Of a stretch of DNA of 64,000 bases, positions 1-64,000 are shown piece by piece. The position numbers and the translations under genes were made by a program. The stretch is from a virus, in IMG/VR virus record IMGVR_UViG_3300032304_001060, positions 30,729-94,728 of that record, one strand, 5' to 3'. Position 1 is the stretch's first letter. Each line of letters opens with the position of its first letter. Under the pieces are notes generated by a model. It worked only from the letters and a program-made list of their open reading frames with translations, had not been told where the DNA came from and searched no databases.

Positions 1-70
1 TTCGACTAACCCCAAGTCCAATAATCAATTCATAGGTTGCAGGGTTCTTTTGCTACTTCTAAAGATCGAA

Positions 71-106
71 ACAGCACTTCGGTGCTGTCGCGTTGTTACG
101 CAACGC
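71..106. other. Two adjacent hairpins upstream of first gene
   Basis: A perfect 7-bp stem closed by a TTCG tetraloop (71-88) is followed at once by a 6-bp stem with a 5-nt loop (90-106). No T-run follows either stem, so a classical terminator is not supported. They lie in the leader of the AAA ATPase gene and may be an mRNA leader structure or the end of an upstream unit outside the window. Bases 1-154 otherwise show no gene. Confidence 0.4.
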
Positions 107-154
107 CTGATGAGATCACTTATCGGTACACCTAGACATGAAACGGAATAACAA

Positions 155-1036
155 ATGACCACAGATACAAAATCTCTCTTCGTACCAACACTCGCATCAA
201 CATCTCACTACATACCTCGCACATTCGCTGGCCACGTCGGCGAATTTGAAACATTCGATTACGCACTTGAAAACAATCTCAATGTGCTCATCGAAGGCGA
301 GACTGGAACTGGTAAGACTTCTGGCGTTATGGCGTACTGCGCCCAACGTCATCTCAACTTCTTTGCTGTTCCTTGCAACAGCGCAATTGATTTCACTCAG
401 GTGATCGGCGGTCTATTCCCGAATGCTGATGGCAAATTGGAATGGGTTGACGGCGGTATCACTCGCATCGTTCGTGAGGGCGGTGTCTTGTTGATTAACG
501 AATTAAACAATGCGCCGAAGAATCTCTCTCAGTACCTCATGTCATTACTTGATGATCGTCGCTCGATCACTCTCATGGGTCATGGCAACGAGGTTGTGAC
601 TGCACACAAGGACTTGCTGATCGTTGCAGATCAGAATCCAAATTATCGTGGCACTCAACTTCTCAATGAGGCATGGAAAGATCGCTTCGAGATTAAATTG
701 CGTTACAACTACGACAACGCGATTGAGAAGAAGATCGTTACATCGTCAGCACTTCTGGAACTTGCGAATGGAATTCGTTCTACATCGCGCCAGAATGAAT
801 ACGCATCAGATCGCGGAACGATCTTCGAGACCCCAGTATCGCCTCGTCTACTTAAGACGTTCGAGAAAATCGCTCGTGATCTTTCATACGACTTTGCAGT
901 CGATAACTTCGTCAACAACTTTACCGATGAAGAACGCCCTGCGGTGAAGATGCTCATCGAAGGTGCTTCATACAACATCAAGGAAGAACTCGGTCTTGCT
1001 GTTGATTCAATCACCACCGAACACGCCAACGCGTAA
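155..1036 (+). CDS. MoxR/CobS-like AAA+ ATPase
   Basis: This 293-residue protein belongs to the AAA_5 (dynein-related, MoxR/CobS) class of ring ATPases. Walker A is GETGTGKT at residues 48-55. The Walker B position reads VLLINEL (111-117), so the usual Asp is Asn115 while Glu116 is kept; an NE variant could change hydrolysis. The next gene, 9 bases downstream, encodes a VWA protein, the usual partner of this class: the ATPase remodels a target that the VWA subunit presents. In cobaltochelatase this pair is CobS/CobT, and phages of the T4/cyanophage type carry CobS homologues. The phage role is unknown; cobalt chelation, chaperone and host-takeover roles are all open. The ribosome site ahead of the ATG is weak. 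Confidence 0.85.
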   Translation: MTTDTKSLFVPTLASTSHYIPRTFAGHVGEFETFDYALENNLNVLIEGETGTGKTSGVMAYCAQRHLNFFAVPCNSAIDFTQVIGGLFPNADGKLEWVDGGITRIVREGGVLLINELNNAPKNLSQYLMSLLDDRRSITLMGHGNEVVTAHKDLLIVADQNPNYRGTQLLNEAWKDRFEIKLRYNYDNAIEKKIVTSSALLELANGIRSTSRQNEYASDRGTIFETPVSPRLLKTFEKIARDLSYDFAVDNFVNNFTDEERPAVKMLIEGASYNIKEELGLAVDSITTEHANA

Positions 1037-1045
1037 GGAGATTAC

Positions 1046-2944
1046 ATGTCATCAATCAAACTCTATGAAGATTTCCTTTTAGGAGATCAATCAGAGGCTA
1101 AGGAACAACGTCGTATCGCAGATGAAAAGCGACAGAGACTTGAACGATTCACTCAATTCTTTGGTCGTGTGAATTCTGCATTCACATTCCGCAAAGTGAC
1201 TGTCAAGGTTGAGGACTCACCTATCGGTGCACCAGCGTGGTCTGGTGCATCGGAGGTGACATTCAATTCTCGTTTACTTGATCTCGATAGTCCGCAATCA
1301 ATTGCTGGCTTGAAAGGTCTTGATCTACACGAGATCAGTCACATTCTTTATACGCCACGTGAGGGCTCTGAGATATTTGATTACGTCAAAGAGAACGATT
1401 ATCTACAGGCATACAACTGCCTCGAAGATCAACGTATCGAGACACTCTTTACATCAAAGTATCCGTCAACGATTGATTGGTTCACAGCCACGATCTTGAT
1501 TCACTTCGTTGATAAGCCAGAGGCATTCAACGCTTCTTATCCGTTGCTACGCGGTCGTAGATACTTACCCGTTGAATTGCGTGCACGCTCTCGTAACGCA
1601 TATATCAATCAATCTAATCTCGATGAAATCTGCGAGATCGTCGATGCCTATCGCTCTCTTATCTTTCCTACTGATACTGAACAAGGAAAAGATTTAATTG
1701 CGCGATTCCACAAACTATTGCCAAAGCAGGATTCACCTGCTGGCGAAGGACAGGGCACACAGACTGTCACAGTACGGATTCAAGACCCGTTCGGACATGG
1801 TGAGAGGCCACAGGAGGGTATTGAGTCATCGGTTGATTCACGCCCTGTATCGCCACTTAAGCAGAAGCAGGATCGTGCACGTTCACAGGCCAACGATGGT
1901 GAAGATGATTCGGCTCTTGCTGATTCACTTCGCAACGATGATCTCGTGATCGATATTGATCTATCTGGTGCAGGTGACGATGGTGATGCTGATGCTGATG
2001 GTGATGGTGATGATTCTTTGGATTCTGATAATTCATCTGATGGTGATTCTGCTGGTGATTCTGCTGGTGACATGACAATCATTCAAGATTTTCTCGATGA
2101 TCTTTTGAATGACGAAAATGTTGCTAGTGAAATCAACAACATCATTCGACAAATTGGTGGAGCACCTTCTCTTTCTACCAATGATTCGAAAGAACCGAAG
2201 ATCAAGGACTACATGTCGCTCAGTCCAGATGCAGATACATTTCATGCATCACTTTCTTTCGGTCGTGAATTAGAACGATTGAAAGCATCATTCGACCCTG
2301 CATGGGATAAGTACGAGTCACAGGGGCGTATCGATGCACATCGTTACCTTCGCGGTGATGATCTCGATACAGTCTTTGATCAATGGAATGAGGGTCGTGA
2401 AGATGCGACTGAAATTTCATGTGTGATCATGCTCGATACTTCTGGCTCGATGAATGGCACTAAAGCAACATCTGCATACAAAGCCATGTATGCAATTAAA
2501 CGTGCACTCGACAAGATCAATGCAGAATGTACTGTGATCACATTTAACGATTCAGTACACACGCTTTATCGTGCATCAGATAAGGCTGGTAACACTCTTC
2601 GTCATGCTGGAACTGGTGGCGGTACAAACGCTGATGAGGCAATCAGGTATGCGACCAAAGTGTTGGCCGAGACTGAGAAGCCTGTACGTGTTCTCTTCGC
2701 AATTACCGATGGGGATTGGTACGGCGATCAGACTCTCAACGATGAAGCGATCAGTCGCTTGTCTCGTGCTGGTGTGCTTACAGCACTTGCCTACATTCCA
2801 GAAAAAAAATCGTCAGTAAATCTTGCTGACATCAATTCTCATCAATGCGAGATCAAAGCAGTCGTGCGTAATCCAATTGACCTAATTGGAATGGCTCGAT
2901 CAATTACTCGCTACGCGATCAATCGCAGATTGATCAACAACTAA
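1046..2944 (+). CDS. CobT-like VWA protein with HExxH motif
   Basis: This 632-residue protein is the partner of the upstream AAA ATPase. The N-terminal part has HEISH at residues 95-99 followed by acidic residues about 30 positions on (E127, E132), the layout of zinc metallopeptidase-like domains found in some VWA proteins. A very acidic Asp/Gly/Ser-rich linker (about residues 300-345) follows, as in CobT. The C-terminal third is a von Willebrand A domain with a full MIDAS: D464-x-S466-x-S468, a Thr in the GGGTNADE segment and Asp in ITDGDW. A GGAG ribosome site sits just ahead of the ATG. The function is inferred to be metal-dependent remodelling or proteolysis driven by the ATPase; the substrate is unknown. 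Confidence 0.85.
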   Translation: MSSIKLYEDFLLGDQSEAKEQRRIADEKRQRLERFTQFFGRVNSAFTFRKVTVKVEDSPIGAPAWSGASEVTFNSRLLDLDSPQSIAGLKGLDLHEISHILYTPREGSEIFDYVKENDYLQAYNCLEDQRIETLFTSKYPSTIDWFTATILIHFVDKPEAFNASYPLLRGRRYLPVELRARSRNAYINQSNLDEICEIVDAYRSLIFPTDTEQGKDLIARFHKLLPKQDSPAGEGQGTQTVTVRIQDPFGHGERPQEGIESSVDSRPVSPLKQKQDRARSQANDGEDDSALADSLRNDDLVIDIDLSGAGDDGDADADGDGDDSLDSDNSSDGDSAGDSAGDMTIIQDFLDDLLNDENVASEINNIIRQIGGAPSLSTNDSKEPKIKDYMSLSPDADTFHASLSFGRELERLKASFDPAWDKYESQGRIDAHRYLRGDDLDTVFDQWNEGREDATEISCVIMLDTSGSMNGTKATSAYKAMYAIKRALDKINAECTVITFNDSVHTLYRASDKAGNTLRHAGTGGGTNADEAIRYATKVLAETEKPVRVLFAITDGDWYGDQTLNDEAISRLSRAGVLTALAYIPEKKSSVNLADINSHQCEIKAVVRNPIDLIGMARSITRYAINRRLINN

Positions 2945-2967
2945 CTGTCACGTCTAGGTGGCAACTG

Positions 2968-3005
2968 GTGGGGTGCGTTACTCGTGGAGGGCTGGCGCAC
3001 CCCAC
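2968..3005. other. 10-bp perfect inverted repeat after the VWA gene
   Basis: A GC-rich 10-bp perfect stem (2968-2977 with 2996-3005) encloses an 18-nt loop. It lies 24 bases after the VWA stop codon and ahead of the next gene. No T-run follows, so it may be a weak terminator, an RNA-stability element or an attenuator separating the AAA/VWA pair from the small-gene cluster. Confidence 0.45.
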
Positions 3006-3038
3006 TCCACACACAACTATTAATGGGAGAACAAATAA

Positions 3039-3659
3039 ATGAAATTTCAAGAATTAGAACTCGGTATTGAATACGGCGTTATTCCATCATGGGAATACTC
3101 ATCGAAAGATAAAAAGAATCCAGATACAGTCGTTCGTAGACAGGTTGCAAAAGCAACTTTGGTATCGCTGGATAAGTACGAGTACATCGTTTATCGATCA
3201 GGACAAGCCGATAGTCCAAACTTCAAACCAGCACCCAAAGGTTCCAGAAGTGTTGGTTATCTGGTGCAGTCACATGATTGGGCTGAGGCAGGAACGACAG
3301 ATTCGATCTTCTGGCTTGCACGTCCTCAAGACATCATCGCTCCTCATGCTGATCTTGAAGCGCGTTGGGTTATTAAAGAGGCAGAAGAGAAGGCTCAGAT
3401 CGCCAAAGAACAGGCCGAACGTGAAGAACAAGAACGCATCGAACGTGAAACAACGGCGCGTGAGCAACGAATTGTTGATTCATGTATTAAGGCTCTGAAT
3501 TCAATTATCGGAACACAATTAACCGAACACGTGTATGCACAGGTAGGTCGATCATTTAGCCATGGTGTATATCAACCGAATGCAGAATTTCGTCTTAACG
3601 GACGCACGATGCAAATCCTGATTGAAAAAGTACTAGAGGCCAGAGATGAGGTGGCGTAA
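3039..3659 (+). CDS. Hypothetical phage protein with charged helix
   Basis: This 206-residue protein was not recognised. Residues 1-105 look globular and beta-rich. Residues about 108-150 form a very Glu/Arg/Lys-rich helix, probably a coiled coil, and a short globular C-terminus follows. A GGGAG ribosome site precedes the ATG. The stop codon overlaps the start of the next gene (TAATG), which implies coupled translation with the 240-residue protein that follows. Confidence 0.75.
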   Translation: MKFQELELGIEYGVIPSWEYSSKDKKNPDTVVRRQVAKATLVSLDKYEYIVYRSGQADSPNFKPAPKGSRSVGYLVQSHDWAEAGTTDSIFWLARPQDIIAPHADLEARWVIKEAEEKAQIAKEQAEREEQERIERETTAREQRIVDSCIKALNSIIGTQLTEHVYAQVGRSFSHGVYQPNAEFRLNGRTMQILIEKVLEARDEVA

Positions 3660-4381
3660 TGGAGACAGCAACAATTGATCGCGTAGAGAAACTACGCAAT
3701 TACTATGAAAAGTACGATCATGCAGTCGGCACTACATTCACAACAACATGGTGTGGGAGACGTTTTCGATTGCCTTATGTAGCAGAGGTAACACAACTTG
3801 AACGCGAGTACATTCGAGAGGAGTACGAAGGGTTCGAATTAATAATCACAAAATCTTCTTGGAAGTATCAAGAGATTTTTGATGTCAACGGCGATCACTT
3901 TAAACATGGCAACGTATTAAAAGATGAAATTGATGGGCGTGGGAAAGAACAATTCCGTACTGAGTATATTGCTTTTGCATGGGAGATCAAAGATCACTAC
4001 CTTCATGCAGAGTTAAATACTCCGCATGCTTTTGAATTTTCAGTTTTGTGTGGCCTTGGAATCTCGGATTCGTATGACAAGACTCGAAAGACTGCAATTA
4101 AAAAGTTAGACACACTTAAAAAAATCAAAGATGTCTTGCCACGTCTTATCGCAATCTGTGATGAGAGGTTGTTGATTGGTCATGATCAGAAAGAAAAGTA
4201 CAGACCATTCAACGTACTAATTGGTGATGAGGTTTTCGTTCAAGCCCATGGGCGAAAGCGCAAGGGAATTGTGGTTGGTACAACTGGCTCACGATTTATC
4301 GTGGGCTATGTAACGCCTTCAAATTATCGTGACCTTAAGTACAAGACCCTTGGAATGGAACATCTATGGGTGAAGCCGTAA
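3659..4381 (+). CDS. Hypothetical protein, SH3/KOW-like C-terminus
   Basis: This 240-residue protein was not recognised. Its last ~50 residues (VLIGDEVFVQAHGRKRKGIVVG and on) resemble the small beta-barrel (KOW/SH3-like) segments that bind nucleic acid or protein; this is a pattern-level guess. The start overlaps the upstream stop, and the end overlaps the HNH gene by 16 bases, so the three genes probably form one translation-coupled unit. Confidence 0.7.
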   Translation: METATIDRVEKLRNYYEKYDHAVGTTFTTTWCGRRFRLPYVAEVTQLEREYIREEYEGFELIITKSSWKYQEIFDVNGDHFKHGNVLKDEIDGRGKEQFRTEYIAFAWEIKDHYLHAELNTPHAFEFSVLCGLGISDSYDKTRKTAIKKLDTLKKIKDVLPRLIAICDERLLIGHDQKEKYRPFNVLIGDEVFVQAHGRKRKGIVVGTTGSRFIVGYVTPSNYRDLKYKTLGMEHLWVKP

Positions 4382-4776
4382 AACTATGTGGGAGGTGCAA
4401 GGTTGAACAATCAATTGACAACTTCGACACCTACAACAGAGGTGCAATCGAAGTCTGCAAGCCATGCAGACGAGAGCGCGGTCGTGAGTACTACAAACGA
4501 TCACGTCCACACATCAAAGAGTGGATTTACGATTACTTATCGAGTAATCCATGTGTCGACTGTGGTGAGAACGACCCCCTGCGACTCGAATTCGATCACC
4601 GAAGTGAGAAGCACTTCAACATCGGTAAGTCATTTATCGGTAAAGCAAAGAACATCGAGATCGTCCAATCTGAGATCGCAAAGTGCGATGTCCGATGCGC
4701 TAATTGCCACAAAGTAAAAACGCACAAAGAACAAGACACTTGGAAATACCGAATGTCCGTAGAAAGGAATCAGTAA
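4366..4776 (+). CDS. HNH endonuclease-like protein
   Basis: This 136-residue protein has an N-terminal CGRC...CKPC zinc ribbon (about residues 8-33) and a C-terminal HNH-type core: CVDCG, then LEFDHR with the Asp-His pair, then CANCHKVKTH carrying the second cysteine pair and the final His. The order CxxC, DH, CxxCH is that of small phage HNH proteins. It may be a homing endonuclease or a DNA-processing nuclease. It overlaps the preceding gene by 16 bases and the following start by one base. Confidence 0.8.
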   Translation: MGEAVKLCGRCKVEQSIDNFDTYNRGAIEVCKPCRRERGREYYKRSRPHIKEWIYDYLSSNPCVDCGENDPLRLEFDHRSEKHFNIGKSFIGKAKNIEIVQSEIAKCDVRCANCHKVKTHKEQDTWKYRMSVERNQ

Positions 4777-4949
4777 TGAAATTAAATCGCAGAGGTTGGA
4801 TTGTGCTGGTTGTTATTCCAGCAATCGTTGCAACACTCTTTTTTACATGGGCAACGCGTGATGTCTGCTATGTAGGTGAGGGTGGAAATTTCTTGGGCTA
4901 TGGCTCATGCACTCAGATGATCGACAATGCAATTAATGGAGGAAAATAA
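4776..4949 (+). CDS. Small single-pass membrane protein
   Basis: This 57-residue protein has a short basic N-terminus (KLNRR) and one strongly hydrophobic segment (about residues 8-26), then a polar tail with two cysteines. The ATG at 4776 overlaps the stop of the HNH gene; the open frame continues upstream, but only this start avoids a long overlap. An inner-membrane location is predicted and the function is unknown. Confidence 0.65.
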   Translation: MKLNRRGWIVLVVIPAIVATLFFTWATRDVCYVGEGGNFLGYGSCTQMIDNAINGGK

Positions 4950-5108
4950 ATGAAAAAGTGGAACATAAGTGAGGACACAGTACTGATGCGGTGCTGTGAT
5001 GAAGTGCAATTCGAGTACACATGCTCAGAGTGTGGTGAAAGAGGCGGTTGCTACTTCTGCGATTTCAATCTTGATGAACCCTGCGAATGTAAGGAGGAAA
5101 ATAAATGA
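4950..5108 (+). CDS. Small Cys-rich zinc-ribbon-like protein
   Basis: This 52-residue protein has eight cysteines, including CSEC and CYFC pairs spaced like a zinc ribbon plus C-terminal CEC. It is acidic overall. A GGAGG ribosome site lies at the end of the previous gene, directly ahead of the ATG. The stop overlaps the start of the next gene. No family was recognised. Confidence 0.65.
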   Translation: MKKWNISEDTVLMRCCDEVQFEYTCSECGERGGCYFCDFNLDEPCECKEENK

Positions 5109-5311
5109 CAAACGAACCAGAAAACCAGATCACACTTGTATGGAGTACAGAGGACATTCAAGAACTCTGCCCACAGATGAGCGATGAAGAAGCGATCGAA
5201 GCACTCCACACGATTCGAGAGACATTCAAAGATAGATCAACCGAAGAAGGTTGGAACATTCTTGAATGTGCACTTGAATTTTACGGATTCATTCCAGAGG
5301 AAGAGGACTAA
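5105..5311 (+). CDS. Small acidic hypothetical protein
   Basis: This 68-residue acidic protein is predicted mostly helical and was not recognised. An AAGGAGG ribosome site lies at the end of the upstream gene and the start overlaps its stop (ATGA). It sits in a chain of coupled small genes between the HNH and integrase genes. Confidence 0.65.
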   Translation: MTNEPENQITLVWSTEDIQELCPQMSDEEAIEALHTIRETFKDRSTEEGWNILECALEFYGFIPEEED

Positions 5312-5314
5312 TAA

Positions 5315-5482
5315 ATGGGATACATCGAAACAATCAGGATTACACCTGAGCAACTTGATCTCTGTGACAACTGCAATCAGCAAGGACTGAAAGCAAGTGG
5401 TCACTACGCAAACGATTCTTATGGAGAAGCAGTTATTTTCTTCTGCTTCAACTGCAAACGAAAATTGATAACACTTAAATAA
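5315..5482 (+). CDS. Small zinc-ribbon protein
   Basis: This 55-residue protein has CDNC (residues 17-20) and CFNC (44-47), a typical two-knuckle zinc ribbon spaced by 23 residues. The start lies three bases after the previous stop. It probably binds nucleic acid or a protein partner; no family was recognised. Confidence 0.65.
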   Translation: MGYIETIRITPEQLDLCDNCNQQGLKASGHYANDSYGEAVIFFCFNCKRKLITLK

Positions 5483-5491
5483 GGAGAACGT

Positions 5492-5824
5492 ATGTCAAAA
5501 GATCAAGACGATCTCGTTAAGTCACTTAGATTCGCCAATGAATTCCTCAAAGTTACTCGTGGATTTAAATTGGAGTCACAGCGACCAGACGGGTTGCCAC
5601 AAGAACTAAAAGAACATCTTGCAAACGAACACTTGAATGCACTCATCGAAGAGCACGAACTAGAGCCAGAGATGTTGATCTGGGGCTTGCTACACATGCT
5701 CGAAGTAGTGTTGAAGTACTCAGAACTAAGTCCAGAGGAACTCTCCGAAGTAATGGAGCAGTTTATTCACGCAGTAGAACACACGCCTGAGATATTCGAT
5801 GGAGATGATGATGACCACCGCTAG
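5492..5824 (+). CDS. Hypothetical acidic helical protein
   Basis: This 110-residue protein is predicted almost entirely helical and is strongly acidic, ending in a run of Asp before the final His-Arg. An AAGGAG ribosome site sits 5 bases ahead of the ATG. Its 3' end overlaps the WhiB-like gene by 14 bases. Not recognised. Confidence 0.7.
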   Translation: MSKDQDDLVKSLRFANEFLKVTRGFKLESQRPDGLPQELKEHLANEHLNALIEEHELEPEMLIWGLLHMLEVVLKYSELSPEELSEVMEQFIHAVEHTPEIFDGDDDDHR

Positions 5825-6095
5825 ATCAGAATTACTAGACGGCATGACACCGACGATCACAGGTGCGCCATGTCAATCAACAGAACCAGAGATATTCTTT
5901 CCAGACCCAACTGATTACGAAACGATCAAGGTTGCCAAAGAATTTTGTGCATCATGTAAGGCAGACGTTAAAAATAAATGTCTGTCATTCGCTCTCGAAA
6001 ACAAGATTTGGTATGGAGTCTGGGGAGGACTTACAGAACGTGAACGCATGAACTTCCGCAGACAACAGATGAGAAGGGAATATCGGAATGACTGA
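5811..6095 (+). CDS. WhiB-family iron-sulfur regulator
   Basis: This 94-residue protein has the WhiB layout: an N-terminal Cys in GAPC, then CASC, a third spacer and Cys (C-x2-C-x7-C; the usual last spacer is five), and the GVWGG turn followed by a basic C-terminus. WhiB proteins hold a 4Fe-4S cluster and act with the host sigma factor; they are restricted to actinobacteria and their phages. The start was set at 5811 because GGAG lies six bases upstream; ATGs at 5799, 5805 and 5808 are in the same frame. It may control host or phage early promoters. Confidence 0.9.
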   Translation: MTTARSELLDGMTPTITGAPCQSTEPEIFFPDPTDYETIKVAKEFCASCKADVKNKCLSFALENKIWYGVWGGLTERERMNFRRQQMRREYRND

Positions 6096-6288
6096 TGAGA
6101 TCACAGACGATCTATGGTGGAACTGTGTTTACGAATATGCACACATGGATTTATCTGCGCTATTTGTAGTAAAGATTTACGCACCAACTAAAGAATTGGC
6201 CATTGAAGAGGCTGATAAACAATTAATGGGATACCTATTGCTACCTAGCAATTGGGAATTTGTAGACTGTCAGGAGACAACAAACTAA
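6088..6288 (+). CDS. Hypothetical small protein
   Basis: This 66-residue acidic protein was not recognised. It overlaps the WhiB gene by 8 bases and the next gene by one base (TAATG). Predicted alternating strands and helices suggest a small compact fold. Confidence 0.65.
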   Translation: MTDEITDDLWWNCVYEYAHMDLSALFVVKIYAPTKELAIEEADKQLMGYLLLPSNWEFVDCQETTN

Positions 6289-6392
6289 TGAGATGCAAAG
6301 AGTGTGGCGCAAAAATTGTTTACGTAAGCATGACAGAGCATGGAACATGGTCATGTAGCGACTGCGGTTGGGATACGGGGGTGGAGGACTAA
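6288..6392 (+). CDS. Zinc-ribbon microprotein (34 aa)
   Basis: This 34-residue protein has CKEC near the N-terminus and CSDC 18 residues on, a minimal zinc ribbon. Start and stop both overlap neighbouring genes by one base, which supports real coupled translation despite the size. Confidence 0.55.
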   Translation: MRCKECGAKIVYVSMTEHGTWSCSDCGWDTGVED

Positions 6393-6577
6393 TGACTGAT
6401 TGGCTCACCAGCAAAGACATCGCAGAACAAACTGGTCTGAAATTAGACACGATTTATACATACAGACAGCGCAAGACGTTGCCTGAACCCGATTACACGA
6501 TCGGCAGAACACCGCTATGGAAGCAATCAACTATTGATGAATGGAATTCATCTCGATCAGAATTGGAGATTAATTAA
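6392..6577 (+). CDS. Excisionase/MerR-like helix-turn-helix protein
   Basis: This 61-residue protein begins with LTSKDIAEQTGL, the first helix of an AlpA/excisionase (HTH_17) domain, followed by TIYTYRQRKTLPEPD, the recognition helix and wing, and IGRTPLWKQSTIDEW, the typical end of such domains. In this position, about 450 bases upstream of the integrase, it could be a recombination directionality factor or a repressor. The ATG at 6392 overlaps the upstream stop and fits the domain start better than in-frame starts farther upstream. Confidence 0.8.
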   Translation: MTDWLTSKDIAEQTGLKLDTIYTYRQRKTLPEPDYTIGRTPLWKQSTIDEWNSSRSELEIN

Positions 6578-6708
6578 TGGCAATCAAGTACCGAGACTGT
6601 GCAGAGTGTGCAGATCAGCACAATGTAAATGACATGTATCCATACGAAGGTTGGTACATCTGCCAGCCATGTCTAGACGAGTCATTCGTATTAATGGAGG
6701 TCAAGTAA
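6577..6708 (+). CDS. Small zinc-ribbon protein
   Basis: This 43-residue protein has CAEC (residues 8-11) and CQPC (29-32). One-base overlaps at both ends tie it to its neighbours. Not recognised beyond the zinc knuckles. Confidence 0.6.
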   Translation: MAIKYRDCAECADQHNVNDMYPYEGWYICQPCLDESFVLMEVK

Positions 6709-6842
6709 TGACACAACTGATCGTCTACATCGATCTTCCAGAAGATCACAAGGTCGATGAAGAACCGAAATTCATGGAAGCAATCAAAGACACGCTTGAG
6801 ACGAACGATCACATAACTTATTGGGAGTGGGAGATTCGTTAA
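6708..6842 (+). CDS. Small hypothetical protein (44 aa)
   Basis: This 44-residue acidic protein has a predicted strand-helix-strand pattern and was not recognised. An AATGGAGG ribosome site lies at the end of the upstream gene. It is the last gene before the terminator at 6933. Confidence 0.6.
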   Translation: MTQLIVYIDLPEDHKVDEEPKFMEAIKDTLETNDHITYWEWEIR

Positions 6843-6873
6843 GTAACTTTTATCTCCGCCAAAAAAGTTACTT
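6841..6873. repeat. 11-bp inverted repeat
   Basis: AAGTAACTTTT at 6841-6851 is the exact reverse complement of AAAAGTTACTT at 6863-6873, with an 11-nt loop. It overlaps the last codon of the upstream gene. It may be an operator, an integrase or excisionase site, or a weak hairpin; the related GTTACT/AGTAAC sequence recurs at 6972-7005. Confidence 0.5.
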
Positions 6874-6932
6874 CTAAACACATAAGTAGATCGCAATCTT
6901 CACTAGCCGTATCTAGTCTCAACAATTGAGAT

Positions 6933-6962
6933 GCCCCAGATGAGAATCTGGGGCTTTTTTTT
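6933..6962 (+). terminator. Rho-independent terminator
   Basis: A perfect 9-bp GC-rich stem (6933-6941 with 6946-6954) with a GAGA tetraloop is followed directly by eight T residues. It ends the rightward small-gene unit ahead of the integrase. Confidence 0.9.
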
Positions 6963-6971
6963 GACATCGAA

Positions 6972-7005
6972 GTTACTCATCAGTAACATTACCAACCAGT
7001 AACAT
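6972..7005. promoter_or_regulatory. GTTACT/CAGTAACAT repeats before integrase
   Basis: GTTACT at 6972 and AGTAAC four bases later form an inverted repeat. CAGTAACAT then occurs twice (6981-6989 and 6997-7005), spaced 16 bases apart. The block ends 15 bases before the integrase ATG and overlaps its likely promoter region. It could be a repressor operator or arm-type integrase sites. No attP core could be identified by eye. Confidence 0.4.
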
Positions 7006-7020
7006 CATGAAGGAGGGCTC

Positions 7021-8283
7021 ATGGCATACGTTGTTAAGCGTGGCGATCGCTACACAGGCTATTATCGCAAGGGCGGTAAACGCCTCTCTGCTGGCACATG
7101 GCCAACGAAAACCGAGGCCGAATATCACGCCATGCAAGCGGACAGATCGGCTGGCACAGAGCCTTCTAGGGCTGTAAATGACCTATCGACCTATCTGGAT
7201 TCATGGCTCAAGAGTGCCGATCTCATGCCTATCACGCTCAAGGGATATAGATCGGTACTGGAGAAGTACGTCATGGCGGAATTAGGCGCGGTCAAAGTTA
7301 CTTCAATTTCAAAGCGGGCGATCTCAGATTTACTTCAAAAATTGAAGGCGCAGGGCGTGGGGTCTGCAACTATCCAGCAGGTCAAGGCGAGCCTAGGGTC
7401 GGCCTTCTCGCACCTCGTGGCCACAGGCGAACTAGCCGAGAACCCCACCCATGGCATCAAGGTCAGAGCACGCCATGCAGACATTGAGAAGATCATCGAG
7501 CCTGAAGAATTCAGGAAGATACTCAGTCACCTTCAGATCCAAGGTGCAAAGTTACTTGCCCAATTCCTAGTCGCATCAGGGTGCAGATTCGGAGAGGCGA
7601 CCGAGATTCGGGTCAAGGACATCAATCTCAAGACAGGCGAGATATTCGTCCAGAGGCGAGTCAGCGATCTGGGCAAGAGCCATAGCAATAGATTCATGGT
7701 CATTGATGCCACAAAGTCGGGTCATAAGCGAAGCCTGACCATAAGCAAAGCCTTACTACAAGAGATTCGAGACTATGTCTCAGCAAAAGCCCTATCAAAA
7801 GATGATCTGCTGTTCTCAAGGTTACTGGTGTGTGAACAAAGTAAAATAATAGATTCTCGTGGTGAAAAGTCTAAGCGACCATTCGCCCAAGACGGAAAAC
7901 TGTTCCAGCATGGAACGCTGTACGCCTATACCCATGGGCGGTGCAGGTGCGGTGAATGCCGAGAGGCGATGCGAGAGTATCGTCGAAAGGCAAAGCCATA
8001 CCAGAAGCAACAGCGATTCATCGACCAAACGAGTCACCTGCCACGAGATGTATGGAGAAAAATCTGGAACAAAGCAATAGACAAGTCCGCAATCGGGTGG
8101 ACTCCTAGAACCCATGACCTACGGCACGCTAATGCCACTCAACTTCTAAAAGGTGGGGTGGACTTGCACGAGGTCAAGGAAAGGCTAGGTCACCAATCGA
8201 TCAAGACGACAGAGCGATACCTACATCGCCTTCGTCACAACCAGTCAACGGCAGGGGAACTTGCCAATGACTTTTTGGAGTGA
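7021..8283 (+). CDS. int: Tyrosine integrase with Cys-rich insert
   Basis: This 420-residue site-specific recombinase has an N-terminal AP2-like arm-binding segment (about 1-45), a core-binding SAM-like domain (about 55-145) and a catalytic domain. Catalytic residues visible are R189 (ASGCRFGE), a Lys in TKSGHK (232/236), H365-x-x-R368, H391 and the nucleophile Y400. An unusual insert before the HxxR box contains HGTLYAYTHGRCRCGEC (297-313), a short cysteine-rich motif otherwise seen as a small domain in actinobacterial phage proteins. A strong AAGGAGGG ribosome site precedes the ATG. The preceding terminator suggests its own promoter. It implies a temperate phage. Confidence 0.93.
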   Translation: MAYVVKRGDRYTGYYRKGGKRLSAGTWPTKTEAEYHAMQADRSAGTEPSRAVNDLSTYLDSWLKSADLMPITLKGYRSVLEKYVMAELGAVKVTSISKRAISDLLQKLKAQGVGSATIQQVKASLGSAFSHLVATGELAENPTHGIKVRARHADIEKIIEPEEFRKILSHLQIQGAKLLAQFLVASGCRFGEATEIRVKDINLKTGEIFVQRRVSDLGKSHSNRFMVIDATKSGHKRSLTISKALLQEIRDYVSAKALSKDDLLFSRLLVCEQSKIIDSRGEKSKRPFAQDGKLFQHGTLYAYTHGRCRCGECREAMREYRRKAKPYQKQQRFIDQTSHLPRDVWRKIWNKAIDKSAIGWTPRTHDLRHANATQLLKGGVDLHEVKERLGHQSIKTTERYLHRLRHNQSTAGELANDFLE

Positions 8284-8819
8284 TGATGAAACATCTACAT
8301 AGAAGCCGAGTACTGATCGGTGGGGCTATCTCAGTCCTAGTGACAGGTCTAGGGGTCGTGGCAGGACAGCCACAAGCCATAGCACCAGTCAAAGCCGAAG
8401 CAGTAGTCATATCAAAAAGCACAGTCCGAATGAACACGCTGGCCAAGTACAGCAACGCAGATAGCCTGACCGATCGTGATCTGGTCAAGTTACTAGGTGC
8501 TGTCGGGTTCGAAGGCAAAGCCTTACGACAAGCGTGGGCAATCGCTAAGAAAGAATCAACAGGACGACCTCTCGCCCATAACGGAAACCGAAATACTGGA
8601 GATAACTCTTACGGGTTATTCCAGATCAATATGCTCGGTTCTCTGGGCGAAGAGCGACGGGATAAATTCAGTTTAGGTTCAAACGCTGAATTGCTCAACC
8701 CTGTGGTGAATGCCAAAGTCGCTTATCACATGAGCGATGCTGGGCAGGACTGGAGTGCATGGAAGGGAACTAATACGAAGCGAGTCAAGTACTGGCTAAG
8801 TAAATTCCCTAAGGCATAA
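8283..8819 (+). CDS. Secreted lysozyme/transglycosylase-like protein
   Basis: This 178-residue protein starts with a basic stretch and a hydrophobic segment ending near an AEA-type cleavage site, so export is likely. The rest is lysozyme-like: AKKESTGRP holds the probable catalytic Glu and SYGLFQINM is the matching glycine-containing strand. The same domain closes the tape measure protein at 44.9-45.5 kb. The start overlaps the integrase stop (ATGA). It may be an exported endolysin or a lysogen surface factor; no holin sits beside it. Confidence 0.75.
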   Translation: MMKHLHRSRVLIGGAISVLVTGLGVVAGQPQAIAPVKAEAVVISKSTVRMNTLAKYSNADSLTDRDLVKLLGAVGFEGKALRQAWAIAKKESTGRPLAHNGNRNTGDNSYGLFQINMLGSLGEERRDKFSLGSNAELLNPVVNAKVAYHMSDAGQDWSAWKGTNTKRVKYWLSKFPKA

Positions 8820-8868
8820 GGCAAAGCCAAAGGCAAAGCCATATCAAAAGCAAGACGGCATACGGGAG

Positions 8869-8890
8869 CCCCCGTCAGAAATGGCGGGGG
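8869..8890. other. GC-rich hairpin between lysozyme and next gene
   Basis: CCCCCG (8869-8874) pairs with CGGGGG (8885-8890) across a 10-nt loop. No T-run follows on the + strand. Upstream, 8819-8860 is a low-complexity tract built from AGCAAAGCC-like units, similar to 9277-9335. It may slow or end transcription from the integrase unit. Confidence 0.4.
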
Positions 8891-8910
8891 TATCTCAGAC
8901 AAGGAGCAGC

Positions 8911-9276
8911 ATGTACAACAAAGATACTTCGTGGGAAAACGATACGAAGACGTACATAAAGAAAGCCAAACAATATGCCAATCCTCACGATCCTCACATG
9001 GGTGCTCATCGTGAATCAGAAGAAACTCCTCTTACTCCAAAACAAGTAGAAGAAATTTTCTGGGAAAAATTAGTTAATAAGGGTTGGAAATTAGACTTAG
9101 AAAAGAAAATAACAGGAATTGTTCTCCTTTGCCCTGATTGCGAAGAGATTGTAGATAGATACAGATTTATAAAAGCCACACAAATAGCCAAAATTGTGGG
9201 AGATAGGTACATCGCAGCAGTAATTGCTATTCATAATGGCAAACCATGTAAGCCAGAGGCCACAGGAGAAGCATAA
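8911..9276 (+). CDS. Hypothetical protein with CxxC
   Basis: This 121-residue protein has one CPDC pair (near residue 72) and a lone cysteine near the C-terminus. It was not recognised. The start at 8911 was chosen for the AAGGAGC ribosome site seven bases upstream; the frame is open for another 30 bases. It is the last rightward gene. Confidence 0.65.
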   Translation: MYNKDTSWENDTKTYIKKAKQYANPHDPHMGAHRESEETPLTPKQVEEIFWEKLVNKGWKLDLEKKITGIVLLCPDCEEIVDRYRFIKATQIAKIVGDRYIAAVIAIHNGKPCKPEATGEA

Positions 9277-9286
9277 GCAATAGCAA

Positions 9287-9310
9287 AAGCCCCACCAGAA
9301 GGTGAGGCTT
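9287..9310. terminator. Convergent terminator hairpin
   Basis: A 10-bp stem with one C-A mismatch and an AGAA loop lies between the convergent blocks. On the leftward strand the stem ends in GGGGC followed by four T, fitting a terminator for the ribonucleotide reductase transcript. On the + strand only a short T run follows. Confidence 0.65.
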
Positions 9311-9333
9311 TAGCCAAAGCAATACCAGAAGCG

Positions 9334-11352
9334 TTACTGGTTATCTTTAATTAACTTCACTTCACAGGCATCGGTGGTGCAGTAAGCCTCACCAATAGCA
9401 TCAGAAGCCATACCAGCATAGACACCAGCCAGATCGATAGGGAACAACTTCAGTGTTCCTTCTGTCTCGTACTCTTCTTGAGTGATCTGTGTGTAAGGCA
9501 TCTGAGGATAGACAGCATTACCAGAAGGCAAGAATGAGACAGTCTTAAGTTGACCGTCATACATATGCAAAGCCGTACCAATAGCCGAAGCCTCTGTCTC
9601 TGGATCAAACGAGATCGTTACTGAGACAGAGTTGTCTGACCAATATCTTTGCGCCGTTGCTGCCAACGCCATCTTCTCGTAGATACTGACGTCCTTCTCA
9701 GAACGCTTTGCATCTGATTTGATAGGGAAGAAGACAACCGAAGTTGTATCGGGCGATTCATTTGCTGGCTCTACGCGGTAGTTGGCTAACTTAAAGAGTG
9801 GCAGCATCGGATCAGAGTTACTAAAGCGAATGGCGCGATTGAAGTACTCACCACCTACAGTCCAGTGAACTCCAGGAGATTCACCAGCAAGGATAGAGAC
9901 TGTGCCTGATGGCTTAACAGTTGTCATCTTGATTGACTCACGAATGCCGAGCCACTCCGAGTATGTGGTGTCGTAGGTCTTGATGATCTTGTATCCCTCA
10001 TCCATCCACTGGCGAAGAATTGGCAAGCCCCTGTTATCTGCAAAGTTAGCAACGCCAGAGATTGATGTGCCGATGCGACGATTACGTTGCATGATGGCGT
10101 TGGTCTCTTCCCAGTGAGTTGGAAGTAGCGTTACAGTCTTTGCATAGAGATAAGCAAACTTCAGTGTGCGCTTGAAATCATCGAGTGAGTCATGGCGGTT
10201 GAGGTAAGTCTCAACCAAAGTGCAACACTCATAAGACTCTAGTGACTGTTCAGCACATGGGTTGTACCCCGCGATGCGCCAATCCTTATTGTTCTCTGGG
10301 TCTGCAAGACGACCGAACTTCTTTGATACATCCATCCAGATAACTCCTGGCTCACCATTGAGTTTAATTCCCTCAACGATTGCGTCAAGATCATCTCCCA
10401 CATTGACAGCCACAGAGTTGTTCGACATCCAGCCATGGGTCAGACGCTCTGGGTACTTGTCGTAATTCTTGAGGTTGAGGAACTCCTCATCATCGATACG
10501 GCCAATAAGTAACTCAGCAGAGCGACGCACGTTGCCAGAGACAACACAGACACCGATCATGTTGCCGATGTCGGCAATGTCACGACGTGTAAGTAGTTGC
10601 CCTGCACGACCTGCAAACATCTGGTGTAGGTAGTCGTGGAGTTTAATTAGTGGGTCTGGCCCTGCTGCGGTTCCTCCAAAGGTCTTAATCGGAACTCCTG
10701 CTGGACGAATTTCGGAGTAGTCAAAGATAGGCTTCTTCGAATCTGGCTTAAGGTAGCAATCGATGATTGCGGCAGTCGCTCTGACCCAACCTTCTCTGGT
10801 ATCGGGAATGACATGAGTTACTTCTCCTTGTGGTTCATAGATAGTGAATTCTTTATCTGCGCCTTTATCATCAAAGCCCACACCCACACCGAGCATGGAT
10901 GCCTCCATCAAGAAGGCAAACGGCTTGGATGGCTCTACCTTGTTCATCGACCCTGTCGATACGAAAGCACAATTCTGTAGGGCTGCTGAGTTACGCTGAA
11001 TGTTTACGATTGGTGTACCCATGACCCATAGACCACGTCCAGGTGGAGTCCACTTGAGATTCCACAGTCGATCAAAAGCCTCCTTTGCAGAGGCTGCTGC
11101 CTTAGCATCTGACCATGGCAGACGAGCAGTTTTGGCGTGATCCTTCTGGAGCGAGTACATGCCATTGATGACTCTCTCACATACATCTACCCAAGTCTCC
11201 TTAGTACCATCTTCTTTGAGACGTGAATAGGTTCTGAGAAAAGTAATCTCTCCTACGGAATTTCCTGCTGCGTCTTGATAACCGAAGGGCGCTTTCTTTG
11301 CCCGATATGGTGCAACAAAATCTTCGGTTAATTTAAATGAAAACAACGACAT
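9334..11352 (-). CDS. nrdJ: Adenosylcobalamin-dependent class II ribonucleotide reductase
   Basis: This 672-residue protein resembles the monomeric class II enzyme of Lactobacillus leichmannii, which reduces ribonucleotides using adenosylcobalamin as radical source. Residues match by spacing: C128 and C377 as the disulfide pair, C366 and E368 in NPCAEQ as radical Cys and Glu, and a C-terminal C658-x4-C663 pair for electron relay. It supplies deoxynucleotides for phage replication and needs B12 from the host. The second ATG (11352) was chosen because GGTAGGGG lies upstream; an ATG four codons earlier is in frame. Confidence 0.95.
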   Translation of the reverse strand: MSLFSFKLTEDFVAPYRAKKAPFGYQDAAGNSVGEITFLRTYSRLKEDGTKETWVDVCERVINGMYSLQKDHAKTARLPWSDAKAAASAKEAFDRLWNLKWTPPGRGLWVMGTPIVNIQRNSAALQNCAFVSTGSMNKVEPSKPFAFLMEASMLGVGVGFDDKGADKEFTIYEPQGEVTHVIPDTREGWVRATAAIIDCYLKPDSKKPIFDYSEIRPAGVPIKTFGGTAAGPDPLIKLHDYLHQMFAGRAGQLLTRRDIADIGNMIGVCVVSGNVRRSAELLIGRIDDEEFLNLKNYDKYPERLTHGWMSNNSVAVNVGDDLDAIVEGIKLNGEPGVIWMDVSKKFGRLADPENNKDWRIAGYNPCAEQSLESYECCTLVETYLNRHDSLDDFKRTLKFAYLYAKTVTLLPTHWEETNAIMQRNRRIGTSISGVANFADNRGLPILRQWMDEGYKIIKTYDTTYSEWLGIRESIKMTTVKPSGTVSILAGESPGVHWTVGGEYFNRAIRFSNSDPMLPLFKLANYRVEPANESPDTTSVVFFPIKSDAKRSEKDVSIYEKMALAATAQRYWSDNSVSVTISFDPETEASAIGTALHMYDGQLKTVSFLPSGNAVYPQMPYTQITQEEYETEGTLKLFPIDLAGVYAGMASDAIGEAYCTTDACEVKLIKDNQ

Positions 11353-11519
11353 AACCCCTACCATTTCTATTAATGTGCAAATACCCCTCAGTGGGTTGCT
11401 TAGTATTACGCTTGAAACCCTACCATGTATATGTCAATAAGGTTGAGTACTTTATTCAATGTTGGTGGGTCAAACTTCCCTCCACCTTGATCCACTTCAC
11501 TCCACTTGCTGTTATCAGA
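11353..11519 (-). promoter_or_regulatory. Intergenic region upstream of nrdJ
   Basis: This 167-base gap is the longest without an assigned gene in the leftward block. On the minus strand it contains TTGACA (11437-11432) and TAATAC (11408-11403), but the 23-nt spacing is too long for a standard sigma-70 promoter. It is a reasonable place for a promoter or a cobalamin-linked control element. No riboswitch fold was recognised by eye. Confidence 0.25.
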
Positions 11520-13028
11520 TCATTGATCTTCGATAGATTCCGAGATAATCCTTGTCACAGTCTCTTCTTTTAGCGTCTCTGGTAACTCCTTGAGAGCCTG
11601 AGCACGATCGCCAAAGATTGCAGAGAGAACTCCACCAGCAGATTGTCGCTGTGCGGTGATCTGAATGAACTCCTTGTTGGTCTCCATCTCCTTGACTTGA
11701 CCAACCAATTTGTAGAGGCGGTCAATCTCCTGAGAGAGATTTGGATCGGCGTAGCCACCATTCATTTCTTCTGCAAAACGCATAAAAGCCACTCTTTGGC
11801 CTTGCATTTCAATAATTGCAGTAAGTAGCGCTTTGAGTTGATCCTTAGTCTTGACCTCTATTGGGAGATTAAATGCACACATGTTTTCGGGCTTAAAGGC
11901 TGGACAGTTAGATGCAACGAAACATGTGTTGCACTGACGTAGGGATGACTGCTGGTTGTTGATGACTGGAACTTCTTTAAGAACATCTCGTCCTTCTTCA
12001 TCAGTCTCAACTACAGTCTTCATCTTTACACCGAATACAGGGAGATTCTGCATCTCTTCAGGGTCTCTTTCAACCAACTTAGTCGGTTCATTCTTCCGCA
12101 CTTCGAGGTCACTGTTATCAGATGCACCCCCCATCATTTCCATCAAACCACTCATGAGTGGGGTATCGCTGTTATCAGATACTTGGGCGTTCTTGCCCCC
12201 GTCAATGATGTGTAGATCGGGTGTCTTCTTGTCCATTGATTCCTCTAATCGCTTGTATGACCAGACGGCTACCCTAGTGGATTCGAGGGTACTATCTGCT
12301 ATGAACTCAGAGTAGTCTAGTCCAGCCTTCTCTACCATCGCCTTGTAGCGAGGTCGTGCTTGGTCTTTCATTCTCTTGGGGTAGCGGTTTAACTTGGTGC
12401 CATCCCAGACGATTGTCTCGCCTCTTCTCATGGGCGAAAGCCATGACAATGTGCTGGCTGTGCTAAATGGTACCTGCCTCAGATTGTCTGGCTTGGCACA
12501 TCCAATGGCATGGAAGGCGGTTCCATGCGATCTCTGCAAGGTACGGGTAAGGCTTGCGAGGTTCTTGACTGACTCGATTGTGTCGTTGGGAATGGCGATG
12601 TTGGAGTAACTTTTAGCCAAGGCCTGAAGATTACTTATCCCATCTGACTCATGCCAGACTACCCATAACTTAGGGTCGTTACTGAAGAAAGAACGTTGTT
12701 GGGCGATCCATTCTTGACCTAGGACTTGGGAATCAAACTCCAGAAACGCTTCTGCTCGATCCGCATTGTTAACAAGAAACTCCTGATAGTCGGCTGCCAG
12801 ATCAAGTAACTCTTGACGGGACAGGCCAGCCTTGTCTGCCTGTGATGCGCCAGACTCAATGTAGACCTTGGCCTCTGGTTCAAAGTGTTCTGAGATCAGC
12901 CATATCTTGGTCTTGGGTAGCCCACGCTTGCGAAGACCCCAGTAGTTGAGCCCCATCGACTCAACCTTCATGCCTTCGAGTAGGGTTCTATTGGAGCCCA
13001 CTTCGACTCCTGAGAATATGAGGTTCAT
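11520..13028 (-). CDS. Large uncharacterised protein, possible TIM-barrel enzyme with Cys cluster
   Basis: This 502-residue protein has two parts. Residues 1-275 read like an alpha/beta barrel enzyme (strands in SNRTLL, AKVYIESGA, FLEFDS, KLWVVWHES, FHAIGC, STLSWLSPMRRGETIVW) and recall tRNA-guanine transglycosylase-like (DpdA-type) phage proteins. This is a weak, pattern-level match. The second part carries CNTC...NCPAFKPENMC, a four-cysteine cluster, then a long helical tail. Its stop lies beyond the nrdJ leader and its start abuts the HAD-like gene, so the three-gene trio may be one unit. Confidence 0.6.
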   Translation of the reverse strand: MNLIFSGVEVGSNRTLLEGMKVESMGLNYWGLRKRGLPKTKIWLISEHFEPEAKVYIESGASQADKAGLSRQELLDLAADYQEFLVNNADRAEAFLEFDSQVLGQEWIAQQRSFFSNDPKLWVVWHESDGISNLQALAKSYSNIAIPNDTIESVKNLASLTRTLQRSHGTAFHAIGCAKPDNLRQVPFSTASTLSWLSPMRRGETIVWDGTKLNRYPKRMKDQARPRYKAMVEKAGLDYSEFIADSTLESTRVAVWSYKRLEESMDKKTPDLHIIDGGKNAQVSDNSDTPLMSGLMEMMGGASDNSDLEVRKNEPTKLVERDPEEMQNLPVFGVKMKTVVETDEEGRDVLKEVPVINNQQSSLRQCNTCFVASNCPAFKPENMCAFNLPIEVKTKDQLKALLTAIIEMQGQRVAFMRFAEEMNGGYADPNLSQEIDRLYKLVGQVKEMETNKEFIQITAQRQSAGGVLSAIFGDRAQALKELPETLKEETVTRIISESIEDQ

Positions 13029-13516
13029 TAGTCTTGCCAGAACTGTAGGTCTTTAGGAGATGCTGCATCCTTAGATTTGGCGATGTTAACTCGTGTAATT
13101 GCTGCCTCGATCTCACCCCACTGGCGCACCTTCTTAGGCGCATCAGGGCGACGTTCAACAGCAAGATAGCCAGGATTCATAAACATCACTGCAGGGATTC
13201 CCTGCTCCTCAAAGACCCACGCACACATTAAAGGGTCAGAGTCCACGTACATCTCGATCGGTGCACGAGAGCGACTCACCACGAACTGGCGCTTCTTTAA
13301 GTCTTCACCTTCAAGGTAAAAAGAACGGTCGATGAGATCATCGTAGTTAATAATTCCGTGCGATTGAAGCCAGTGCTCTGCATCCTCAGTCTTACGGGAG
13401 GTCATGATGGCCACTCGGTTATTGATATTGAGGGCATAGTAGAGCGCCACTCCTGCTCGGATTGGATCGCCTGAATCCGAACTAAGTACGCCGTCTAGTG
13501 ATACGAGTATATTCAT
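13028..13516 (-). CDS. HAD-superfamily phosphatase-like protein
   Basis: This 162-residue protein starts ILVSLDGVL, where Asp8 would be the HAD nucleophile; the second Asp two residues on is replaced by Val. IMTSRK fits motif II and MYVDSDP plus VMFMNPGY fit motif IV and its end. Members act as nucleotide or polynucleotide phosphatases. It overlaps the preceding gene's end by one base and sits two bases from the nucleotidyltransferase-like gene. Loss of the second catalytic Asp may mean altered activity. Confidence 0.65.
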   Translation of the reverse strand: MNILVSLDGVLSSDSGDPIRAGVALYYALNINNRVAIMTSRKTEDAEHWLQSHGIINYDDLIDRSFYLEGEDLKKRQFVVSRSRAPIEMYVDSDPLMCAWVFEEQGIPAVMFMNPGYLAVERRPDAPKKVRQWGEIEAAITRVNIAKSKDAASPKDLQFWQD

Positions 13517-13518
13517 TA

Positions 13519-14457
13519 TTATCCTGGTGTTTTGTAGGTTGCTGCTCTTCGAATTAGGGTCTGAGTATCAGGCAGATCAACGCCATACGTGCTCTCTGCT
13601 TGTTGCGCTTTGTACGTGTCCCAGTACTCAGACATCTTTTTTAGGGTTGGTACGGTTCCGTACTTCTTACCCGCTTGCCATCGGTAGTTATAAAAGTCAG
13701 AGTAGCCATGGCCACTCTGAGTAAACGCATATCTGCGTGAGCGATGGATATCGTCAAATAGTAGTGATGCTTGCATCAGGGATGCCTGTAGTCTGAACTC
13801 TGCATTCCGTCGTGCAGGATCATTCTGTGCACCTTGTAGATCAGTCAATGCCTGTGAGTAGTGGCTAACAATTTCTGCGGTGCGTGCACGATCACGTTCT
13901 GCTAGGACATCGCCTACCTTGCTGTGTGGTGCACCTTGCTTTGATGGAAATACTGTCCACTCATTGTGGGTCAAGTCGTATGCAGCATAGGGATTGATAG
14001 TACGGATATCTGTAGCGCCAGGATTGACGTAGAAGGTAACTTCAAACCCGTTCCACTCCTGTGTATCTGGCTGTAGATTCTCGCGGAAATCTTCGTTGAG
14101 CATCTTGCTGATCTCAATGTCAGATAGGCCATGGTAGTCAGGGTGCGCTTGACGGAACTGGATGTAGTTAACACCAATCAGAATATCTAAGTCTTTCGGA
14201 TAGCGCTGTGCTGACCATTGGTAGGAGACGGCAGAGCCAGCAATCCATACCGTTGTCCACAAATCTGCATGACGATACTGATCGCCAAGGAAATCAAAGA
14301 GCATATGGAGAATGCCGTTACGAACCCAGCCCTTGAGAGTTACGTTAGAGAATAACTCTGGGTCTAGGTTTTCTTCTGGAGCCGAGAAGTAGGAGGTAGG
14401 GCTTTCCTGCATGTCTACAGGAGCCACGTACTTGCCTAGTCCATCGAAACGGTTCAT
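13519..14457 (-). CDS. Nucleotidyltransferase-fold protein
   Basis: This 312-residue protein contains WIAGSAVSYQWSAQRYPKDLDILIG (about residues 71-95): the GS signature, then D-x-D, as in Pol-beta-type nucleotidyltransferases. A third acidic residue is likely in the VTFYVNPG or TDIRT strand. The C-terminal half is helical. It could transfer a nucleotide to RNA, protein or a small molecule. It forms a trio with the HAD-like and the large barrel-like protein; together they look like a nucleotide-modifying cassette, but the target is unknown. Confidence 0.65.
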   Translation of the reverse strand: MNRFDGLGKYVAPVDMQESPTSYFSAPEENLDPELFSNVTLKGWVRNGILHMLFDFLGDQYRHADLWTTVWIAGSAVSYQWSAQRYPKDLDILIGVNYIQFRQAHPDYHGLSDIEISKMLNEDFRENLQPDTQEWNGFEVTFYVNPGATDIRTINPYAAYDLTHNEWTVFPSKQGAPHSKVGDVLAERDRARTAEIVSHYSQALTDLQGAQNDPARRNAEFRLQASLMQASLLFDDIHRSRRYAFTQSGHGYSDFYNYRWQAGKKYGTVPTLKKMSEYWDTYKAQQAESTYGVDLPDTQTLIRRAATYKTPG

Positions 14458-14476
14458 GGACTAATTCTATGTCTAA

Positions 14477-14764
14477 TTAGGCTTGTGGTGTCTCTATGCC
14501 ACGATCGCTTAATGCAGATCGTAACTTGGCTTTTATCTCTTCAGACTCATCTTTTGGCTGTAGGAGTGGAGCAATCGATCGTGCAATTCGATCTGCAAGC
14601 AACTGGCTCTCAATATCGGTGACTAACTCTTTGCTGCAGCCAAATACGTCGTAGGTAGTTGCTTGACGGCGAGTGTTCTCATCCGCAGGGTGTAGGTGGG
14701 TCGACATTGTTCCATCAGCATTGATAACAACCGTGTAGGCTGCCTCAATCATCTTCTCATCCAT
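14477..14764 (-). CDS. Hypothetical protein
   Basis: This 95-residue protein was not recognised; it is helical in its second half. The ATG at 14764 overlaps the stop of the upstream gene (TAATG). The open frame extends further but would overlap that gene by 70 bases. Confidence 0.65.
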   Translation of the reverse strand: MDEKMIEAAYTVVINADGTMSTHLHPADENTRRQATTYDVFGCSKELVTDIESQLLADRIARSIAPLLQPKDESEEIKAKLRSALSDRGIETPQA

Positions 14765-15318
14765 TATCGCAATCCTTCCATGAGTTTCTGCTTGCGTTGT
14801 GCTACGCCTATCGCTACTGGACAAAAATCGCATAGGTAAGTCTTTTGTCCTGGGGAATCTTTGTACTTCTCCATACCTTCTGCTTGACGCTCTTTTTCTG
14901 TCTTAGGAATGAGCATCTTGTCGACATCGTGCCAATCAGAGCACCCATCTTTAGGTTGGTTATGGCGACGATAACATGTCATTGCATCATCCATGAAGAT
15001 AGATCGTGAGTCATAGAAGGTGTCATCGATCTCTGCAAGGCCTTTGGAACCGCCACCTTTAATCTGGCGAATGATCTCTTGCTTCGATTTGGTATCAGCC
15101 CATGAACGGAGAGGTAGAACAAATAACTTGCCCTTATGTGGCTCTCCTGATGGGAATACGTGGTTCTCACATGCAACAGCCAAGAGCATGTCTAACTCTG
15201 GATCGCCGTCGTATGGAGGGAGTTCTTCTAGTGATTGGCAGACAAGGCAAAATAGCAAACGAAACATAGGTTCATTTGCTTCTGGCTTCTTCTGTCCAAG
15301 AATGGGTACGTTACTCAT
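14764..15318 (-). CDS. Hypothetical Cys-containing phage protein
   Basis: This 184-residue protein has CLVC near residue 25, further cysteines in the middle (CYRRH, CSDWHD) and CDFC near residue 163. Paired knuckles at both ends suggest one or two zinc sites. Not otherwise recognised. An AAGGAG ribosome site precedes the ATG. Confidence 0.7.
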   Translation of the reverse strand: MSNVPILGQKKPEANEPMFRLLFCLVCQSLEELPPYDGDPELDMLLAVACENHVFPSGEPHKGKLFVLPLRSWADTKSKQEIIRQIKGGGSKGLAEIDDTFYDSRSIFMDDAMTCYRRHNQPKDGCSDWHDVDKMLIPKTEKERQAEGMEKYKDSPGQKTYLCDFCPVAIGVAQRKQKLMEGLR

Positions 15319-15367
15319 GGTGCTCCTTATAGTAGTCCGATTAGTCTAACAGATTGCGGAACTTCTC

Positions 15368-15601
15368 TTATTCTCCTGTTTTGTACTGAATGCGTTGAGA
15401 GGACTCGTCGTAAGGACGTAACTCTGTATAAGCCCATGAGGGTTTTCCAGTACGCTCTGCGTGGGCATCGACTGCTCGCCGCATTGCTGCACGACCTTGA
15501 GGACTGCCTAGATCATGGTGACGAATCTTTTGGTTGTCTGTGCCCATACCACCGTTGGTGATGTAGTACTTAGTAGCACGATTGGGAACTTTAGCAGCCA
15601 T
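15368..15601 (-). CDS. Small basic hypothetical protein
   Basis: This 77-residue protein is rich in Arg, Lys and polar residues and was not recognised. It begins a run of nine small leftward genes with very short spacers (15.4-17.4 kb) whose products are short, polar and low in hydrophobic core. Confidence 0.6.
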   Translation of the reverse strand: MAAKVPNRATKYYITNGGMGTDNQKIRHHDLGSPQGRAAMRRAVDAHAERTGKPSWAYTELRPYDESSQRIQYKTGE

Positions 15602-15603
15602 GA

Positions 15604-15888
15604 TTACTTCCCACTCACTGGTGGAAATCTAAACTCGCTAGGATTCTGTGGTCCACTTGGAGTCTTAGGAATTGGTGGGACAGGTGTTTTTGGGCGTGAA
15701 GTAGGGGTTCCTACTTGCAGAATGTTTCCAGCACGAGTGTGTGCCCGTTGCTGGAAAGCATTTTGCCAGATCGGATGGCTTGCAGGAAAAGTAAGTATTT
15801 GATTTTTAGGCATTGGAGTTACATTTGGTTTGAGGAAATTTTTGACTTTTGCACCAACAGACTTAAATTGGCGAGGAGAAAGGTTCAT
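15604..15888 (-). CDS. Pro-rich hypothetical protein
   Basis: This 94-residue protein is basic, with a Pro-rich C-terminal third (several PxxP steps). It is likely disordered and may bind partners. Its stop lies two bases from the next start. Not recognised. Confidence 0.6.
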   Translation of the reverse strand: MNLSPRQFKSVGAKVKNFLKPNVTPMPKNQILTFPASHPIWQNAFQQRAHTRAGNILQVGTPTSRPKTPVPPIPKTPSGPQNPSEFRFPPVSGK

Positions 15889-15891
15889 AGG

Positions 15892-16065
15892 TTACTTACC
15901 TCCAAAAAGTGCTTTTCCGATAACTTTTTGAGCATCAGTTACTTTGGCATGTCTTTCGTAATCAAAATTAGGATCAACATGAATCATTCCGCAAGATGGA
16001 CATGGATTATTCATGTCGACTTTGCGCTTAGGATCTTTATTACGATCTGGAACTGTGTCAGCCAT
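15892..16065 (-). CDS. Small protein with CPSC knuckle
   Basis: This 57-residue protein has a basic N-terminus and CPSCGMIH, a zinc-knuckle-like half site with a nearby His. It fits the gap between its neighbours with 2-3-base spacers, which supports it as a gene. Confidence 0.55.
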   Translation of the reverse strand: MADTVPDRNKDPKRKVDMNNPCPSCGMIHVDPNFDYERHAKVTDAQKVIGKALFGGK

Positions 16066-16067
16066 GA

Positions 16068-16268
16068 TTACTTACCTGGGTTTACTTTACTTGGATACTC
16101 AGAAGTGATAAACCCATAACCATAGAATGGGTGCAGTGTCTGACGGTTGTTCACTGTAGAGGCAGAGTCCATCGTTACTTCTGTATCTGGACGTGCCTTG
16201 CGATACTTGCCGTCTGTGGCTCCCTCATCGAGTGATGAATTCATTGAACGTGATGTATTAACTGCCAT
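16068..16268 (-). CDS. Small hypothetical protein
   Basis: This 66-residue polar, Ser/Thr-rich protein was not recognised. It lies two bases from both neighbours in the small-gene run. Confidence 0.55.
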   Translation of the reverse strand: MAVNTSRSMNSSLDEGATDGKYRKARPDTEVTMDSASTVNNRQTLHPFYGYGFITSEYPSKVNPGK

Positions 16269-16270
16269 AA

Positions 16271-16555
16271 TTAAATAACCTTCTTCTCTGCTTGTTGCTT
16301 TGCTTCAACAACTCTTGCGCCTTCTTGGTAGCGATCACCACGATCTTCGGTGTTGTAACGTGTTGTATTTGCCCAACCAGCCTCACGTGCTGCGCTCTTA
16401 ACCTGGCTGCGCTCGTACTTACCTTCGCCACTTTTCCAACTATCTTTCGAAGTATCAGGCATTGCCTTGATACCACGAGCACCTGCTGCTGATGCTTTTG
16501 CAAGAGCCTCAACTTGTGGGCTCTTAAACTTTACACGACGGTCTCTGAATAACAT
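16271..16555 (-). CDS. Basic, Ala/Arg-rich hypothetical protein
   Basis: This 94-residue strongly basic protein has many Arg, Lys and Ala and is predicted helical or disordered. Nucleic-acid binding is possible. Its start overlaps the upstream stop by one base. Not recognised. Confidence 0.6.
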   Translation of the reverse strand: MLFRDRRVKFKSPQVEALAKASAAGARGIKAMPDTSKDSWKSGEGKYERSQVKSAAREAGWANTTRYNTEDRGDRYQEGARVVEAKQQAEKKVI

Positions 16556-16758
16556 TAGATCATTTTACCTTTCACTCTTTTTGCATTGCGCTGAGTTATA
16601 CAGGACAGGCAATGACCTCGATTGCTTAGAAATTCTACGGGATTCATAACAACTCCGCAGGTTGGACATGGGGAAGATCCATTATATTTTGTGGCGTTTT
16701 CAGCGATCTGTCGCGCCTGCAACTCCATAATTAACATGCCATCACCGTCGTCAGCCAT
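16555..16758 (-). CDS. Zinc-ribbon protein
   Basis: This 67-residue protein has CPTC and CLSC pairs 19 residues apart with a basic tail (KRVKGK). A zinc-ribbon DNA- or RNA-binding role is plausible. Confidence 0.65.
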   Translation of the reverse strand: MADDGDGMLIMELQARQIAENATKYNGSSPCPTCGVVMNPVEFLSNRGHCLSCITQRNAKRVKGKMI

Positions 16759-16760
16759 AA

Positions 16761-17003
16761 TTATCCTATCTGAACAGGTCCAGGAGTGCGTTGAACGGTT
16801 TGATTACTGGCTTGTCCACCAGAGCCACTTACCATTGCTGATGCACCGAATTGAGCAGCGCTCATTATGTTGGATCTACTTAACGCTCCTGCTCCAAGTC
16901 GGGTTGCGCCAAGGCGAGTTGCTGCTGCGCCCAATGCACGACTTCCAAGAAATCGTGCTGCTGTTCCACCTGCTACAGGTGCAAGCGGTGCTAGAAATGC
17001 CAT
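16761..17003 (-). CDS. Ala/Gly-rich hypothetical protein
   Basis: This 80-residue protein is rich in Ala, Gly, Ser and Arg with an internal near-repeat (ATRLGATRLGAG). The N-terminal half is amphipathic and might touch membranes or the virion interior. Its start overlaps the upstream gene's stop by one base. Confidence 0.55.
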   Translation of the reverse strand: MAFLAPLAPVAGGTAARFLGSRALGAAATRLGATRLGAGALSRSNIMSAAQFGASAMVSGSGGQASNQTVQRTPGPVQIG

Positions 17004-17374
17004 TAGATACCTCCAAGTGCGTTACGTTCTGCGGCCTGATAGCCAGAGACTCCACCTGAGAACCATGATACTCGTGGCTCGGTGTAATTTCTGTCGATAG
17101 TGACAATGTCATCAATTCCAGGTTGTGAGCGATCACCATAGCCATAACGTGGTGGGAATAGTTGAATCTGTGGCAGAGGTGGGCGAACCATTGCCTGAAT
17201 ATCGGCTCCAGGAATGTTCATGACCATCAGTGCCTGTTGCGTGAGACGCTCGGCATTGGTTGCCCAAGGACCTTGATAAGAATACTTTTTGGCAACGGAA
17301 TCTGGCCTTACAGGAGAACGGAACTCGTTCCAAGGCTTAGTACGATCGTATTGACCGTCAGTGTGCTGTGTCAT
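17003..17374 (-). CDS. Hypothetical protein
   Basis: This 123-residue protein is rich in Pro, Tyr and Arg (RPPLPQIQLFPPRYGYG) and was not recognised. An AAAGGAG ribosome site lies seven bases ahead of the ATG. It is the first gene of the leftward sub-block below the plus-strand gene at 17389. Confidence 0.65.
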   Translation of the reverse strand: MTQHTDGQYDRTKPWNEFRSPVRPDSVAKKYSYQGPWATNAERLTQQALMVMNIPGADIQAMVRPPLPQIQLFPPRYGYGDRSQPGIDDIVTIDRNYTEPRVSWFSGGVSGYQAAERNALGGI

Positions 17375-17388
17375 GTAGACTCCTTTCT

Positions 17389-17559
17389 ATGACTGATGAA
17401 CAACTATTAGAACTACTCCAATGTTACGATGCTGAATGCCTTTATGACCCCGAAACCGATGATCAAAATGGTACTCAATACTTTCAAATTGCAGGTAACT
17501 CATTTCGTGTTAGGAAAACACTTCGTGATTACCTCTATTCAAAAGGTATTCTTAACTAG
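17389..17559 (+). CDS. Possible rightward gene inside leftward block
   Basis: This 56-residue frame reads against all its neighbours. The sequence (MTDEQLLELLQCYD, ending in RKTLRDYLYSKGILN) has the balanced composition of a real protein, and it fills exactly the 177-base hole between two leftward genes, overlapping the 3' end of the next by 8 bases. No rightward ribosome site is visible; the purine run there serves the leftward gene. If real, it is a lone rightward gene with its own promoter. Confidence 0.45.
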   Translation: MTDEQLLELLQCYDAECLYDPETDDQNGTQYFQIAGNSFRVRKTLRDYLYSKGILN

Positions 17560-18346
17560 CACCTCTCCATCCAACCCATGAAAGGGCTTGGAATTGAGGG
17601 CGTGAAAGATTTTGACTTGGATCATAGAACTGATGCGCTAAGTGATGGGCTGCTTGCAAGGTTCTGTAACGACGTATTGCTGTTCCGCCACTGCTGATCG
17701 CCCGTGAATCATCACCAAATTTTTGACCCATCGCTGCATCATGCTGATGTCGGTCTATTGTGTAACCCAGTCCCTGACCTCCACCAGTCCACGTCTCTGG
17801 TTCAGAGATAGAGCCTGCAAAATCACGTAACTTTGGTGATCCGTAGACTACTGCAGGGTGCGTGTTGTTATCGACAGCACGTTGAAGAACAGGGGTTGAA
17901 AGATGTTTTGCAATCTCTCCAGTCTCCATAGAGTGCTTAATAAGTCCTTCTCGTCTTGCTTCACTGCTGTTTTGACTGTAACCACTTGCTAACAACAATC
18001 CTGCAAGTTCTGGGTGCTCTGGATGGTAAAGTGGCAATCCCTTTGCTGCACGTGCTGCGTTAAACGCTGTGCCGATTGATGCATTTCTCTCGCGTTCATT
18101 TGGGTACCACTGAAGTGCTTCCCCAACAAGTCCTTTACGTTCTGCAGTAGCGGCTGTTTCTGCAATTCTCTCTGCCATGTGTCGAACAGATCGGTGTGCT
18201 TGCAGTCCAGGAAGATCTGTAATTTCAGTACTCATCGTTCTTTGTCCTGGTACTTGAAAAAATGGTTTAAAAGTATCCATTGGAAGAACTTGAGGAGTTG
18301 GTTGTCCTACCCCAATACCTGTTCCAAATTCATTAGTTCTTCCCAT
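17552..18346 (-). CDS. Hypothetical phage protein
   Basis: This 264-residue protein was not recognised. It is helical in the middle, Gly/His-rich after residue 190 and ends in QFQALSWVGWRG, a Gln-Ala-x2-Trp-x2-Trp-Arg ending that recalls uncharacterised actinophage proteins. The ATG at 18346 overlaps the upstream stop; an earlier ATG three codons upstream is also in frame. Confidence 0.65.
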   Translation of the reverse strand: MGRTNEFGTGIGVGQPTPQVLPMDTFKPFFQVPGQRTMSTEITDLPGLQAHRSVRHMAERIAETAATAERKGLVGEALQWYPNERERNASIGTAFNAARAAKGLPLYHPEHPELAGLLLASGYSQNSSEARREGLIKHSMETGEIAKHLSTPVLQRAVDNNTHPAVVYGSPKLRDFAGSISEPETWTGGGQGLGYTIDRHQHDAAMGQKFGDDSRAISSGGTAIRRYRTLQAAHHLAHQFYDPSQNLSRPQFQALSWVGWRGAS

Positions 18347-18885
18347 TACGACCACGCTGGCTTTAGGTAGGCCATCATCTGACGACGACGTGCATCGATC
18401 TGACCTGGTTGATCTGCTTGTGTATTTGCTTTACCATCGTTTACAAGGTGTGGTGCTGGAGTCAAATCTATTTGTGGAGCATTTCGTAGGCTCTGGTATG
18501 TGACAGCACCGTTGAGTGGATTAACAACTGGCTGTGCCTTCATCTGGCGCTCAATACCCATCATCGGGTGAACTTGCTCAGGCCAGTAGTACATAGATGG
18601 CTCAATGCGCTCACCCTTGTGTACGCCACGTTGATAGGCTTTCTGGTTGACGCGAGACTTGATGCTATCCAGTAAACGGTCATCACGACGTGAACGGATA
18701 GTACCAAGATAGCCATCTGGGTATTCCGCAGATGGAACTCGACCAACACCAATACGGAGTGAGTCTAAGGTATCTCGTGCTACAGGAGTTCCTGCACCAC
18801 CCTGGTTATTGTAACCAGCAAGGCCACCGCCTCCTAGAGATTGCCAGTTCTGGGAAGGAGAGTAGTTATTATATCCTCCTGGCAT
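18346..18885 (-). CDS. Gly/Asn/Gln-rich hypothetical protein
   Basis: This 179-residue protein starts with a Gly, Asn, Ser and Gln-rich, probably disordered stretch. The later part has YWPEQVHPMMG and repeated Arg. Not recognised. It lies one base from the next upstream gene. Confidence 0.6.
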   Translation of the reverse strand: MPGGYNNYSPSQNWQSLGGGGLAGYNNQGGAGTPVARDTLDSLRIGVGRVPSAEYPDGYLGTIRSRRDDRLLDSIKSRVNQKAYQRGVHKGERIEPSMYYWPEQVHPMMGIERQMKAQPVVNPLNGAVTYQSLRNAPQIDLTPAPHLVNDGKANTQADQPGQIDARRRQMMAYLKPAWS

Positions 18886-18886
18886 G

Positions 18887-19495
18887 TTACGCCTTCCTAA
18901 ATGCTTCTAGTGCTGCTGCCTTTTGTTTTGGCGTAATCTTGCGTCGTGCTTTACTGACCTCACGTTGTTCTTTAAGTGAGGCTACAACATTTTCTGCTCT
19001 TGGATTAACAGTTCTTTGCCCTGTTTTCTCATCTTCAAAGTGTGTTGGGAGAGTCTTTCCTGCACCTGCTGCATAAACACCAAGTTGCTTTTGACCAATA
19101 CCACGAGTCAACGCTTCTTCAAGAGAGGAACTTGAAGCACGTCCACCAACACGATCAGAAACGTCCAAGTAAGTCTTCTTTGAATTTTCATCCTGCCAAA
19201 TTCCCTGATGAACGTTTGCGCTTTCTTCTGGAGTTGCTGCACGAGCACTCATGAATCCTGTTGGAACAACTTTTTCAGCAACGCCCTTGATTGAACGCAT
19301 ATGCTCTGAGACAGCAGGGACATCGGCTAAACCACCGACGACTTCATTACTGCCACCTGCTTCTACAGGTACACGAGGGTCACGAGATACGTAGTACCCT
19401 GAACCTCTACCTGCTCTACCTGTAGCAATCTCACGAGAACCACCGATCATGTGAGCAAACTGTGCGTCGCTAAGTATTGGTCGATTGTCTGACAT
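18887..19495 (-). CDS. Hypothetical protein with basic tail
   Basis: This 202-residue protein ends in a basic, helical tail rich in Lys and Ala (KARRKITPKQKAAALEAF). Gly/Ser-rich segments precede it. The unknown proteins here share a disordered, basic character, as expected for packaged or DNA-bound phage proteins, but no function can be assigned. Confidence 0.6.
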   Translation of the reverse strand: MSDNRPILSDAQFAHMIGGSREIATGRAGRGSGYYVSRDPRVPVEAGGSNEVVGGLADVPAVSEHMRSIKGVAEKVVPTGFMSARAATPEESANVHQGIWQDENSKKTYLDVSDRVGGRASSSSLEEALTRGIGQKQLGVYAAGAGKTLPTHFEDEKTGQRTVNPRAENVVASLKEQREVSKARRKITPKQKAAALEAFRKA

Positions 19496-19746
19496 TATGC
19501 ACGTCCAAAACTTGCGCCTGAATCAGACTTCGGTATAACAGAAGCGCCGCCAGCGTTATCATCAAAGTTATAAGTAGATCCTGCAGTCCTGCTTGAGTAT
19601 GCCATTGGACGTCCACGACCTAAAGATTTATTGCGCCACGCAGTAGCGTTGGCTGCAGAACCCATGGTGTTTTTACCTAGGGCTAAAGGTGTTTCAATCT
19701 CTGGCTGACTATCTTCGCCACCAAATTGTGTTGATGACAGTGGCAT
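19495..19746 (-). CDS. Small hypothetical protein
   Basis: This 83-residue polar protein is rich in Gly, Ser and Asn and was not recognised. Its start lies one base from the upstream stop and its stop overlaps the downstream start. Confidence 0.55.
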   Translation of the reverse strand: MPLSSTQFGGEDSQPEIETPLALGKNTMGSAANATAWRNKSLGRGRPMAYSSRTAGSTYNFDDNAGGASVIPKSDSGASFGRA

Positions 19747-19747
19747 A

Positions 19748-20203
19748 TTAGTAGGTGCTATCTACGCCGCTGTTAAAGTTAGGTGCTTGACGTCCAGAAA
19801 TTGAAGGAACAATCTTTGAATTTCCCATTGTTGTTCCTAGTTCTGATTGATGAACTCCTGGAAACTTTGCTCCAACAATGTAACGAGCACCTGAACGTTC
19901 TGCCTGTGCAGCAGGTGCTGCAAGAACGTTCTTACGGTTTGCTTTGTTCATAATTGTTGGATCGCCTGCCTGCATGTTCTTCTTCGGCATGAGTGTGCCC
20001 TTAAGTGGAGCAGCACTCATGTCTGCAACGTTTGACATCTGGCCAACATAACGACGAGCGCTGTTAGCGTGTTCTGCAGAAGCGATAACTTCTTCTGGTG
20101 TCATGTGATTTCTGCTCATGTTTTTACCTGCTGACTCTAGATGGTTTGAGGGTGAACCCATGCGACGACGCATAGCGTGTCCCATATCTGTCCAAGTTGC
20201 CAT
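19748..20203 (-). CDS. Hypothetical basic protein
   Basis: This 151-residue protein is basic and rich in Met, Asn, Ser and Gly; not recognised. An AAGGAG ribosome site precedes the ATG. It is the promoter-proximal gene of the orphan run, next to the SpoVS homologue. Confidence 0.6.
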   Translation of the reverse strand: MATWTDMGHAMRRRMGSPSNHLESAGKNMSRNHMTPEEVIASAEHANSARRYVGQMSNVADMSAAPLKGTLMPKKNMQAGDPTIMNKANRKNVLAAPAAQAERSGARYIVGAKFPGVHQSELGTTMGNSKIVPSISGRQAPNFNSGVDSTY

Positions 20204-20240
20204 AGTGACTCCTTAATGTTGATACAAGGATACGGCGGAA

Positions 20241-20531
20241 TTAACTGGCTGTAATGGCAAATACGATGGCGCTAATTTCTCCATCACGAGACTCAATTGT
20301 GGTAAAACCTGGCTTACAGACGAGATCCAGGCCACGAGGAGCCACATAACCTCTTGCGATTGCCATTGCTTTTACGGCTTGATTGACGGCTCCAGCGCCT
20401 ACGGCACGCATCTTGACCTCGTGCTTTTCGTAGATGGCGTGTGCAATTGCAGAGGCAACGCTCTGCGGATTGGAAGATGCGCTAACTCGTAGAAATTGCT
20501 CGTCAGCAGATGCGTCGGGTGTGTTATTCAA
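20241..20531 (-). CDS. spoVS: SpoVS-like protein
   Basis: This 96-residue protein matches the SpoVS family over nearly its whole length: LRVSASSNPQSVASAIAHAI, then VGAGAVNQAVKAMAIARGYVAP, then GLDLVCKPGF. SpoVS is a small Alba-like protein that affects sporulation and cell division in Bacillus and is widespread in bacteria. The Alba-like fold suggests nucleic-acid binding. A phage copy might act on host regulation or on phage DNA. It sits between the orphan run and the recombination genes. Confidence 0.9.
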   Translation of the reverse strand: MNNTPDASADEQFLRVSASSNPQSVASAIAHAIYEKHEVKMRAVGAGAVNQAVKAMAIARGYVAPRGLDLVCKPGFTTIESRDGEISAIVFAITAS

Positions 20532-20584
20532 TTTTTAGTCCTTTAGATCGAATTTGTGTGCCGCTCCTGGACTAAATGGTAAGG

Positions 20585-21172
20585 CTAAAGTCGTGCTTGG
20601 TCTCTGTATTTAGGATCTTTCATTTGCTCAATAACTGCAGCCTCTACCGAGTCAATATGGACTTCTGCAGCAAGACGTGCCAGCCCGTAGGCATCGGCTG
20701 CATTGTCGTCGTTAAATTCCATGCCCCATCTCTTGTATATCTGCAGGAGCATCTCTTGTTTTTTGGCGTTTCCTTTACCAGATGCATACTTCTTCAACGT
20801 CATGGGAGGAACCTTCAAGGGGAATCGACGATCATCATTTTCATCAAAGTAATCAAAGATTGCAAGGCGAACAGTTGCTGAGAGTTCTCCAAGCACCAAG
20901 GCTGCATGGCTTGCAAGGACTGTTCCTTCCATGGCAATGTCTTGAATGATTGCGCCCTGCTCTTCTAAATACTCAAAATGATCTGTTAACCATTGGCGAA
21001 TATCTGACAGTCTTTCTACACCAAAGTACGGAGACTTATACACCCATGTAATGTGTTCTGCTGGAGCAGTAGTGTTAACTGCAGATAAGGCAAACCCAGT
21101 AAGAGATTGATCAATCCCAATTCCTACAGGAACTCCGTAAGATAATTTTCCATCAATCAGTTTGGTTGGCAC
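20585..21172 (-). CDS. RuvC-like Holliday-junction resolvase
   Basis: This protein of about 195 residues has an RNase H-like core: IGIDQS supplies the first Asp, IAMEGT the Glu, and NAADAYGLA the final acidic cluster. This is the RuvC-type arrangement seen in phage resolvases that debranch DNA before packaging. The start was set at GTG 21172, which overlaps the upstream gene by 20 bases; a TTG 39 bases earlier is in frame but would overlap further. Confidence 0.8.
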   Translation of the reverse strand: MPTKLIDGKLSYGVPVGIGIDQSLTGFALSAVNTTAPAEHITWVYKSPYFGVERLSDIRQWLTDHFEYLEEQGAIIQDIAMEGTVLASHAALVLGELSATVRLAIFDYFDENDDRRFPLKVPPMTLKKYASGKGNAKKQEMLLQIYKRWGMEFNDDNAADAYGLARLAAEVHIDSVEAAVIEQMKDPKYRDQARL

Positions 21173-21443
21173 GGAGTTTTCTTTCTTCAATAACCATCTC
21201 AATGGTTCCAAGATAACCTGCCCCGTCCGTCAAGTTATCGCGTTTGTGTTTGTAAGACTCTCTTGCAATCTTCACCCACGCCATGGCAAGTCCAACTTGT
21301 TCTTCAGTAATTTCGCAATCGAAGATTACTTCCCAACCTCGTTTGATGCGGTTGAAGTTATCCAACGGATGATCATAGGAGTAATTACGATCTCCATAAA
21401 TCAACTCAGTTGCTTCTTCAAGAATAGACTTGTCTTCTTTCAT
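21153..21443 (-). CDS. DUF6378-like phage protein
   Basis: This 96-residue protein contains YGDRNYSYDHPLDNFNRI, AMAWVKIARE and KRDNLTDGAGYLGTIEM, the conserved stretches I recall from the DUF6378 phage family, whose role is unknown. It sits in the recombination/replication block and overlaps the resolvase start. Confidence 0.7.
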   Translation of the reverse strand: MKEDKSILEEATELIYGDRNYSYDHPLDNFNRIKRGWEVIFDCEITEEQVGLAMAWVKIARESYKHKRDNLTDGAGYLGTIEMVIEERKLRANQTD

Positions 21444-21895
21444 AGCGTAAACGAATCCCTTCTACCGATAGTTTGTGAGCGACGACTTATTTCTCTAGAT
21501 ACAAGAGTAATGTCACGTTCTTGGTTATTTAACATCATCTCCAAGATTTTACGATAAGCGTACTTCTCTTCGTACTTATCACGCAAATCTTGAATGTCTG
21601 GATCAATATCGATCTGAGCCTTAATAAGAGAAACAGTGGTTCCTTTAGGTGACCCCGTAGTCAACGCCACAAGTGCTCGGCTCTCAGCCAGTTCTGTCTT
21701 ACGAAGAGAGTTACGTTCAGCCAACTGAGCCTGCACCAACTGACTAGCCATGTAGTCTGCCCATCCAGTTAAGATGGTGAACATCTCAGCCAGTTGTTCA
21801 CTACTCAGTTCAGTTATGTCTGGTGGAAGAATGGCTTGATCGTAGACTGGCTTAGGTAAATCTAAGCCACTCTGCATAATTGGTGATAGTTCCAT
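21440..21895 (-). CDS. Helical hypothetical protein next to Cas4-like nuclease
   Basis: This 151-residue protein is almost wholly helical with coiled-coil character in the middle (residues 45-140). Its position between a DUF6378 protein and a RecB/Cas4-like nuclease, near recA, would suit a recombination mediator of the UvsY type, but no sequence evidence proves that. Confidence 0.6.
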   Translation of the reverse strand: MELSPIMQSGLDLPKPVYDQAILPPDITELSSEQLAEMFTILTGWADYMASQLVQAQLAERNSLRKTELAESRALVALTTGSPKGTTVSLIKAQIDIDPDIQDLRDKYEEKYAYRKILEMMLNNQERDITLVSREISRRSQTIGRRDSFTL

Positions 21896-21897
21896 AG

Positions 21898-22743
21898 TTA
21901 CTCCTCAATTAAATCGCATTGCTTACAGCCGCTGGAATCCACATTACACTTAGGAAGAGAACCAGCGTTAACCGCATCATTAATCTGTTGTGCCTTGTAG
22001 AAAATCCTATCAACGACATCGTAATCGGCCTTCACTGTGAACTCTTTGTAGTCTTGATCCATCTTTAGTTCATATAAGAAAACGATTTCTTTTGGCGCTT
22101 CCTCCCCAAACATACGGCGTGCAAGTTCCAGGTACATCTGCCCCTGCAACAAGTGGCCACGGAATGGGCGACGAATGTTTCTCCACGCCTTCTTCAAGTC
22201 ATGGTCTGCATCACGAAGTAAGTCAGGCGCTTCAAAACGAAGAGTTCCCTCACCAATTGACTTGATTTCAATCAGGTAATCATCACCTAGACCTTTGACC
22301 CAGCCATCTGTATGGCCTGCAATACGTAATGAATTATCAAGCATCTTTACTTCGTCATAGACCAAGGTCTTACAGAAACAGTGCTGACAAACCTTAGGTG
22401 ATAGGCCAGAGGTAATTAAGTCGCAATTCTGACACTTAAAATCTCCCCAGAGATTGCCCATCTCATAGATGCGGTTCTGCCACTTTGCATGGATGAAGTG
22501 CCCCTCATCAAAGATATTCTGCAGACGAAGATTTGGATTGTCTTGCTTCTTTTTGCCACCCATAAGGAGATAGGCCGAGTATCTGTGACAGAAGTCAGCC
22601 TTAATCATCTCTGATGGGTGCAATACGGTAGTACTACGATCGTCAGGAGTCCTCTTCATAAGGTGACGCTCTATGGGTCCAATAAGACGAGTATCAGTCT
22701 TCTTGGTATCTAAGTACTTCTGTAGATCGTTCTTAACTACCAT
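21898..22743 (-). CDS. Cas4/RecB-like PD-(D/E)XK nuclease with zinc ribbon insert
   Basis: This 281-residue protein has the four-cysteine Fe-S layout of Cas4-type nucleases: C52 near the N-terminus and three C-terminal cysteines in CNVDSSGCKQC. The PD-(D/E)XK core is visible as GHTDG (Asp) and LIEIKS (Glu-x-Lys). GHFIHAKWQNR is the conserved His motif. A zinc ribbon (CQNC...CQHCFC, about 104-124) is inserted between them. It probably resects DNA ends for recombination with RecA and the resolvase. Confidence 0.85.
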   Translation of the reverse strand: MVVKNDLQKYLDTKKTDTRLIGPIERHLMKRTPDDRSTTVLHPSEMIKADFCHRYSAYLLMGGKKKQDNPNLRLQNIFDEGHFIHAKWQNRIYEMGNLWGDFKCQNCDLITSGLSPKVCQHCFCKTLVYDEVKMLDNSLRIAGHTDGWVKGLGDDYLIEIKSIGEGTLRFEAPDLLRDADHDLKKAWRNIRRPFRGHLLQGQMYLELARRMFGEEAPKEIVFLYELKMDQDYKEFTVKADYDVVDRIFYKAQQINDAVNAGSLPKCNVDSSGCKQCDLIEE

Positions 22744-22746
22744 GTC

Positions 22747-23076
22747 TTAATCCTTGTCTACGCTGAAAATAAAATCTCTGAGGGTCATCTTCTTCTTAAA
22801 CTTCTTTTGCCACTTTCGTATTAGTGCGTTTCTTTCTCGGTGAGATAGCCCGCCCCAAATACCATGAGGTTCGTCACGGGATACTGCATCCCACAAACAC
22901 TCGGTTCTTACTGGACATGGATTCTTTCCTGTCTCTCCAAAGCAAAAGCCTTTTGCTTGCGTAGCCAAAGTCTTGTACTGCTCTTTATCACGAGGTGGAT
23001 AAAAGATGAGCGTTGTTTCGTCTTGACCTTTACAACGGGCTTTGTATCGCCAGATGTAATCTGGTTCGTCTTCCAT
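22747..23076 (-). CDS. Second WhiB-family protein, expanded Cys spacing
   Basis: This 109-residue protein has C15, C45, C54 and C60, then HGIWGG and a long basic C-terminus, the WhiB plan. The usual C-x2-C between the second and third cysteine is C-x8-C, a six-residue insertion. The Fe-S cluster site may still form. Unlike the other WhiB copy (5.8 kb), it lies in the replication block and is expressed leftward, so the two may act at different times. Confidence 0.85.
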   Translation of the reverse strand: MEDEPDYIWRYKARCKGQDETTLIFYPPRDKEQYKTLATQAKGFCFGETGKNPCPVRTECLWDAVSRDEPHGIWGGLSHRERNALIRKWQKKFKKKMTLRDFIFSVDKD

Positions 23077-23397
23077 TTATTTTTCATCCTTTAGTTTCTC
23101 CCTCATCTCAAGTAAGTCATCTTCCAAAAGAATAACGTAGTTAACACCATCTAGATAAAGGCCAAAGACTGGCATTCGTCCATCAAGTATTGCTTCCGTT
23201 GTGATCTTCTTTAATTCTTCTGACTTTATGGTTTTGGTTTTCTTTCCTGTCCACTTATGTTCGATCAAGAGATCCTCTGATCTAACATCGCCCTTCCTTG
23301 ACCAGAACGCCCCAGACGCCGCATTTGTTGAGCCACCAATCTTCTTGGCTAGTCTCTTCTCATGCTTCTGTGACTGTTTTTGACCTTCACTTTTCAA
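23077..23397 (-). CDS. Small PD-(D/E)XK endonuclease-like protein
   Basis: This 106-residue protein reads STNAASGAFWSRKGDVRSEDLLIEHKW: Asp after the glycine and Glu-x-Lys in LLIEHK form the catalytic core of phage PDDEXK/Hjc-like nucleases. It is likely a junction- or DNA-trimming nuclease. It overlaps the next gene's end by 11 bases. Confidence 0.7.
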   Translation of the reverse strand: MKSEGQKQSQKHEKRLAKKIGGSTNAASGAFWSRKGDVRSEDLLIEHKWTGKKTKTIKSEELKKITTEAILDGRMPVFGLYLDGVNYVILLEDDLLEMREKLKDEK

Positions 23398-23626
23398 TTT
23401 CGATCTTTCCTTGCTCGTAGCCTTCTATGATACGAGGTACAAGGTAAAACAATGTCTCACGCCAAAAACAAGAAGAACATCCACAGAAGAGTTCTTTTGA
23501 AAGAGTTTCACTTAAAACTTCTTCTTCTGCCATCGCTGCCTCAAACAACATGTCGGTGTATTCCTCTACGCCCTTCTCTAAGTCGTGAGCCCATGCTTGA
23601 TCTGTTACGTTAAATTCCTTATGCAT
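23387..23626 (-). CDS. Hypothetical small acidic protein
   Basis: This 79-residue acidic, helical protein has a CGCSSC cluster near residue 50. The ATG at 23626 was chosen for the GGAG ribosome site nine bases upstream; it overlaps the recA end by 8 bases. Not recognised. Confidence 0.6.
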   Translation of the reverse strand: MHKEFNVTDQAWAHDLEKGVEEYTDMLFEAAMAEEEVLSETLSKELFCGCSSCFWRETLFYLVPRIIEGYEQGKIEIEK

Positions 23627-24665
23627 CTGTTTCTCCTGCCATTGGGTTGTCGGGTGTTTCAAACACTAACTTGCGGATAGCGTCTTTTAATTCAATCTCT
23701 TCACGAATACTTTGGATGACTGGATCAATACCCTGCCACTTGCGTTCACCAAAGTAGTACCAACCACCCTTACGTTGAATAATGTCCTTGACCACTGCAA
23801 GGGCTGCAACTTCTTTAGCGAAGTCGTACTCACCTGGTAAACAATCCCCACCTTCTGAGAAATAGAAATCAAAGTACGCCACACGCTGTGGTGGTGCGGT
23901 CTTATTCTTTAGTGTTCGTACCTTAATTCGTTGACCAATACGGTTCTTATTTCCGCTAGGTCCAATCTCAATCCATTCATCACGGCGAATTTCAAGACGT
24001 GTAAAGAAAGCGTAATCTTTACCCTGTCCTCCTGGAGTTGTGCGTGGATCTCCGTGCATAACTCCGATCTTCATTCTGTATTGGTTAATGATAATTCCAA
24101 GAACTGGACGCTCATCTTCAACAAGACTACGCTTCATTGCAGATCCGACTACACGAAAAAACTTGTTCGTGAGCAACGCTCCGCGTCCTACAGTCATCTC
24201 ATTCATGTCCTTCTCCATTTCAGGAGCGGGAGACAGCGCTGGAAGAGAGTCAATGACAATCGCATCGACTGACTTAGATTCAGCAAATTCAATAACAGAC
24301 TGGTAAGCCTCTTCCATGACGTTGGTCTCAATCACAATGACTCGGCTTGTATCAACGCCACACATCGCGGCGTACTCTGGTACCCACTGCTCTGCTGCAA
24401 CCCAGACAGTTGTGTGCTCTGGATCAAGCGCTTGGTTTGCCGCGATGGTCTTAAGCGCAACTGCAGTCTTGCCGTGTGAAGGTTCTCCTATGAGTTCATT
24501 CCATTGATTACCAGGAAAGCCACCACCCAGCACATAATCCAAAGTAGTTGAGCCTGAAGTAATGCGAGGTATAAGGTCGTTGCGAATATCAGAGGCAACA
24601 ACCACCACGTTATTTCCAAACTTTTTATTAAGCGTTGCAACAATTTTACGGGCTTCATCATTCAC
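23619..24665 (-). CDS. recA: RecA-like recombinase
   Basis: This 348-residue protein has Walker A GEPSHGKT (residues 60-67), Walker B in VDAIVIDSLPAL, and the loop and downstream pattern of RecA/UvsX: GRGALLTN, IINQYRMKIG and GGQGKDYAFFTRLEI. It drives strand exchange in phage recombination and repair. Its neighbours (Cas4-like nuclease, resolvase, DNA polymerase) fit a recombination-dependent replication module. Confidence 0.92.
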   Translation of the reverse strand: MNDEARKIVATLNKKFGNNVVVVASDIRNDLIPRITSGSTTLDYVLGGGFPGNQWNELIGEPSHGKTAVALKTIAANQALDPEHTTVWVAAEQWVPEYAAMCGVDTSRVIVIETNVMEEAYQSVIEFAESKSVDAIVIDSLPALSPAPEMEKDMNEMTVGRGALLTNKFFRVVGSAMKRSLVEDERPVLGIIINQYRMKIGVMHGDPRTTPGGQGKDYAFFTRLEIRRDEWIEIGPSGNKNRIGQRIKVRTLKNKTAPPQRVAYFDFYFSEGGDCLPGEYDFAKEVAALAVVKDIIQRKGGWYYFGERKWQGIDPVIQSIREEIELKDAIRKLVFETPDNPMAGETDA

Positions 24666-25039
24666 TAGTTAATCCTTCCAATAATTCCTTGTGGGTTCCA
24701 ATTACTTGCAACATCATTACCTCGTGCATCTCGTGCAGAACCTTCGACTTTTGCACCAGTCAACGATCCATAACGACTTCCTGATTGATTAATTGGGTAT
24801 CCGCAGTCGTAACAACGTGGTGCAGCATTCTGAACTGCCATGTAGTTATTGCCACCACACTCAGGGCAAGATTGAGTTTGACTTGCACTACCAATACGCA
24901 ATGACGGGACTTGTGGCTGTGGTGCTTGGTACGGAGTCATAGGCTGTTGTGACGGTGGCATTGGAACATCTGCTGGTCGTGCCTGCGGTTGTGCAGGTTG
25001 TGTACCTAACTGTTTAGCCCACCAGTCTGCATTACTCAT
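24665..25039 (-). CDS. Zinc-ribbon protein with Pro/Gln linker
   Basis: This 124-residue protein has an N-terminal helix, a long Pro/Gln/Ala linker (about residues 12-55) and a zinc ribbon (CPECGGNNY...CYDCG). The ATG at 25039 has GGGGAGAAG upstream. Between polymerase and recA, it is probably a replication accessory protein. Confidence 0.65.
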   Translation of the reverse strand: MSNADWWAKQLGTQPAQPQARPADVPMPPSQQPMTPYQAPQPQVPSLRIGSASQTQSCPECGGNNYMAVQNAAPRCYDCGYPINQSGSRYGSLTGAKVEGSARDARGNDVASNWNPQGIIGRIN

Positions 25040-27036
25040 TTTGCTTCTCCCCACTTGTTAACGATCTTTACTTCAGCGATTAGAGGAACTGTCATCTCAG
25101 GAATGTGGATACCTTCCATTGACTCACGGATTGCTTCCGCAACCTCTTCTGCTAAATCTTCACGAGCAACTGTAACCAGTTCATCATGCACAGTCAAAAT
25201 GACATTTGCGTTTGGTTCGTCGACAAAACAAGAGTGTGCCCGAACCATCGCTAATTTCATCAAATCTGCAGCAGATCCTTGAATAACGGTGTTAAATGCT
25301 TGACGATCGGCTCTGGCTTTGAGGCCACGATCCTTGCTCTTTAACTCTGGGATGTAGCGACGACGACCAAAGATGGTCTCTACATAAGGGATAGGGGATC
25401 TCCCAGTTGCTTGGCGGATCACCTTTGCCTTGTACTTGGAGATATCATGAAACTGCTCTTCAAAACGATTGAGTAGGTCTTTAGCATCTGATACAGAACA
25501 GCCAATGCTTTGAGCAATTTTGTCTGGTCCTACGCCGTATGCAATAGAAAGAACAAGAACCTTTCCAGCCTTTCGATCTACGCCCATGGTGTCACCAATA
25601 GTTGTGTAGATGTCTTCGCCATTGCGATAGTTGTTAACCATAATTGGGTCACCAGAGAATGCGGCGATGATGCGTGGCTCAATCTGTGAGTAGTCAGCCA
25701 TGATCAACTTATGTCCTGGAGGTGCTACAAAGAGGTTACGAATTAACTTTCCGTACTGACCGCTACTAGGGATGTTCTGTAGGTTAGGGTCACTACTGGA
25801 GAAACGACCTGTCTCTGCTCCATGGGCTTTAAAATTTGTGTGAACTTTCCCCTCAATCATGAGGCTCTTCTTCTCCACAATCTTTTCTTTGCCCATAGTT
25901 GTTCGGGTGATCTCGCCACCGAGATATGGCATTACATAAGTAGTCATCAACTTGTTCAGGTCTTGATACTCCAAGATTGCGTCAACAAGTTCGTCCTTAC
26001 TGCGATAGAACTCCAGCGCATCTGAGGAGACTGAGTAGTGATAGATAGACAACGCTTCTGGTTTGTTAGCAGCGATGTCTTGACCCTTAGCAGTCAGAGC
26101 AACACGGATCCGTAGATTAGGGCGGATGCCACGGCCCTCTGGCTTTGGTGAGAACAGTAGTTCTTGCTTCTCTTTTACAGAGTTCATAGAGAACGGTTTA
26201 CCCGTAAGTTTCCACGCCTTTGCTTTTGCAGCATCGATATCAATCTCAAGGCGTGCTTTAAGAGCAATCAATTCTTCTACATCAATAGTTGCGCCAGTTA
26301 ACTCCATGTCACAGAGAGCAGCAACAACATCCATCTCCAATGCCCAGACACGCTTAAGACTTCCCTCTAGACGTGGCTCTAGCGCTTTGTATAATTTCCA
26401 TGTGACCTCGGCATCAAACCCTGAGTAGTGTGCAACATCGCTAAACGAATGCACCTCAACCATTGCACCAATACCTTTTTCAACTTTGATTCCTAAAACC
26501 TTTTCAGCACAGGCTGCCAGACCTAATGCATTACGGTTTCGGTTGTCAATAACGAACATCGCCATGAGAGTGTCAAAGAAAGGTTTCTTTGGAACAACTC
26601 CACGGTAGTACTTAGAAATAGATTTTAAATCAAACTTAACATTGTGACCGATCTTTAACTTGTCACTAAAGAATAATGGCTTGAGTGCTTGGAATACTTC
26701 TCCAGGAAGAAGTTGCTCTGGTGGTGCGTCAAAGACTGGCGTCCACTTCGCTTGATTCTTTGAGTAGTCTGCATCTGTAAGGGTCTTGCCTGCTGCAGCC
26801 TTACGCTGACCACTTAACAACATCTCTTTATCCCAGTGAAGGAACTCACCATTTGGATGACCCATCGGGATTACGTCTGTACGACCTTCTGTGGCTAATG
26901 AAATCCACATGACGTCATTAACGACAGGTTGAATTCTATTTTCACCAACGGTTTCGCAATCAAATGCAAAAGCATCTACCTTGGAGTAAAACTCAACAAG
27001 GTCTTGTAACTGTTCTTTGGTTGTAATGATGTTCAT
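25036..27036 (-). CDS. polA: Family A DNA polymerase (Leu762 type)
   Basis: This 666-residue protein has a 3'-5' exonuclease domain (DCE at 26-28, HNVKFDLK at 131-138, YSGFDAE near 204-210) and a polymerase domain: motif A DYSQIE (448-453), motif B R488, K492 and Y500, motif C HDE (617-619). It lacks the 5' nuclease of bacterial Pol I. The residue equal to E. coli F762 is Leu496 (codon 25551-25549). In aquatic phages Leu at this site is linked to a temperate lifestyle, which agrees with the integrase. A hairpin separates it from the next gene. Confidence 0.95.
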   Translation of the reverse strand: MNIITTKEQLQDLVEFYSKVDAFAFDCETVGENRIQPVVNDVMWISLATEGRTDVIPMGHPNGEFLHWDKEMLLSGQRKAAAGKTLTDADYSKNQAKWTPVFDAPPEQLLPGEVFQALKPLFFSDKLKIGHNVKFDLKSISKYYRGVVPKKPFFDTLMAMFVIDNRNRNALGLAACAEKVLGIKVEKGIGAMVEVHSFSDVAHYSGFDAEVTWKLYKALEPRLEGSLKRVWALEMDVVAALCDMELTGATIDVEELIALKARLEIDIDAAKAKAWKLTGKPFSMNSVKEKQELLFSPKPEGRGIRPNLRIRVALTAKGQDIAANKPEALSIYHYSVSSDALEFYRSKDELVDAILEYQDLNKLMTTYVMPYLGGEITRTTMGKEKIVEKKSLMIEGKVHTNFKAHGAETGRFSSSDPNLQNIPSSGQYGKLIRNLFVAPPGHKLIMADYSQIEPRIIAAFSGDPIMVNNYRNGEDIYTTIGDTMGVDRKAGKVLVLSIAYGVGPDKIAQSIGCSVSDAKDLLNRFEEQFHDISKYKAKVIRQATGRSPIPYVETIFGRRRYIPELKSKDRGLKARADRQAFNTVIQGSAADLMKLAMVRAHSCFVDEPNANVILTVHDELVTVAREDLAEEVAEAIRESMEGIHIPEMTVPLIAEVKIVNKWGEAK

Positions 27037-27057
27037 ATATCCCTCGTTTGTTAGATG

Positions 27058-27091
27058 AAAGGGAGCCTGCGAATAGGTGCAGGCCCCCTTT
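27058..27091. terminator. Terminator-like hairpin before DNA polymerase gene
   Basis: AAAGGG-A-GCCTGC (27058-27070) pairs with GCAGGC-C-CCCTTT (27079-27091), one mismatch, 8-nt loop, flanked by A and T runs on both strands. It probably ends the single-strand-binding-protein transcript partly, or sets relative levels of this gene and the polymerase. Confidence 0.6.
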
Positions 27092-27106
27092 CGGTGGAAA
27101 TTGCGC

Positions 27107-27754
27107 TTACGCTACTGAGCGAGCAACCTCAAGCATTTCGGAGCGAGGGGTCTCTCGAATAACTTCTGCTGTGAACGGTACAGCGGCTGCTACTAACTCA
27201 TTAACAGTGTCTTGCGACAATTTCCATTCCTCTGCTAGGTCACGGCCTCGAACGAAGTTGAGGGTGTACTGCGTTGTTGGGCCAGTACCTAGTCGAGAAA
27301 TTTCCCAGAACTCTTTTGACAGAGGTCCTTTGCGCTCATCGTCGTGAGCCTTCTTGATCTGACGAGCAAGTGAAGGAGGTGCTGTAAGAATCTGCACTCC
27401 TTGTACGTCTCCACTCAACACAAGAACGTTGAATGAAAACTTGCCACGAGGCTTGTCACCAAGGACATCGCAAAGTGGACATGCATCACCGATGCAGACG
27501 AAGGACTTCTTACCCTTTGGGCGTTCGATCCAGTGCTGCTCGTATGAAGCAAATGGTTGATCTTCAAGGAACTTTACAAGTTGTGGTTCATCAGAGAACT
27601 TGAAGTCTGTTGGGAACTCAGACGTGTTCTCTTGAACGAGTGAGTCGAATGCATCCCAGCCCTGCTGGACTGTTGTTCCGACCTTTGGCATTGCATCTTC
27701 GCTGTCTTCAGCGAGATAGTTGTCAGCATCAACTGACGGCTTTGTGATTGGCAT
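27107..27754 (-). CDS. gp32-like single-stranded DNA-binding protein
   Basis: This 215-residue protein resembles actinophage and T4 gp32-type ssDNA-binding proteins: a central domain with CIGDACPLCD as a zinc site and basic/aromatic residues (EFWEISRLGTG, YTLNFVRGRDL) on probable OB strands. Unlike T4 gp32, no long acidic tail is seen. It would coat ssDNA during replication. Confidence 0.7.
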   Translation of the reverse strand: MPITKPSVDADNYLAEDSEDAMPKVGTTVQQGWDAFDSLVQENTSEFPTDFKFSDEPQLVKFLEDQPFASYEQHWIERPKGKKSFVCIGDACPLCDVLGDKPRGKFSFNVLVLSGDVQGVQILTAPPSLARQIKKAHDDERKGPLSKEFWEISRLGTGPTTQYTLNFVRGRDLAEEWKLSQDTVNELVAAAVPFTAEVIRETPRSEMLEVARSVA

Positions 27755-27778
27755 GTTTTTCCTTTTCGGTAATGAGGC

Positions 27779-28255
27779 CTATTGGCTCTCGTTGGCAGTG
27801 ATGACTTTCCAGGTTCGTACTAAAGTTTCTGTAAGGTCATCGTGTTGGCTCCACTCTACACGAGCGGCGCCTAGTAATCCTCTGCGATTGAATTCTTCAA
27901 TAGCAGATTCTATGAGCGCTCTAGTGTACACACGATTGCCACCAGTCTTCTGACCTTTAAGGGTCTTTGAACGAAGTCTGTATGGTGCACGTGGGATATA
28001 ACCTTTGCGCTCCCATAGGCGAATAGTCACAATGGTCTTTTCCAATGCAAGTGCCAAAGCACCGATTGTAAATACCTCTGTCTCTATTCCACCTAATGTT
28101 TTCATGATTGGGTTTGAATCCCAACCATTACTCTCACCGCTTTTACGGCGAGAAACCTTTGCATCTGGTTCACGACGCTTACGCTTTGACCCAGGAATGT
28201 ACTCTAGATCAGCAAACGCTTTTTCAATTTCGTCATCGCCACGAAGACCAGCCAT
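27779..28255 (-). CDS. MerR-type HTH DNA-binding protein
   Basis: This 158-residue protein has a basic N-terminal half and then FTIGALALALEKTIVTIRLWERKGYIPRAPYR, a MerR-like winged helix (about residues 62-97). It likely regulates replication genes or joins an origin complex. Confidence 0.7.
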   Translation of the reverse strand: MAGLRGDDEIEKAFADLEYIPGSKRKRREPDAKVSRRKSGESNGWDSNPIMKTLGGIETEVFTIGALALALEKTIVTIRLWERKGYIPRAPYRLRSKTLKGQKTGGNRVYTRALIESAIEEFNRRGLLGAARVEWSQHDDLTETLVRTWKVITANESQ

Positions 28256-28258
28256 GTG

Positions 28259-28699
28259 TTATCGCTTCTTCATGACGAGTGCCCAGACAACATTTGCTGG
28301 GTACATTTCTTCGACTTCGTCTTCAGTCAAATCATCGTTGTAGAGAGCGGCCATAAGAGCATCCTCATCTACAACACGAATTGTTTTGTACAAGGTATCT
28401 TCCATACCATGCTCTGCAATGATCTCTTCTGCACGAGTCTCATTAATCTTGCGTGATACACGGCGCTGCTTTACTACTGCTACAACTCCATTGATATCTT
28501 CTGGAAGTTCAATAACAACATTTCCTGAAGAGTCTTCTTCACCTTCAGAATCGATTCGATCAAACAATTTGGCTTTGAGTTCTTTCTGTTGTTTTTCCCA
28601 ATACTCAAGTTGCTCTTTCACAAAGGCGTAATGCTTTGCTTGTGCCATGAGATCGTCTTCCACACTTACACGTGGTTCTTCGTCTTTTATTCTTGCCAT
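28259..28699 (-). CDS. Hypothetical coiled-coil protein
   Basis: This 146-residue acidic protein has a helical, coiled-coil N-terminal half (about residues 18-55) and a strand-helix C-terminal half. Not recognised; it lies between the helicase and the MerR-like gene. Confidence 0.6.
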   Translation of the reverse strand: MARIKDEEPRVSVEDDLMAQAKHYAFVKEQLEYWEKQQKELKAKLFDRIDSEGEEDSSGNVVIELPEDINGVVAVVKQRRVSRKINETRAEEIIAEHGMEDTLYKTIRVVDEDALMAALYNDDLTEDEVEEMYPANVVWALVMKKR

Positions 28700-28709
28700 G
28701 TTATACCCC

Positions 28710-30281
28710 CTATGGTCTTGCGTTCTGTAGAAAACCTATCAGACTTCCAACGGTTAAATCAACTCCGCCCTTGGCGTTGATCCCCTGCCCGTCCATGACG
28801 GCATCGGCTACAGCGTTCTTCTGTTGGAGCATATCATACTGACGCCCCTCTATCGATTTGGCTACGAGGATGTCTTGAATAGTGATACTCGGCCAGCGGC
28901 TGGAGGCTCTCTTGATTCGGCCGTTCCTCTGGACTGCCAAGCCAGCGCTCCAAGGTAGGTCATAGTTTATGAGGAGATTAGCATTAGGAAGATCGACACC
29001 GTACCCACCAGCATCGCTAGATATAAATACACGACAATCAGGATCTGTAAGGAACTTAGTTTTACTTGCTTCTTTTTCTTTTGCATTCATGCTCCCTGTG
29101 TACAAAGTTCCGCTTACTGCATCCTGTATTGGAGCAAGCATTCCAACCCACGATGTAAACACAACCACCTTTGCTGCAGGATCGGTCTCTAAATGATCGA
29201 GAACATACACCTTTAACGCATCTAACTTTGGGGTTTTATTTACTCCCTCTAGTAATCCTCGTTCTTTTAAACTAGAGGTGTACGCACTTCCTTCGCCAAG
29301 TTGTTTATCAAACTTCTCTGCGCTATCAACTAAGAGTTGTGGACTGTCGCATAACATTCTCAGTGCCGTAATTTTCGACATGATTGAGCCACGCATCATG
29401 TCTGCAGGGCTTCCTGGCTTACTGTCGTGCCCGTAGTGAGCCATCAGTGAAAAGTTTGCACCTAGCAACTGTTGTGCCTCGTACAACTCGTTGCTCAGTT
29501 CGTCAGCGATAAAGTTATAGAGCGAAGATGTCTTCTTATCAAAATCAATGGTGAGAGGATCACGATGAATCGTGTCAGGTAGATATGGGGATACATCTGG
29601 ATCAGTCTGGATCTTACGTACTGATGCTTGCTTCATCTTCTCGTGGAAGATCGGTAAGTTCCTGTATCTTTGAACACCGCCAAAATGATTACGTACAATA
29701 AAGGTCTGATCAAATAAATCGAAGCGCCCAAGCAATCCGTCGTCAACAAACTGCATGATGCTGTACACCTCTTCAGGACGTCCGTTCTCAATAGGAGTTC
29801 CAGTCAGAGCAAATCTAATTGGGATCTTTGAACCGAGTTTCTTTACGGCTTTGGCTCGCTTAGACCGAAAGCCCTTGATCGCAGTTGCCTCATCACAGAC
29901 TACTGCGCCCCACTCATAGTCCTTAATGATGTCCCAGTCCGCCACGATCGTCTCGTAGTTAGCGATGATGTAGCCAGTATGTTCTTCCCAGCCCATGTCT
30001 CTTTCCCAGCGTATGGATCGAACTGACTTTGCACCGTCAATGACTGAGGCGTAGTCGTCAGAGAACTTGGCGATCTCTTTCTGCCACTGATACTTCAAAC
30101 TTGATAGCGCGATCACTAAGGTTGGCTTAGTTAAATCACCAACTTCTTTTAACTTCTCTAGTGCGGCAATCGTCATACATGTCTTGCCAAGACCCATCTC
30201 ATAGGCAACCAGCATCTTCTTGCGGTTGACCATACGATCAACTGCCTCTACTTGATAGGGCTTGAGTGTTCCTTTAAACAT
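28710..30281 (-). CDS. SNF2-family DNA helicase/translocase
   Basis: This 523-residue protein has YEMGLGKT (residues 27-34, motif I), VCDEATAIKG (motif II, DEAT), ALTGTPIENG (motif III) and QRNGRIKR (motif VI), the order of SNF2/SSL2-type translocases. Phage versions unwind or remodel branched DNA during replication and recombination. Its start overlaps the upstream small gene by eight bases. Confidence 0.9.
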   Translation of the reverse strand: MFKGTLKPYQVEAVDRMVNRKKMLVAYEMGLGKTCMTIAALEKLKEVGDLTKPTLVIALSSLKYQWQKEIAKFSDDYASVIDGAKSVRSIRWERDMGWEEHTGYIIANYETIVADWDIIKDYEWGAVVCDEATAIKGFRSKRAKAVKKLGSKIPIRFALTGTPIENGRPEEVYSIMQFVDDGLLGRFDLFDQTFIVRNHFGGVQRYRNLPIFHEKMKQASVRKIQTDPDVSPYLPDTIHRDPLTIDFDKKTSSLYNFIADELSNELYEAQQLLGANFSLMAHYGHDSKPGSPADMMRGSIMSKITALRMLCDSPQLLVDSAEKFDKQLGEGSAYTSSLKERGLLEGVNKTPKLDALKVYVLDHLETDPAAKVVVFTSWVGMLAPIQDAVSGTLYTGSMNAKEKEASKTKFLTDPDCRVFISSDAGGYGVDLPNANLLINYDLPWSAGLAVQRNGRIKRASSRWPSITIQDILVAKSIEGRQYDMLQQKNAVADAVMDGQGINAKGGVDLTVGSLIGFLQNARP

Positions 30282-30447
30282 TATCTATCGGCGTCGGGGC
30301 TGTTGCCAAGGCTCCACATAGGTAGCACTCCATATCTAGCATGTACAAGGAAATTTCCCCTTCCTCAAACATTGCCTTTACATTCCACAGAGTAGAACCA
30401 CATATACAAACATGTAAGGGGCGCTCTTTATCTCGGAGATCCATCAT
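30274..30447 (-). CDS. Zinc-ribbon protein (57 aa)
   Basis: This 57-residue protein has CICG (residues 14-17) and CYLCG (41-45). It overlaps the helicase start by 8 bases and the primase stop by 4. It fills the gap between the two replication genes and is probably an accessory protein. Confidence 0.6.
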   Translation of the reverse strand: MMDLRDKERPLHVCICGSTLWNVKAMFEEGEISLYMLDMECYLCGALATAPTPIDNV

Positions 30448-31376
30448 AAGTAAGCAGCCTTCCCTAGTACCGATGTCTTTGCCGTTTTAATTCCGTGCTC
30501 AATCTCAGCCTCTGTCATGTCACCAACATCCTTGACGTCAATTCCACGATAGTTGAAATAGTATAAATCCATACCGTACTTTCTAGCAAAGCCACGCATC
30601 TGTTCATTAGCCGTATGACCAGCCTTGTCATTATCGAACGCAGCAATAATCTTTGGAGCACGGCGCAAAATCTTGGCTTGCTCTTCACTCATGATTGCAC
30701 CAAAAGTGGACACAGCGTTATGGCCTAAGCCAGTTAACCGAACAGCGTCTAGCGGTGATTCAACAACGATGAGGTCATGGGTTGAACTCATGATGTGAAC
30801 TCCAAAGACTGTCCTTGACTTCTTAACTCCCGCAGGTTGATTGCGAAAGAAGCGTCCACGAGCACCCTTCTCTTGCCAACCCCATAACGAACCGTCGTCA
30901 GGGTCTCTGATAGGAAGAATCCATGCCTCATTGCTCTTGTCCCAAAGAACTCCATGTACATTTACTGGACCTATTTTTAAGAATCGTTTTTTTAACTCTA
31001 TCTCTGGTGGCTCTGTGTACACAGCAAGTCGAGCCTCAGACATTGCGATCGTCTCTTCAGGTTGCACGTACTGTGGTAAATCTTTTATTCGGCGCATAAG
31101 AGAGTCGAGAGGAATCTCAACATTTTCGCCAATGTAGTCCTGTGCATCAAAATAACTTATGCCTTTAACATCAGCAACAAGTGTGAATATATTTCCCTTG
31201 TAACCACAAGAGAAGCAGATGTGTGCTCCACTCTCAGAATTTATCCACCATGATGGTGAGTGATCCTCTTTGCCTGTGCGCTTCTTGTGCATTGGGCATA
31301 GGCCATTAACCTCAACTCCTCGCTGTGCAAAAAGTTGTAGGTCAAGTCCTACGAGGACACGCTCGACATCAATCAC
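30444..31376 (-). CDS. DnaG-type primase
   Basis: This 310-residue protein has a CHC2 zinc finger (C27, H30, C54, C57) at the N-terminus and a Toprim domain: VVESPLDAVRL (Glu) and IIAAFDNDKAG (Asp-x-Asp). It makes RNA primers for the phage replisome. It overlaps the DnaB-like gene by 4 bases; together they form the primosome. Confidence 0.9.
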   Translation of the reverse strand: MIDVERVLVGLDLQLFAQRGVEVNGLCPMHKKRTGKEDHSPSWWINSESGAHICFSCGYKGNIFTLVADVKGISYFDAQDYIGENVEIPLDSLMRRIKDLPQYVQPEETIAMSEARLAVYTEPPEIELKKRFLKIGPVNVHGVLWDKSNEAWILPIRDPDDGSLWGWQEKGARGRFFRNQPAGVKKSRTVFGVHIMSSTHDLIVVESPLDAVRLTGLGHNAVSTFGAIMSEEQAKILRRAPKIIAAFDNDKAGHTANEQMRGFARKYGMDLYYFNYRGIDVKDVGDMTEAEIEHGIKTAKTSVLGKAAYL

Positions 31377-32623
31377 ACACGGCTCCAGTCAGAGCAATAC
31401 TTGCACTTAAATACTTCATCCTCATCGTGGAAGCATCCAGTCTCCCAGCGCCATGTCAGCGCCGTCTCTGTAGGACCGCAGTTACGACTTGCAACAACCT
31501 TTAGGTTACGAAGTTCTTCATCTTCTTCAATAGGTTCGAGACCAAGAATTACGTCAGAGTCTTGGAAGAATGAGGATGAGTAACCAATTGAATCAGCAGT
31601 TACCTTTCCAGCACGCATCTTCCATAAGAGTGTCTGAGTAGTAATGATGACTGGCTTGTCAATCTTTTGAGCAAGTCTCTTGAGTGCACGGGTGATGTTG
31701 GTGATGGCTTGGGGAGTGTTCATCTCACCTGTGATCTCATCAAGCATGAGGTAAACACCGTCGACAAACACAATGTCAGGTTTTGTCTGTTCAATCTTTG
31801 CGGCTAATGCAGAGACTGTAATTCCATTTACAGCATCAACCAAATGGAATGAGTGCTCCTTCTCCATCTCATTCAAGATATCGATGTAGCGTGCTTCTTC
31901 TGCTGGCAAAAGTTTTCCTCGACGCAATCGACCATGAGAAATGTTTGCACGCATTGCATCGTGACGTTGTTGTTGCTCATGGTTGTTCATCTCAAATGAT
32001 TGAAACATTGGGATGTTACCTTGACGATGGATATTGATTGCCATCTTTAATGCAATCTGAGACTTACCTGTCTTTGGTGGAGCAATGATTGTTACCAACT
32101 GCCCACCTTGCAAACCAGCAGTTGCTTCATCGATCTTTGCAAACCCAGTAGGTATTCCTAAAAACTCTGCGTTCTGTAACGCTTGATATTCCTTGTAGCG
32201 TTCTTCGGTGTTCTTTGTAAGATCGATCTCATGAGTTCCAAGTACCCCTTGCTCATTGACCTTAGTGATTGTCGCTTCCATTGCAAGAAGAGCAGCGTCG
32301 TGGTTGTTCTCTTGTAGTTGCTCAATTGCACTCTCAAGACCTTGACGGGTGAGCATGCGACGACGGAAGTCAACCATCGTATCAAGAAGATACTCAACAT
32401 TATCTTGTACATCTAGTACTTTGTAGTTTGGGTAGTGATCTTTAACGGTGACAGCAGTAGGCACTTCGTTGTATTCACCGTAGTGCTTACGAACGAATGC
32501 CCATACTCTTTTGTTTTCATCATCAAGAAACCATGCGTCATTAACACCACGTTGTAACGCGGGGATGATGTCGCGGTCACGAATGACCTTGCTGACTAAA
32601 CGATGTTCGTTATCTGCTGCCAT
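31373..32623 (-). CDS. dnaB: DnaB-like replicative helicase with C-terminal zinc knuckle
   Basis: This 416-residue protein has an N-terminal DnaB-like helical domain and a RecA-like motor: Walker A APPKTGKS (181-188), Walker B IVFVDGVYL (284-292) and downstream motifs in ITTQTL and YSSSFFQDSDV. It ends in CFHDEDEVFKCKYCSDW, a knuckle-like tail not typical of DnaB, which may bind zinc or the primase. It works with the primase and the DnaC-like loader. Confidence 0.9.
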   Translation of the reverse strand: MAADNEHRLVSKVIRDRDIIPALQRGVNDAWFLDDENKRVWAFVRKHYGEYNEVPTAVTVKDHYPNYKVLDVQDNVEYLLDTMVDFRRRMLTRQGLESAIEQLQENNHDAALLAMEATITKVNEQGVLGTHEIDLTKNTEERYKEYQALQNAEFLGIPTGFAKIDEATAGLQGGQLVTIIAPPKTGKSQIALKMAINIHRQGNIPMFQSFEMNNHEQQQRHDAMRANISHGRLRRGKLLPAEEARYIDILNEMEKEHSFHLVDAVNGITVSALAAKIEQTKPDIVFVDGVYLMLDEITGEMNTPQAITNITRALKRLAQKIDKPVIITTQTLLWKMRAGKVTADSIGYSSSFFQDSDVILGLEPIEEDEELRNLKVVASRNCGPTETALTWRWETGCFHDEDEVFKCKYCSDWSRV

Positions 32624-32632
32624 CTTTTTCTC

Positions 32633-32749
32633 CTAATGAAATCGTTCGCCACAAGTAGCGCATTGTAAGTATGAATTAGCATTAACCCAGATGCGATTAA
32701 TGTCATGGCTGTGGCACATTGGACAGATGACGTTTGCTATGTTTCCCAT
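32633..32749 (-). CDS. Zinc-ribbon microprotein (38 aa)
   Basis: This 38-residue protein carries CPMC (residues 9-12) and CATC (31-34). A strong AGGGAGGG ribosome site sits ahead of its ATG, which supports expression. Confidence 0.65.
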   Translation of the reverse strand: MGNIANVICPMCHSHDINRIWVNANSYLQCATCGERFH

Positions 32750-32767
32750 TTTCCCTCCCTCAAGGGT

Positions 32768-33184
32768 TTAGATGTTGTCTATTTCTACACCCGCTGACCC
32801 ATATCTGGCAACTCGGCCAGGAATATCGATCACCGCCTTCAAGTTAGGCCTATACGGTAGGCCTGCAACTAACTCGTCCGCATCCTCGTACAACTGCCAG
32901 TAGTTAAATGGGTTAACCACACGACGCTCAAGTTTTTCGAACGCTTTGTCTAGGAGTTCCTCAGTCCACCCCTCAGCCTCAAACCCAGCCAACTCTAAAG
33001 AGATCCCGTAGTTATTTGAGAGGACCCACAACTTGTTGGCGCTTTGTAAATTGACGGCGCCGATCTTAGTCTCAGTCTTCTTTGAGAGAAGTCTCTTAGT
33101 TTCCTCTTGCGTTAGTTGAACGACGACGTCTGTGAGACAGATCACTTGAGGAGAGGAGACGTTAGATATGTCTCCGTTTTTCAT
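32768..33184 (-). CDS. Hypothetical protein
   Basis: This 138-residue protein was not recognised. It has a predicted helical centre (EEETKRLLSKKTETK) and a strand-rich end. It overlaps the SWIM gene by 4 bases and sits in the helicase-loader block. Confidence 0.65.
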   Translation of the reverse strand: MKNGDISNVSSPQVICLTDVVVQLTQEETKRLLSKKTETKIGAVNLQSANKLWVLSNNYGISLELAGFEAEGWTEELLDKAFEKLERRVVNPFNYWQLYEDADELVAGLPYRPNLKAVIDIPGRVARYGSAGVEIDNI

Positions 33185-33489
33185 ATGACTTCGACTTTGG
33201 CGTACTTGACTACGAAGTCACGAAACTTTTCAGCGTCCTCACTAGCGTCTACAGCAAGTTCTGCTGAGACTTCCGTAGGAACAAGGATTGAGTAGTGACC
33301 ATTGTTAAAGCGCATCTTGTTATTGACAAATGAAGTGTGCTTGCAAGAATTGTTCTTAGCAAATACTGGACAGGTACACCGAACATCTTTTGTTTCAGTA
33401 TCGACCTCTACCTCAAAGACTCCAGCGCCTTGAGAAGAAATGAAGAGTTGAACAGTACGCCATGACGACTCCATGCTCATCCCTTTCAT
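33181..33489 (-). CDS. SWIM zinc-finger protein
   Basis: This 102-residue protein has CTCPVFAKNNSCKH (C-x-C-x8-C-x-H), the SWIM zinc finger, which binds DNA or protein. The start at 33489 overlaps the upstream stop (ATGA). It sits between the DnaC-like loader and replication genes and may help recognise the origin or ssDNA. Confidence 0.75.
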   Translation of the reverse strand: MKGMSMESSWRTVQLFISSQGAGVFEVEVDTETKDVRCTCPVFAKNNSCKHTSFVNNKMRFNNGHYSILVPTEVSAELAVDASEDAEKFRDFVVKYAKVEVI

Positions 33490-34208
33490 TGTGCTGCTCG
33501 CAAGTCTGAACCTATGATAGGGACTCGGATAAAGGCTTCGTTGGCGAAACTTGCCATCGCTTCCTTGTACACCGCTTCCCAATTCTCAAGTCTAACATTT
33601 GTAGTAACGATTGTCGGTAGAGCCTTGTCGTATCTTAGTCGGAGAATTTCATCAAAGGATGAGTCGTTGTACTCAGAGCCGTACTCTTTTCCTAAATCGT
33701 CAATAACAAGTACACGAACATTTAGCCAGTCAAACTTTGCTCTTCCGTGGTAGCCGTCTAACTCATACATCGCTTCACGCTTATCGTCTGGCAGAGCGTC
33801 AAAGGTCGCCTTCTTGCGGGAGAGGAACTCTGGATAGGTCATGTAGTAGATCGGCTTAAACGCCAGACCGTAATCCTTCTGGTTAGTTCCAAGAACCTTG
33901 CATGCCTCTGCATCATTCTCTGGAAGACGGCGAAGGAATTCCATAGCAGCAACTACTGCATGAGTTGTCTTTCCAATTCCTGGACCACCGTCAAAGAGAA
34001 GGCCCACACCGTTGACTCCGATGCTGCCAATCTGTTTAATGACCTCACCATTTACAACATCATCAATCCATGTGGACACTTCTTTTGGAAAGAATCCAGC
34101 ACGATCAATGACGTCCTGCGGTTCAAGTCCAAAGAACCTGCGAGGAATGTTCGATGTGCGAGTAAGCCAATGCCTCTTCAAAGAAGATAGTTCGTTAATG
34201 TCGTACAT
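33486..34208 (-). CDS. DnaC/IstB-like AAA helicase loader
   Basis: This 240-residue protein has Walker A GGPGIGKT (near residue 75) and Walker B VLVIDDLG, followed by a conserved sensor region (PTIVTTNV) and an Arg-finger candidate (FIRVP). The size and motifs fit loaders that place DnaB on DNA. The winged-helix protein (35.1 kb), this protein and DnaB form a plausible initiation chain. Confidence 0.85.
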   Translation of the reverse strand: MYDINELSSLKRHWLTRTSNIPRRFFGLEPQDVIDRAGFFPKEVSTWIDDVVNGEVIKQIGSIGVNGVGLLFDGGPGIGKTTHAVVAAMEFLRRLPENDAEACKVLGTNQKDYGLAFKPIYYMTYPEFLSRKKATFDALPDDKREAMYELDGYHGRAKFDWLNVRVLVIDDLGKEYGSEYNDSSFDEILRLRYDKALPTIVTTNVRLENWEAVYKEAMASFANEAFIRVPIIGSDLRAAQ

Positions 34209-34226
34209 AATGTCTCTCCCGACACT

Positions 34227-34529
34227 TTAGCCTCGAATAATACGGCGGATCTCTGTGCCACAAGTCGGACACGATCCTAGCAAAATCTTTCTTCCAGAAC
34301 TTAAGGACTTCTCTACACCGTCATATGCGGTGACGCTCTTCTTACAGGAGAGACAGTAGGCAGTCATTTCTTTTCTTGGATGTTCTGCAACACCTAAGAA
34401 GTCAAGCAGTTGCTCCACGATCACCACGTCACGTCCTAAAACGCTATGTGAGTACTCGGAAGCAAACGCTTGAATCTCACGAATAAACTCTTCACGAGCC
34501 TCTAAAGCAATGGCCTTAATTGCTCCCAT
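34227..34529 (-). CDS. Small zinc-ribbon hypothetical protein
   Basis: This 100-residue protein has helices first and then CLSCKK and CPTCG pairs about 32 residues apart. The ATG at 34529 fits between its neighbours; the open frame extends upstream into the next gene. Confidence 0.6.
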   Translation of the reverse strand: MGAIKAIALEAREEFIREIQAFASEYSHSVLGRDVVIVEQLLDFLGVAEHPRKEMTAYCLSCKKSVTAYDGVEKSLSSGRKILLGSCPTCGTEIRRIIRG

Positions 34530-34536
34530 TTTTTGC

Positions 34537-34818
34537 TTACGCCTTAAAAACAAGTTCACCACGGAAAAAGAGAGGCTTGTTCTTTGCATCAAGGTCAGCG
34601 CCAGCAACCATCTTTACAGACTTGCGTGGGGTTAGTTCTTGAACCTTCTCTTTAATCCAGCGCTTTCCTGCAGATGCGTTTGCCCATGCAGAATCTAGAA
34701 GAACATCGACAGTATCGATTCCCTCGTCTTGTACAGAGACAGTCGCCATCCATGCTCCACCTTTTACGTTGTTCTTTGTTAGGTCTGCTTTAAAGACCTT
34801 GCTTACTTTCTTAGCCAT
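34537..34818 (-). CDS. Small basic hypothetical protein
   Basis: This 93-residue protein begins with a Lys-rich stretch and a beta-rich body with alternating charges (TVDVLLDSAWANASAGKRW). The second ATG (34818) has GGGGAA upstream. Not recognised; a small DNA-binding role is possible. Confidence 0.6.
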   Translation of the reverse strand: MAKKVSKVFKADLTKNNVKGGAWMATVSVQDEGIDTVDVLLDSAWANASAGKRWIKEKVQELTPRKSVKMVAGADLDAKNKPLFFRGELVFKA

Positions 34819-34819
34819 G

Positions 34820-34978
34820 TTATTCCCCATCTTCTTCTGCGGTTAGTTCGTCTTCCAATGTGTACTCTTCAAGAGCCTTGCTCAGTGTCGAGTAGTTTGT
34901 AGCCAGGATTACAAGGTAGTAAATCGCAGATACAAATGCAATCCAAAATACAATAACAATCCACATATCAATAATCAT
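34820..34978 (-). CDS. Small single-pass membrane protein
   Basis: This 52-residue protein has a long hydrophobic segment (residues 5-26) and an acidic tail. A membrane anchor is predicted; it overlaps the next gene by 4 bases. Unknown role. Confidence 0.6.
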   Translation of the reverse strand: MIIDMWIVIVFWIAFVSAIYYLVILATNYSTLSKALEEYTLEDELTAEEDGE

Positions 34979-35067
34979 TGTTGTTTCGCTAACTCTTCTT
35001 TAACAATCTTGCGAACGTCTTCTACAGTTAACTGAGGACGTGATCCTGTCATCTCTTGTGGAATCAT
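34975..35067 (-). CDS. Very small hypothetical protein (30 aa)
   Basis: This 30-residue helical protein overlaps both neighbours (ATGA-type overlaps at each end), which is the only support beyond its reading frame. Confidence 0.45.
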   Translation of the reverse strand: MIPQEMTGSRPQLTVEDVRKIVKEELAKQQ

Positions 35068-36038
35068 CTATTTGCTCCTAATCTTTTTTCATAGCGCTCT
35101 AGTTGCACACGACCAGAGAGTGAGTTCTGAAACACACGGCCATCGCTGGCTGTGAGTGTGCCGATCTTTACCGAAGTATCTGCTGGTGCGTTGACCTTTG
35201 TCAAACCCAGATTCTCCCGTGCTTGGTTCATCTTCTTACCGAAAGATGCGAGGTACAACTTGTAGAGGTGCGGCGCTTCATCTCCGATACTCTGGAAATT
35301 GCGCTCATCTGCCATGAACAGGCGGAGCAACTCTAACTCGATCAGGGGAGTTGTGTCGTACTGCTTTCTGAATCGTGCAAGCGCTCCTGAGAGTGACTTG
35401 ACTGAGACGGTACCTGGAAGTAGCGGGTACTTGCGGCCCACTTGGTAACTAAACTCTGCAGCAACGTCCATTGGGGTCCACTCGTGCTGTGGTCGCTTTC
35501 CACGGGTCTTGGGGTCTGACTTTCTGATTGCTCGCTGTGGTAATACCTTAGGCTCAACCAAGCCAAACCCTGCCAAATCTTCTCCATCATCTTCCCATTT
35601 TCTCATAGATACCTTTATCACTCTTCTTTGAATCCCTTTGGATTCAATATCTTTTAATTTATTACTATCTTGGCTATTAGGTACTAATGGCTTATTGGCT
35701 ATATGGCTATTGTAACTATAGTCATGTGAGGTGCGGACATTTGAGGCCCCAATCTCCTGGGCTTCTAAAGGCCCAGTTGGGCTTGTAATGTCCAGCACAT
35801 CTTTGCCACGGTAGCCATTGGCTCGCTTGGTCTTGGTACGGCGCAGGAAGCCAGTCTCTTCTAGGGCTATGAGGCCTCTACGGACGGTCTTCTCGGTCAC
35901 ATTGCCAGTCTCTATACCCAAAGCCCCGTTCGTGGTCTCTAAACGGCCTTCAGAGCCCGCTAAATGGCATATGGTGGCCAGTAGTCGGAACTGATAATCG
36001 GTAAGGTTGGCTGTATAAGCCTCTGGCGGGATTTTCAC
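35064..36038 (-). CDS. Winged-helix replication initiator-like protein
   Basis: This 324-residue protein begins with a winged-helix domain (residues 12-70: LTDYQFRLLATICHLAG..TEKTVRRGLIALEETGFLRR) as in phage replication initiators and DnaD-like proteins. A polar linker and a helical C-terminal domain (about 190-290) follow. Its place just upstream of the loader and helicase genes supports an origin-binding role. Confidence 0.75.
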   Translation of the reverse strand: MKIPPEAYTANLTDYQFRLLATICHLAGSEGRLETTNGALGIETGNVTEKTVRRGLIALEETGFLRRTKTKRANGYRGKDVLDITSPTGPLEAQEIGASNVRTSHDYSYNSHIANKPLVPNSQDSNKLKDIESKGIQRRVIKVSMRKWEDDGEDLAGFGLVEPKVLPQRAIRKSDPKTRGKRPQHEWTPMDVAAEFSYQVGRKYPLLPGTVSVKSLSGALARFRKQYDTTPLIELELLRLFMADERNFQSIGDEAPHLYKLYLASFGKKMNQARENLGLTKVNAPADTSVKIGTLTASDGRVFQNSLSGRVQLERYEKRLGANR

Positions 36039-36598
36039 AGGTCGATGCCCCGTGTGTCATCGTCCTCGGCCATCCTTTCACGGATCGTCTCAGTCAGGAC
36101 GTCGAGTACGGCTGAGGTCACGTAGGCGGCAAGGCTCTCGGCAAAGATGGCCATGCTCGTAGTCATGACGTCGTAGAGTTCCTCTGTCTCGTCATCGGAC
36201 TCGTAGTCAAGTTCGATCTGGTCTAGGCCATCGCTGATGTCCCACATGTCGATAGCGAAGTCCTCAAGGGAGTGAACGACCTCGTGGATATCGAGGCTCT
36301 CGTCCCAGACGACTGCCAACACATCGTTGGACGATAACTCTCGCGTAATGTCTTTTACGGGATCACTAGAGAACGTTATTTGATCCTTATGTACTGGCTC
36401 TTCTATGGAAGCCTCTTCTGAGAAATAGAGATGGAAGTCTCCAAATTCCATAGCGGATTTTACGGCGCTCTTTGCGTAGTCTCCATACTCATCGATAGCA
36501 ATGAGGAACTTTGCTTCTGGGTATTTAACGCCAAGTGCCTGCATTCCAGTAGTGACATCGATATCTGGATCAAAACTAATTACCGCAATCTTTTTCAT
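36035..36598 (-). CDS. Hypothetical acidic protein
   Basis: This 187-residue protein is acidic, with an N-terminal strand-helix pattern (MKKIAVISFDPDIDVTTG) resembling a Rossmann-like start and a long acidic helical C-terminus. No family was recognised. Confidence 0.6.
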   Translation of the reverse strand: MKKIAVISFDPDIDVTTGMQALGVKYPEAKFLIAIDEYGDYAKSAVKSAMEFGDFHLYFSEEASIEEPVHKDQITFSSDPVKDITRELSSNDVLAVVWDESLDIHEVVHSLEDFAIDMWDISDGLDQIELDYESDDETEELYDVMTTSMAIFAESLAAYVTSAVLDVLTETIRERMAEDDDTRGIDL

Positions 36599-36870
36599 CC
36601 TAGCCCTCTTAATCTTGGGACAGTTGTTGCAATAGGTCTGTTTATAAGTTTACTGATCATCAGTGTAACAAATGCAGTTGCGGGAGTTGCAACCACTAGT
36701 GTTATGTCTACAACATCAAGAAGATAAAGCCCGCCAACACTAAGTGGCAATGAGAGTGCCTTGTTCAATATAGGCACACCAAAAAAGTTGCGAGTTAATA
36801 AATCTAAAAACTCAATGATGTAGGTAGAGGCAGTTCCAACGATTACGATAGTGATAAGTAGGTCAGTCAT
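36595..36870 (-). CDS. Small membrane protein, possible holin
   Basis: This 91-residue protein has hydrophobic stretches near residues 3-17, 40-58 and 60-75. A holin is one option given its size; there is no lysin next to it. It lies at the border of the tail and replication blocks. Confidence 0.55.
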   Translation of the reverse strand: MTDLLITIVIVGTASTYIIEFLDLLTRNFFGVPILNKALSLPLSVGGLYLLDVVDITLVVATPATAFVTLMISKLINRPIATTVPRLRGLG

Positions 36871-36880
36871 GACCCAGAGA

Positions 36881-38821
36881 TTACACCGTCAGGTTGGTAT
36901 ATTCAATACTGACAGGAGTCCGCAGTCTCCAGAAGGTGTTCGGGGGCATCCAGTTACCAAGAGTCTGAGCCAAGCGAGGCATCTTGATCAACTTGCTGAA
37001 GTACTGGTATGAGTACGAGGCGTTGGCTGTCCCTGACCAGATGACCCCGAAGTCATTCGGCATTGAGCCATCTAGGTACTCGGTAGGTGTGTAGGCATTC
37101 TCGAACTGTACGAGATCGACATAGACCGTGGCTGCCGTACCGACAATCTCAAAAATGGCGTAGGTTGCTGCAGAGGCTGAGTCTGACAAGCCTGTGACAG
37201 AGACCCTGTTGAAAGAGGTAGTTATCGCTACATCGTCTGCAAGCGCAGTAGACACTAGAACATTGGCGTCGTTGTAGAACTTTATCCTTAGGTCAACAGT
37301 TGTGGCTGCCAACGCCTTCATGTAAGCAGAGGCGGTGTAGTACTGCCCTGCGGTTATTGGGATGTTGTAGTTGGGCTTAATGTTCCACGCACCTGCCGCA
37401 ACAAATTTACCGCTAAAAGATCCTGGGTACCCAACTACAGGTACTGATGAGTCTTGGCTAAATGTCGCTCCTGTAACAGTCCATGTTGAGGAGTTCACTT
37501 CAAAGGATGGGTTTTTAATGTAGTTGATTTTGTTTGGGCTCACCTCTACGGTAATAGCGCGTGCTTCATCGTATGAGGCTGTACCACCTAACTGCATACA
37601 CACCTCATCTATGTAGTATGTGCCTGCACTGCTGTACGCAATACGGATAGAAACGTATACAGCGTCAGATTCAGAGGTGACAGTTAAGGAAGTTTGTTGC
37701 CAAGAACTTGACGCTGCAACTGCTGTTGCGGAGTGGAGTGAACCCGTTGCATGTCCATCTTTATTGTAATGCTGTACTGATAGCGTCACGTTTCCAGAGC
37801 CTGTTGGCCTTTTAAATTTACAGGAAGCAGTGTACTGAGTACCAGCAAGAACTGGAATTCCTTTACGGATTGGGTCGTCGTTTCCAAGAGACATCGCACC
37901 TGATGCGCTTGCTACTACAGCGCATGTGTATGTTGTATCCATTTGATTTGGACTTGAGGTCGTAGGCACCTGTGCCGTGCTTGCAGTGAGGGTTGCGTTT
38001 GTTGCTGTCCAATTTCCTACTGAGTTGTAGAAGGTAGAGTCCTGCACATTTAGCAATAGGTTTGTTGAAAGAGTTACGACAGGTGCATAGCCAGTGAGCA
38101 CTTCTGCATATGTTTGAATTCCGTTTTTTGTTCCTTTATTTGCATACAGGTAGAACGCTTCACGAATAATTTGTTTCTGGTTCTTAATTGCTAAAGTCGG
38201 TTCTGGAGATAAACCGACGTTATACTTTTGAGCATTAAGCAGAGACGAGGGTGTGCCAGCGATAAAGTTGTCGGGACGAATTAAATCTAACTCTGTTAAA
38301 AATTGTTCGGCCGTAAAGGAGAACCCTTCAATAAAGTTGTACAAGACCGAAGTAGTGTCTGGAACTGCCAAGGGGCTTTGTTCTTTTGAGATATAAATCT
38401 TTGGAATCATATCGATCATTTTCTTCTGCATACCATGGTCTGATGGCATTACGTCTTCGACTGTTCCTGCTAAGACCCACGTATCATCTGAGGTGTACAT
38501 AAACATACTGTAAAAAACAGGGCGTCCGTTTGTGATGGGTTGCGTCGGGTTTTCTTGACCATCAATAAAGTCATCTCTAGTAACTGTTCCCTCAGTTGCA
38601 AACTCTTCCCAGATAATTATTCCGTCTTCAGAATGTTCTGGAAAACCAGTCTGATTTCGTACAAGTCTTATACGAGAGAAGTCTCCCGTAGGGTCCTGCC
38701 ACAAAACTTGTACAGCAAGAAAGTTAAGTACAACACAAGACATTGGGTCGACTACGTAGTCGAGCGCAGGTGCTTCCCCGTACTTTCCACTACCGTATAA
38801 GACGTTGGCGTATTTTGACAC
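36881..38821 (-). CDS. Tail/baseplate protein I-like with C-terminal carbohydrate-binding modules
   Basis: This 646-residue protein has a P2 gpI-like baseplate segment in its first ~250 residues and then two beta-sandwich modules (about 245-420 and 430-600) rich in Thr/Ser/Gly and aromatics, resembling carbohydrate-binding module family 4/9 repeats. It probably caps the baseplate and binds cell-surface glycans. The start codon is GTG at 38821. Confidence 0.75.
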   Translation of the reverse strand: MSKYANVLYGSGKYGEAPALDYVVDPMSCVVLNFLAVQVLWQDPTGDFSRIRLVRNQTGFPEHSEDGIIIWEEFATEGTVTRDDFIDGQENPTQPITNGRPVFYSMFMYTSDDTWVLAGTVEDVMPSDHGMQKKMIDMIPKIYISKEQSPLAVPDTTSVLYNFIEGFSFTAEQFLTELDLIRPDNFIAGTPSSLLNAQKYNVGLSPEPTLAIKNQKQIIREAFYLYANKGTKNGIQTYAEVLTGYAPVVTLSTNLLLNVQDSTFYNSVGNWTATNATLTASTAQVPTTSSPNQMDTTYTCAVVASASGAMSLGNDDPIRKGIPVLAGTQYTASCKFKRPTGSGNVTLSVQHYNKDGHATGSLHSATAVAASSSWQQTSLTVTSESDAVYVSIRIAYSSAGTYYIDEVCMQLGGTASYDEARAITVEVSPNKINYIKNPSFEVNSSTWTVTGATFSQDSSVPVVGYPGSFSGKFVAAGAWNIKPNYNIPITAGQYYTASAYMKALAATTVDLRIKFYNDANVLVSTALADDVAITTSFNRVSVTGLSDSASAATYAIFEIVGTAATVYVDLVQFENAYTPTEYLDGSMPNDFGVIWSGTANASYSYQYFSKLIKMPRLAQTLGNWMPPNTFWRLRTPVSIEYTNLTV

Positions 38822-38831
38822 GTATCAGACC

Positions 38832-39128
38832 TTAGCACCCAGCAAGTAGGAAGGGGTTTAATGACTCTGAGGTTGCATCTAACGCATCGCGGATTCCGTA
38901 CTCCATATTTGTGATGCGGTTTTGCAGAGACGGCCACGCTGTAGTGGTCGGATCAAATGCCCCAACCCCGTTGGTTCCTGTGTTGATAAATGTGCCAAGG
39001 GCAGACTCAATGGCTACTACTTCAGCACGAAGAGTGTTGACGTGCTCAGCAAAAATTACGTCGGTAAAGTTAACTCGGTCTGTTCCGAAGTTCTTTACGC
39101 TATCTGGATACGATGCTACTGTTGGCAT
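38832..39128 (-). CDS. Tail fibre N-terminal-like protein
   Basis: This 98-residue protein has the pattern DRVNFTDVIFAEHVNTLRAEV that I associate with actinophage tail-fibre or baseplate-linked small proteins. Its role is likely structural; placement between baseplate genes supports this. Confidence 0.6.
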   Translation of the reverse strand: MPTVASYPDSVKNFGTDRVNFTDVIFAEHVNTLRAEVVAIESALGTFINTGTNGVGAFDPTTTAWPSLQNRITNMEYGIRDALDATSESLNPFLLAGC

Positions 39129-39185
39129 TTATTTTCCTCTCAAATCTACTGGTCTATTTTCGTGCTTTTAATGTTAAATTACCTG

Positions 39186-39893
39186 CTAAGCGATCTGGTT
39201 TATCGTCAAAATAACTGAAGGAATCCCTGGCACTATCCCGCTTGCGGCTACTGCAGGGAGAAAGACGGACGTATTTGTCACCGAAACAACTACTTCAAAG
39301 TAATCCCCAGCCAATGCTGTGGAGTGGAAATTCCACGCAGCGATAAGTTCTGATGTAGATCCTTGAACTGCTATCTGACTTGCAGAGTAAGGTACGTTTA
39401 CACCGTTTTTTCTAAGCCAAATATAGGCATGCTGTACGTTTTCGTTGGACTTATCGAACTGGGCAGAGAACTGGATGTTGTAGGCTCCAGATTGTTGAAC
39501 TGTCATTTTAGACTGATCCACGAGCGTTACGCCTTGTTCGTTCTCAATGGTGTCACACTGCATTGGATAAGCAGTGTTTGCAGTTAGTGCAGTTATGGTC
39601 TGCGTGTTGTGCCAAGAGCCATGGCAAAAGATTCCTTGGGCAGAGTTCCCCTCACCAAATTCACCGATCCAAACTGGGTACTCAGGGTCTCCGCCAACGT
39701 ACATTACCCAGCAGCCTGTCCCTATAGCGGGTGGGCGTTTGGTTGAGAGCATCGGCCACACCCAGTCACTGACCTGTGTTCCCGTAGGTTGTGCCTTTAC
39801 CTTTACTCGACGTAGTTTTTCAGGATCTTTATTGTCTACCACTACTGCACGATAAACTCCGTTTAGACGTTTTATGAAATCTTTTTCATCCAT
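39186..39893 (-). CDS. gp5-like spike protein with C-terminal jelly-roll
   Basis: This 235-residue protein opens with an OB-like spike/hub segment (VYRAVVVDNKDPEKLRRVKVKAQPTGTQVSDWVWPMLS, ending near GEFGEG), typical of gp5/VgrG central-spike proteins. Its last ~140 residues read as a C1q/TNF-like jelly roll (YIWLRKNGVNVPYS, SGAYNIQFSA), unusual as a spike extension. Start ATG 39893 overlaps the upstream stop. Confidence 0.75.
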   Translation of the reverse strand: MDEKDFIKRLNGVYRAVVVDNKDPEKLRRVKVKAQPTGTQVSDWVWPMLSTKRPPAIGTGCWVMYVGGDPEYPVWIGEFGEGNSAQGIFCHGSWHNTQTITALTANTAYPMQCDTIENEQGVTLVDQSKMTVQQSGAYNIQFSAQFDKSNENVQHAYIWLRKNGVNVPYSASQIAVQGSTSELIAAWNFHSTALAGDYFEVVVSVTNTSVFLPAVAASGIVPGIPSVILTINQIA

Positions 39894-41659
39894 CAAAGTG
39901 CGCTTACAGTGAGGTTTGCATTCTGGAATCGGAAGATTTCATTTGGGCGTCCAAGTAAGGTTGAGTACGCAGTAAACGCACCTGTACCTGTAGCACTACC
40001 TGCACTCTGCGTGCTGGCAACACTGAAGGTAGTAGTTGTGACTGCCGTTACTACCGCGGCAGTAACGTTATATCCTGATGGGCTAAACCCAGTTACAGTG
40101 ACAGTAGAGCCAACGCTAAGTCCATGTGCGGTGGTGTTAGAGTTGTAGGTGATCGCTGTTCCAGAAGCGGTTGCTCCTGTGAGAGAGATTCCTGTTCTGT
40201 GTAGGAAAGTTACACGCGACGTCTTAATCCCAGGAATTTGTTGCACAACAAACTCAATATCTTGAGGATAAATGGTTTCTTCAAAGAAACGGTTTGCGTA
40301 CCCAAAGTCACTTAAGAACTTGGCTTTTATAGCCTTCTCAATTTGAGCGGTTGTATATTGTGGAAGTTTTGTATAACGAATAGTGACGGAGGCGTCTACG
40401 TATGTAGGGGGTGATACCGTGACAGAAGTTCCAAGTAGAACTTTATCTTCTAGATAATCTTCTACATCGGATTTTAAATTAGCGTACTCAATCGTCGTTA
40501 CACCGAGTTCATCGTATCCTGGAGCAGGTTCAATGTCGATAGAGTTTCGTGTCGGAGCAATATAGAGTGTCACAGAGTTCCACACACTAGCGGTAGCGTT
40601 TGCTTTTGAAACATCGTTTACACTTAAGGCCAAGTCTGCGTAATCCTGAAGGGTTACTGCTCTGTTGTTAGCACGAAGAGTTAATGGAGCGGCGTTTCGT
40701 ATTTGATCTAATGTTTCTGGATCAGACCCGCCAACAGCAGCCTCTGTGTTTATTACAGTTATTTTGCCTTGAAGAGCGATCAATTCACTCTCTGACAATA
40801 CTGGAACATAATAGATCGTGTCGATAGTACTCTGATCAACATTTCCACGATTTCCACCTCCGACGATGTACGTCGCACGTATGTCTGAATAACGTGTTGG
40901 GATAAGTCCTGACACTCCGTCTCCAAAGTAAATTGAGACAATGTCATCCTCGTCAACAGACAATTCAAAGACCTGATCATTTGGACCGTAATCAACGATG
41001 TGCTTTACTAAAGACCACTTTGAGTAGGCATCACCGTCTTGAACATAAACTTCAACCGAGTCATCAACAACAGGTGTCTCACCTAGTTCAAAAATCATGT
41101 TTGGAGTTCCCGTAGACGTTCCGATCTGTTCTCCATATTCATTTGAGACTGTTGCAACTAACGATACAGGAAGACCTTCTTGTGCTGACACTGTTTCTGT
41201 ACCATTTACAGCCCCCACCTTTGCAGGAATGATGACCTCAGAGTCAGTTGTAAAGTAAATCTTTTGGACAGTGTCATTTATAGCAATGTCTCCGTAGAAA
41301 ACAGATCCCTCTGGAAGAGTGATTGCAGAAGCAGAGGAGTTAGAGAACTCTAAAGTTGTAAACGATCTGGTGTAGCCCGAAGGTGTGTAACCATAACTTT
41401 GAGCAATGTTTAACACACTAGAGCGTTGGGTCGCTGTAGATATAAAAGACTCATTAGCATTTCTATCGATATAAAAATTTATCAGGTCTCCAAGGTAAGC
41501 AAACGCCTCAACCAAAGCAATACCAAAGTCTGCAGGGTCTTCTCCTGTCCAATCTGGTACCCGACTTTGAATTCTTGTAATCAACTCTTCTCGTAATGAG
41601 TAGTAGTCTTTACTTGTGTAGTCAACTGAAATGGGCGTACTGGATGGTGGCGTACTCAC
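39893..41659 (-). CDS. Baseplate J/gp6-like wedge protein
   Basis: This 588-residue protein matches baseplate J: PADFGIALVEAFAYLGDLINFYIDRNANESF, then the central GLIPTRYSDIRATYIVGGG region and the ending used by gp6-type wedge proteins. An Ig-like or Thr-rich insert (about 500-560) precedes the C-terminus. It forms the baseplate wedge with the gp25-like neighbour. Confidence 0.88.
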   Translation of the reverse strand: MSTPPSSTPISVDYTSKDYYSLREELITRIQSRVPDWTGEDPADFGIALVEAFAYLGDLINFYIDRNANESFISTATQRSSVLNIAQSYGYTPSGYTRSFTTLEFSNSSASAITLPEGSVFYGDIAINDTVQKIYFTTDSEVIIPAKVGAVNGTETVSAQEGLPVSLVATVSNEYGEQIGTSTGTPNMIFELGETPVVDDSVEVYVQDGDAYSKWSLVKHIVDYGPNDQVFELSVDEDDIVSIYFGDGVSGLIPTRYSDIRATYIVGGGNRGNVDQSTIDTIYYVPVLSESELIALQGKITVINTEAAVGGSDPETLDQIRNAAPLTLRANNRAVTLQDYADLALSVNDVSKANATASVWNSVTLYIAPTRNSIDIEPAPGYDELGVTTIEYANLKSDVEDYLEDKVLLGTSVTVSPPTYVDASVTIRYTKLPQYTTAQIEKAIKAKFLSDFGYANRFFEETIYPQDIEFVVQQIPGIKTSRVTFLHRTGISLTGATASGTAITYNSNTTAHGLSVGSTVTVTGFSPSGYNVTAAVVTAVTTTTFSVASTQSAGSATGTGAFTAYSTLLGRPNEIFRFQNANLTVSAL

Positions 41660-42057
41660 TTGATCTCCTCAGCGGTTGGGTTGGTTCCTTGTACTGTAAC
41701 GATTCCAATATTGGTGGTAACTTCTTCTTGATTTGGTAAAGAATAGACCACAGTTATACTTAATACTCCAGTAGTCTCGTCGAACGTTACATCGGTTTGG
41801 CTTAATGTTAATAGTGACAATTGTTTAGTAAAGACGCGCTTTACCTCATCAGTAACGGAAGCAGTCGCCTCTTCTTCGCCGTCAAAGACAACAAAAGGAA
41901 CAAGGCTCCCAAAATTAGGGGCCATCACCCTTTCCCCTACAGCAGTTCCGATCGTTGCCCTAACTCGATCTGCCCATAACTTTGAAAAGTCACTGGTGAT
42001 CGCTACTTTTCCGTAGGAGTCTATAGAGAATGGAAGAGACATCGATACTTCAGCCAT
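41656..42057 (-). CDS. gp25-like baseplate wedge protein
   Basis: This 133-residue protein has the GPW/gp25 pattern: the FSKLWADRVRATIGTAVGERVMAPNFGS core with Arg/Asn residues that anchor the sheath end, and the strand-rich ending. It initiates the sheath in contractile tails. Four-base overlap with the J-like gene. Confidence 0.85.
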   Translation of the reverse strand: MAEVSMSLPFSIDSYGKVAITSDFSKLWADRVRATIGTAVGERVMAPNFGSLVPFVVFDGEEEATASVTDEVKRVFTKQLSLLTLSQTDVTFDETTGVLSITVVYSLPNQEEVTTNIGIVTVQGTNPTAEEIK

Positions 42058-43313
42058 TATCTACCTACCCATGTTCTCGGAGCAGTTGTAAACCCTGCTT
42101 CTGTTGCTTTAACTAATGTTGTTGTTGCGTTAAGTTTAGTGTACGTTCTCTTGTTTAGTAAGCCTGTTGCTACTTCAGAGTTCAAATCTCTCACTCCTAC
42201 TGGCCCTGTGTGTTGTGGCCGTGTGTTGCTGGCTTTGTTAACCCCAGTCCCATCGGACATACAGGTGAAGTCCACGCTATATCTTCCATCAACTGCGAGG
42301 AAATGAGTGGCTGTGTTTATAACCCAAAAACCATCTGTAGTAGATCCAGTACCGCTAATTTCAATAGTCCTATACGGAGCCACACGGGGGTCGCCTTGTC
42401 CAGAACCTACAGCGGTCAAAGAGAATCGGGATAATTGTGCTTGTGCTTTTGTGACGGCTTCTGCCATAGCAGCAGAGCCAGAGATCACTCCTGGAAGGGC
42501 CTGCTTAAAGAGAGGGTTCTTTGTCGAAGACCGTAGGTTGTGTCCCACAGCGTTTGGTTTTACTACCGATGTAGTGAGTTTGGCTGTTTGAGGATTAATA
42601 CTCATAACATTTTTTTCCGTGCGGCTATAGGAGTCTTTACTAAAGAAGTCTCCAATTTTAGGTTTGAATGAGTCTAAGGTTTGGGACATCACAGAACTCC
42701 ATGGATTTGTATAAGGATCCGTGTGGGAAAATAGTGGGGCCGTAGTCATGAACTTATCAATCATTGTATCTATAGGATGGAAGTGCAGTTCAGTCCCGTA
42801 GACTTGAGCAGCATACCCAATTCGTCGTGCTAACTCCTGTATTTTTTCCCAGTAAGTATGTCCAACTAAAGACTGCTGCGAGAAAACTATTGGACTAGGA
42901 GTAACTACTGAGCGAAGTTTAAACTTCTTCGCAATATCTTCAACAATTTGAGTTGCTGTAGAGTTTGTCCATATTTTTGTTCCGCCCTCTTTGAGGGGGA
43001 AAGTTGCAGCCATACATCTAATTACTGTTGGGTTATAACTAGACTGTTTAATTTCTGATGATACGTCAAAAACATACCCAAAAAATGTTTCAGAAACTTT
43101 ATCATTTTTCCATTTTATTACTACTGGAGATCCTGTCTTTAAGGCTTTCTCATAAAAGGAATTAAAGTGAGTGTAAGTAAGTTCTATAATGTCCTGCATC
43201 CCCATTCCTTGAACAAGGCGCATGTGGTGAGGGCTTTGATCAAATGATGGAAAATCTGGATACGAAACTAAAAAGGAAGACCCAGTTCTATATTGGTAGG
43301 AGTCTCTAATCAC
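42057..43313 (-). CDS. Baseplate hub (gpD/gp27-like) protein
   Basis: This 418-residue protein resembles hub proteins of the gp27/gpD type: an N-terminal strand-rich domain and then GTKIWTNSTATQIVEDIAKKF, the helical region typical of late-control D proteins, followed by QELARRIGYAAQVYGTELHFHPID. It sits between the LysM and gp25 genes. Confidence 0.75.
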   Translation of the reverse strand: MIRDSYQYRTGSSFLVSYPDFPSFDQSPHHMRLVQGMGMQDIIELTYTHFNSFYEKALKTGSPVVIKWKNDKVSETFFGYVFDVSSEIKQSSYNPTVIRCMAATFPLKEGGTKIWTNSTATQIVEDIAKKFKLRSVVTPSPIVFSQQSLVGHTYWEKIQELARRIGYAAQVYGTELHFHPIDTMIDKFMTTAPLFSHTDPYTNPWSSVMSQTLDSFKPKIGDFFSKDSYSRTEKNVMSINPQTAKLTTSVVKPNAVGHNLRSSTKNPLFKQALPGVISGSAAMAEAVTKAQAQLSRFSLTAVGSGQGDPRVAPYRTIEISGTGSTTDGFWVINTATHFLAVDGRYSVDFTCMSDGTGVNKASNTRPQHTGPVGVRDLNSEVATGLLNKRTYTKLNATTTLVKATEAGFTTAPRTWVGR

Positions 43314-43581
43314 GTGGAATCCGTAACTGTGTTCCTGGGAGTATGTTTATAGGGTCAATAATTTCTGGATTCAAATCCATAATTTTCCACCATAAGTGTG
43401 GTTTCCCAAGATGTCGAAGAGCAAGAACGTCTAGACGGTCTGTCTCTTTCCATTCGTAGTAAAAGAAACGCGCCGTTACAGTTGGCCATAGACGATACGC
43501 AGTTAGTTGATACGATCCGTTTCTTGAATCGTAGACTTTTGTAATTGTGGCATCACTGTACCTGCTATCTAAAAAAATCAT
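43306..43581 (-). CDS. LysM-containing baseplate protein (gp53/X-like)
   Basis: This 91-residue protein ends in a LysM-like segment: DVLALRHLGKPHLWWKIMDLNPEIIDPINILPGTQLRIP. Such proteins join the tube and baseplate, and the LysM may contact peptidoglycan. It overlaps both neighbours. Confidence 0.8.
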   Translation of the reverse strand: MIFLDSRYSDATITKVYDSRNGSYQLTAYRLWPTVTARFFYYEWKETDRLDVLALRHLGKPHLWWKIMDLNPEIIDPINILPGTQLRIPRD

Positions 43582-44921
43582 GGTTTAGGTCCTTTAATAA
43601 ACATACTACCTAAGTAATACCCGTCTTCGTTTCCGTATGAGGACGAGGATACCTTTTGAGTCGCTGAAAGGTCTGGACCATCGTTGAATCTTCCTACCTG
43701 CAATCTTACTGTTGAAAATATAGGAACCATTCGTGAATCAAATATTGCATGATTAATTGAGAGTGTCTGAACACGTACTCTATAACGCATTCGTAACCCT
43801 AAATGTAATTCAACGATTGAGGGACGAAGCCAACCTCTGTCTGCAGTTTCTCCGTTTAGATTAGAGGTAAATGTTGAATGAGGACCATTTAATGTTTTAA
43901 AGAGATATTCGATATCGTACATTGTCCCCTTCTCGTATATGTCAAATAGGTCTTTCTGAGCCACTGTCTTTGGGTATGGGTTTATCCCAGGCTTTAGTGA
44001 ACCGTCTGGATTTAAATATGAGAGGTCTTCAATTCGGTTGAGCACAAGATCAAAGGAAACACTACTCGACATAAGTCCTGCAGAGATAGCGTTGAATGCG
44101 TCTTGACCACTAGCAACATACGTTGGGTCCATTTGATCCATAATTCCCCAAGCCATTCCCACATCTTTTGGGTTATAGAGAAACTTAAAGCCGTACATCT
44201 TAGGATCGTATTTAATATTTGACTTCTGTGCTTCAGTAATTGCTGTAATTGCATCACGATCCATTTGGATAGTTCCTCGTCCACCAAGGTTCTTTCTCCA
44301 AGCCATTTTTGCGTCATTCCAATTTCCTGCGTCAATATGCAGGCCACCTGATGACTTACCTTGAAGACTTTGATCAATTCCACTTACGCTACTGAAGTAG
44401 GCTTGTTTTACTAACGGAGCATTGTAGGAGTATCCCAACTTAACGTCGTTAGCACCTCCACCATTATCCTTCTTCTCTATACGAGACCCTCCAGTATCTG
44501 GCACAACAACAGGCGGCTTAGTAGAAGTAGAATTTACAGACCCAACGCCAGCGGTTTGTTTCTCTAATTCTTTTTTCTTGGTGGTAATTTTTTGCGTGTA
44601 AGTAGTGATGGTTTTTTTTAAGGTGGTTATTACTCCTCTGTTGTTTGTAATATACTGATTAAGAATAACAATTTGAGCAGCATCTGCTACAGGATTTAAG
44701 GCTGCAATTTGACGTGTGTAACCAGCGTTTTGTTGTTCTAATCGAGTAACACTTGCAGTCGCTTTACTTTTGTCTTCATTCAGTTGTCTTAAACTTTCCT
44801 TTAATGTTTCAAGTCTTTCTTTACGCTCTTTAATAAACTTTTGAATAATCTTCCAATTGTCAGCCTGCTGTTGGGTTCTTTTTGCAGCGTTAACATTTGC
44901 TTGACTTTGAGAACTTGTCAT
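43578..44921 (-). CDS. Baseplate/tail structural protein with long coiled coil
   Basis: This 447-residue protein has a charged coiled coil (about residues 10-125), then a globular part (YSYNAPLVKQAYFSSVSG to the end) that resembles proteins sitting next to LysM/gp53 genes in actinophage myovirus tails. Its role is structural, perhaps linking the hub to the tape measure. Confidence 0.65.
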   Translation of the reverse strand: MTSSQSQANVNAAKRTQQQADNWKIIQKFIKERKERLETLKESLRQLNEDKSKATASVTRLEQQNAGYTRQIAALNPVADAAQIVILNQYITNNRGVITTLKKTITTYTQKITTKKKELEKQTAGVGSVNSTSTKPPVVVPDTGGSRIEKKDNGGGANDVKLGYSYNAPLVKQAYFSSVSGIDQSLQGKSSGGLHIDAGNWNDAKMAWRKNLGGRGTIQMDRDAITAITEAQKSNIKYDPKMYGFKFLYNPKDVGMAWGIMDQMDPTYVASGQDAFNAISAGLMSSSVSFDLVLNRIEDLSYLNPDGSLKPGINPYPKTVAQKDLFDIYEKGTMYDIEYLFKTLNGPHSTFTSNLNGETADRGWLRPSIVELHLGLRMRYRVRVQTLSINHAIFDSRMVPIFSTVRLQVGRFNDGPDLSATQKVSSSSYGNEDGYYLGSMFIKGPKP

Positions 44922-47287
44922 GAAACACCCATTCTATTTAGTTCTAGGTCATTTTCTAGATAAGACTTTACTTTTCTAGCAAATCTCATTGCTTCATCTT
45001 CTGAGGCTTTGTCAATCTTTAGTGTGATGTTAACGGTTCTATCTCCGCTGACCATGTTAGGGGCAGAACCCGATAACCCAGATCCTCCATATCCTGAAGA
45101 TGCTCCGCCAATACCTACCTTTTTAGATGAGTTTACCCAGGCATCAGTCCACTTAGTTCCACTCTTAGAAATATCAAAGGCAATTCGTGCATTGATATCT
45201 GGGTCGTACAGGCTCTCTGGACCAGTGTATCCGTACTTTCCGTACTGTTCTAAGTACTTCTCGTTACGGCGTTTTCCAAGATTGCCAATCATATTGATTT
45301 GGAATAACCCTAAGGAGTAATCTCCTGTACTAGCATTTGGGTTTAAAGCGCCAGGACGTCCGCCTGATTCGGCTCGCGCAATTTTCATGGCGTTCTCTAA
45401 ACCTTGCCCACTAAATCCTGCTCTCATTAGAGTGTTTCTTAGTGTTGAATCATCTAACGCATTTTTGCTGTAGTTACCGCTTCCAACGTATGCCGTCCCT
45501 GCAGAAGAAGAGCCAGAGCCACTAGTTAAAGATTTTCCTAGAACATCTGAGTACTTTGGAATGATGGTTGAGTATGCTGGATCGAGAATGGAGCCACCGC
45601 TACCGATTAGTGCACTTGGATCTACAGGGTTATTTTTTCCATTACGAACTTCAAAGTGAAGGTGCGGCCCAGAAGCATTTCCTGATTCACCAGACTTTCC
45701 AATATTTTGCCCACGCTTTACTTGGTCTCCAACTTTTACATTTTTTCCACTCAAGTGAGCGTAGATGCTTTGCATACCATTTGAGTGGTCGATCATAATT
45801 GACGTTCCATAATCGGCATTGATGTCTACTTGAGAGACGATACCGTCCATGGCTGCTTTGACAGGTGTTCCTACAGGGACGTTGTAATCCATACCTGTGT
45901 GGTTTCCATTGGTGGATCCCCACATTTCAGCATCCTTAGCATTGTAGGCTGCATTGATGCCTCCTTGAACAGGAGCCATTCCTCCTGCTGCTCCTCCCTT
46001 ACCGAATGCAGCGCCAAAACCTGTGGTACCGCCACCCTTACCTTTACCACGTGTAAGTACTAGGCTAGTTACCTGTTTGAGGACATCGATAATGCCCTTT
46101 CCTCCATTTCCAAGACTTGTACCGCCTAGGCCTCCAAAGAAGCCTTGCATTTGAGCCAGAGGACTTCCAGCAAGAGTTCCGCCAAGACCTCTAGTAAATG
46201 CCTCAACCGCATCTGCAGCGTTCTCAAAACCGACAGTCATTCGCTCTGTTGCTTTAGCCATTAACTCTGCTTGTGAGGCATTTATACGACCAGCAGCCTC
46301 AAGCATAGTGTTTTCATTTCCACCAACGGCTTTTGCATTTCTTAAATCTGGATTACGTCCTGATGCTTTATCGATCATGGCTTGATACAGCATCTCTTGT
46401 TGTTCAGAACTAAAGCCCATGGTTCGAAGGTTTGCTCCAAGAGCACCGCGCTGATAGGACTCTTGGACTTGCTTAACCGATGCTCCAGAAGCGCCCATGA
46501 GCCCCATTAACTCTGTAGCCATTTGACCCATAGATTTATTTTTACCAGTCTTGGGATCATAGGTAGTCATGCCGTACTGGTATAGGTTTGCACCCATTGA
46601 GCCCGTCTGCATACCTGAGATTGCTTGAGCAGCAACTGCGTTATCCATACCTAAGTATTTGTAAGCACCGCCAACTTCAGCAGCCGCCATTGTGTAGTTT
46701 GCTGAACCTGGAGCATAACCAGCACTTGCAAGGATGTTTGCAGTGATGCCACCGCCTGCTGCACTTGAGAATCCTCCACGCATTGCTCCACGAGTGGCTC
46801 TCTCTAGACTAGCGCGATTTATTCCTGGACTCTTTAATCCAGCCTGGTAGTACATTGCTGCATTGTTCATCGTAGAACCGACATCTGGAAGAAACGCAAA
46901 CGCTGCATTTGCTGTGCCTGTCGCAATGTTTACAGCAGTCTGTGCTCGGAACTGTCCAACAGTTTGTCCAAAACCAAAAGTACCAAGACTGGTGGACATG
47001 GAGTTTCCTCCGCCTCCGCCTCCTCCACCAAAACTAGCGCCCATCATGGCTTGAGATGCACGACTAGTGGTATCTGGGAAACGAGCATTATCTGTTCCCA
47101 AAGTTACTTGAGGACCTTGCCCGTTACCCATCTGACCACCAACAGCGTTGATAGCGCCGTTGGTTCGGGTGATAGCACTAGCAGATACGTCGTTGATTTT
47201 TGTAAGAGTCTTGAGAAGACTATCGGCACTCTTTTGGAGTTTATCGACGCCCGTCGTCAAGGACTGCATCTTTGAAACCATTGTCAT
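44918..47287 (-). CDS. Tape measure protein with M23 peptidase and lysozyme-like domains
   Basis: This 789-residue protein has a helical tape-measure body (residues 1-440), an M23 metallopeptidase (HTGMDYNVP and HLHFEV as zinc sites, about 470-565), and a lysozyme-like domain (AESGGRP with the likely catalytic Glu, LGLFQINM, about 610-700). The body alone would span roughly 60-70 nm at 0.15 nm per residue, a coarse estimate. The enzymes help penetrate the cell wall. It follows the assembly-chaperone genes, as expected. Confidence 0.92.
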   Translation of the reverse strand: MTMVSKMQSLTTGVDKLQKSADSLLKTLTKINDVSASAITRTNGAINAVGGQMGNGQGPQVTLGTDNARFPDTTSRASQAMMGASFGGGGGGGGNSMSTSLGTFGFGQTVGQFRAQTAVNIATGTANAAFAFLPDVGSTMNNAAMYYQAGLKSPGINRASLERATRGAMRGGFSSAAGGGITANILASAGYAPGSANYTMAAAEVGGAYKYLGMDNAVAAQAISGMQTGSMGANLYQYGMTTYDPKTGKNKSMGQMATELMGLMGASGASVKQVQESYQRGALGANLRTMGFSSEQQEMLYQAMIDKASGRNPDLRNAKAVGGNENTMLEAAGRINASQAELMAKATERMTVGFENAADAVEAFTRGLGGTLAGSPLAQMQGFFGGLGGTSLGNGGKGIIDVLKQVTSLVLTRGKGKGGGTTGFGAAFGKGGAAGGMAPVQGGINAAYNAKDAEMWGSTNGNHTGMDYNVPVGTPVKAAMDGIVSQVDINADYGTSIMIDHSNGMQSIYAHLSGKNVKVGDQVKRGQNIGKSGESGNASGPHLHFEVRNGKNNPVDPSALIGSGGSILDPAYSTIIPKYSDVLGKSLTSGSGSSSAGTAYVGSGNYSKNALDDSTLRNTLMRAGFSGQGLENAMKIARAESGGRPGALNPNASTGDYSLGLFQINMIGNLGKRRNEKYLEQYGKYGYTGPESLYDPDINARIAFDISKSGTKWTDAWVNSSKKVGIGGASSGYGGSGLSGSAPNMVSGDRTVNITLKIDKASEDEAMRFARKVKSYLENDLELNRMGVS

Positions 47288-47291
47288 CTGC

Positions 47292-47468
47292 TTAGTCCTT
47301 TCGGCTTATATTCTCGGCTATCTCTAGCCAATTCTTTCTGTCTCTTCTAGATAATTCTTTGATCTCTGTCAGCGTCCACCCTGTGAAGGATGTGGTTAGT
47401 TTTGACCATTCCGATAATAGATATGGGAACGGCACAAAACTAGAATCGAAATAAGGTCCCAAGGTTAA
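47292..47468 (-). CDS. Tail-assembly chaperone, frameshift extension (GT-like)
   Basis: This open frame extends past the stop codon of the 270-residue gene (47442-47440) by 50 codons, ending just before the tape measure gene. It is in the +1 (or -2) frame relative to that gene. The frame has only a TTG at 47585 and ATGs at 47555 and 47546, all within the other gene and with no clear ribosome site. The likely shift sites are CCC-ATT (47472-47467) or GGG-ACC (47460-47455). The layout equals the lambda G/GT arrangement, but the shift is predicted only. Confidence 0.55.
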   Translation of the reverse strand, partial: LTLGPYFDSSFVPFPYLLSEWSKLTTSFTGWTLTEIKELSRRDRKNWLEIAENISRKD

Positions 47469-48252
47469 TGGGAACAGGTACCTCACTTTCGCAATCTGGA
47501 CAGGTAACGTTGATACTGTCAAATTGCGGTCCGCATAAACGGCCATTGATTTCATCAATGATCTTTTTGCGATCTGTAAGTCCAAGATTCTGTACTTGAA
47601 GTTTACTTAGAACAGGCGAGGTATCGATCTTCAACACAGAGTTCTCTAGCATGATAGTGTTCAATTCTGCTGTTGTTTTATCTGAGTTATTGATCATTTC
47701 CTTCTGTGCAATACCTGTTGGTAATTGAACAGTGAAAACATTCTTACGGCCTTGGACTGTGAACACACGGTCATTGATTGGATCTGGAAGAACCTTAACC
47801 TTGATGTCTGTGTCGAGGTCAACAGAGACTGCCTTAAAGTTCTTGCATCCTTCGCAGTATGCTTCAAGTTCAGCCTCTTTACCGAACGTTGCTTTAAAAA
47901 TTCCTAAGATCAACATGTCTCTGTCTCCAGAGAGCATCTGATCTAAAATTTGCTCTGTAACTTTCTCGTTTCCAACACGCACAGTTCCACGATTAAGGAT
48001 CGTTAGAATTGCTTTTCCAATGTTAGAACTACGGGATATTGCTTCTTCATCATTGCCGTTGAGTTCTCTTACCTCTGCTTCAGTAACGATCTCCCCAGCG
48101 GCATTGATATAGCCGCCAGGGAGAATCACTACTGTATCTGAAGGAGAGATAATATGAACTTCTGGTTTTGGCTCTGGACGTTCCTCCATTGCCTGATTGA
48201 TGAGATTATTTGCCAATGCGGGATTAGCCGCTGCTGAGATTGTGTTAGTCAT
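47440..48252 (-). CDS. Tail-assembly chaperone-like protein with zinc sites
   Basis: This 270-residue protein lies between the tail tube and tape measure genes, where assembly chaperones are found. It has CEGCKNF (near residue 140) and CPDC (near residue 253), a likely zinc pair. Its start is ATG 48252. Its 3' end is read through into a second frame that reaches the tape measure gene, as for G/GT pairs. Confidence 0.7.
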   Translation of the reverse strand: MTNTISAAANPALANNLINQAMEERPEPKPEVHIISPSDTVVILPGGYINAAGEIVTEAEVRELNGNDEEAISRSSNIGKAILTILNRGTVRVGNEKVTEQILDQMLSGDRDMLILGIFKATFGKEAELEAYCEGCKNFKAVSVDLDTDIKVKVLPDPINDRVFTVQGRKNVFTVQLPTGIAQKEMINNSDKTTAELNTIMLENSVLKIDTSPVLSKLQVQNLGLTDRKKIIDEINGRLCGPQFDSINVTCPDCESEVPVPINLGTLFRF

Positions 48253-48264
48253 TTTATTCCTTTG

Positions 48265-48864
48265 TTAGAATGCTGCTGCTTGTGTTGTTAGGTTTGGTGC
48301 CCAGTTTACGTCAAAACCTTCATGAACTAGAGACATCTGCTCTACAAAGAGAGCATTGTCTCCAGCGTTAAGGTCTGAATATGCCACAGCAGTTGGCCAG
48401 CAGTTGTATACGTGGAAACGCATGGCTACATGGTCTTTGGTTCCAACTGTGTCTGTTGATGTCTGAGCACCAGGAATTGGGTGAGATAGAACTTCAATCT
48501 CTAGATCGCAACGGAAGTTCTTGTCTACGCCACGTGTTCCGCCACCTTGTACGGTAGCAAACATGTTACGCATCCAATCCCAGTTCTGCTTTGTTCCAAG
48601 GATTACGCCACGTTGCAGTGTAATCGGTGTAAACGAAGTTTGACCAGGGATCTGGTGAACAGTGGTGTTGTATCCACCTTCACGGTAAGGGATAGAGTCA
48701 GTTGTTACGGCCATGCCAGATACAGAGGTAAATCCAAACGTTGCTGAATTTAACGCTGCCAATGACGTGTTACTTGAGTCTTGCGGAATAAATGTGACTA
48801 GAAACCTAAAGTTTCTAAGCGGATCGGTTAACAGGGTTGACCGATTGTTGATGACTGTTGCCAT
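48265..48864 (-). CDS. gp19-like tail tube protein
   Basis: This 199-residue protein starts with TDPLRNFRFLVTFIP, then VSGMAVTTDSIPYREGG and DWMRNMFATVQG, the T4 gp19-like tube pattern. It polymerises around the tape measure. It lies between the sheath gene and the chaperones, as in contractile-tail loci. Confidence 0.9.
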   Translation of the reverse strand: MATVINNRSTLLTDPLRNFRFLVTFIPQDSSNTSLAALNSATFGFTSVSGMAVTTDSIPYREGGYNTTVHQIPGQTSFTPITLQRGVILGTKQNWDWMRNMFATVQGGGTRGVDKNFRCDLEIEVLSHPIPGAQTSTDTVGTKDHVAMRFHVYNCWPTAVAYSDLNAGDNALFVEQMSLVHEGFDVNWAPNLTTQAAAF

Positions 48865-48884
48865 TATTTAGTTTCTCCTTCGGA

Positions 48885-50417
48885 TTAGTTCAGCGTCTTT
48901 TGGCTGAGGTCGATGACGATGAACTCTGCTGGGTACTGAAGTGCCACACCAACTTGGACGTGGACCTCTCCATTAGCGATTTGTTGCTCAGAGTTGTTTT
49001 CCGCGTCGCACTTGACGAAGAAAGCCTGAGCAACGGTTGCTCCACGAAGACCGCCTTGATTGCGGTACTCGTTGAGGAATACAGTGATGTTGCTATTAAT
49101 ACGTGCCCACAAGCGCTCATCGTTGTTTTCAAAGATTGCAAACTCTGTGAGGTTCTTGAGGTTCTTGCGGATGTAGATAAGTGAACGACGCATGTTGACA
49201 TACTTGTTTGCTGTTCCATCCTGCAGGAGAGTGCGTGCACCCATGACCGCTAATCCAGCGCCAGGGATCTGACGAATTGGGTTAACAGGAGAGTTAGCAG
49301 AATTCATGGAATCAAGTTCTGCTGAAGTGAATGTCTTTTCTACAGCAACAACTCCTTGAAGAGTTGCAGTGATACCTGCAGGAGCCTTAAATACTCCTCT
49401 AGATGCATCTGTAGAAAGATAGAGTCCTGCAACTGCTCCTGCTGGAGCAACCTTGCGAAGAGCCCCAGCACCGCGACCTAGTGGGTCAGCGATAAAGAGG
49501 TGTGGGTAGTAGACAGCAGCGTGGCTAGTATCTGTAAGACCAGCAGCAAAAGAAACTGCTTCTGTAACAGTCCTGTTCTCGTCGGTAGAGACAACTACAA
49601 AACCATTGTTCTCTTCTGCCCATGCCGTTGCATCATTAAATACTGAAGCCTCCGCTGTTGCAAGTGAGTTCCAAATTCCTGGAAGGAATATCACAAGAGG
49701 GCGATCTAAAGATGAGAACCCTGCAAAAACTGAAGCGCTTGTTGATTGATAGTTGGTGTAATCTGCAGCAACTGGAGTAGTTCCATCTGTTCCTCCTGTA
49801 AGAGGATAAACTCCTAGAACAGGAACTCCTGCAGCACTATTACTAATGGTGATGTTTGCTGACACAAGATTGACCACCGTTTGAGCATAGTCACTTGACG
49901 TTGGATCGCTAAATACAACGTTTTCGTAACGCTCCAGTACAATGTCATCATCAAAACCTGCAGTTACTTTTCCACTAACGATTGTGCCTGCAACACCTGA
50001 CTCTTTGAGAACAGTCAGTGTGTATGTGCTTGCAACACTTCCTGCAGTTACTTGAACACGAAGGTTATTTCCATCTGTTCCTTTGTTCTTGGAAGTTACT
50101 CTGAAGACAGTGACTGCACCTGATGTTGCTACATCTACAGTGGCAGCGGCTGCATTTGCTGCTAGGAGGCGCTTGACGTAAAGTTCACGGCCACCATTGT
50201 TGAAGAAAGCCGCTACTTCAAAAGTAGCGGGGTAGGAAGCATTGTAGCCTCCAAAGGTCTTGGTAAATTCATACCAAGAGTTAACGAGAGTTACTGCTTC
50301 TGGTCCTTGTCCAAGAGGTGCGACAATCGCACCAGCAGCATTTGCTGTTACTCCACCTGCGAGAGGTGCGGTAAGGAGGCGCTCACTGATGTAAACACCT
50401 GGGCGGCTATAAGCCAT
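48885..50417 (-). CDS. Contractile tail sheath protein
   Basis: This 510-residue protein begins SRPGVYISERLL, ends with the sheath C-terminal pattern (INSNITVFLNEYRNQGGLRGATVAQAFFVKCD), and is the largest beta-rich repeat-bearing protein in the module. It is the outer contractile tube of the tail. The middle contains variable insertion domains. Confidence 0.92.
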   Translation of the reverse strand: MAYSRPGVYISERLLTAPLAGGVTANAAGAIVAPLGQGPEAVTLVNSWYEFTKTFGGYNASYPATFEVAAFFNNGGRELYVKRLLAANAAAATVDVATSGAVTVFRVTSKNKGTDGNNLRVQVTAGSVASTYTLTVLKESGVAGTIVSGKVTAGFDDDIVLERYENVVFSDPTSSDYAQTVVNLVSANITISNSAAGVPVLGVYPLTGGTDGTTPVAADYTNYQSTSASVFAGFSSLDRPLVIFLPGIWNSLATAEASVFNDATAWAEENNGFVVVSTDENRTVTEAVSFAAGLTDTSHAAVYYPHLFIADPLGRGAGALRKVAPAGAVAGLYLSTDASRGVFKAPAGITATLQGVVAVEKTFTSAELDSMNSANSPVNPIRQIPGAGLAVMGARTLLQDGTANKYVNMRRSLIYIRKNLKNLTEFAIFENNDERLWARINSNITVFLNEYRNQGGLRGATVAQAFFVKCDAENNSEQQIANGEVHVQVGVALQYPAEFIVIDLSQKTLN

Positions 50418-50449
50418 GGTTTTCTCCTAACTAGTTGGGTAAAGGTTCC

Positions 50450-51163
50450 TTATGGTGCCGTAATAGTGATCGGATCGATATCAGTAAAGTCGCCACGTCC
50501 AAGGACTTGGCTATCTCCTGTACCAGTAACATCAACTTGCAACACTTGATACATCTTGTTGTATAGTTCTGGCGCAATCTCACTTGAGATACGCACTGTG
50601 AAAGCGTTTACGAACAAACGCTTTCCTTGCTCTGTGACATCCCGCTTTGAGATATCTAGAACATCTAAACGACGGACTGTTCCGTAAACAGTGTTGTCGC
50701 CTATCTCCAATGTGCCAAAGCGCAATGGAAGCCTTGTTGTCATCAACTGAGCCAAGATTTGACGGTCATGGCGTGGCTGACGAGAGTAGGTGGTTACTTG
50801 GTAGTCAATGTTAACTGGGATTGGAAAATTAATGTCCCAGTTGTGAACCCCTGAGCCATATGAAACGCCTTGTACTGCTTGTACTCCTTGAGTTCCCTGG
50901 ACTGGTGTAACCATCCAAGTTGGATTAGCAATATATGCGGGCTTAACACGGCCACGTTGTGCACGACCAAAGTCTTCAGCCACATCAATCATATCTACTG
51001 TGATGTATGGGTACTTCTGTTCTGTAATTTCCTGATCAGGCTGTCCGAACCACACGCCCACAGCACGAGTTGTCGCTGGAGATGAGGCTGCCTTCTGATC
51101 TGTTACCGTCAATCCCTTCAAGAGATTGCGGATGGCTTCGTCTTCCTCAAGTAAGAATGTCAT
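50450..51163 (-). CDS. Tail terminator/completion-like protein
   Basis: This 237-residue protein has a predominance of strands and a TVDMIDVAEDFGRAQRG region. Placement upstream of the sheath fits a tail terminator or neck protein that closes the tube. It was not recognised further. Overlaps the next gene by 4 bases. Confidence 0.6.
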   Translation of the reverse strand: MTFLLEEDEAIRNLLKGLTVTDQKAASSPATTRAVGVWFGQPDQEITEQKYPYITVDMIDVAEDFGRAQRGRVKPAYIANPTWMVTPVQGTQGVQAVQGVSYGSGVHNWDINFPIPVNIDYQVTTYSRQPRHDRQILAQLMTTRLPLRFGTLEIGDNTVYGTVRRLDVLDISKRDVTEQGKRLFVNAFTVRISSEIAPELYNKMYQVLQVDVTGTGDSQVLGRGDFTDIDPITITAP

Positions 51164-51471
51164 AGGTCACCTAGGTGCTTGGCTAGTCGTTGAATAAAGA
51201 AAGACTCTGCTTCGTGGGATCTGTTGTTAGTGCGACGAATGGCAGCGGTAGGGCGCTTGCCTGGAGTTCCGTACTCGAAGTCCTTTACCTGATCTAGATG
51301 GCTGCTGTGTGTATGAGCCTCAAAACCATCCTTGCCGTATGTGACATGGGTAGAACGTACAAGATCCTCTGGCCATTTACTGTTACGGGTTTCATCACGT
51401 AGATGAGCAGTCACGAATCTCGATGTCTCGTGTCCTGAATTTTTTATGGCGCTGTGGATTTTATCCTTCAT
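51160..51471 (-). CDS. Hypothetical neck/connector-like protein
   Basis: This 103-residue protein is basic with an ending rich in His and Arg (RTNNRSHEAESFFIQRLAKHLG). The ATG at 51471 gives a good size; the frame is open for 57 bases more. It resembles small phage neck proteins by position only. Confidence 0.55.
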   Translation of the reverse strand: MKDKIHSAIKNSGHETSRFVTAHLRDETRNSKWPEDLVRSTHVTYGKDGFEAHTHSSHLDQVKDFEYGTPGKRPTAAIRRTNNRSHEAESFFIQRLAKHLGDL

Positions 51472-51579
51472 CGGGTTACCACCTGGGTAGGCGTAAGCAG
51501 CATGAATAAATCCCCTTAAACAGCGCAAGTAGTTGGGACTACACAGACCCGCAGCGGGTTACTGATACTGCAATGATAA

Positions 51580-51604
51580 AGAAAAAGGCCCCTGTGTAGG
51601 GGCC
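51580..51604 (-). terminator. Leftward Rho-independent terminator
   Basis: A perfect 7-bp stem (51587-51593 with 51598-51604) with a 4-nt loop is followed on the minus strand by TTTTTC. It separates the tail unit from the Lys-rich small-gene unit upstream. Confidence 0.85.
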
Positions 51605-51611
51605 AATCTCT

Positions 51612-51896
51612 TTACTTCTTTTTCTTCTCCCGCTTGTCTTCGGCTTTCTCGCCCTTCTTGCCTTCCTTGGCTTCGTGGCGCTTTTCCTGAGACTTTATCT
51701 TTCTGATGATGGCGTCGTCCTTCTTGCGATCTTCAGCAATAGTGGCAGGCTTCTTCTTCTTGCCGTGAGCCTTGTCCATCTTCTCGAACTTCTCTTTTTC
51801 TTCTTTGTCAAGACCAGCACGCTTCTTTAGGCGAGCATCCATCTTCTCGTCCTTAGACTTGGTGTACTCACCCTTCATAAAGGATGGGGTAGCCAC
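51612..51896 (-). CDS. Lys/Glu-rich small protein
   Basis: This 94-residue protein is over half Lys, Glu and Asp, ends in KREKKKK, and has no cysteine. It is predicted helical or disordered. The start is GTG. With the next genes it forms a cluster of tiny charged proteins reminiscent of small conserved cyanophage proteins whose role is not known. Confidence 0.6.
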   Translation of the reverse strand: MATPSFMKGEYTKSKDEKMDARLKKRAGLDKEEKEKFEKMDKAHGKKKKPATIAEDRKKDDAIIRKIKSQEKRHEAKEGKKGEKAEDKREKKKK

Positions 51897-52015
51897 TAGA
51901 TGACCTTCTTCTTAGGCTTCTTCTTGAGGGCCTTGAAGTCAGCGCCAGTAATCTTGTCCGTTGGCTTTGCAGCATTAGCGATCTTCTTCTGCTTTGGAGT
52001 AAGAGTCTTCTTCAT
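51896..52015 (-). CDS. Lys-rich 39-residue protein
   Basis: This 39-residue protein begins MKKTLTPKQKKIANAAKP and continues with DKITGADFKALKKK, a pattern I recall from small conserved phage proteins. It overlaps both neighbours. Role unknown; nucleic-acid contact is likely given the charge. Confidence 0.6.
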   Translation of the reverse strand: MKKTLTPKQKKIANAAKPTDKITGADFKALKKKPKKKVI

Positions 52016-52080
52016 GGCTTGCTCCTCTTACAGGTACTGCATGTGCACTTACAGCCTCTTGTTTTACAGGAAAGAGCCAT
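52012..52080 (-). CDS. Cys-rich 22-residue microprotein
   Basis: This 22-residue protein has five cysteines in CKTRGCKCTCSTCKR and a Lys-rich background. It fits between its neighbours with one- and four-base overlaps. It may bind a metal like a tiny metallothionein or act as a zinc knuckle; its size makes it uncertain. Confidence 0.45.
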   Translation of the reverse strand: MALSCKTRGCKCTCSTCKRSKP

Positions 52081-52199
52081 TACTTCTTCTCTTTCTTCTT
52101 CTTGTCGTCCTTCTTCTTTGCGTACTTCTTGTTTGCAGCGGCTAGAGTCTTCTCACCGTGCTTATCTTTTGGCTTCATACATCCGCATGTGGCACACAT
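52080..52199 (-). CDS. Lys-rich protein with CATCGC start
   Basis: This 39-residue protein opens with CATCGC and ends in a run of Lys (KKKDDKKKKEKK). Translation is coupled to neighbours by overlaps. A cysteine cluster plus a basic tail is a repeated theme in this cluster. Confidence 0.55.
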   Translation of the reverse strand: MCATCGCMKPKDKHGEKTLAAANKKYAKKKDDKKKKEKK

Positions 52200-52343
52200 C
52201 TACTTGCTCACTTTCTTCTTAGTCTGTTTCTTGGATTTTGGAACGCCCCTATCAGGGACGCAGTTTGGAACTTTCTTGCCATTCTTCATCTTCATACCGA
52301 CCTGGGTATATCCATCCCAGCAAGGATCTGTCTTCTTTGGCAT
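52200..52343 (-). CDS. Small conserved phage protein (CWDGY...NCVP type)
   Basis: This 47-residue protein has CWDGYTQVGMKMKNGKKVPNC, a motif I recognise from cyanophage and other aquatic myovirus hypothetical proteins, then a Lys-rich tail. The ATG at 52343 was chosen over a longer upstream frame that runs into the next gene. Confidence 0.65.
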   Translation of the reverse strand: MPKKTDPCWDGYTQVGMKMKNGKKVPNCVPDRGVPKSKKQTKKKVSK

Positions 52344-52600
52344 TAGCAATCCCACTTTCTTAACGCCAACGCTTTGCGAGTTGGCTTGCCGTTCTTCTCC
52401 ATAGGACCTTCCACACCACCCATACGGGCGCAAAAAGATTTGCGACGTGCTGCAGATTTTGGTGATTTCTTTGCTTGCTTTGCAGACACTGGCGGCTTTA
52501 AGTTATGTCCTTCTTTTTTAGCAGAAGCACGACCCTTGGCGTTTAGTCCACCTTCTGGGTTCTTACCTTCTTTACGCTGCCATGCTGCGGTCTTAGCCAT
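52343..52600 (-). CDS. DUF6321-like protein
   Basis: This 85-residue protein carries WQRKEGKNPEGGLNAKGRAS and SFCARMGGVEGPMEKNGKPTR, which I recognise as the DUF6321 pattern of aquatic phages (unknown role). It is basic, with a C-terminal RKWDC. Confidence 0.75.
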   Translation of the reverse strand: MAKTAAWQRKEGKNPEGGLNAKGRASAKKEGHNLKPPVSAKQAKKSPKSAARRKSFCARMGGVEGPMEKNGKPTRKALALRKWDC

Positions 52601-52781
52601 TTTTCTTATGCCAATCTTTTGTCGCCTTTACTCCTTGAGCAATAGTCTTAGAGCCAGCCTTCTTTGTCAGGTTAATCTTGTCGTACTTCCCTTTGTCTCC
52701 AGGATGATCAACAATAATTTCGCCTTTTTTGTTCTTCTTAATGGTGTGCTTCTCACCAGCAGCCTTGATTGTCTTGGCCAT
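52593..52781 (-). CDS. Lys-rich small protein
   Basis: This 62-residue very basic protein has Gly/Lys-rich repeats (KKNKKGE, DKGKYDK). It overlaps the next genes. Probably nucleic-acid bound; not recognised. Confidence 0.6.
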   Translation of the reverse strand: MAKTIKAAGEKHTIKKNKKGEIIVDHPGDKGKYDKINLTKKAGSKTIAQGVKATKDWHKKNG

Positions 52782-52984
52782 TACTTCTTTACCTTTACTG
52801 AAGAAGAATTCTCTTTGGCGTGCTTCTCTTGGAGTTTAGCGAGTTCTACCTCGTGCTTTTTCTGCAGGGCTTCAACTTCTAACTTCTGAGATGCTCGTGG
52901 CTTAGTTGACATGGCTGCAAGTCCTCCTCCATTTGGATACGTCAATGGTGCTGCTTTTAACTTTGTTCGGTTATGGTTTTCCAT
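52781..52984 (-). CDS. Coiled-coil small protein
   Basis: This 67-residue protein has a basic N-terminus and a coiled-coil C-terminal half (KLEVEALQKKHEVELAKLQ). The ATG at 52984 follows GGAG nine bases upstream. Not recognised. Confidence 0.6.
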   Translation of the reverse strand: MENHNRTKLKAAPLTYPNGGGLAAMSTKPRASQKLEVEALQKKHEVELAKLQEKHAKENSSSVKVKK

Positions 52985-53396
52985 CAAAATTTTCTCCAAA
53001 CAAGTAGTTTAGCAAAGAAAGGATAGTCCCTTTATCTTCTCGTAACAACCCAATTGCTGTATTGCATCCATGACATAAAAGCCCTCTTACTTCAAGGGTT
53101 TCGTGGTTATGGTCAATATGAGTTGATTTGCTTTTGTACTCTAAAGAAGTTTTACAGACCTTACATTTTCCATTTTGTTCTATAAACAACGACGAATAAG
53201 ATTCTTCATTTAAACCGTACCGACGTTTCATATTAGAGCGCCACCCATAAACAGCAGTTATTTCTGGGTTGTTTTTACGAAACTCTTTAGTACGTAATGC
53301 CTTACATGTAGAACAATAACTATCACCATTTTGGTGATACTTTCTTGTTTTCTCCATGTTATGGCCACGGGTACAAGTGGTTACTTTATTTGCCAT
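52971..53396 (-). CDS. Recombination endonuclease VII-like protein
   Basis: This 141-residue protein has the endonuclease VII plan: CTRGH...CSTC in the N-terminal part, then CKVC, HIDHNHETLEVRGLLCHGC (His-Asp-His and the second Cys pair) and ILSLLNYL. T4 endonuclease VII resolves branched DNA. A second HNH gene lies at 4.4 kb. The ATG at 53396 starts the recognised part. Confidence 0.85.
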   Translation of the reverse strand: MANKVTTCTRGHNMEKTRKYHQNGDSYCSTCKALRTKEFRKNNPEITAVYGWRSNMKRRYGLNEESYSSLFIEQNGKCKVCKTSLEYKSKSTHIDHNHETLEVRGLLCHGCNTAIGLLREDKGTILSLLNYLFGENFDGKP

Positions 53397-53571
53397 TCTT
53401 TTTTTTCTTTGAAAGTCTCGTTTCTGAAAGAGCAATAGCAACCGCCTGCTTCTTTGACTTAACGACAGGCCCCTTACCAGGGCCCTTCTTTCCAGAGTGC
53501 AACTTTCCTTCTTTGTACTCTTTCATGACAGTTTCAACTTTACCTTTAGATGCTTTCTTTGCTGCTGCCAT
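53386..53571 (-). CDS. DUF6496-like protein
   Basis: This 61-residue basic protein reads KVETVMKEYKEGKLHSGKKG and VKSKKQAVAIALSE, which I recognise as the DUF6496 pattern of phages. The role is unknown. It overlaps the endonuclease gene by 11 bases. Confidence 0.7.
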   Translation of the reverse strand: MAAAKKASKGKVETVMKEYKEGKLHSGKKGPGKGPVVKSKKQAVAIALSETRLSKKKKNGK

Positions 53572-53729
53572 TACTCTTCCTCTTTCTCGTCATCTTCGAA
53601 GTCTTCGAAGTCATCTTCATCCCAGTCATCATCTTCATCATCAAACTCATACTCTTCAAGATCCTCTAAGTCAATGCCATCGGCTTCGAGGATGAGGTCC
53701 TCGTTAAACTCAGTCTCAAAGTCTTCCAC
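53571..53729 (-). CDS. Highly acidic 52-residue protein
   Basis: This 52-residue protein is mostly Asp and Glu with a few aromatics, the opposite charge of its Lys-rich neighbours. The start is GTG at 53729 with AAGGAG upstream. It could mimic DNA or neutralise the basic proteins; this is a guess from charge only. Confidence 0.55.
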   Translation of the reverse strand: MEDFETEFNEDLILEADGIDLEDLEEYEFDDEDDDWDEDDFEDFEDDEKEEE

Positions 53730-53741
53730 TTACATCTCCTT

Positions 53742-54179
53742 TTAGTTAACAGTCAATCCAGTTCCTGCAAGAATCCAACGTTCTGCGCCTACTTTTAGTA
53801 GGGTAACAATACGATTGGCTGAAATATTGTACGTTTGATTACTGGCCAGTCCTTCACAAACTAGCGTTGTAGTCGAAGTGTTTGCTCTGCTTATCCGTAG
53901 TGTTGCAGTATCTGAGGTTACTAGCAATATAACAGTTCCAACAGCAAAAGCAACAGAGGTATTACTAGGAATAGTAACTTGAACAAGTCCAGTACCAGAG
54001 GCATAGATATGCTTTCCTGCATCTGTTAGCACAAGAGAGTATGTAGTTGGTGCAGTCCTTGACTGCTGTGCAATAAGTTTTGACTCAAGAGTTGTCACTC
54101 TCACATCAATTCCAGAGATAGCAGTATTTAAACGACCACTCCAGTTTCTATCTCCACTGTTAGGCAATACAACTGTCAT
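53742..54179 (-). CDS. Fibre-like structural protein
   Basis: This 145-residue protein has an N-terminal helical piece (LNTAISGIDVRVTTLESK) and a Thr/Ser-rich beta domain (YSLVLTDAGKHIYASG..TIPSNTSV..TLRISRAN..ERWILAGTG) that also appears in the protein at 58220-58582. It is likely a tail-tip or capsid-decorating fibre piece. Confidence 0.6.
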   Translation of the reverse strand: MTVVLPNSGDRNWSGRLNTAISGIDVRVTTLESKLIAQQSRTAPTTYSLVLTDAGKHIYASGTGLVQVTIPSNTSVAFAVGTVILLVTSDTATLRISRANTSTTTLVCEGLASNQTYNISANRIVTLLKVGAERWILAGTGLTVN

Positions 54180-54779
54180 TTACACTCCATAAGGGTCTAT
54201 ACCATAAGCGCCGTTGCCGTAGCCATAGGTAACTGTTTGGTTGTTAAAATCGGCAAAATTAAGGAACTGCGGATCATTGACGAGTTCTTCGGCGTTGACC
54301 TGGTTGCAGTCGATAGTGACTACAGAATAGCGGTCTTTGTATCGTCCGCGTGGTAAAACACGGGTTGGAACGAATACCTTTTGCTGGAATACAACGCGGT
54401 CCTTGATATGGTCCGTTGGGGTATCTACGATATCAGGAAGCAAACGGTTAAGGTCATCAACAGCCACCACAAGACGCAAGGTATCTGTTACGTAGAAGCC
54501 TCGTTCGTTCATGACGTTAGTTGAACGGATCTGTTGAGCCATAATTACAGGCAAATCAAATGGGGCATTCCAACGACGACCTTGGGTCTCTTCTTCACTG
54601 GAGACATCATAGACAGGATCGACCCACGTATCGTAGTTAGCGGCCAAGGCGGTAGGGTCCCAGGCCCACCATTTGACGGTAGTCCCTACTGGGTCACGAA
54701 GTTCATCGACGATACCCTCATCCATAGATAGGGTCTCAAAGTCGATCTTAAATCTTCCCTGGACTTTATTACCACGCAT
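54180..54779 (-). CDS. Connector/neck-like structural protein
   Basis: This 199-residue protein was not recognised. It is strand-rich with acidic loops (DFETLSMDEGIVDELRDPV) and ends in YGYGNGAYGIDPYG. It resembles virion proteins in character only. Confidence 0.5.
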   Translation of the reverse strand: MRGNKVQGRFKIDFETLSMDEGIVDELRDPVGTTVKWWAWDPTALAANYDTWVDPVYDVSSEEETQGRRWNAPFDLPVIMAQQIRSTNVMNERGFYVTDTLRLVVAVDDLNRLLPDIVDTPTDHIKDRVVFQQKVFVPTRVLPRGRYKDRYSVVTIDCNQVNAEELVNDPQFLNFADFNNQTVTYGYGNGAYGIDPYGV

Positions 54780-54821
54780 GGGCCTAAGTATGACGGCTAA
54801 AGCAGCGTTTTAATTGCTTAT

Positions 54822-55571
54822 TTATTTTAAGTTTCCTCGCTGATGGTCTGGGTATGGGGCGTTGTCTAAGTGAACGCCTTTAAAATACCTTCTTCCAGCC
54901 ATATGGGGCTTCTCTAGATCATCGGTAGAACGTTCTTTTCCTAAAGCGCTACTTTCCGCAACTTCATTTGCGTGTAGTTCTTTGTCCTGTATTAGTGCTA
55001 ACTCAAACCCCTCAACAAAATACCTTGGTATAGGGATAAAGGCTCCCAACGCGTCACCCTTCTTTACAGAGACAGTGTGATTTGGGACTGTAACTTTAAG
55101 GTTAAAAGTAAAGTCTCTTCGAATGTTGTCTGTTTCAATAACCCCCGTCATAGCAACGCAACCTTCAACGAACATGTTAGGTGGCTGAATGGTCATCAAG
55201 TTAATTCCAGGAGGTGTTTTTAAAGCAAAGTGATTTTGGACTGTAATAATCCCAGAACCAAATCCATTTGTAATAAATTGTTTTGGAAACTCTTCATCAT
55301 CTTTAAAAGTTATTACAGCAGGTAACAGTTCCCCATACCATACAACATCAAAGTCTCTTGCAGATTGAACCATAAACCCATATTGATTTCCAACACTTAA
55401 AGGTAAACAGTAGTAAAAGTGTGAGGTAAACCAATCTCTTTTTGGAACACCTTTTAGCGGAACGATGATGTCCTTATAGAATCCGTCATTATCAAGAGAA
55501 TGAGGTACAACCATAAGGGTATTGTTTGGGACTTCATGCCCAGGATCATTAAGATAGTTTTTTTCAGTCAT
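54822..55571 (-). CDS. DUF6065-like hypothetical protein
   Basis: This 249-residue protein has HFYYCLPLSVGNQYGFMVQS and PRYFVEGFELALIQDKELH, which resemble DUF6065 of viruses; the assignment is moderate. It sits beside the glycosyltransferase and oxygenase genes. Confidence 0.6.
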   Translation of the reverse strand: MTEKNYLNDPGHEVPNNTLMVVPHSLDNDGFYKDIIVPLKGVPKRDWFTSHFYYCLPLSVGNQYGFMVQSARDFDVVWYGELLPAVITFKDDEEFPKQFITNGFGSGIITVQNHFALKTPPGINLMTIQPPNMFVEGCVAMTGVIETDNIRRDFTFNLKVTVPNHTVSVKKGDALGAFIPIPRYFVEGFELALIQDKELHANEVAESSALGKERSTDDLEKPHMAGRRYFKGVHLDNAPYPDHQRGNLK

Positions 55572-56415
55572 AGAGGAGTCCCGTTTCTTTACAAAACTTT
55601 AAAAACTTTTGATAATTAATTTTATAATCTTTTAATAATTCTTTCTTTGATTTTTTATTTTCAATATCAATTAATCTTGTTACCCTGTTTTTCTTGTCCC
55701 AAGGTTTGGGGTCACTGTTATACGCAATCCTGTCTATTGCGTAGAAGTGATAGAATATTGGATCGGTAAAAGCACAGACTTCATATCCTGCTTGATATGC
55801 TCTAATTGAGTTTATTGTTTCTTCCAAAAAGAAACTAACATCAGAAATAATAGGTACTTCTAGTAAGAATTTTTTTTCTGAAAAAAGTAAGGCTCCTTGT
55901 ATGTAGTAACTTTTTGCAGTACTCGATATCCGATTTTTTACTCCCCACTCACCAAACGTAACTCCTTTAAAAGAACACATAACGTGAGATTGATCTTGTA
56001 ACGGTTGTCTATTTCCAGTTGAGTCAATCGAATAAGCAGCAGGATAAGAAGATAACACCAATTTTGGTTTTGTTGTTTTTTCTTTTTCATACAAAGCCAT
56101 TAGTTTTGTGTCCCACGACTTTTCCGAGAACATATGGGCATCTAACTGTAGGTAATACGTGTAGTTGCTAAATTGAGAAACCGCGACCGCTCTAGCCCAA
56201 GAAACTCCATACGAATCATCTGGATTAATTTTTATGTATCGAAGTTGTTCCATCTCAATAAAACTAAGATCAGGATGATCTGTGCTCTGAGATACTATTG
56301 AAAACAAAAGATTTTCTGGGTAATCAGCATCCTCAAAAAACCGTTTAACTGTATTTTCTAACTCAGTCTCCATGTAAGAGACTATCGAAATTAGAATCTT
56401 CCTATTGTTGACCAT
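55564..56415 (-). CDS. Glycosyltransferase (GlcNAc-transferase-like)
   Basis: This 283-residue protein has an N-terminal nucleotide-sugar fold (ILISIVSYMETELENTVK) and YYLQLDAHMFSEKSWD, where the D-x-H corresponds to the metal site of GlcNAc-type transferases (PF11397-like). It probably glycosylates a phage protein, DNA or host surface sugar. The start at 56415 was picked to limit overlap with the upstream gene (14 bases). Confidence 0.75.
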   Translation of the reverse strand: MVNNRKILISIVSYMETELENTVKRFFEDADYPENLLFSIVSQSTDHPDLSFIEMEQLRYIKINPDDSYGVSWARAVAVSQFSNYTYYLQLDAHMFSEKSWDTKLMALYEKEKTTKPKLVLSSYPAAYSIDSTGNRQPLQDQSHVMCSFKGVTFGEWGVKNRISSTAKSYYIQGALLFSEKKFLLEVPIISDVSFFLEETINSIRAYQAGYEVCAFTDPIFYHFYAIDRIAYNSDPKPWDKKNRVTRLIDIENKKSKKELLKDYKINYQKFLKFCKETGLLYD

Positions 56416-56944
56416 CTGCATAAGCCCAAAATGACGCAATAGTGTAACGTGTATTTCCTTCTACCTTTGTTACTCCGTGCAAATGGTCTGCATCCCCTAA
56501 ATGAATTGCAAGTTTCCCACTTTCTGGCGTTACTTCAATATTGTAATTTGGATAGTATGTATGGCCACCTTCATAATCCTCATTTAAATAAATGATGGCT
56601 CCAAATTTTCTGTGCTCTAATCCTTTTACTTCTGTATTGGTCATGTCATCTGCATGAGGGGGCTGCTCCATACCAGGGTACCAACGACAGATAGTTAGCC
56701 CATCTTCTCTTACTTTTTTCCCGTAAGAAGACTCAATGACGTCTTGAACTCTGCGGGATACATCCACCATAAAATCACCAAGTTCGTTCCCGAAGTATTC
56801 GTAGGCTGCTTGTACTCCGATAGTTCTTTTATCCCAAAAGTCTACAGATGAGGGTTCCCATAATTCGGTTTCTTTTACAAGGTTTAAAACAAACAAGACT
56901 TCTTCATTAGTCAAGAACTTATCAACGATCGTTGTTTTTAGCAT
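56402..56944 (-). CDS. 2OG-Fe(II) oxygenase (prolyl-hydroxylase-like)
   Basis: This 180-residue protein has the iron triad H97-x-D99 and H156, and R166 for 2-oxoglutarate, with the surrounding strands (EQPPHADD, DADHLHGVTKVEGNTRYTIASFWA). It likely hydroxylates a protein side chain or DNA-bound target. The poly-Pro protein nearby is one conceivable substrate (inference). Confidence 0.85.
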   Translation of the reverse strand: MLKTTIVDKFLTNEEVLFVLNLVKETELWEPSSVDFWDKRTIGVQAAYEYFGNELGDFMVDVSRRVQDVIESSYGKKVREDGLTICRWYPGMEQPPHADDMTNTEVKGLEHRKFGAIIYLNEDYEGGHTYYPNYNIEVTPESGKLAIHLGDADHLHGVTKVEGNTRYTIASFWAYADGQQ

Positions 56945-57172
56945 TTACCATTTTCCTATCGGGCATTTTGCTGCTTGTAGTTTGGTTTTGAGTTCCATAA
57001 AACACCCACATTTCTTACACTGTTTTGTTAACTTTACCAATTCTGGGCATTCCATGCATATCTGCATTCGCTCTATATTTATGGTGCTTTCTGCATACTT
57101 GGTTTGTGGGTTTAAAAAATCTAACGGAGTTACACCATGTTTTTCCCGATACTCCTCCCACCTCGACTTCAT
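56945..57172 (-). CDS. DUF6171-like zinc protein
   Basis: This 75-residue protein has ICMECPEL, CKKCGCFMELKTKL and CPIGKW, the recognised pattern of small phage DUF6171 proteins. Four or more cysteines suggest zinc binding. It lies directly upstream of the oxygenase. Confidence 0.75.
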   Translation of the reverse strand: MKSRWEEYREKHGVTPLDFLNPQTKYAESTINIERMQICMECPELVKLTKQCKKCGCFMELKTKLQAAKCPIGKW

Positions 57173-57173
57173 C

Positions 57174-57554
57174 TTAAGGAACTAATCCATTCATATTTCT
57201 ATCTGTTAGTACAAATGCGTTATCAATAAACTTAGCATGTGGAGAACTGACATAAAGACCATACGGATAGTCCAGCATCTTTAATACCTGTGGATTACTC
57301 AGTAGAATACTTCCAAAGTACTCGCTAGTCTGGAAATCTTCCAAAATGATTCCATCTTTTAGTAGGCGCACTGTTATGCCGTCATGATCAGGGTGTTCAT
57401 TAGATATGTCGACTACTTCATCGGCATTTAAAAAAATGTCAGCATGTTCTACGCTTAACGCCAGATCATATAAACAATCTTGGTCAATTACCCATACTAA
57501 TGCTATTCCATCTGTTCCAGTATGAACAAAGTGGATACCTTCATCAGTTAACAT
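57174..57554 (-). CDS. Hypothetical protein
   Basis: This 126-residue protein is strand-rich and acidic and was not recognised. An AAAGGAG ribosome site lies upstream, just after the hairpin at 57575-57610. Confidence 0.6.
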   Translation of the reverse strand: MLTDEGIHFVHTGTDGIALVWVIDQDCLYDLALSVEHADIFLNADEVVDISNEHPDHDGITVRLLKDGIILEDFQTSEYFGSILLSNPQVLKMLDYPYGLYVSSPHAKFIDNAFVLTDRNMNGLVP

Positions 57555-57574
57555 TTTTGTTCTCCTTTATACAA

Positions 57575-57610
57575 ATGTGTGTACCTTACAATATCGTAAG
57601 GTACACACAT
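57575..57610. other. 15-bp perfect hairpin
   Basis: A perfect 15-bp inverted repeat (57575-57589 with 57596-57610) with a 6-nt loop lies between the poly-Pro gene and the next gene. On the minus strand only TTTG follows, so termination would be weak; it may act as an attenuator or an RNA-processing site in front of the 57174-57554 ribosome site. Confidence 0.6.
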
Positions 57611-57614
57611 CCGT

Positions 57615-58220
57615 TTAGCAAGCGAAGACATTGAATGAGCCAGATGCTGGTGAACAAGTGCTTCCTGCACCAAGTTCTCCGCACGATGATGTGCTGGTAC
57701 AGCATGCGACCGCTATCTGTCCACTGGTGCATCGCCTTAGGGTAGGAGCAGGCGGTGGTGGCGGTGGTGGCGGAGGTGGAGGAGGTGGAGGAGGTGGAGG
57801 AGGAGGAGGAGGTGGAGGAGGAGGAGGTGGAGGAGGAGGTGGAGGAGGTGGAGGAGGTGGAGGAGGTGGAGGAGGAGGAGGAGGAGGTGGAGGAGGAGGA
57901 GGAGGTGGAGTAGGTGCCACAGGAGTAACAGAGTTACTTGCTGCAGATGAGTCTGAGAGAACTGAATAATCTGTTGTGCCAGAAATTGTAAAAGTATAAG
58001 CCGTTCCATTTGAAAGGCCTGAAACTGTAATAGGGGAACTTGATCCAGTGCCTGCAATCGATCCTGGAGAAGAAAGTACGGTGTAGGTGATTCCGTTCTT
58101 GCCAATATAAGAGGAGGCTGTGAAAGTTACAGTAGCAGCGGCGTCACCAGCAACAGCACTGCCAGTACCAGGTGTCGTTGGTTTTTTACCGCTAGAACCT
58201 GTAGTTCCCAGAACTGCCAT
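57615..58220 (-). CDS. Fn3-like protein with 53-Pro tract and Cys-rich end
   Basis: This 201-residue protein has an N-terminal Ser/Gly/Thr-rich beta domain like a fibronectin type III repeat (TFTASSYIGKNGITYTVLSSPG to SDSSAASNSV), a run of 53 Pro (57908-57750) and a 40-residue Cys-rich end (CTSGQIAVACCTSTSSCGEL) with six or so cysteines. This layout suits an exposed, rod-like virion or surface appendage tip. The start at 58220 overlaps the upstream stop. Confidence 0.7.
   Translation of the reverse strand: MAVLGTTGSSGKKPTTPGTGSAVAGDAAATVTFTASSYIGKNGITYTVLSSPGSIAGTGSSSPITVSGLSNGTAYTFTISGTTDYSVLSDSSAASNSVTPVAPTPPPPPPPPPPPPPPPPPPPPPPPPPPPPPPPPPPPPPPPPPPPPPPPPPPPPPAPTLRRCTSGQIAVACCTSTSSCGELGAGSTCSPASGSFNVFAC
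57750..57908 (-). repeat. 159-base CCN tract coding 53 consecutive prolines
   Basis: On the minus strand this is an uninterrupted run of CCA, CCT and CCG codons; the + strand reads as GGN-type repeats. The third position varies, so it is a codon-level, not a strict nucleotide, repeat. Ribosomes stall on poly-Pro, so host EF-P would matter. Length changes in this tract are likely between relatives. Confidence 0.9.
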
Positions 58221-58582
58221 TACGCACTCAAATCGCCAACAAGAACCCAAGTATCTGTAGCACGCTTAATTAAAGTTGCAGATGCCCACTGTGTTCGTAA
58301 CTTCAATCCAGGTGTTGCATTGATAGTGACTCCAGCGCCTGCGGTAATTGTGAATTGTCCTGTAGCAACTTGGAGCATATCGATCTGAGCGCCGATTGGG
58401 AATGGCACGGAAGAGTTAGGTGGCACAGTAAGAGTTGCAGCAGTGGTGCTGTTGTTTAACTCCAGGAAGCGATCCTTATCAGCCAACACCAATGTGTAGT
58501 TGTTGGTTGTGATAGTCGGAGTGGCAAGGTTCTTAGAGCCAACTCCTACAAATGCTGAATCGCCATTGCTGCGAATTGCCAT
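58220..58582 (-). CDS. Fibre-like beta domain protein
   Basis: This 120-residue protein shares its domain with the 53742-54179 protein: YTLVLADKDRFLELN, TLTVPPNSSVPFPIG, TGQFTITAGAGV, ATDTWVLVGDLS. Such domains are common in phage surface fibres. Precedes the poly-Pro gene. Confidence 0.65.
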   Translation of the reverse strand: MAIRSNGDSAFVGVGSKNLATPTITTNNYTLVLADKDRFLELNNSTTAATLTVPPNSSVPFPIGAQIDMLQVATGQFTITAGAGVTINATPGLKLRTQWASATLIKRATDTWVLVGDLSA

Positions 58583-58584
58583 CT

Positions 58585-58914
58585 TTAGATTTCACTTCCA
58601 TATGCCTGGAATCCAACCGAAGTTGATGAGGCAGCGACACGGATGAACTTTCCAGATTCGAGAGTTACACCCAAGGTGTAAGAGGTAGTTGTGTTGGCTG
58701 GGATAGTGATTCCAGCACAGAGAAGAGTTGCATCTGGGGCAGTTGGGCTAGAGGCAGCGCCCATGATGGCGATGTTGTAGGTGGCTGGTGATGTGCCTTG
58801 ATTCGAGACGATGATAGAGGACACGACAGCGCTTACACCTGAAGGGTTGTAGAGGGTGCTGTATGCGTTAGATGATGCTGCAAGAACTTGGCCCAAAACT
58901 TTATATGTTGCCAT
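58585..58914 (-). CDS. Beta-rich structural protein
   Basis: This 109-residue Ser/Ala/Thr/Gly-rich protein has a beta-sandwich-like pattern (SAVVSSIIVSNQGTSPATYNIAIMG, SYTLGVTLESGKFIRVAAS). It is likely a virion surface or fibre protein. AAGGAG ribosome site upstream. Confidence 0.65.
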   Translation of the reverse strand: MATYKVLGQVLAASSNAYSTLYNPSGVSAVVSSIIVSNQGTSPATYNIAIMGAASSPTAPDATLLCAGITIPANTTTSYTLGVTLESGKFIRVAASSTSVGFQAYGSEI

Positions 58915-58978
58915 GAGACTCCTTAGTGGTGATCCCTGAATTATCCCTATCTACTTGGCTTTTGTATTGGTAAACCCT

Positions 58979-59542
58979 TTAGCCTATTTTCTCTAGATTG
59001 TTGGTAATTGCAGTTCTATAGATGGGGGCGATATCTTCTTTGAGTAGGTCTCGGAATATCTGAGTCGCTTCATCTTGGCGCCCTACCCACCATCCGCTGA
59101 CTGCCTTCTCAAAGCGCAGTACGTATTCTCCCAGATAATCAAGATCAATAGGTAGAGCAGATAAGTGTGTTCTGGAGAAGAGGAGCCCCACCTCACACGC
59201 TGTATATGACTCTTGCCATTTCTTTGTCTGCTCATAGTGACGGGCCAAAATAAACCACGCCTCTGGTCGATGAGGCAGATATGCGATGGCCTTAAGGATG
59301 AGGTCCATCACCGTATGCTCACGGTTCTGTTGGTGCTTAAAGCACTCAGAGGACTTAAGCAGTGCAGCATAGACGTACTCTGGATGGCTCTCGTAGCCGT
59401 ACTCTGCAGTACGTAGATAGAACGAAACCGCTGATGCGGTCTGTCCTTCCTTCTCATATTCTTGCGCCAACTTAAAACTAAGTTCAGGGTTAAATGGATC
59501 ATCAGATAAGGTGATGATCATGTCGTTGATAGTCTCAAACAT
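58979..59542 (-). CDS. TPR-repeat protein
   Basis: This 187-residue protein reads as tetratricopeptide repeats, for example NPELSFKLAQEYEKEGQTAS and RPEAWFILARHYEQTKKWQE, with the Leu/Ala/Tyr pattern of TPR helices. TPR proteins mediate protein contacts. It overlaps the propeller gene by 8 bases. Confidence 0.75.
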   Translation of the reverse strand: MFETINDMIITLSDDPFNPELSFKLAQEYEKEGQTASAVSFYLRTAEYGYESHPEYVYAALLKSSECFKHQQNREHTVMDLILKAIAYLPHRPEAWFILARHYEQTKKWQESYTACEVGLLFSRTHLSALPIDLDYLGEYVLRFEKAVSGWWVGRQDEATQIFRDLLKEDIAPIYRTAITNNLEKIG

Positions 59543-60533
59543 TTAGCGCCTCCTGTACAAGTTCGTCTACAACATCCTTCGGTATCTCTAATGCGAAGGC
59601 GGCGTTATCAACGAACCCGAACCCAACAACTAAGTTCTCATTAACGATAGCGGCTCCAGCACAGAACTCAATCTGTCCATTGAGGAATGACCAGTTCTCT
59701 GGAGATAGGCCAATGAGTTTAAAGTTATCGTCCCAGACACAGAGGCGATGGCGATAGGTGCCGTTCTTCTGTCCTAGGTAATTCTTGAATAGAACAACCT
59801 CGTGCGTGATAGCGATGTAGTAATCGCCCCAACGAATAACTTGAGAACCACCACGCTGATCAGCATTTGCACGGGCGCCTTGAGTATGAGAGATATGAAC
59901 TGAATCTCCAGTAACGGGATCTGCCTCTACCACTTCGGTAGGGCTAGTCCACTTCACATACTGGAACTGACGATCAAGGATAGGCATCCAGTTCTTCTCG
60001 CAGTACGAGTCCTTGTTGATAGGCGCCTCCACACGCACACGGGAAATCTCCTTGGCAGTCCACGCCTCTTTGTTAATCTCTAACTCAGATAACTCCATGC
60101 GGCCAACGCCGTTGGTCGTGGTATCACGACGGACACCTGTGGCGTAGTACTTGCCATCCCACTTAACGAGGCGAGCATCTTCTTCGCCAACGAATGTCCA
60201 GATGGGAGTGACATCTAGTTCAGATGTATCTATCTGGCAGTACTTGACGATGTTCAAGTCGTCATCAAGTTTAAGCAGATAGTTAGTCGTAACTAGACGG
60301 CGATCTTCCTCTGGATGCAGATAGGAGAGAGGTCCCCAGACACTTGGGAAGCGCTGGTTATTCTCTGCATGGTAGAGGGTGTAGTTGATGTGGCGCAAGA
60401 TACATAGGATGTCGCCATCATCGTCTACGAAGAGAGATGGATTCATCAAGCCAGTTCCGTTTGTTACGGATGCTGGAATAATGAGGGGCCGTAATTTTCC
60501 GCCTTGAGAGGTTGCTCTTTGTACCAGATTCAT
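59535..60533 (-). CDS. GH130/GH43-like five-bladed propeller glycosidase or phosphorylase
   Basis: This 332-residue protein has GEEDARLVKWDGKYYATGVRRD, YCEKNWMPI and RGGSQVIRWGDYYIAITHEV, which fit the GH43/GH130 propeller family active on mannosides or glucosides. Neighbouring glycosyltransferase and fibres suggest that it modifies or trims glycans. The role in a virion or during infection is inferred. Confidence 0.7.
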   Translation of the reverse strand: MNLVQRATSQGGKLRPLIIPASVTNGTGLMNPSLFVDDDGDILCILRHINYTLYHAENNQRFPSVWGPLSYLHPEEDRRLVTTNYLLKLDDDLNIVKYCQIDTSELDVTPIWTFVGEEDARLVKWDGKYYATGVRRDTTTNGVGRMELSELEINKEAWTAKEISRVRVEAPINKDSYCEKNWMPILDRQFQYVKWTSPTEVVEADPVTGDSVHISHTQGARANADQRGGSQVIRWGDYYIAITHEVVLFKNYLGQKNGTYRHRLCVWDDNFKLIGLSPENWSFLNGQIEFCAGAAIVNENLVVGFGFVDNAAFALEIPKDVVDELVQEALNV

Positions 60534-60538
60534 GGCGG

Positions 60539-60811
60539 TTACTCTACAGGATTACGAAGGGCTTCGATCTCTTCCTCAGTTAGTCCTAGAGCAAGGAGTT
60601 TCTGGTTTGCTGATTCTCGTGCGTCAACTTCCTCAATGACAGGGGGAGTAAAGCGCCCTGTCTCAGCATCGTATGTCCACCCAATACCTGCTGGATTTTC
60701 AGAGGTGTACTCAATTAATTCTGCGCCTAGTACGTTAGACGCTTCTTCTTTATCATCAGCAACGATAACGTTGCTTACTGTATTTCCACTCATCATTGCG
60801 TATGTTGCCAT
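60539..60811 (-). CDS. Small fibre-associated protein
   Basis: This 90-residue protein starts MATYAMMSGNTVSNVIVADD and continues with ENPAGIGWTYDAETGRF, the type of N-terminal head of phage tail-fibre-associated proteins. It ends with acidic helices. It lies between the propeller and the glycine-rich genes. Confidence 0.6.
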   Translation of the reverse strand: MATYAMMSGNTVSNVIVADDKEEASNVLGAELIEYTSENPAGIGWTYDAETGRFTPPVIEEVDARESANQKLLALGLTEEEIEALRNPVE

Positions 60812-60826
60812 TTTTATTTCCTTTTC

Positions 60827-61723
60827 TTAGTAGTATAAATAAATTACGCCGTTGCCGCCATTGCCGCCTGTACCTGACCTATTGGTACCACCACCACCAC
60901 CACCACCATCTCCACCGTTACCGCCAGTGTTTCCAGATGCGTTGGCGCCAGCACCGCGATAGCCACCGCCACCGCCACCAGCACCATCAGTTACAGCACC
61001 AGTGCAAGTTGAACCAGTACCACCATTATACAAATCACCATTGCCGCCTGCGCCACCTGTTGTGGTTCCAGTAGGAGAAGCATTTGTATTATTGGCACCT
61101 CCACCACCGCCACCAATTAAACCTCTGCCACCTGCACCGCCAGTGGTTGAAGTAGCCGCAGTTGCGGTGTTTCCATAACCACCACCACCACCTGATACAC
61201 CAGCGCCGCCAGCAACTCCATTTGTTGAACCACCACCACCGCCGCCTCCATAACCAACAGCGCCAGTAGCAGCGGCGGAAGGAGCGCCTGTATATGAAAC
61301 TCCACTTGCACTTGGTCCACCATTTCCAGCACCACCACCTGCGCCACCCATTGTTCCAGCAAGCGCTGCTAGGACACCACCACCACCAGCACCACCACCA
61401 GCAAAAACCATCCCAAATATAGTTGAGCCACCAGTACCACCACTGGAAACTGAACCACCAGTTCCTCCTGCACCTACAGTGCAAGTATTTGTTACATAAG
61501 TCCAACCAGCAGAATAACCACCACCACCACCACCACCACCTGCGCCACCAGCAACTGCGGTTTGGCTTCCACCACCACCTCCGCCGCCAATGCAAACTGC
61601 ATATACGCGTTTGATTTCAGCGGGGATTCCAGTAACCGATCCTGATGAAGTAATTGTTTGTTGTAGTTTTAATCCCAATGGAACATCAGAAAATGATGAA
61701 TTTGTATTTATCGTTTCGCTCAT
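60827..61723 (-). CDS. Glycine-rich fibre/adhesin-like protein (paralogue 1)
   Basis: This 298-residue protein has an N-terminal 45-residue stem (residues 1-45, containing LGLKLQQTITSSGSV) and a body of over 50% Gly with Ala, Ser, Thr and Tyr, ending in VIYLYY. Such poly-Gly bodies can form polyglycine-II sandwiches, as in the tip adhesin of phage S16 gp38; that fold is inferred. It is one of at least four tandem paralogues. Confidence 0.75.
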   Translation of the reverse strand: MSETINTNSSFSDVPLGLKLQQTITSSGSVTGIPAEIKRVYAVCIGGGGGGGSQTAVAGGAGGGGGGGGYSAGWTYVTNTCTVGAGGTGGSVSSGGTGGSTIFGMVFAGGGAGGGGVLAALAGTMGGAGGGAGNGGPSASGVSYTGAPSAAATGAVGYGGGGGGGSTNGVAGGAGVSGGGGGYGNTATAATSTTGGAGGRGLIGGGGGGANNTNASPTGTTTGGAGGNGDLYNGGTGSTCTGAVTDGAGGGGGGYRGAGANASGNTGGNGGDGGGGGGGTNRSGTGGNGGNGVIYLYY

Positions 61724-61733
61724 TTAGTTTCCT

Positions 61734-62657
61734 TTAGTAGTAAAGATAAAGTACGCCGTTACCACCAGTGCCGCCTGTTCCTGAATTGTTTGCGGCTCCA
61801 CCACCGCCACCACCATCTCCGCCGTTACCGCCGTTGTTTCCTGAACCAGCAGCACCTACTCCTATGTAGCCACCGCCACCGCCGCCTGCGCCTGCGGTTA
61901 ATCCTGATGCAACTGTTGAACCTGCACCGCCGTTAAACAAGTCTCCGTTACCGCCAGCACCACCTGTTAAGGCTCCAAGTGGTAGTGCGTTGTTGTTGTA
62001 AGCACCACCGCCCCCGCCAGCAATTAAACCTCTACCACCAGCACCACCTGTTGCAGTGTTTGTAGAACTTGTTTGTAAGGCTGCAGCGCCACCTGAACTT
62101 GATACACCAGCAGCACCTGCACTGGCAGTAAAAGAATTTGCGCTACTTGATGCACTTGGTCCACCAGCACCATAACCTATGGTTCCACCTACTGCTGCGG
62201 CAGCCGATGGCGCACCTGTGTAACTAATTCCACTTGCTGAAGCACTTGGTGCAGCACCAACAGCAGATAATGCACCGCCACCGCCTGCGCCGCCCATTAC
62301 TGTGGCAGTTCCATTTGCAGTTCCAGAGCCACCTGCACCACCGCCTGCAAAAACCATCCCATAAACAGTTTCGCCACCGCGTGAACCATTGGATACGGAA
62401 CCGCCAACACCACCTGCACCTACAGTGCAAGTGTTGGTTACGTAAGTCCAGCCAGCAGAATAACCACCAGCCCCACCGCCACCACCTGCTCCCGTTGCAG
62501 AACCGCCACCACCACCACCTGCAATGCAAACTGCATATACACGTTTGATTTCAGCAGGAATTCCAGTAACTGAACCTGATGAGGTGATAGTTTGTTGTAG
62601 TTTTAATCCCAATGGAACATCAGAAAAAGATGAATTGGTGTTTATTGTTGCACTCAT
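61734..62657 (-). CDS. Glycine-rich fibre/adhesin-like protein (paralogue 2)
   Basis: This 307-residue paralogue shares almost the same 45-residue N-terminus with the previous gene: in the first 46 residues only positions 3 and 46 differ. The body differs more, with extra Ala/Ser and other spacing, and ends VLYLYY. The pattern suggests a fixed attachment end and a variable distal surface. DNA in the shared part differs mostly at third positions. Confidence 0.75.
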   Translation of the reverse strand: MSATINTNSSFSDVPLGLKLQQTITSSGSVTGIPAEIKRVYAVCIAGGGGGGSATGAGGGGGAGGYSAGWTYVTNTCTVGAGGVGGSVSNGSRGGETVYGMVFAGGGAGGSGTANGTATVMGGAGGGGALSAVGAAPSASASGISYTGAPSAAAAVGGTIGYGAGGPSASSSANSFTASAGAAGVSSSGGAAALQTSSTNTATGGAGGRGLIAGGGGGAYNNNALPLGALTGGAGGNGDLFNGGAGSTVASGLTAGAGGGGGGYIGVGAAGSGNNGGNGGDGGGGGGAANNSGTGGTGGNGVLYLYY

Positions 62658-62669
62658 AATAGTTCCATT

Positions 62670-63521
62670 CTAATAGAAAATGTAAAGTATGCCTGCGCCG
62701 CCAGTGCCAGGTGCAGATGAGCCGTGTCCACCACCACCACCACCACCACCCAAACCACCATCGCCACCAGTAAATCCCGAAGCATTAGAGCCGTTACCTG
62801 CAATACCCGCACCACCACCGCCTGAGGTATTTGATGATGGGCTTGTAGAGCCCGTTCCACCTGTGTAAATAGTTCCATCTATACCAATGCCGTTACCACC
62901 GTTACCGCCTGTGCGTGTTCCTGTAGTAGTAGATGCAATTCCACCACCGCCACCAGCAAGACCAGAACCACCATTGCCACCAATGTTTGTTCCAGAACCT
63001 GCGGTGCCATTAGGCGCACCACCACCACCTGAAATACCGTTGCCACCATTAGCACCAGAAGTACCAGTTGCACCACCTGCGCCAGAGCCAACATTGTTGG
63101 AAGCGCCACCAGGAATACCCCAATAATTAGTTCCACCAGCACCGCTATTGCCACCCGCGCCCAGTGTGCCACTATCACCTGCGCCAGCAATGATGTGACC
63201 ATAGCGTGTGTATCCTGCAGAACTTCCATTAGGAACTCCACCTGCACCAATGATGCAAGAAGATTGTGGGATAGTCCAACCCCAAGAGATACCACCTGCG
63301 CCACCACCGTTGCCTTGATTCACGCCTCTTTGACCACCACCAGTCAGAATGACATAGACAAATGGAATATCAGCGGGAATTGTTACCGCACCCGATGAAG
63401 TAATTGTTTGGCGTAGTTGTAAACCAAATGGAACTGCAAAAGATGTTTGTGCAATAGGAGTAGAAGAATTATTCCAATTTAAAACCTGCCCCGTTGGGCG
63501 TTTATTTAATGGGTTTGACAT
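62670..63521 (-). CDS. Glycine-rich fibre/adhesin-like protein (paralogue 3)
   Basis: This 283-residue paralogue has a different start (SNPLNKRPTGQVLNWNN) but keeps the PFGLQLRQTITSSGAVTIPA core of the stem and the Gly-rich body, ending ILYIFY. It is separated by 12 bases from paralogue 2. Confidence 0.75.
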   Translation of the reverse strand: MSNPLNKRPTGQVLNWNNSSTPIAQTSFAVPFGLQLRQTITSSGAVTIPADIPFVYVILTGGGQRGVNQGNGGGAGGISWGWTIPQSSCIIGAGGVPNGSSAGYTRYGHIIAGAGDSGTLGAGGNSGAGGTNYWGIPGGASNNVGSGAGGATGTSGANGGNGISGGGGAPNGTAGSGTNIGGNGGSGLAGGGGGIASTTTGTRTGGNGGNGIGIDGTIYTGGTGSTSPSSNTSGGGGAGIAGNGSNASGFTGGDGGLGGGGGGGGHGSSAPGTGGAGILYIFY

Positions 63522-63529
63522 TTGCTCTC

Positions 63530-64000
63530 CTAGTAAAAAATGTAAAGTATGCCTGCGCCGCCAGTACCGCCCGTGCCACCACCCGAACCACCACCACCAC
63601 CGCCGCCAAGCCCACCAGTGCCACCTAAAGTGGTTGAAGCGCTAGAACCATTAGCAGCGATACCAGCGCCACCGCCACCGCCACCGTTTGTTGAAGTACC
63701 AGTTGTTCCTGTACCACCCGTATAAATAGTTCCATCAATACCTAAACCGTTACCACCATTACCGCCTGTACGTGTACCTGTGCTTCCTAGTGCGCCGCCA
63801 CCACCGCCACCGACTAAGCCTGAGCCACCATTACCGCCCGTATTTGTTCCAGTGCCACCTGCATTTGAGCGCCCAGCACCGCCACCTGAAATACCATTAC
63901 CACCATTACCACCAACAGAATTGAGTGTTGTGTTAGCGCTACCACCGCCACCACCAGCACCAGCAGTTCCACTTACGTTAGCGCTTGCACTAGCCGCGCC
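63530..64000 (-). CDS. Glycine-rich fibre/adhesin-like protein (paralogue 4, partial)
   Basis: The open frame runs from a stop codon at 63530-63532 to the window edge with no start, so it is truncated only by the window. Its last residues (AGILYIFY) match paralogue 3, and the body is Gly-rich with Ala, Ser and Asn. More copies may follow outside the window. Confidence 0.7.
   Translation of the reverse strand, partial: GAASASANVSGTAGAGGGGGSANTTLNSVGGNGGNGISGGGAGRSNAGGTGTNTGGNGGSGLVGGGGGGALGSTGTRTGGNGGNGLGIDGTIYTGGTGTTGTSTNGGGGGGAGIAANGSSASTTLGGTGGLGGGGGGGSGGGTGGTGGAGILYIFY

Follow-up and report, generated by a model that had tools for sequence, protein, structure and literature searches.

We describe a tail-accessory cassette of a tailed phage in which a protein with 53 consecutive prolines is encoded next to a 2-oxoglutarate (2OG) dependent oxygenase of the prolyl-hydroxylase type. 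Many related viruses keep a Pro-rich protein and this oxygenase together, thereby suggesting that these phages build hydroxyproline rods on their particles. Our preferred reading is a virion fibre that is rich in hydroxyproline, is served by a prolyl hydroxylase of its own and in some phages is also glycosylated. We consider it likely (probability about 0.66), but it is not supported by any chemistry.

Organization of the cassette

The window, i.e. the whole stretch of 64,000 nucleotides that was analysed, corresponds to positions 30,729-94,728 of a 94.7-kb virus record. The phage harbors contractile-tail genes (sheath, 48885-50417; tube, 48265-48864; baseplate wedge, 39893-41659), and the cassette is located in the tail-accessory region on the minus strand, where most gene ends overlap or abut. 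In the order of transcription it comprises the following features:

58220..58582, minus strand: tail-fibre-type beta-domain protein, directly upstream of the 53-Pro gene (PHROGs virion structural / minor tail / tail fiber)
57615..58220, minus strand: Pro-rich virion-type protein of 201 aa, the candidate substrate (translation, Pro run, relatives, Fn3 profile)
57909..58220, minus strand: its N-terminal Fn3-like carrier domain, aa 1-104 (profile against PDB Fn3 structures; passes Pfam fn3 in relative L402)
57750..57908, minus strand: its 53 consecutive Pro codons, aa 105-157 (residue-run count; TRF)
57618..57749, minus strand: its Cys-rich C-terminal tip, aa 158-201 (translation; Cys-rich ends in most relatives)
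57174..57554, minus strand: 126-aa protein of unknown family between the Pro-rich gene and the oxygenase gene (relatives in L021, L050, L052)
56945..57172, minus strand: DUF6171 small Cys-rich protein (PF19668, E 1.7e-7), between the Pro-rich gene and the oxygenase gene in most relatives
56402..56944, minus strand: 2OG-Fe(II) oxygenase, prolyl-hydroxylase-like (PF13640, E 2e-8; H97-x-D99...H156, 2OG anchor R166)
55564..56439, minus strand: GT60-type GlcNAc-transferase (PF11397, E 1.5e-29, 104 bits versus a cut-off of 21)
54822..55571, minus strand: DUF6065 protein, the usual downstream partner of the oxygenase (PF19541, E 6e-35; weak dUTPase-like fold)

The oxygenase gene starts 671 bp from the 53-Pro gene, is overlapped by the glycosyltransferase gene and encodes the sole PF13640 protein of the 94.7-kb record. 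The first-pass annotation, made from sequence alone, had described a run of 53 prolines that joins an Fn3-like domain to a Cys-rich tip, 0.7 kb away from an oxygenase with the prolyl-hydroxylase triad. The run, its coordinates and the spacing held exactly, the tip is confirmed by the translation, and the two domain assignments also held on the evidence given below. Elsewhere in the window (155-2944, plus strand) a MoxR-like AAA_5 ATPase is encoded beside a VWA-domain protein.

The 53-proline protein

The reading frame begins at 58220 with an ATG, which shares bases with the stop codon of the upstream gene. Its proline tract, which is by far the longest single-residue run of the window (runner-up 8), is encoded by 35 CCT, 15 CCA and 3 CCG codons; TRF reports it as an array of the 9-bp unit GGTGGAGGA with 17.4 imperfect copies and 87% match. 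The frame is co-oriented with its neighbours, and its N-terminal domain is kept in relatives (51-62% identity) that have their own Pro-rich tails, thus indicating that it represents a real gene rather than the shadow of a poly-Gly frame on the plus strand. The Fn3 assignment rests on weak matches of the family profile to Fn3 structures in the PDB (best E 0.005-0.02) and on relative L402, which exceeds the Pfam fn3 cut-off; Pfam makes no fn3 call in the window copy. The identical 53-Pro tract is present in two records, namely the window and IMGVR_UViG_3300037189_003127, which are possibly not independent. The near-identical relatives L009, L010 and L012 have 25, 27 and 36 prolines behind an unchanged upstream flank, and L009 ends with GI-stop in place of the Cys-rich tip, hence neither the length of the tract nor the tip is constant between close relatives. 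A phage-encoded EF-P, which might help to translate 53 prolines, was looked for and not found, and the N-terminal domain is absent from all isolates of the phage collection searched.

The proposal that the protein is part of a virion fibre is supported only indirectly. The 53-Pro protein itself has no PHROG match; the upstream gene and fused relatives match tail fiber and minor tail families, and in L041 and other relatives a domain of the type encoded at 58220-58582 forms one protein with the Pro-rich tail. These fusions of Pro-rich tails to tail-fibre or minor-tail domains support the fibre idea, and the location on the virion remains an inference.

Two further regions are rich in proline frames or repeats. 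At 60827-64000 on the minus strand, tandem Gly-rich tail-type proteins with near-identical N-termini and PF21722 (Gly_rich_2) are encoded, whose antisense frames read as Pro-rich ORFs. In the same genome, outside the window and about 72 kb off, an unrelated 610-aa protein (L002:14689-16521, minus strand) combines an Fn3-like part with (PSPEPEPTPEP)n repeats, so that Pro-richness alone is no proof of a pairing.

A prolyl-hydroxylase-like oxygenase

The protein encoded at 56402-56944 shows the HxD...H iron triad and a basic 2OG anchor on a DSBH fold, and H97, D99, H156 and R166 are invariant in an alignment of 36 oxygenase relatives. The best matches of its profile in the PDB are all prolyl hydroxylases, i.e. 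the Bacillus anthracis P4H (BaP4H, E 2.5e-10), human P3H1 (6.5e-9), Chlamydomonas P4H-1 (1.7e-5) and the Chlorella-virus enzyme vCPH (6e-5); the P3H1 alignment runs through the distal HGV...R (His-Gly-Val, Arg) motif. Lysyl hydroxylases and TET are far behind, TET/JBP reaching only E 0.5. An AlphaFold model (pLDDT 94) has P3H1, vCPH (E 9e-10, TM 0.72), BaP4H and PHD2 as top Foldseek matches. The nearest solved relatives by profile and predicted fold are thus almost all prolyl hydroxylases. Family, active-site residues and fold of a prolyl-hydroxylase-like enzyme are therewith shown, while the hydroxylation of peptidyl proline is inferred.

Lysine is the 2OG anchor of P4Hs, and arginine occupies this position in enzymes of the P3H and lysyl hydroxylase type. 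The lysine hallmark is not met by the window enzyme. As its Arg anchor has a greater resemblance to P3H and lysyl hydroxylases, we do not class it as a P4H proper and leave undecided whether the inferred hydroxyl group would be placed at position 3 or 4. No close relative of the oxygenase was present among the isolates of the phage collection searched.

Co-occurrence of oxygenase and Pro-rich proteins

Relatives of the oxygenase and of DUF6065 were fetched without regard to their proline content, and a protein was scored as Pro-rich if it contained at least 10 Pro per 30 residues on the oxygenase strand. A Pro-rich repeat protein in sense orientation is located near the oxygenase in 81 of the 86 informative loci, compared with a single weak case among 79 control relatives that lack this oxygenase and were picked by their tail sheath (71-82% identity). 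This contrast is stable over thresholds from 8 to 14 Pro per 30 aa. After clustering of the oxygenases at 80% identity, 33 clusters are Pro-rich, three are not and eight are truncated; 28 of 31 are Pro-rich if five clusters that were found only via a poly-Pro search are dropped. The counts are inflated, because the syntenic cassette is inherited as a linked unit; many loci and controls are moreover fragments, and only 24 of the 79 sheath controls reach at least 7 kb upstream.

The first-pass annotation had proposed to check the co-occurrence of oxygenase and poly-Pro genes in relatives, with the oxygenase kept without any poly-Pro protein as the refuting outcome. The check was strongly positive. 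In most relatives other Pro-rich repeats take the place of strict poly-Pro, and a few oxygenase loci are devoid of any Pro-rich protein. The three clusters without a Pro-rich protein nearby include the clade L124/L338-L343/L350, in which, as in L060, oxygenase and DUF6065 are present and no Pro-rich protein was found within the fetched DNA. In the reverse direction, an oxygenase of this type is missing from the fetched stretch of most viral contigs with poly-Pro. As antisense poly-Gly genes and the shortness of the stretches confound this DNA scan, it shows only that polyproline does not require this oxygenase.

A few single loci are worth recording. L340 encodes a collagen-like GPQGPQGDPG protein 2 kb downstream. 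A Comamonadaceae MAG (L480:9869-11313) harbors an oxygenase and DUF6065 pair amid ordinary chromosomal genes without a Pro-rich ORF. In the bacterial contigs L481 (8541-9562), L484 and L486, a Pro-rich ORF (e.g. PPPMMYAPATPPVTYAP) is located directly before or overlaps an oxygenase relative, an observation without a control for high GC.

Repeat turnover on shared and unrelated carriers

With the N-terminal Fn3 domain as bait we obtained 56 loci with at least 3 kb of downstream sequence. An oxygenase of this type is present in 36 of the 38 loci with a Pro-rich tail and in one of the 18 with another, mostly Gly-rich, tail (Fisher p 3e-11; the corresponding four counts are 25, 1, 1 and 16 after clustering). 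For these numbers the oxygenase profile was iterated and a tail was scored as Pro-rich from 8 Pro per 30 residues onwards; both settings were chosen after an initial count that had given 32/5 versus 2/17 (p 4e-8). The p-values ignore shared ancestry. On the Fn3 tree there are only four changes of tail type, and just one independent pair is well supported in an underpowered independent-pairs test; the contrast among Fn3 carriers hence reflects few evolutionary events.

The tracts of the relatives comprise poly-Pro, VTPP, PPIIATP/IIAVTPP, APPPV, TPPP, PPPVFT and PPFF/PPHF types. The Pro-rich proteins are accordingly not one inherited sequence, and the strict poly-Pro run is only one flavour, with other repeats in most relatives. 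Along a quick oxygenase tree with 85 tips, which were selected because a Pro-rich protein is encoded nearby, at least 20 switches of repeat class occur while Pro-richness persists. At least three unrelated carriers are found, namely Fn3/Ig-like domains, tail-fibre beta-domains (PHROGs tail fiber / minor tail / virion structural) and PASTA (E 6.5e-19), and a short Cys-rich tip ends most of the Pro-rich relatives.

A second clade (L363, L371, L375, L388, L459) exhibits (PPFFPPFFPFF)n or (PPHF)n tails, behind which 5-11 oxygenase genes are located together with a DUF6065 relative. Several of these array oxygenases were confirmed as PF13640 above the cut-off. Such arrays of 5-11 oxygenase genes have, to our knowledge, not been described, with only open-access text being searchable. 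The array of L363 (5751-16457) also includes a short-chain dehydrogenase.

Glycosyltransferase and DUF6065

The first-pass annotation had also suggested hydroxylation followed by glycosylation of proline, which is partly supported by the family of the glycosyltransferase; neither step has been shown chemically. PF11397 is the family of the Skp1 hydroxyproline GlcNAc-transferase, and the GT60 enzyme Gnt1 of Toxoplasma and Dictyostelium transfers GlcNAc onto the hydroxyproline of Skp1 only after the action of a prolyl hydroxylase (PMC6939170). The family assignment also exceeds the curated cut-off in the relatives L439 and L450. GT60 is present in 34 of 161 oxygenase loci versus 2 of 117 others, the latter two being L409 and L452, in which Pro repeats are likewise found on the Fn3 proteins. 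Its restriction to about one fifth of the oxygenase loci makes a hydroxyproline glycosyltransferase plausible here yet optional for the system. Hydroxyproline is a possible acceptor, which is inferred from the family and the association with oxygenase loci only.

DUF6065 was considered as an additional oxygenase and rejected, given that no solved structure matches by sequence and that the structure search yielded a weak dUTPase-like match (E 1e-4, TM 0.35). Loci with DUF6065 and without the oxygenase (L259, L262, L305, L307, L314, L316, L328; L116, L128) have no Pro-rich protein, indicating that DUF6065 is not the link to Pro-richness.

Proposed function and alternative explanations

In the scenario that we favour, the 57615-58220 protein would be a virion appendage whose Fn3 base is extended by a stiff polyproline-II rod with a Cys-rich tip at its end. 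The oxygenase would act as a peptidyl-prolyl hydroxylase that uses Fe(II), O2 and 2-oxoglutarate to oxidise prolines of the rod within the cytoplasm of the host; proline as its target is inferred. In phages with GT60, including that of the window, some of the hydroxyprolines may then receive a sugar, probably GlcNAc, by analogy with Skp1 of Dictyostelium and Toxoplasma. The modification might make the rod more stable and/or conceal or vary the region in contact with the surface of the host, a benefit that is likewise inferred.

The most serious alternative, which we nevertheless regard as unlikely, is that the Pro rod is a mechanical spacer without any need for modification and that the oxygenase, a mere genomic neighbour, has a different target such as host EF-Tu, a ribosomal protein or some other protein of the virion. 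For BaP4H, the closest enzyme with a solved structure, EF-Tu is the reported target (PDB 5v7y title), and both polyproline proteins without the oxygenase and oxygenases without a Pro-rich protein exist. However, Pro-rich proteins persist next to the oxygenase although their repeats and carriers are unrelated, and on one and the same carrier the kind of tail follows the presence of the oxygenase; a host target would demand neither. Much less support remains for a neutral CCT/CCA microsatellite expansion in a linker, devoid of function and modification. The imperfect 9-bp tandem array and the differing tract lengths of near-identical relatives (25, 27, 36 Pro) fit this idea, but relatives stay Pro-rich by different higher-order repeats (VTPP, PPIIATP, PPFF), which do not represent the same microsatellite.

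Equally improbable is an auxiliary metabolic or DNA-hypermodification cassette, in which oxygenase, GT60 and DUF6065 would have DNA, nucleotides or glycans of the host surface as their targets. Other phage 2OG oxygenases do modify bases, the PHROGs label of the best-matching oxygenase family is 'DNA endonuclease', and DUF6065 has its faint resemblance to dUTPases. On the other hand, the profile and fold matches of the oxygenase are protein prolyl hydroxylases, with TET/JBP matched only at E 0.5, the characterised PF11397 members act on proteins, and DUF6065 persists without the oxygenase in phages that lack a Pro-rich protein.

The hydroxyproline-rich fibre can be extended to a bolder reading, for and against which we see equally good reasons: many environmental tailed phages would carry extensin-like, hydroxylated and sometimes glycosylated Pro rods together with a dedicated prolyl hydroxylase, and the 5-11 oxygenases of the second clade would serve its (PPFF/PPHF)n rod as a combinatorial protein-hydroxylation system. 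If the fibre reading is true, it would place eukaryote-type hydroxyproline chemistry on phage fibres, make a particle feature dependent on O2 and 2-oxoglutarate, and provide compact enzymes for the production of hydroxylated or glycosylated polyproline in bacteria.

Relation to known systems

Prolyl 4-hydroxylase genes are abundant among the auxiliary genes of aquatic viruses, and their viral use 'remains cryptic' according to a 2022 survey (PMC9301287). The cassette offers a concrete candidate substrate, which dozens of phage lineages encode next to the enzyme. Hydroxyproline rods of the plant or collagen kind have not yet been shown for any phage, and in the open-access literature we found no paper on a pairing of prolyl hydroxylase and Pro-rich tail fibre in phage. 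The closest viral precedent is vCPH (A085R) of Chlorella virus PBCV-1, likewise a virus-encoded 2OG prolyl hydroxylase and the second-best Foldseek match; hydroxyproline in viral proteins has been claimed (Eriksson 1999, cited in PMC9301287). It differs by its origin from a eukaryotic virus and an identity of about 15%, and the window enzyme has the Arg anchor and, unlike vCPH, belongs to a tailed phage and is encoded beside a dedicated Pro-rich protein.

The PhyA/Gnt1 pathway of Skp1 in Dictyostelium and Toxoplasma resembles the cassette in that a GT60 enzyme with a requirement for hydroxyproline acts after a 2OG prolyl hydroxylase, the window glycosyltransferase belonging to the same Pfam family. 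It modifies, however, one proline of a cytosolic ubiquitin-ligase subunit, whereas the phage protein presents a repetitive rod of prolines. Dense Pro repeats are a trait of hydroxyproline-rich glycoproteins, as seen in the 53 prolines of the window and in VTPP, PPPVFT and TPPP of relatives. Plant and algal hydroxyproline-rich glycoproteins and extensins share long Pro-rich repeats, contiguous prolines, PPPVFT/VTPP-like units and the combination of prolyl hydroxylase and glycosyltransferase, but no homology of the repeats is shown. Extensins are secreted cell-wall proteins that are made in the ER and glycosylated by other glycosyltransferase families.

Collagen-like phage fibres such as the EPcl proteins of E. 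coli prophages also present a repetitive rod on a phage fibre, and P4H is the classical modifier of collagen; G-X-Y repeats, the criterion for such fibres, are absent from the 53-Pro protein. Bacteria and viruses have been stated to possess no hydroxylases for their collagen proteins (PMC3368898). The isolated cyanophages S-CAM4, S-CAM8 and S-SSM5 are similar in having several PF13640-type oxygenases directly after the tail-fibre block; they differ by the distant relationship of these enzymes (about 25-30% identity) and by the lack of sense Pro-rich proteins near them. Each of these three Synechococcus phages (S-CAM8, L559; S-CAM4, L560; S-SSM5, L561) carries 3-5 2OG oxygenase genes, some of which are labelled 'DNA endonuclease', apparently wrongly.
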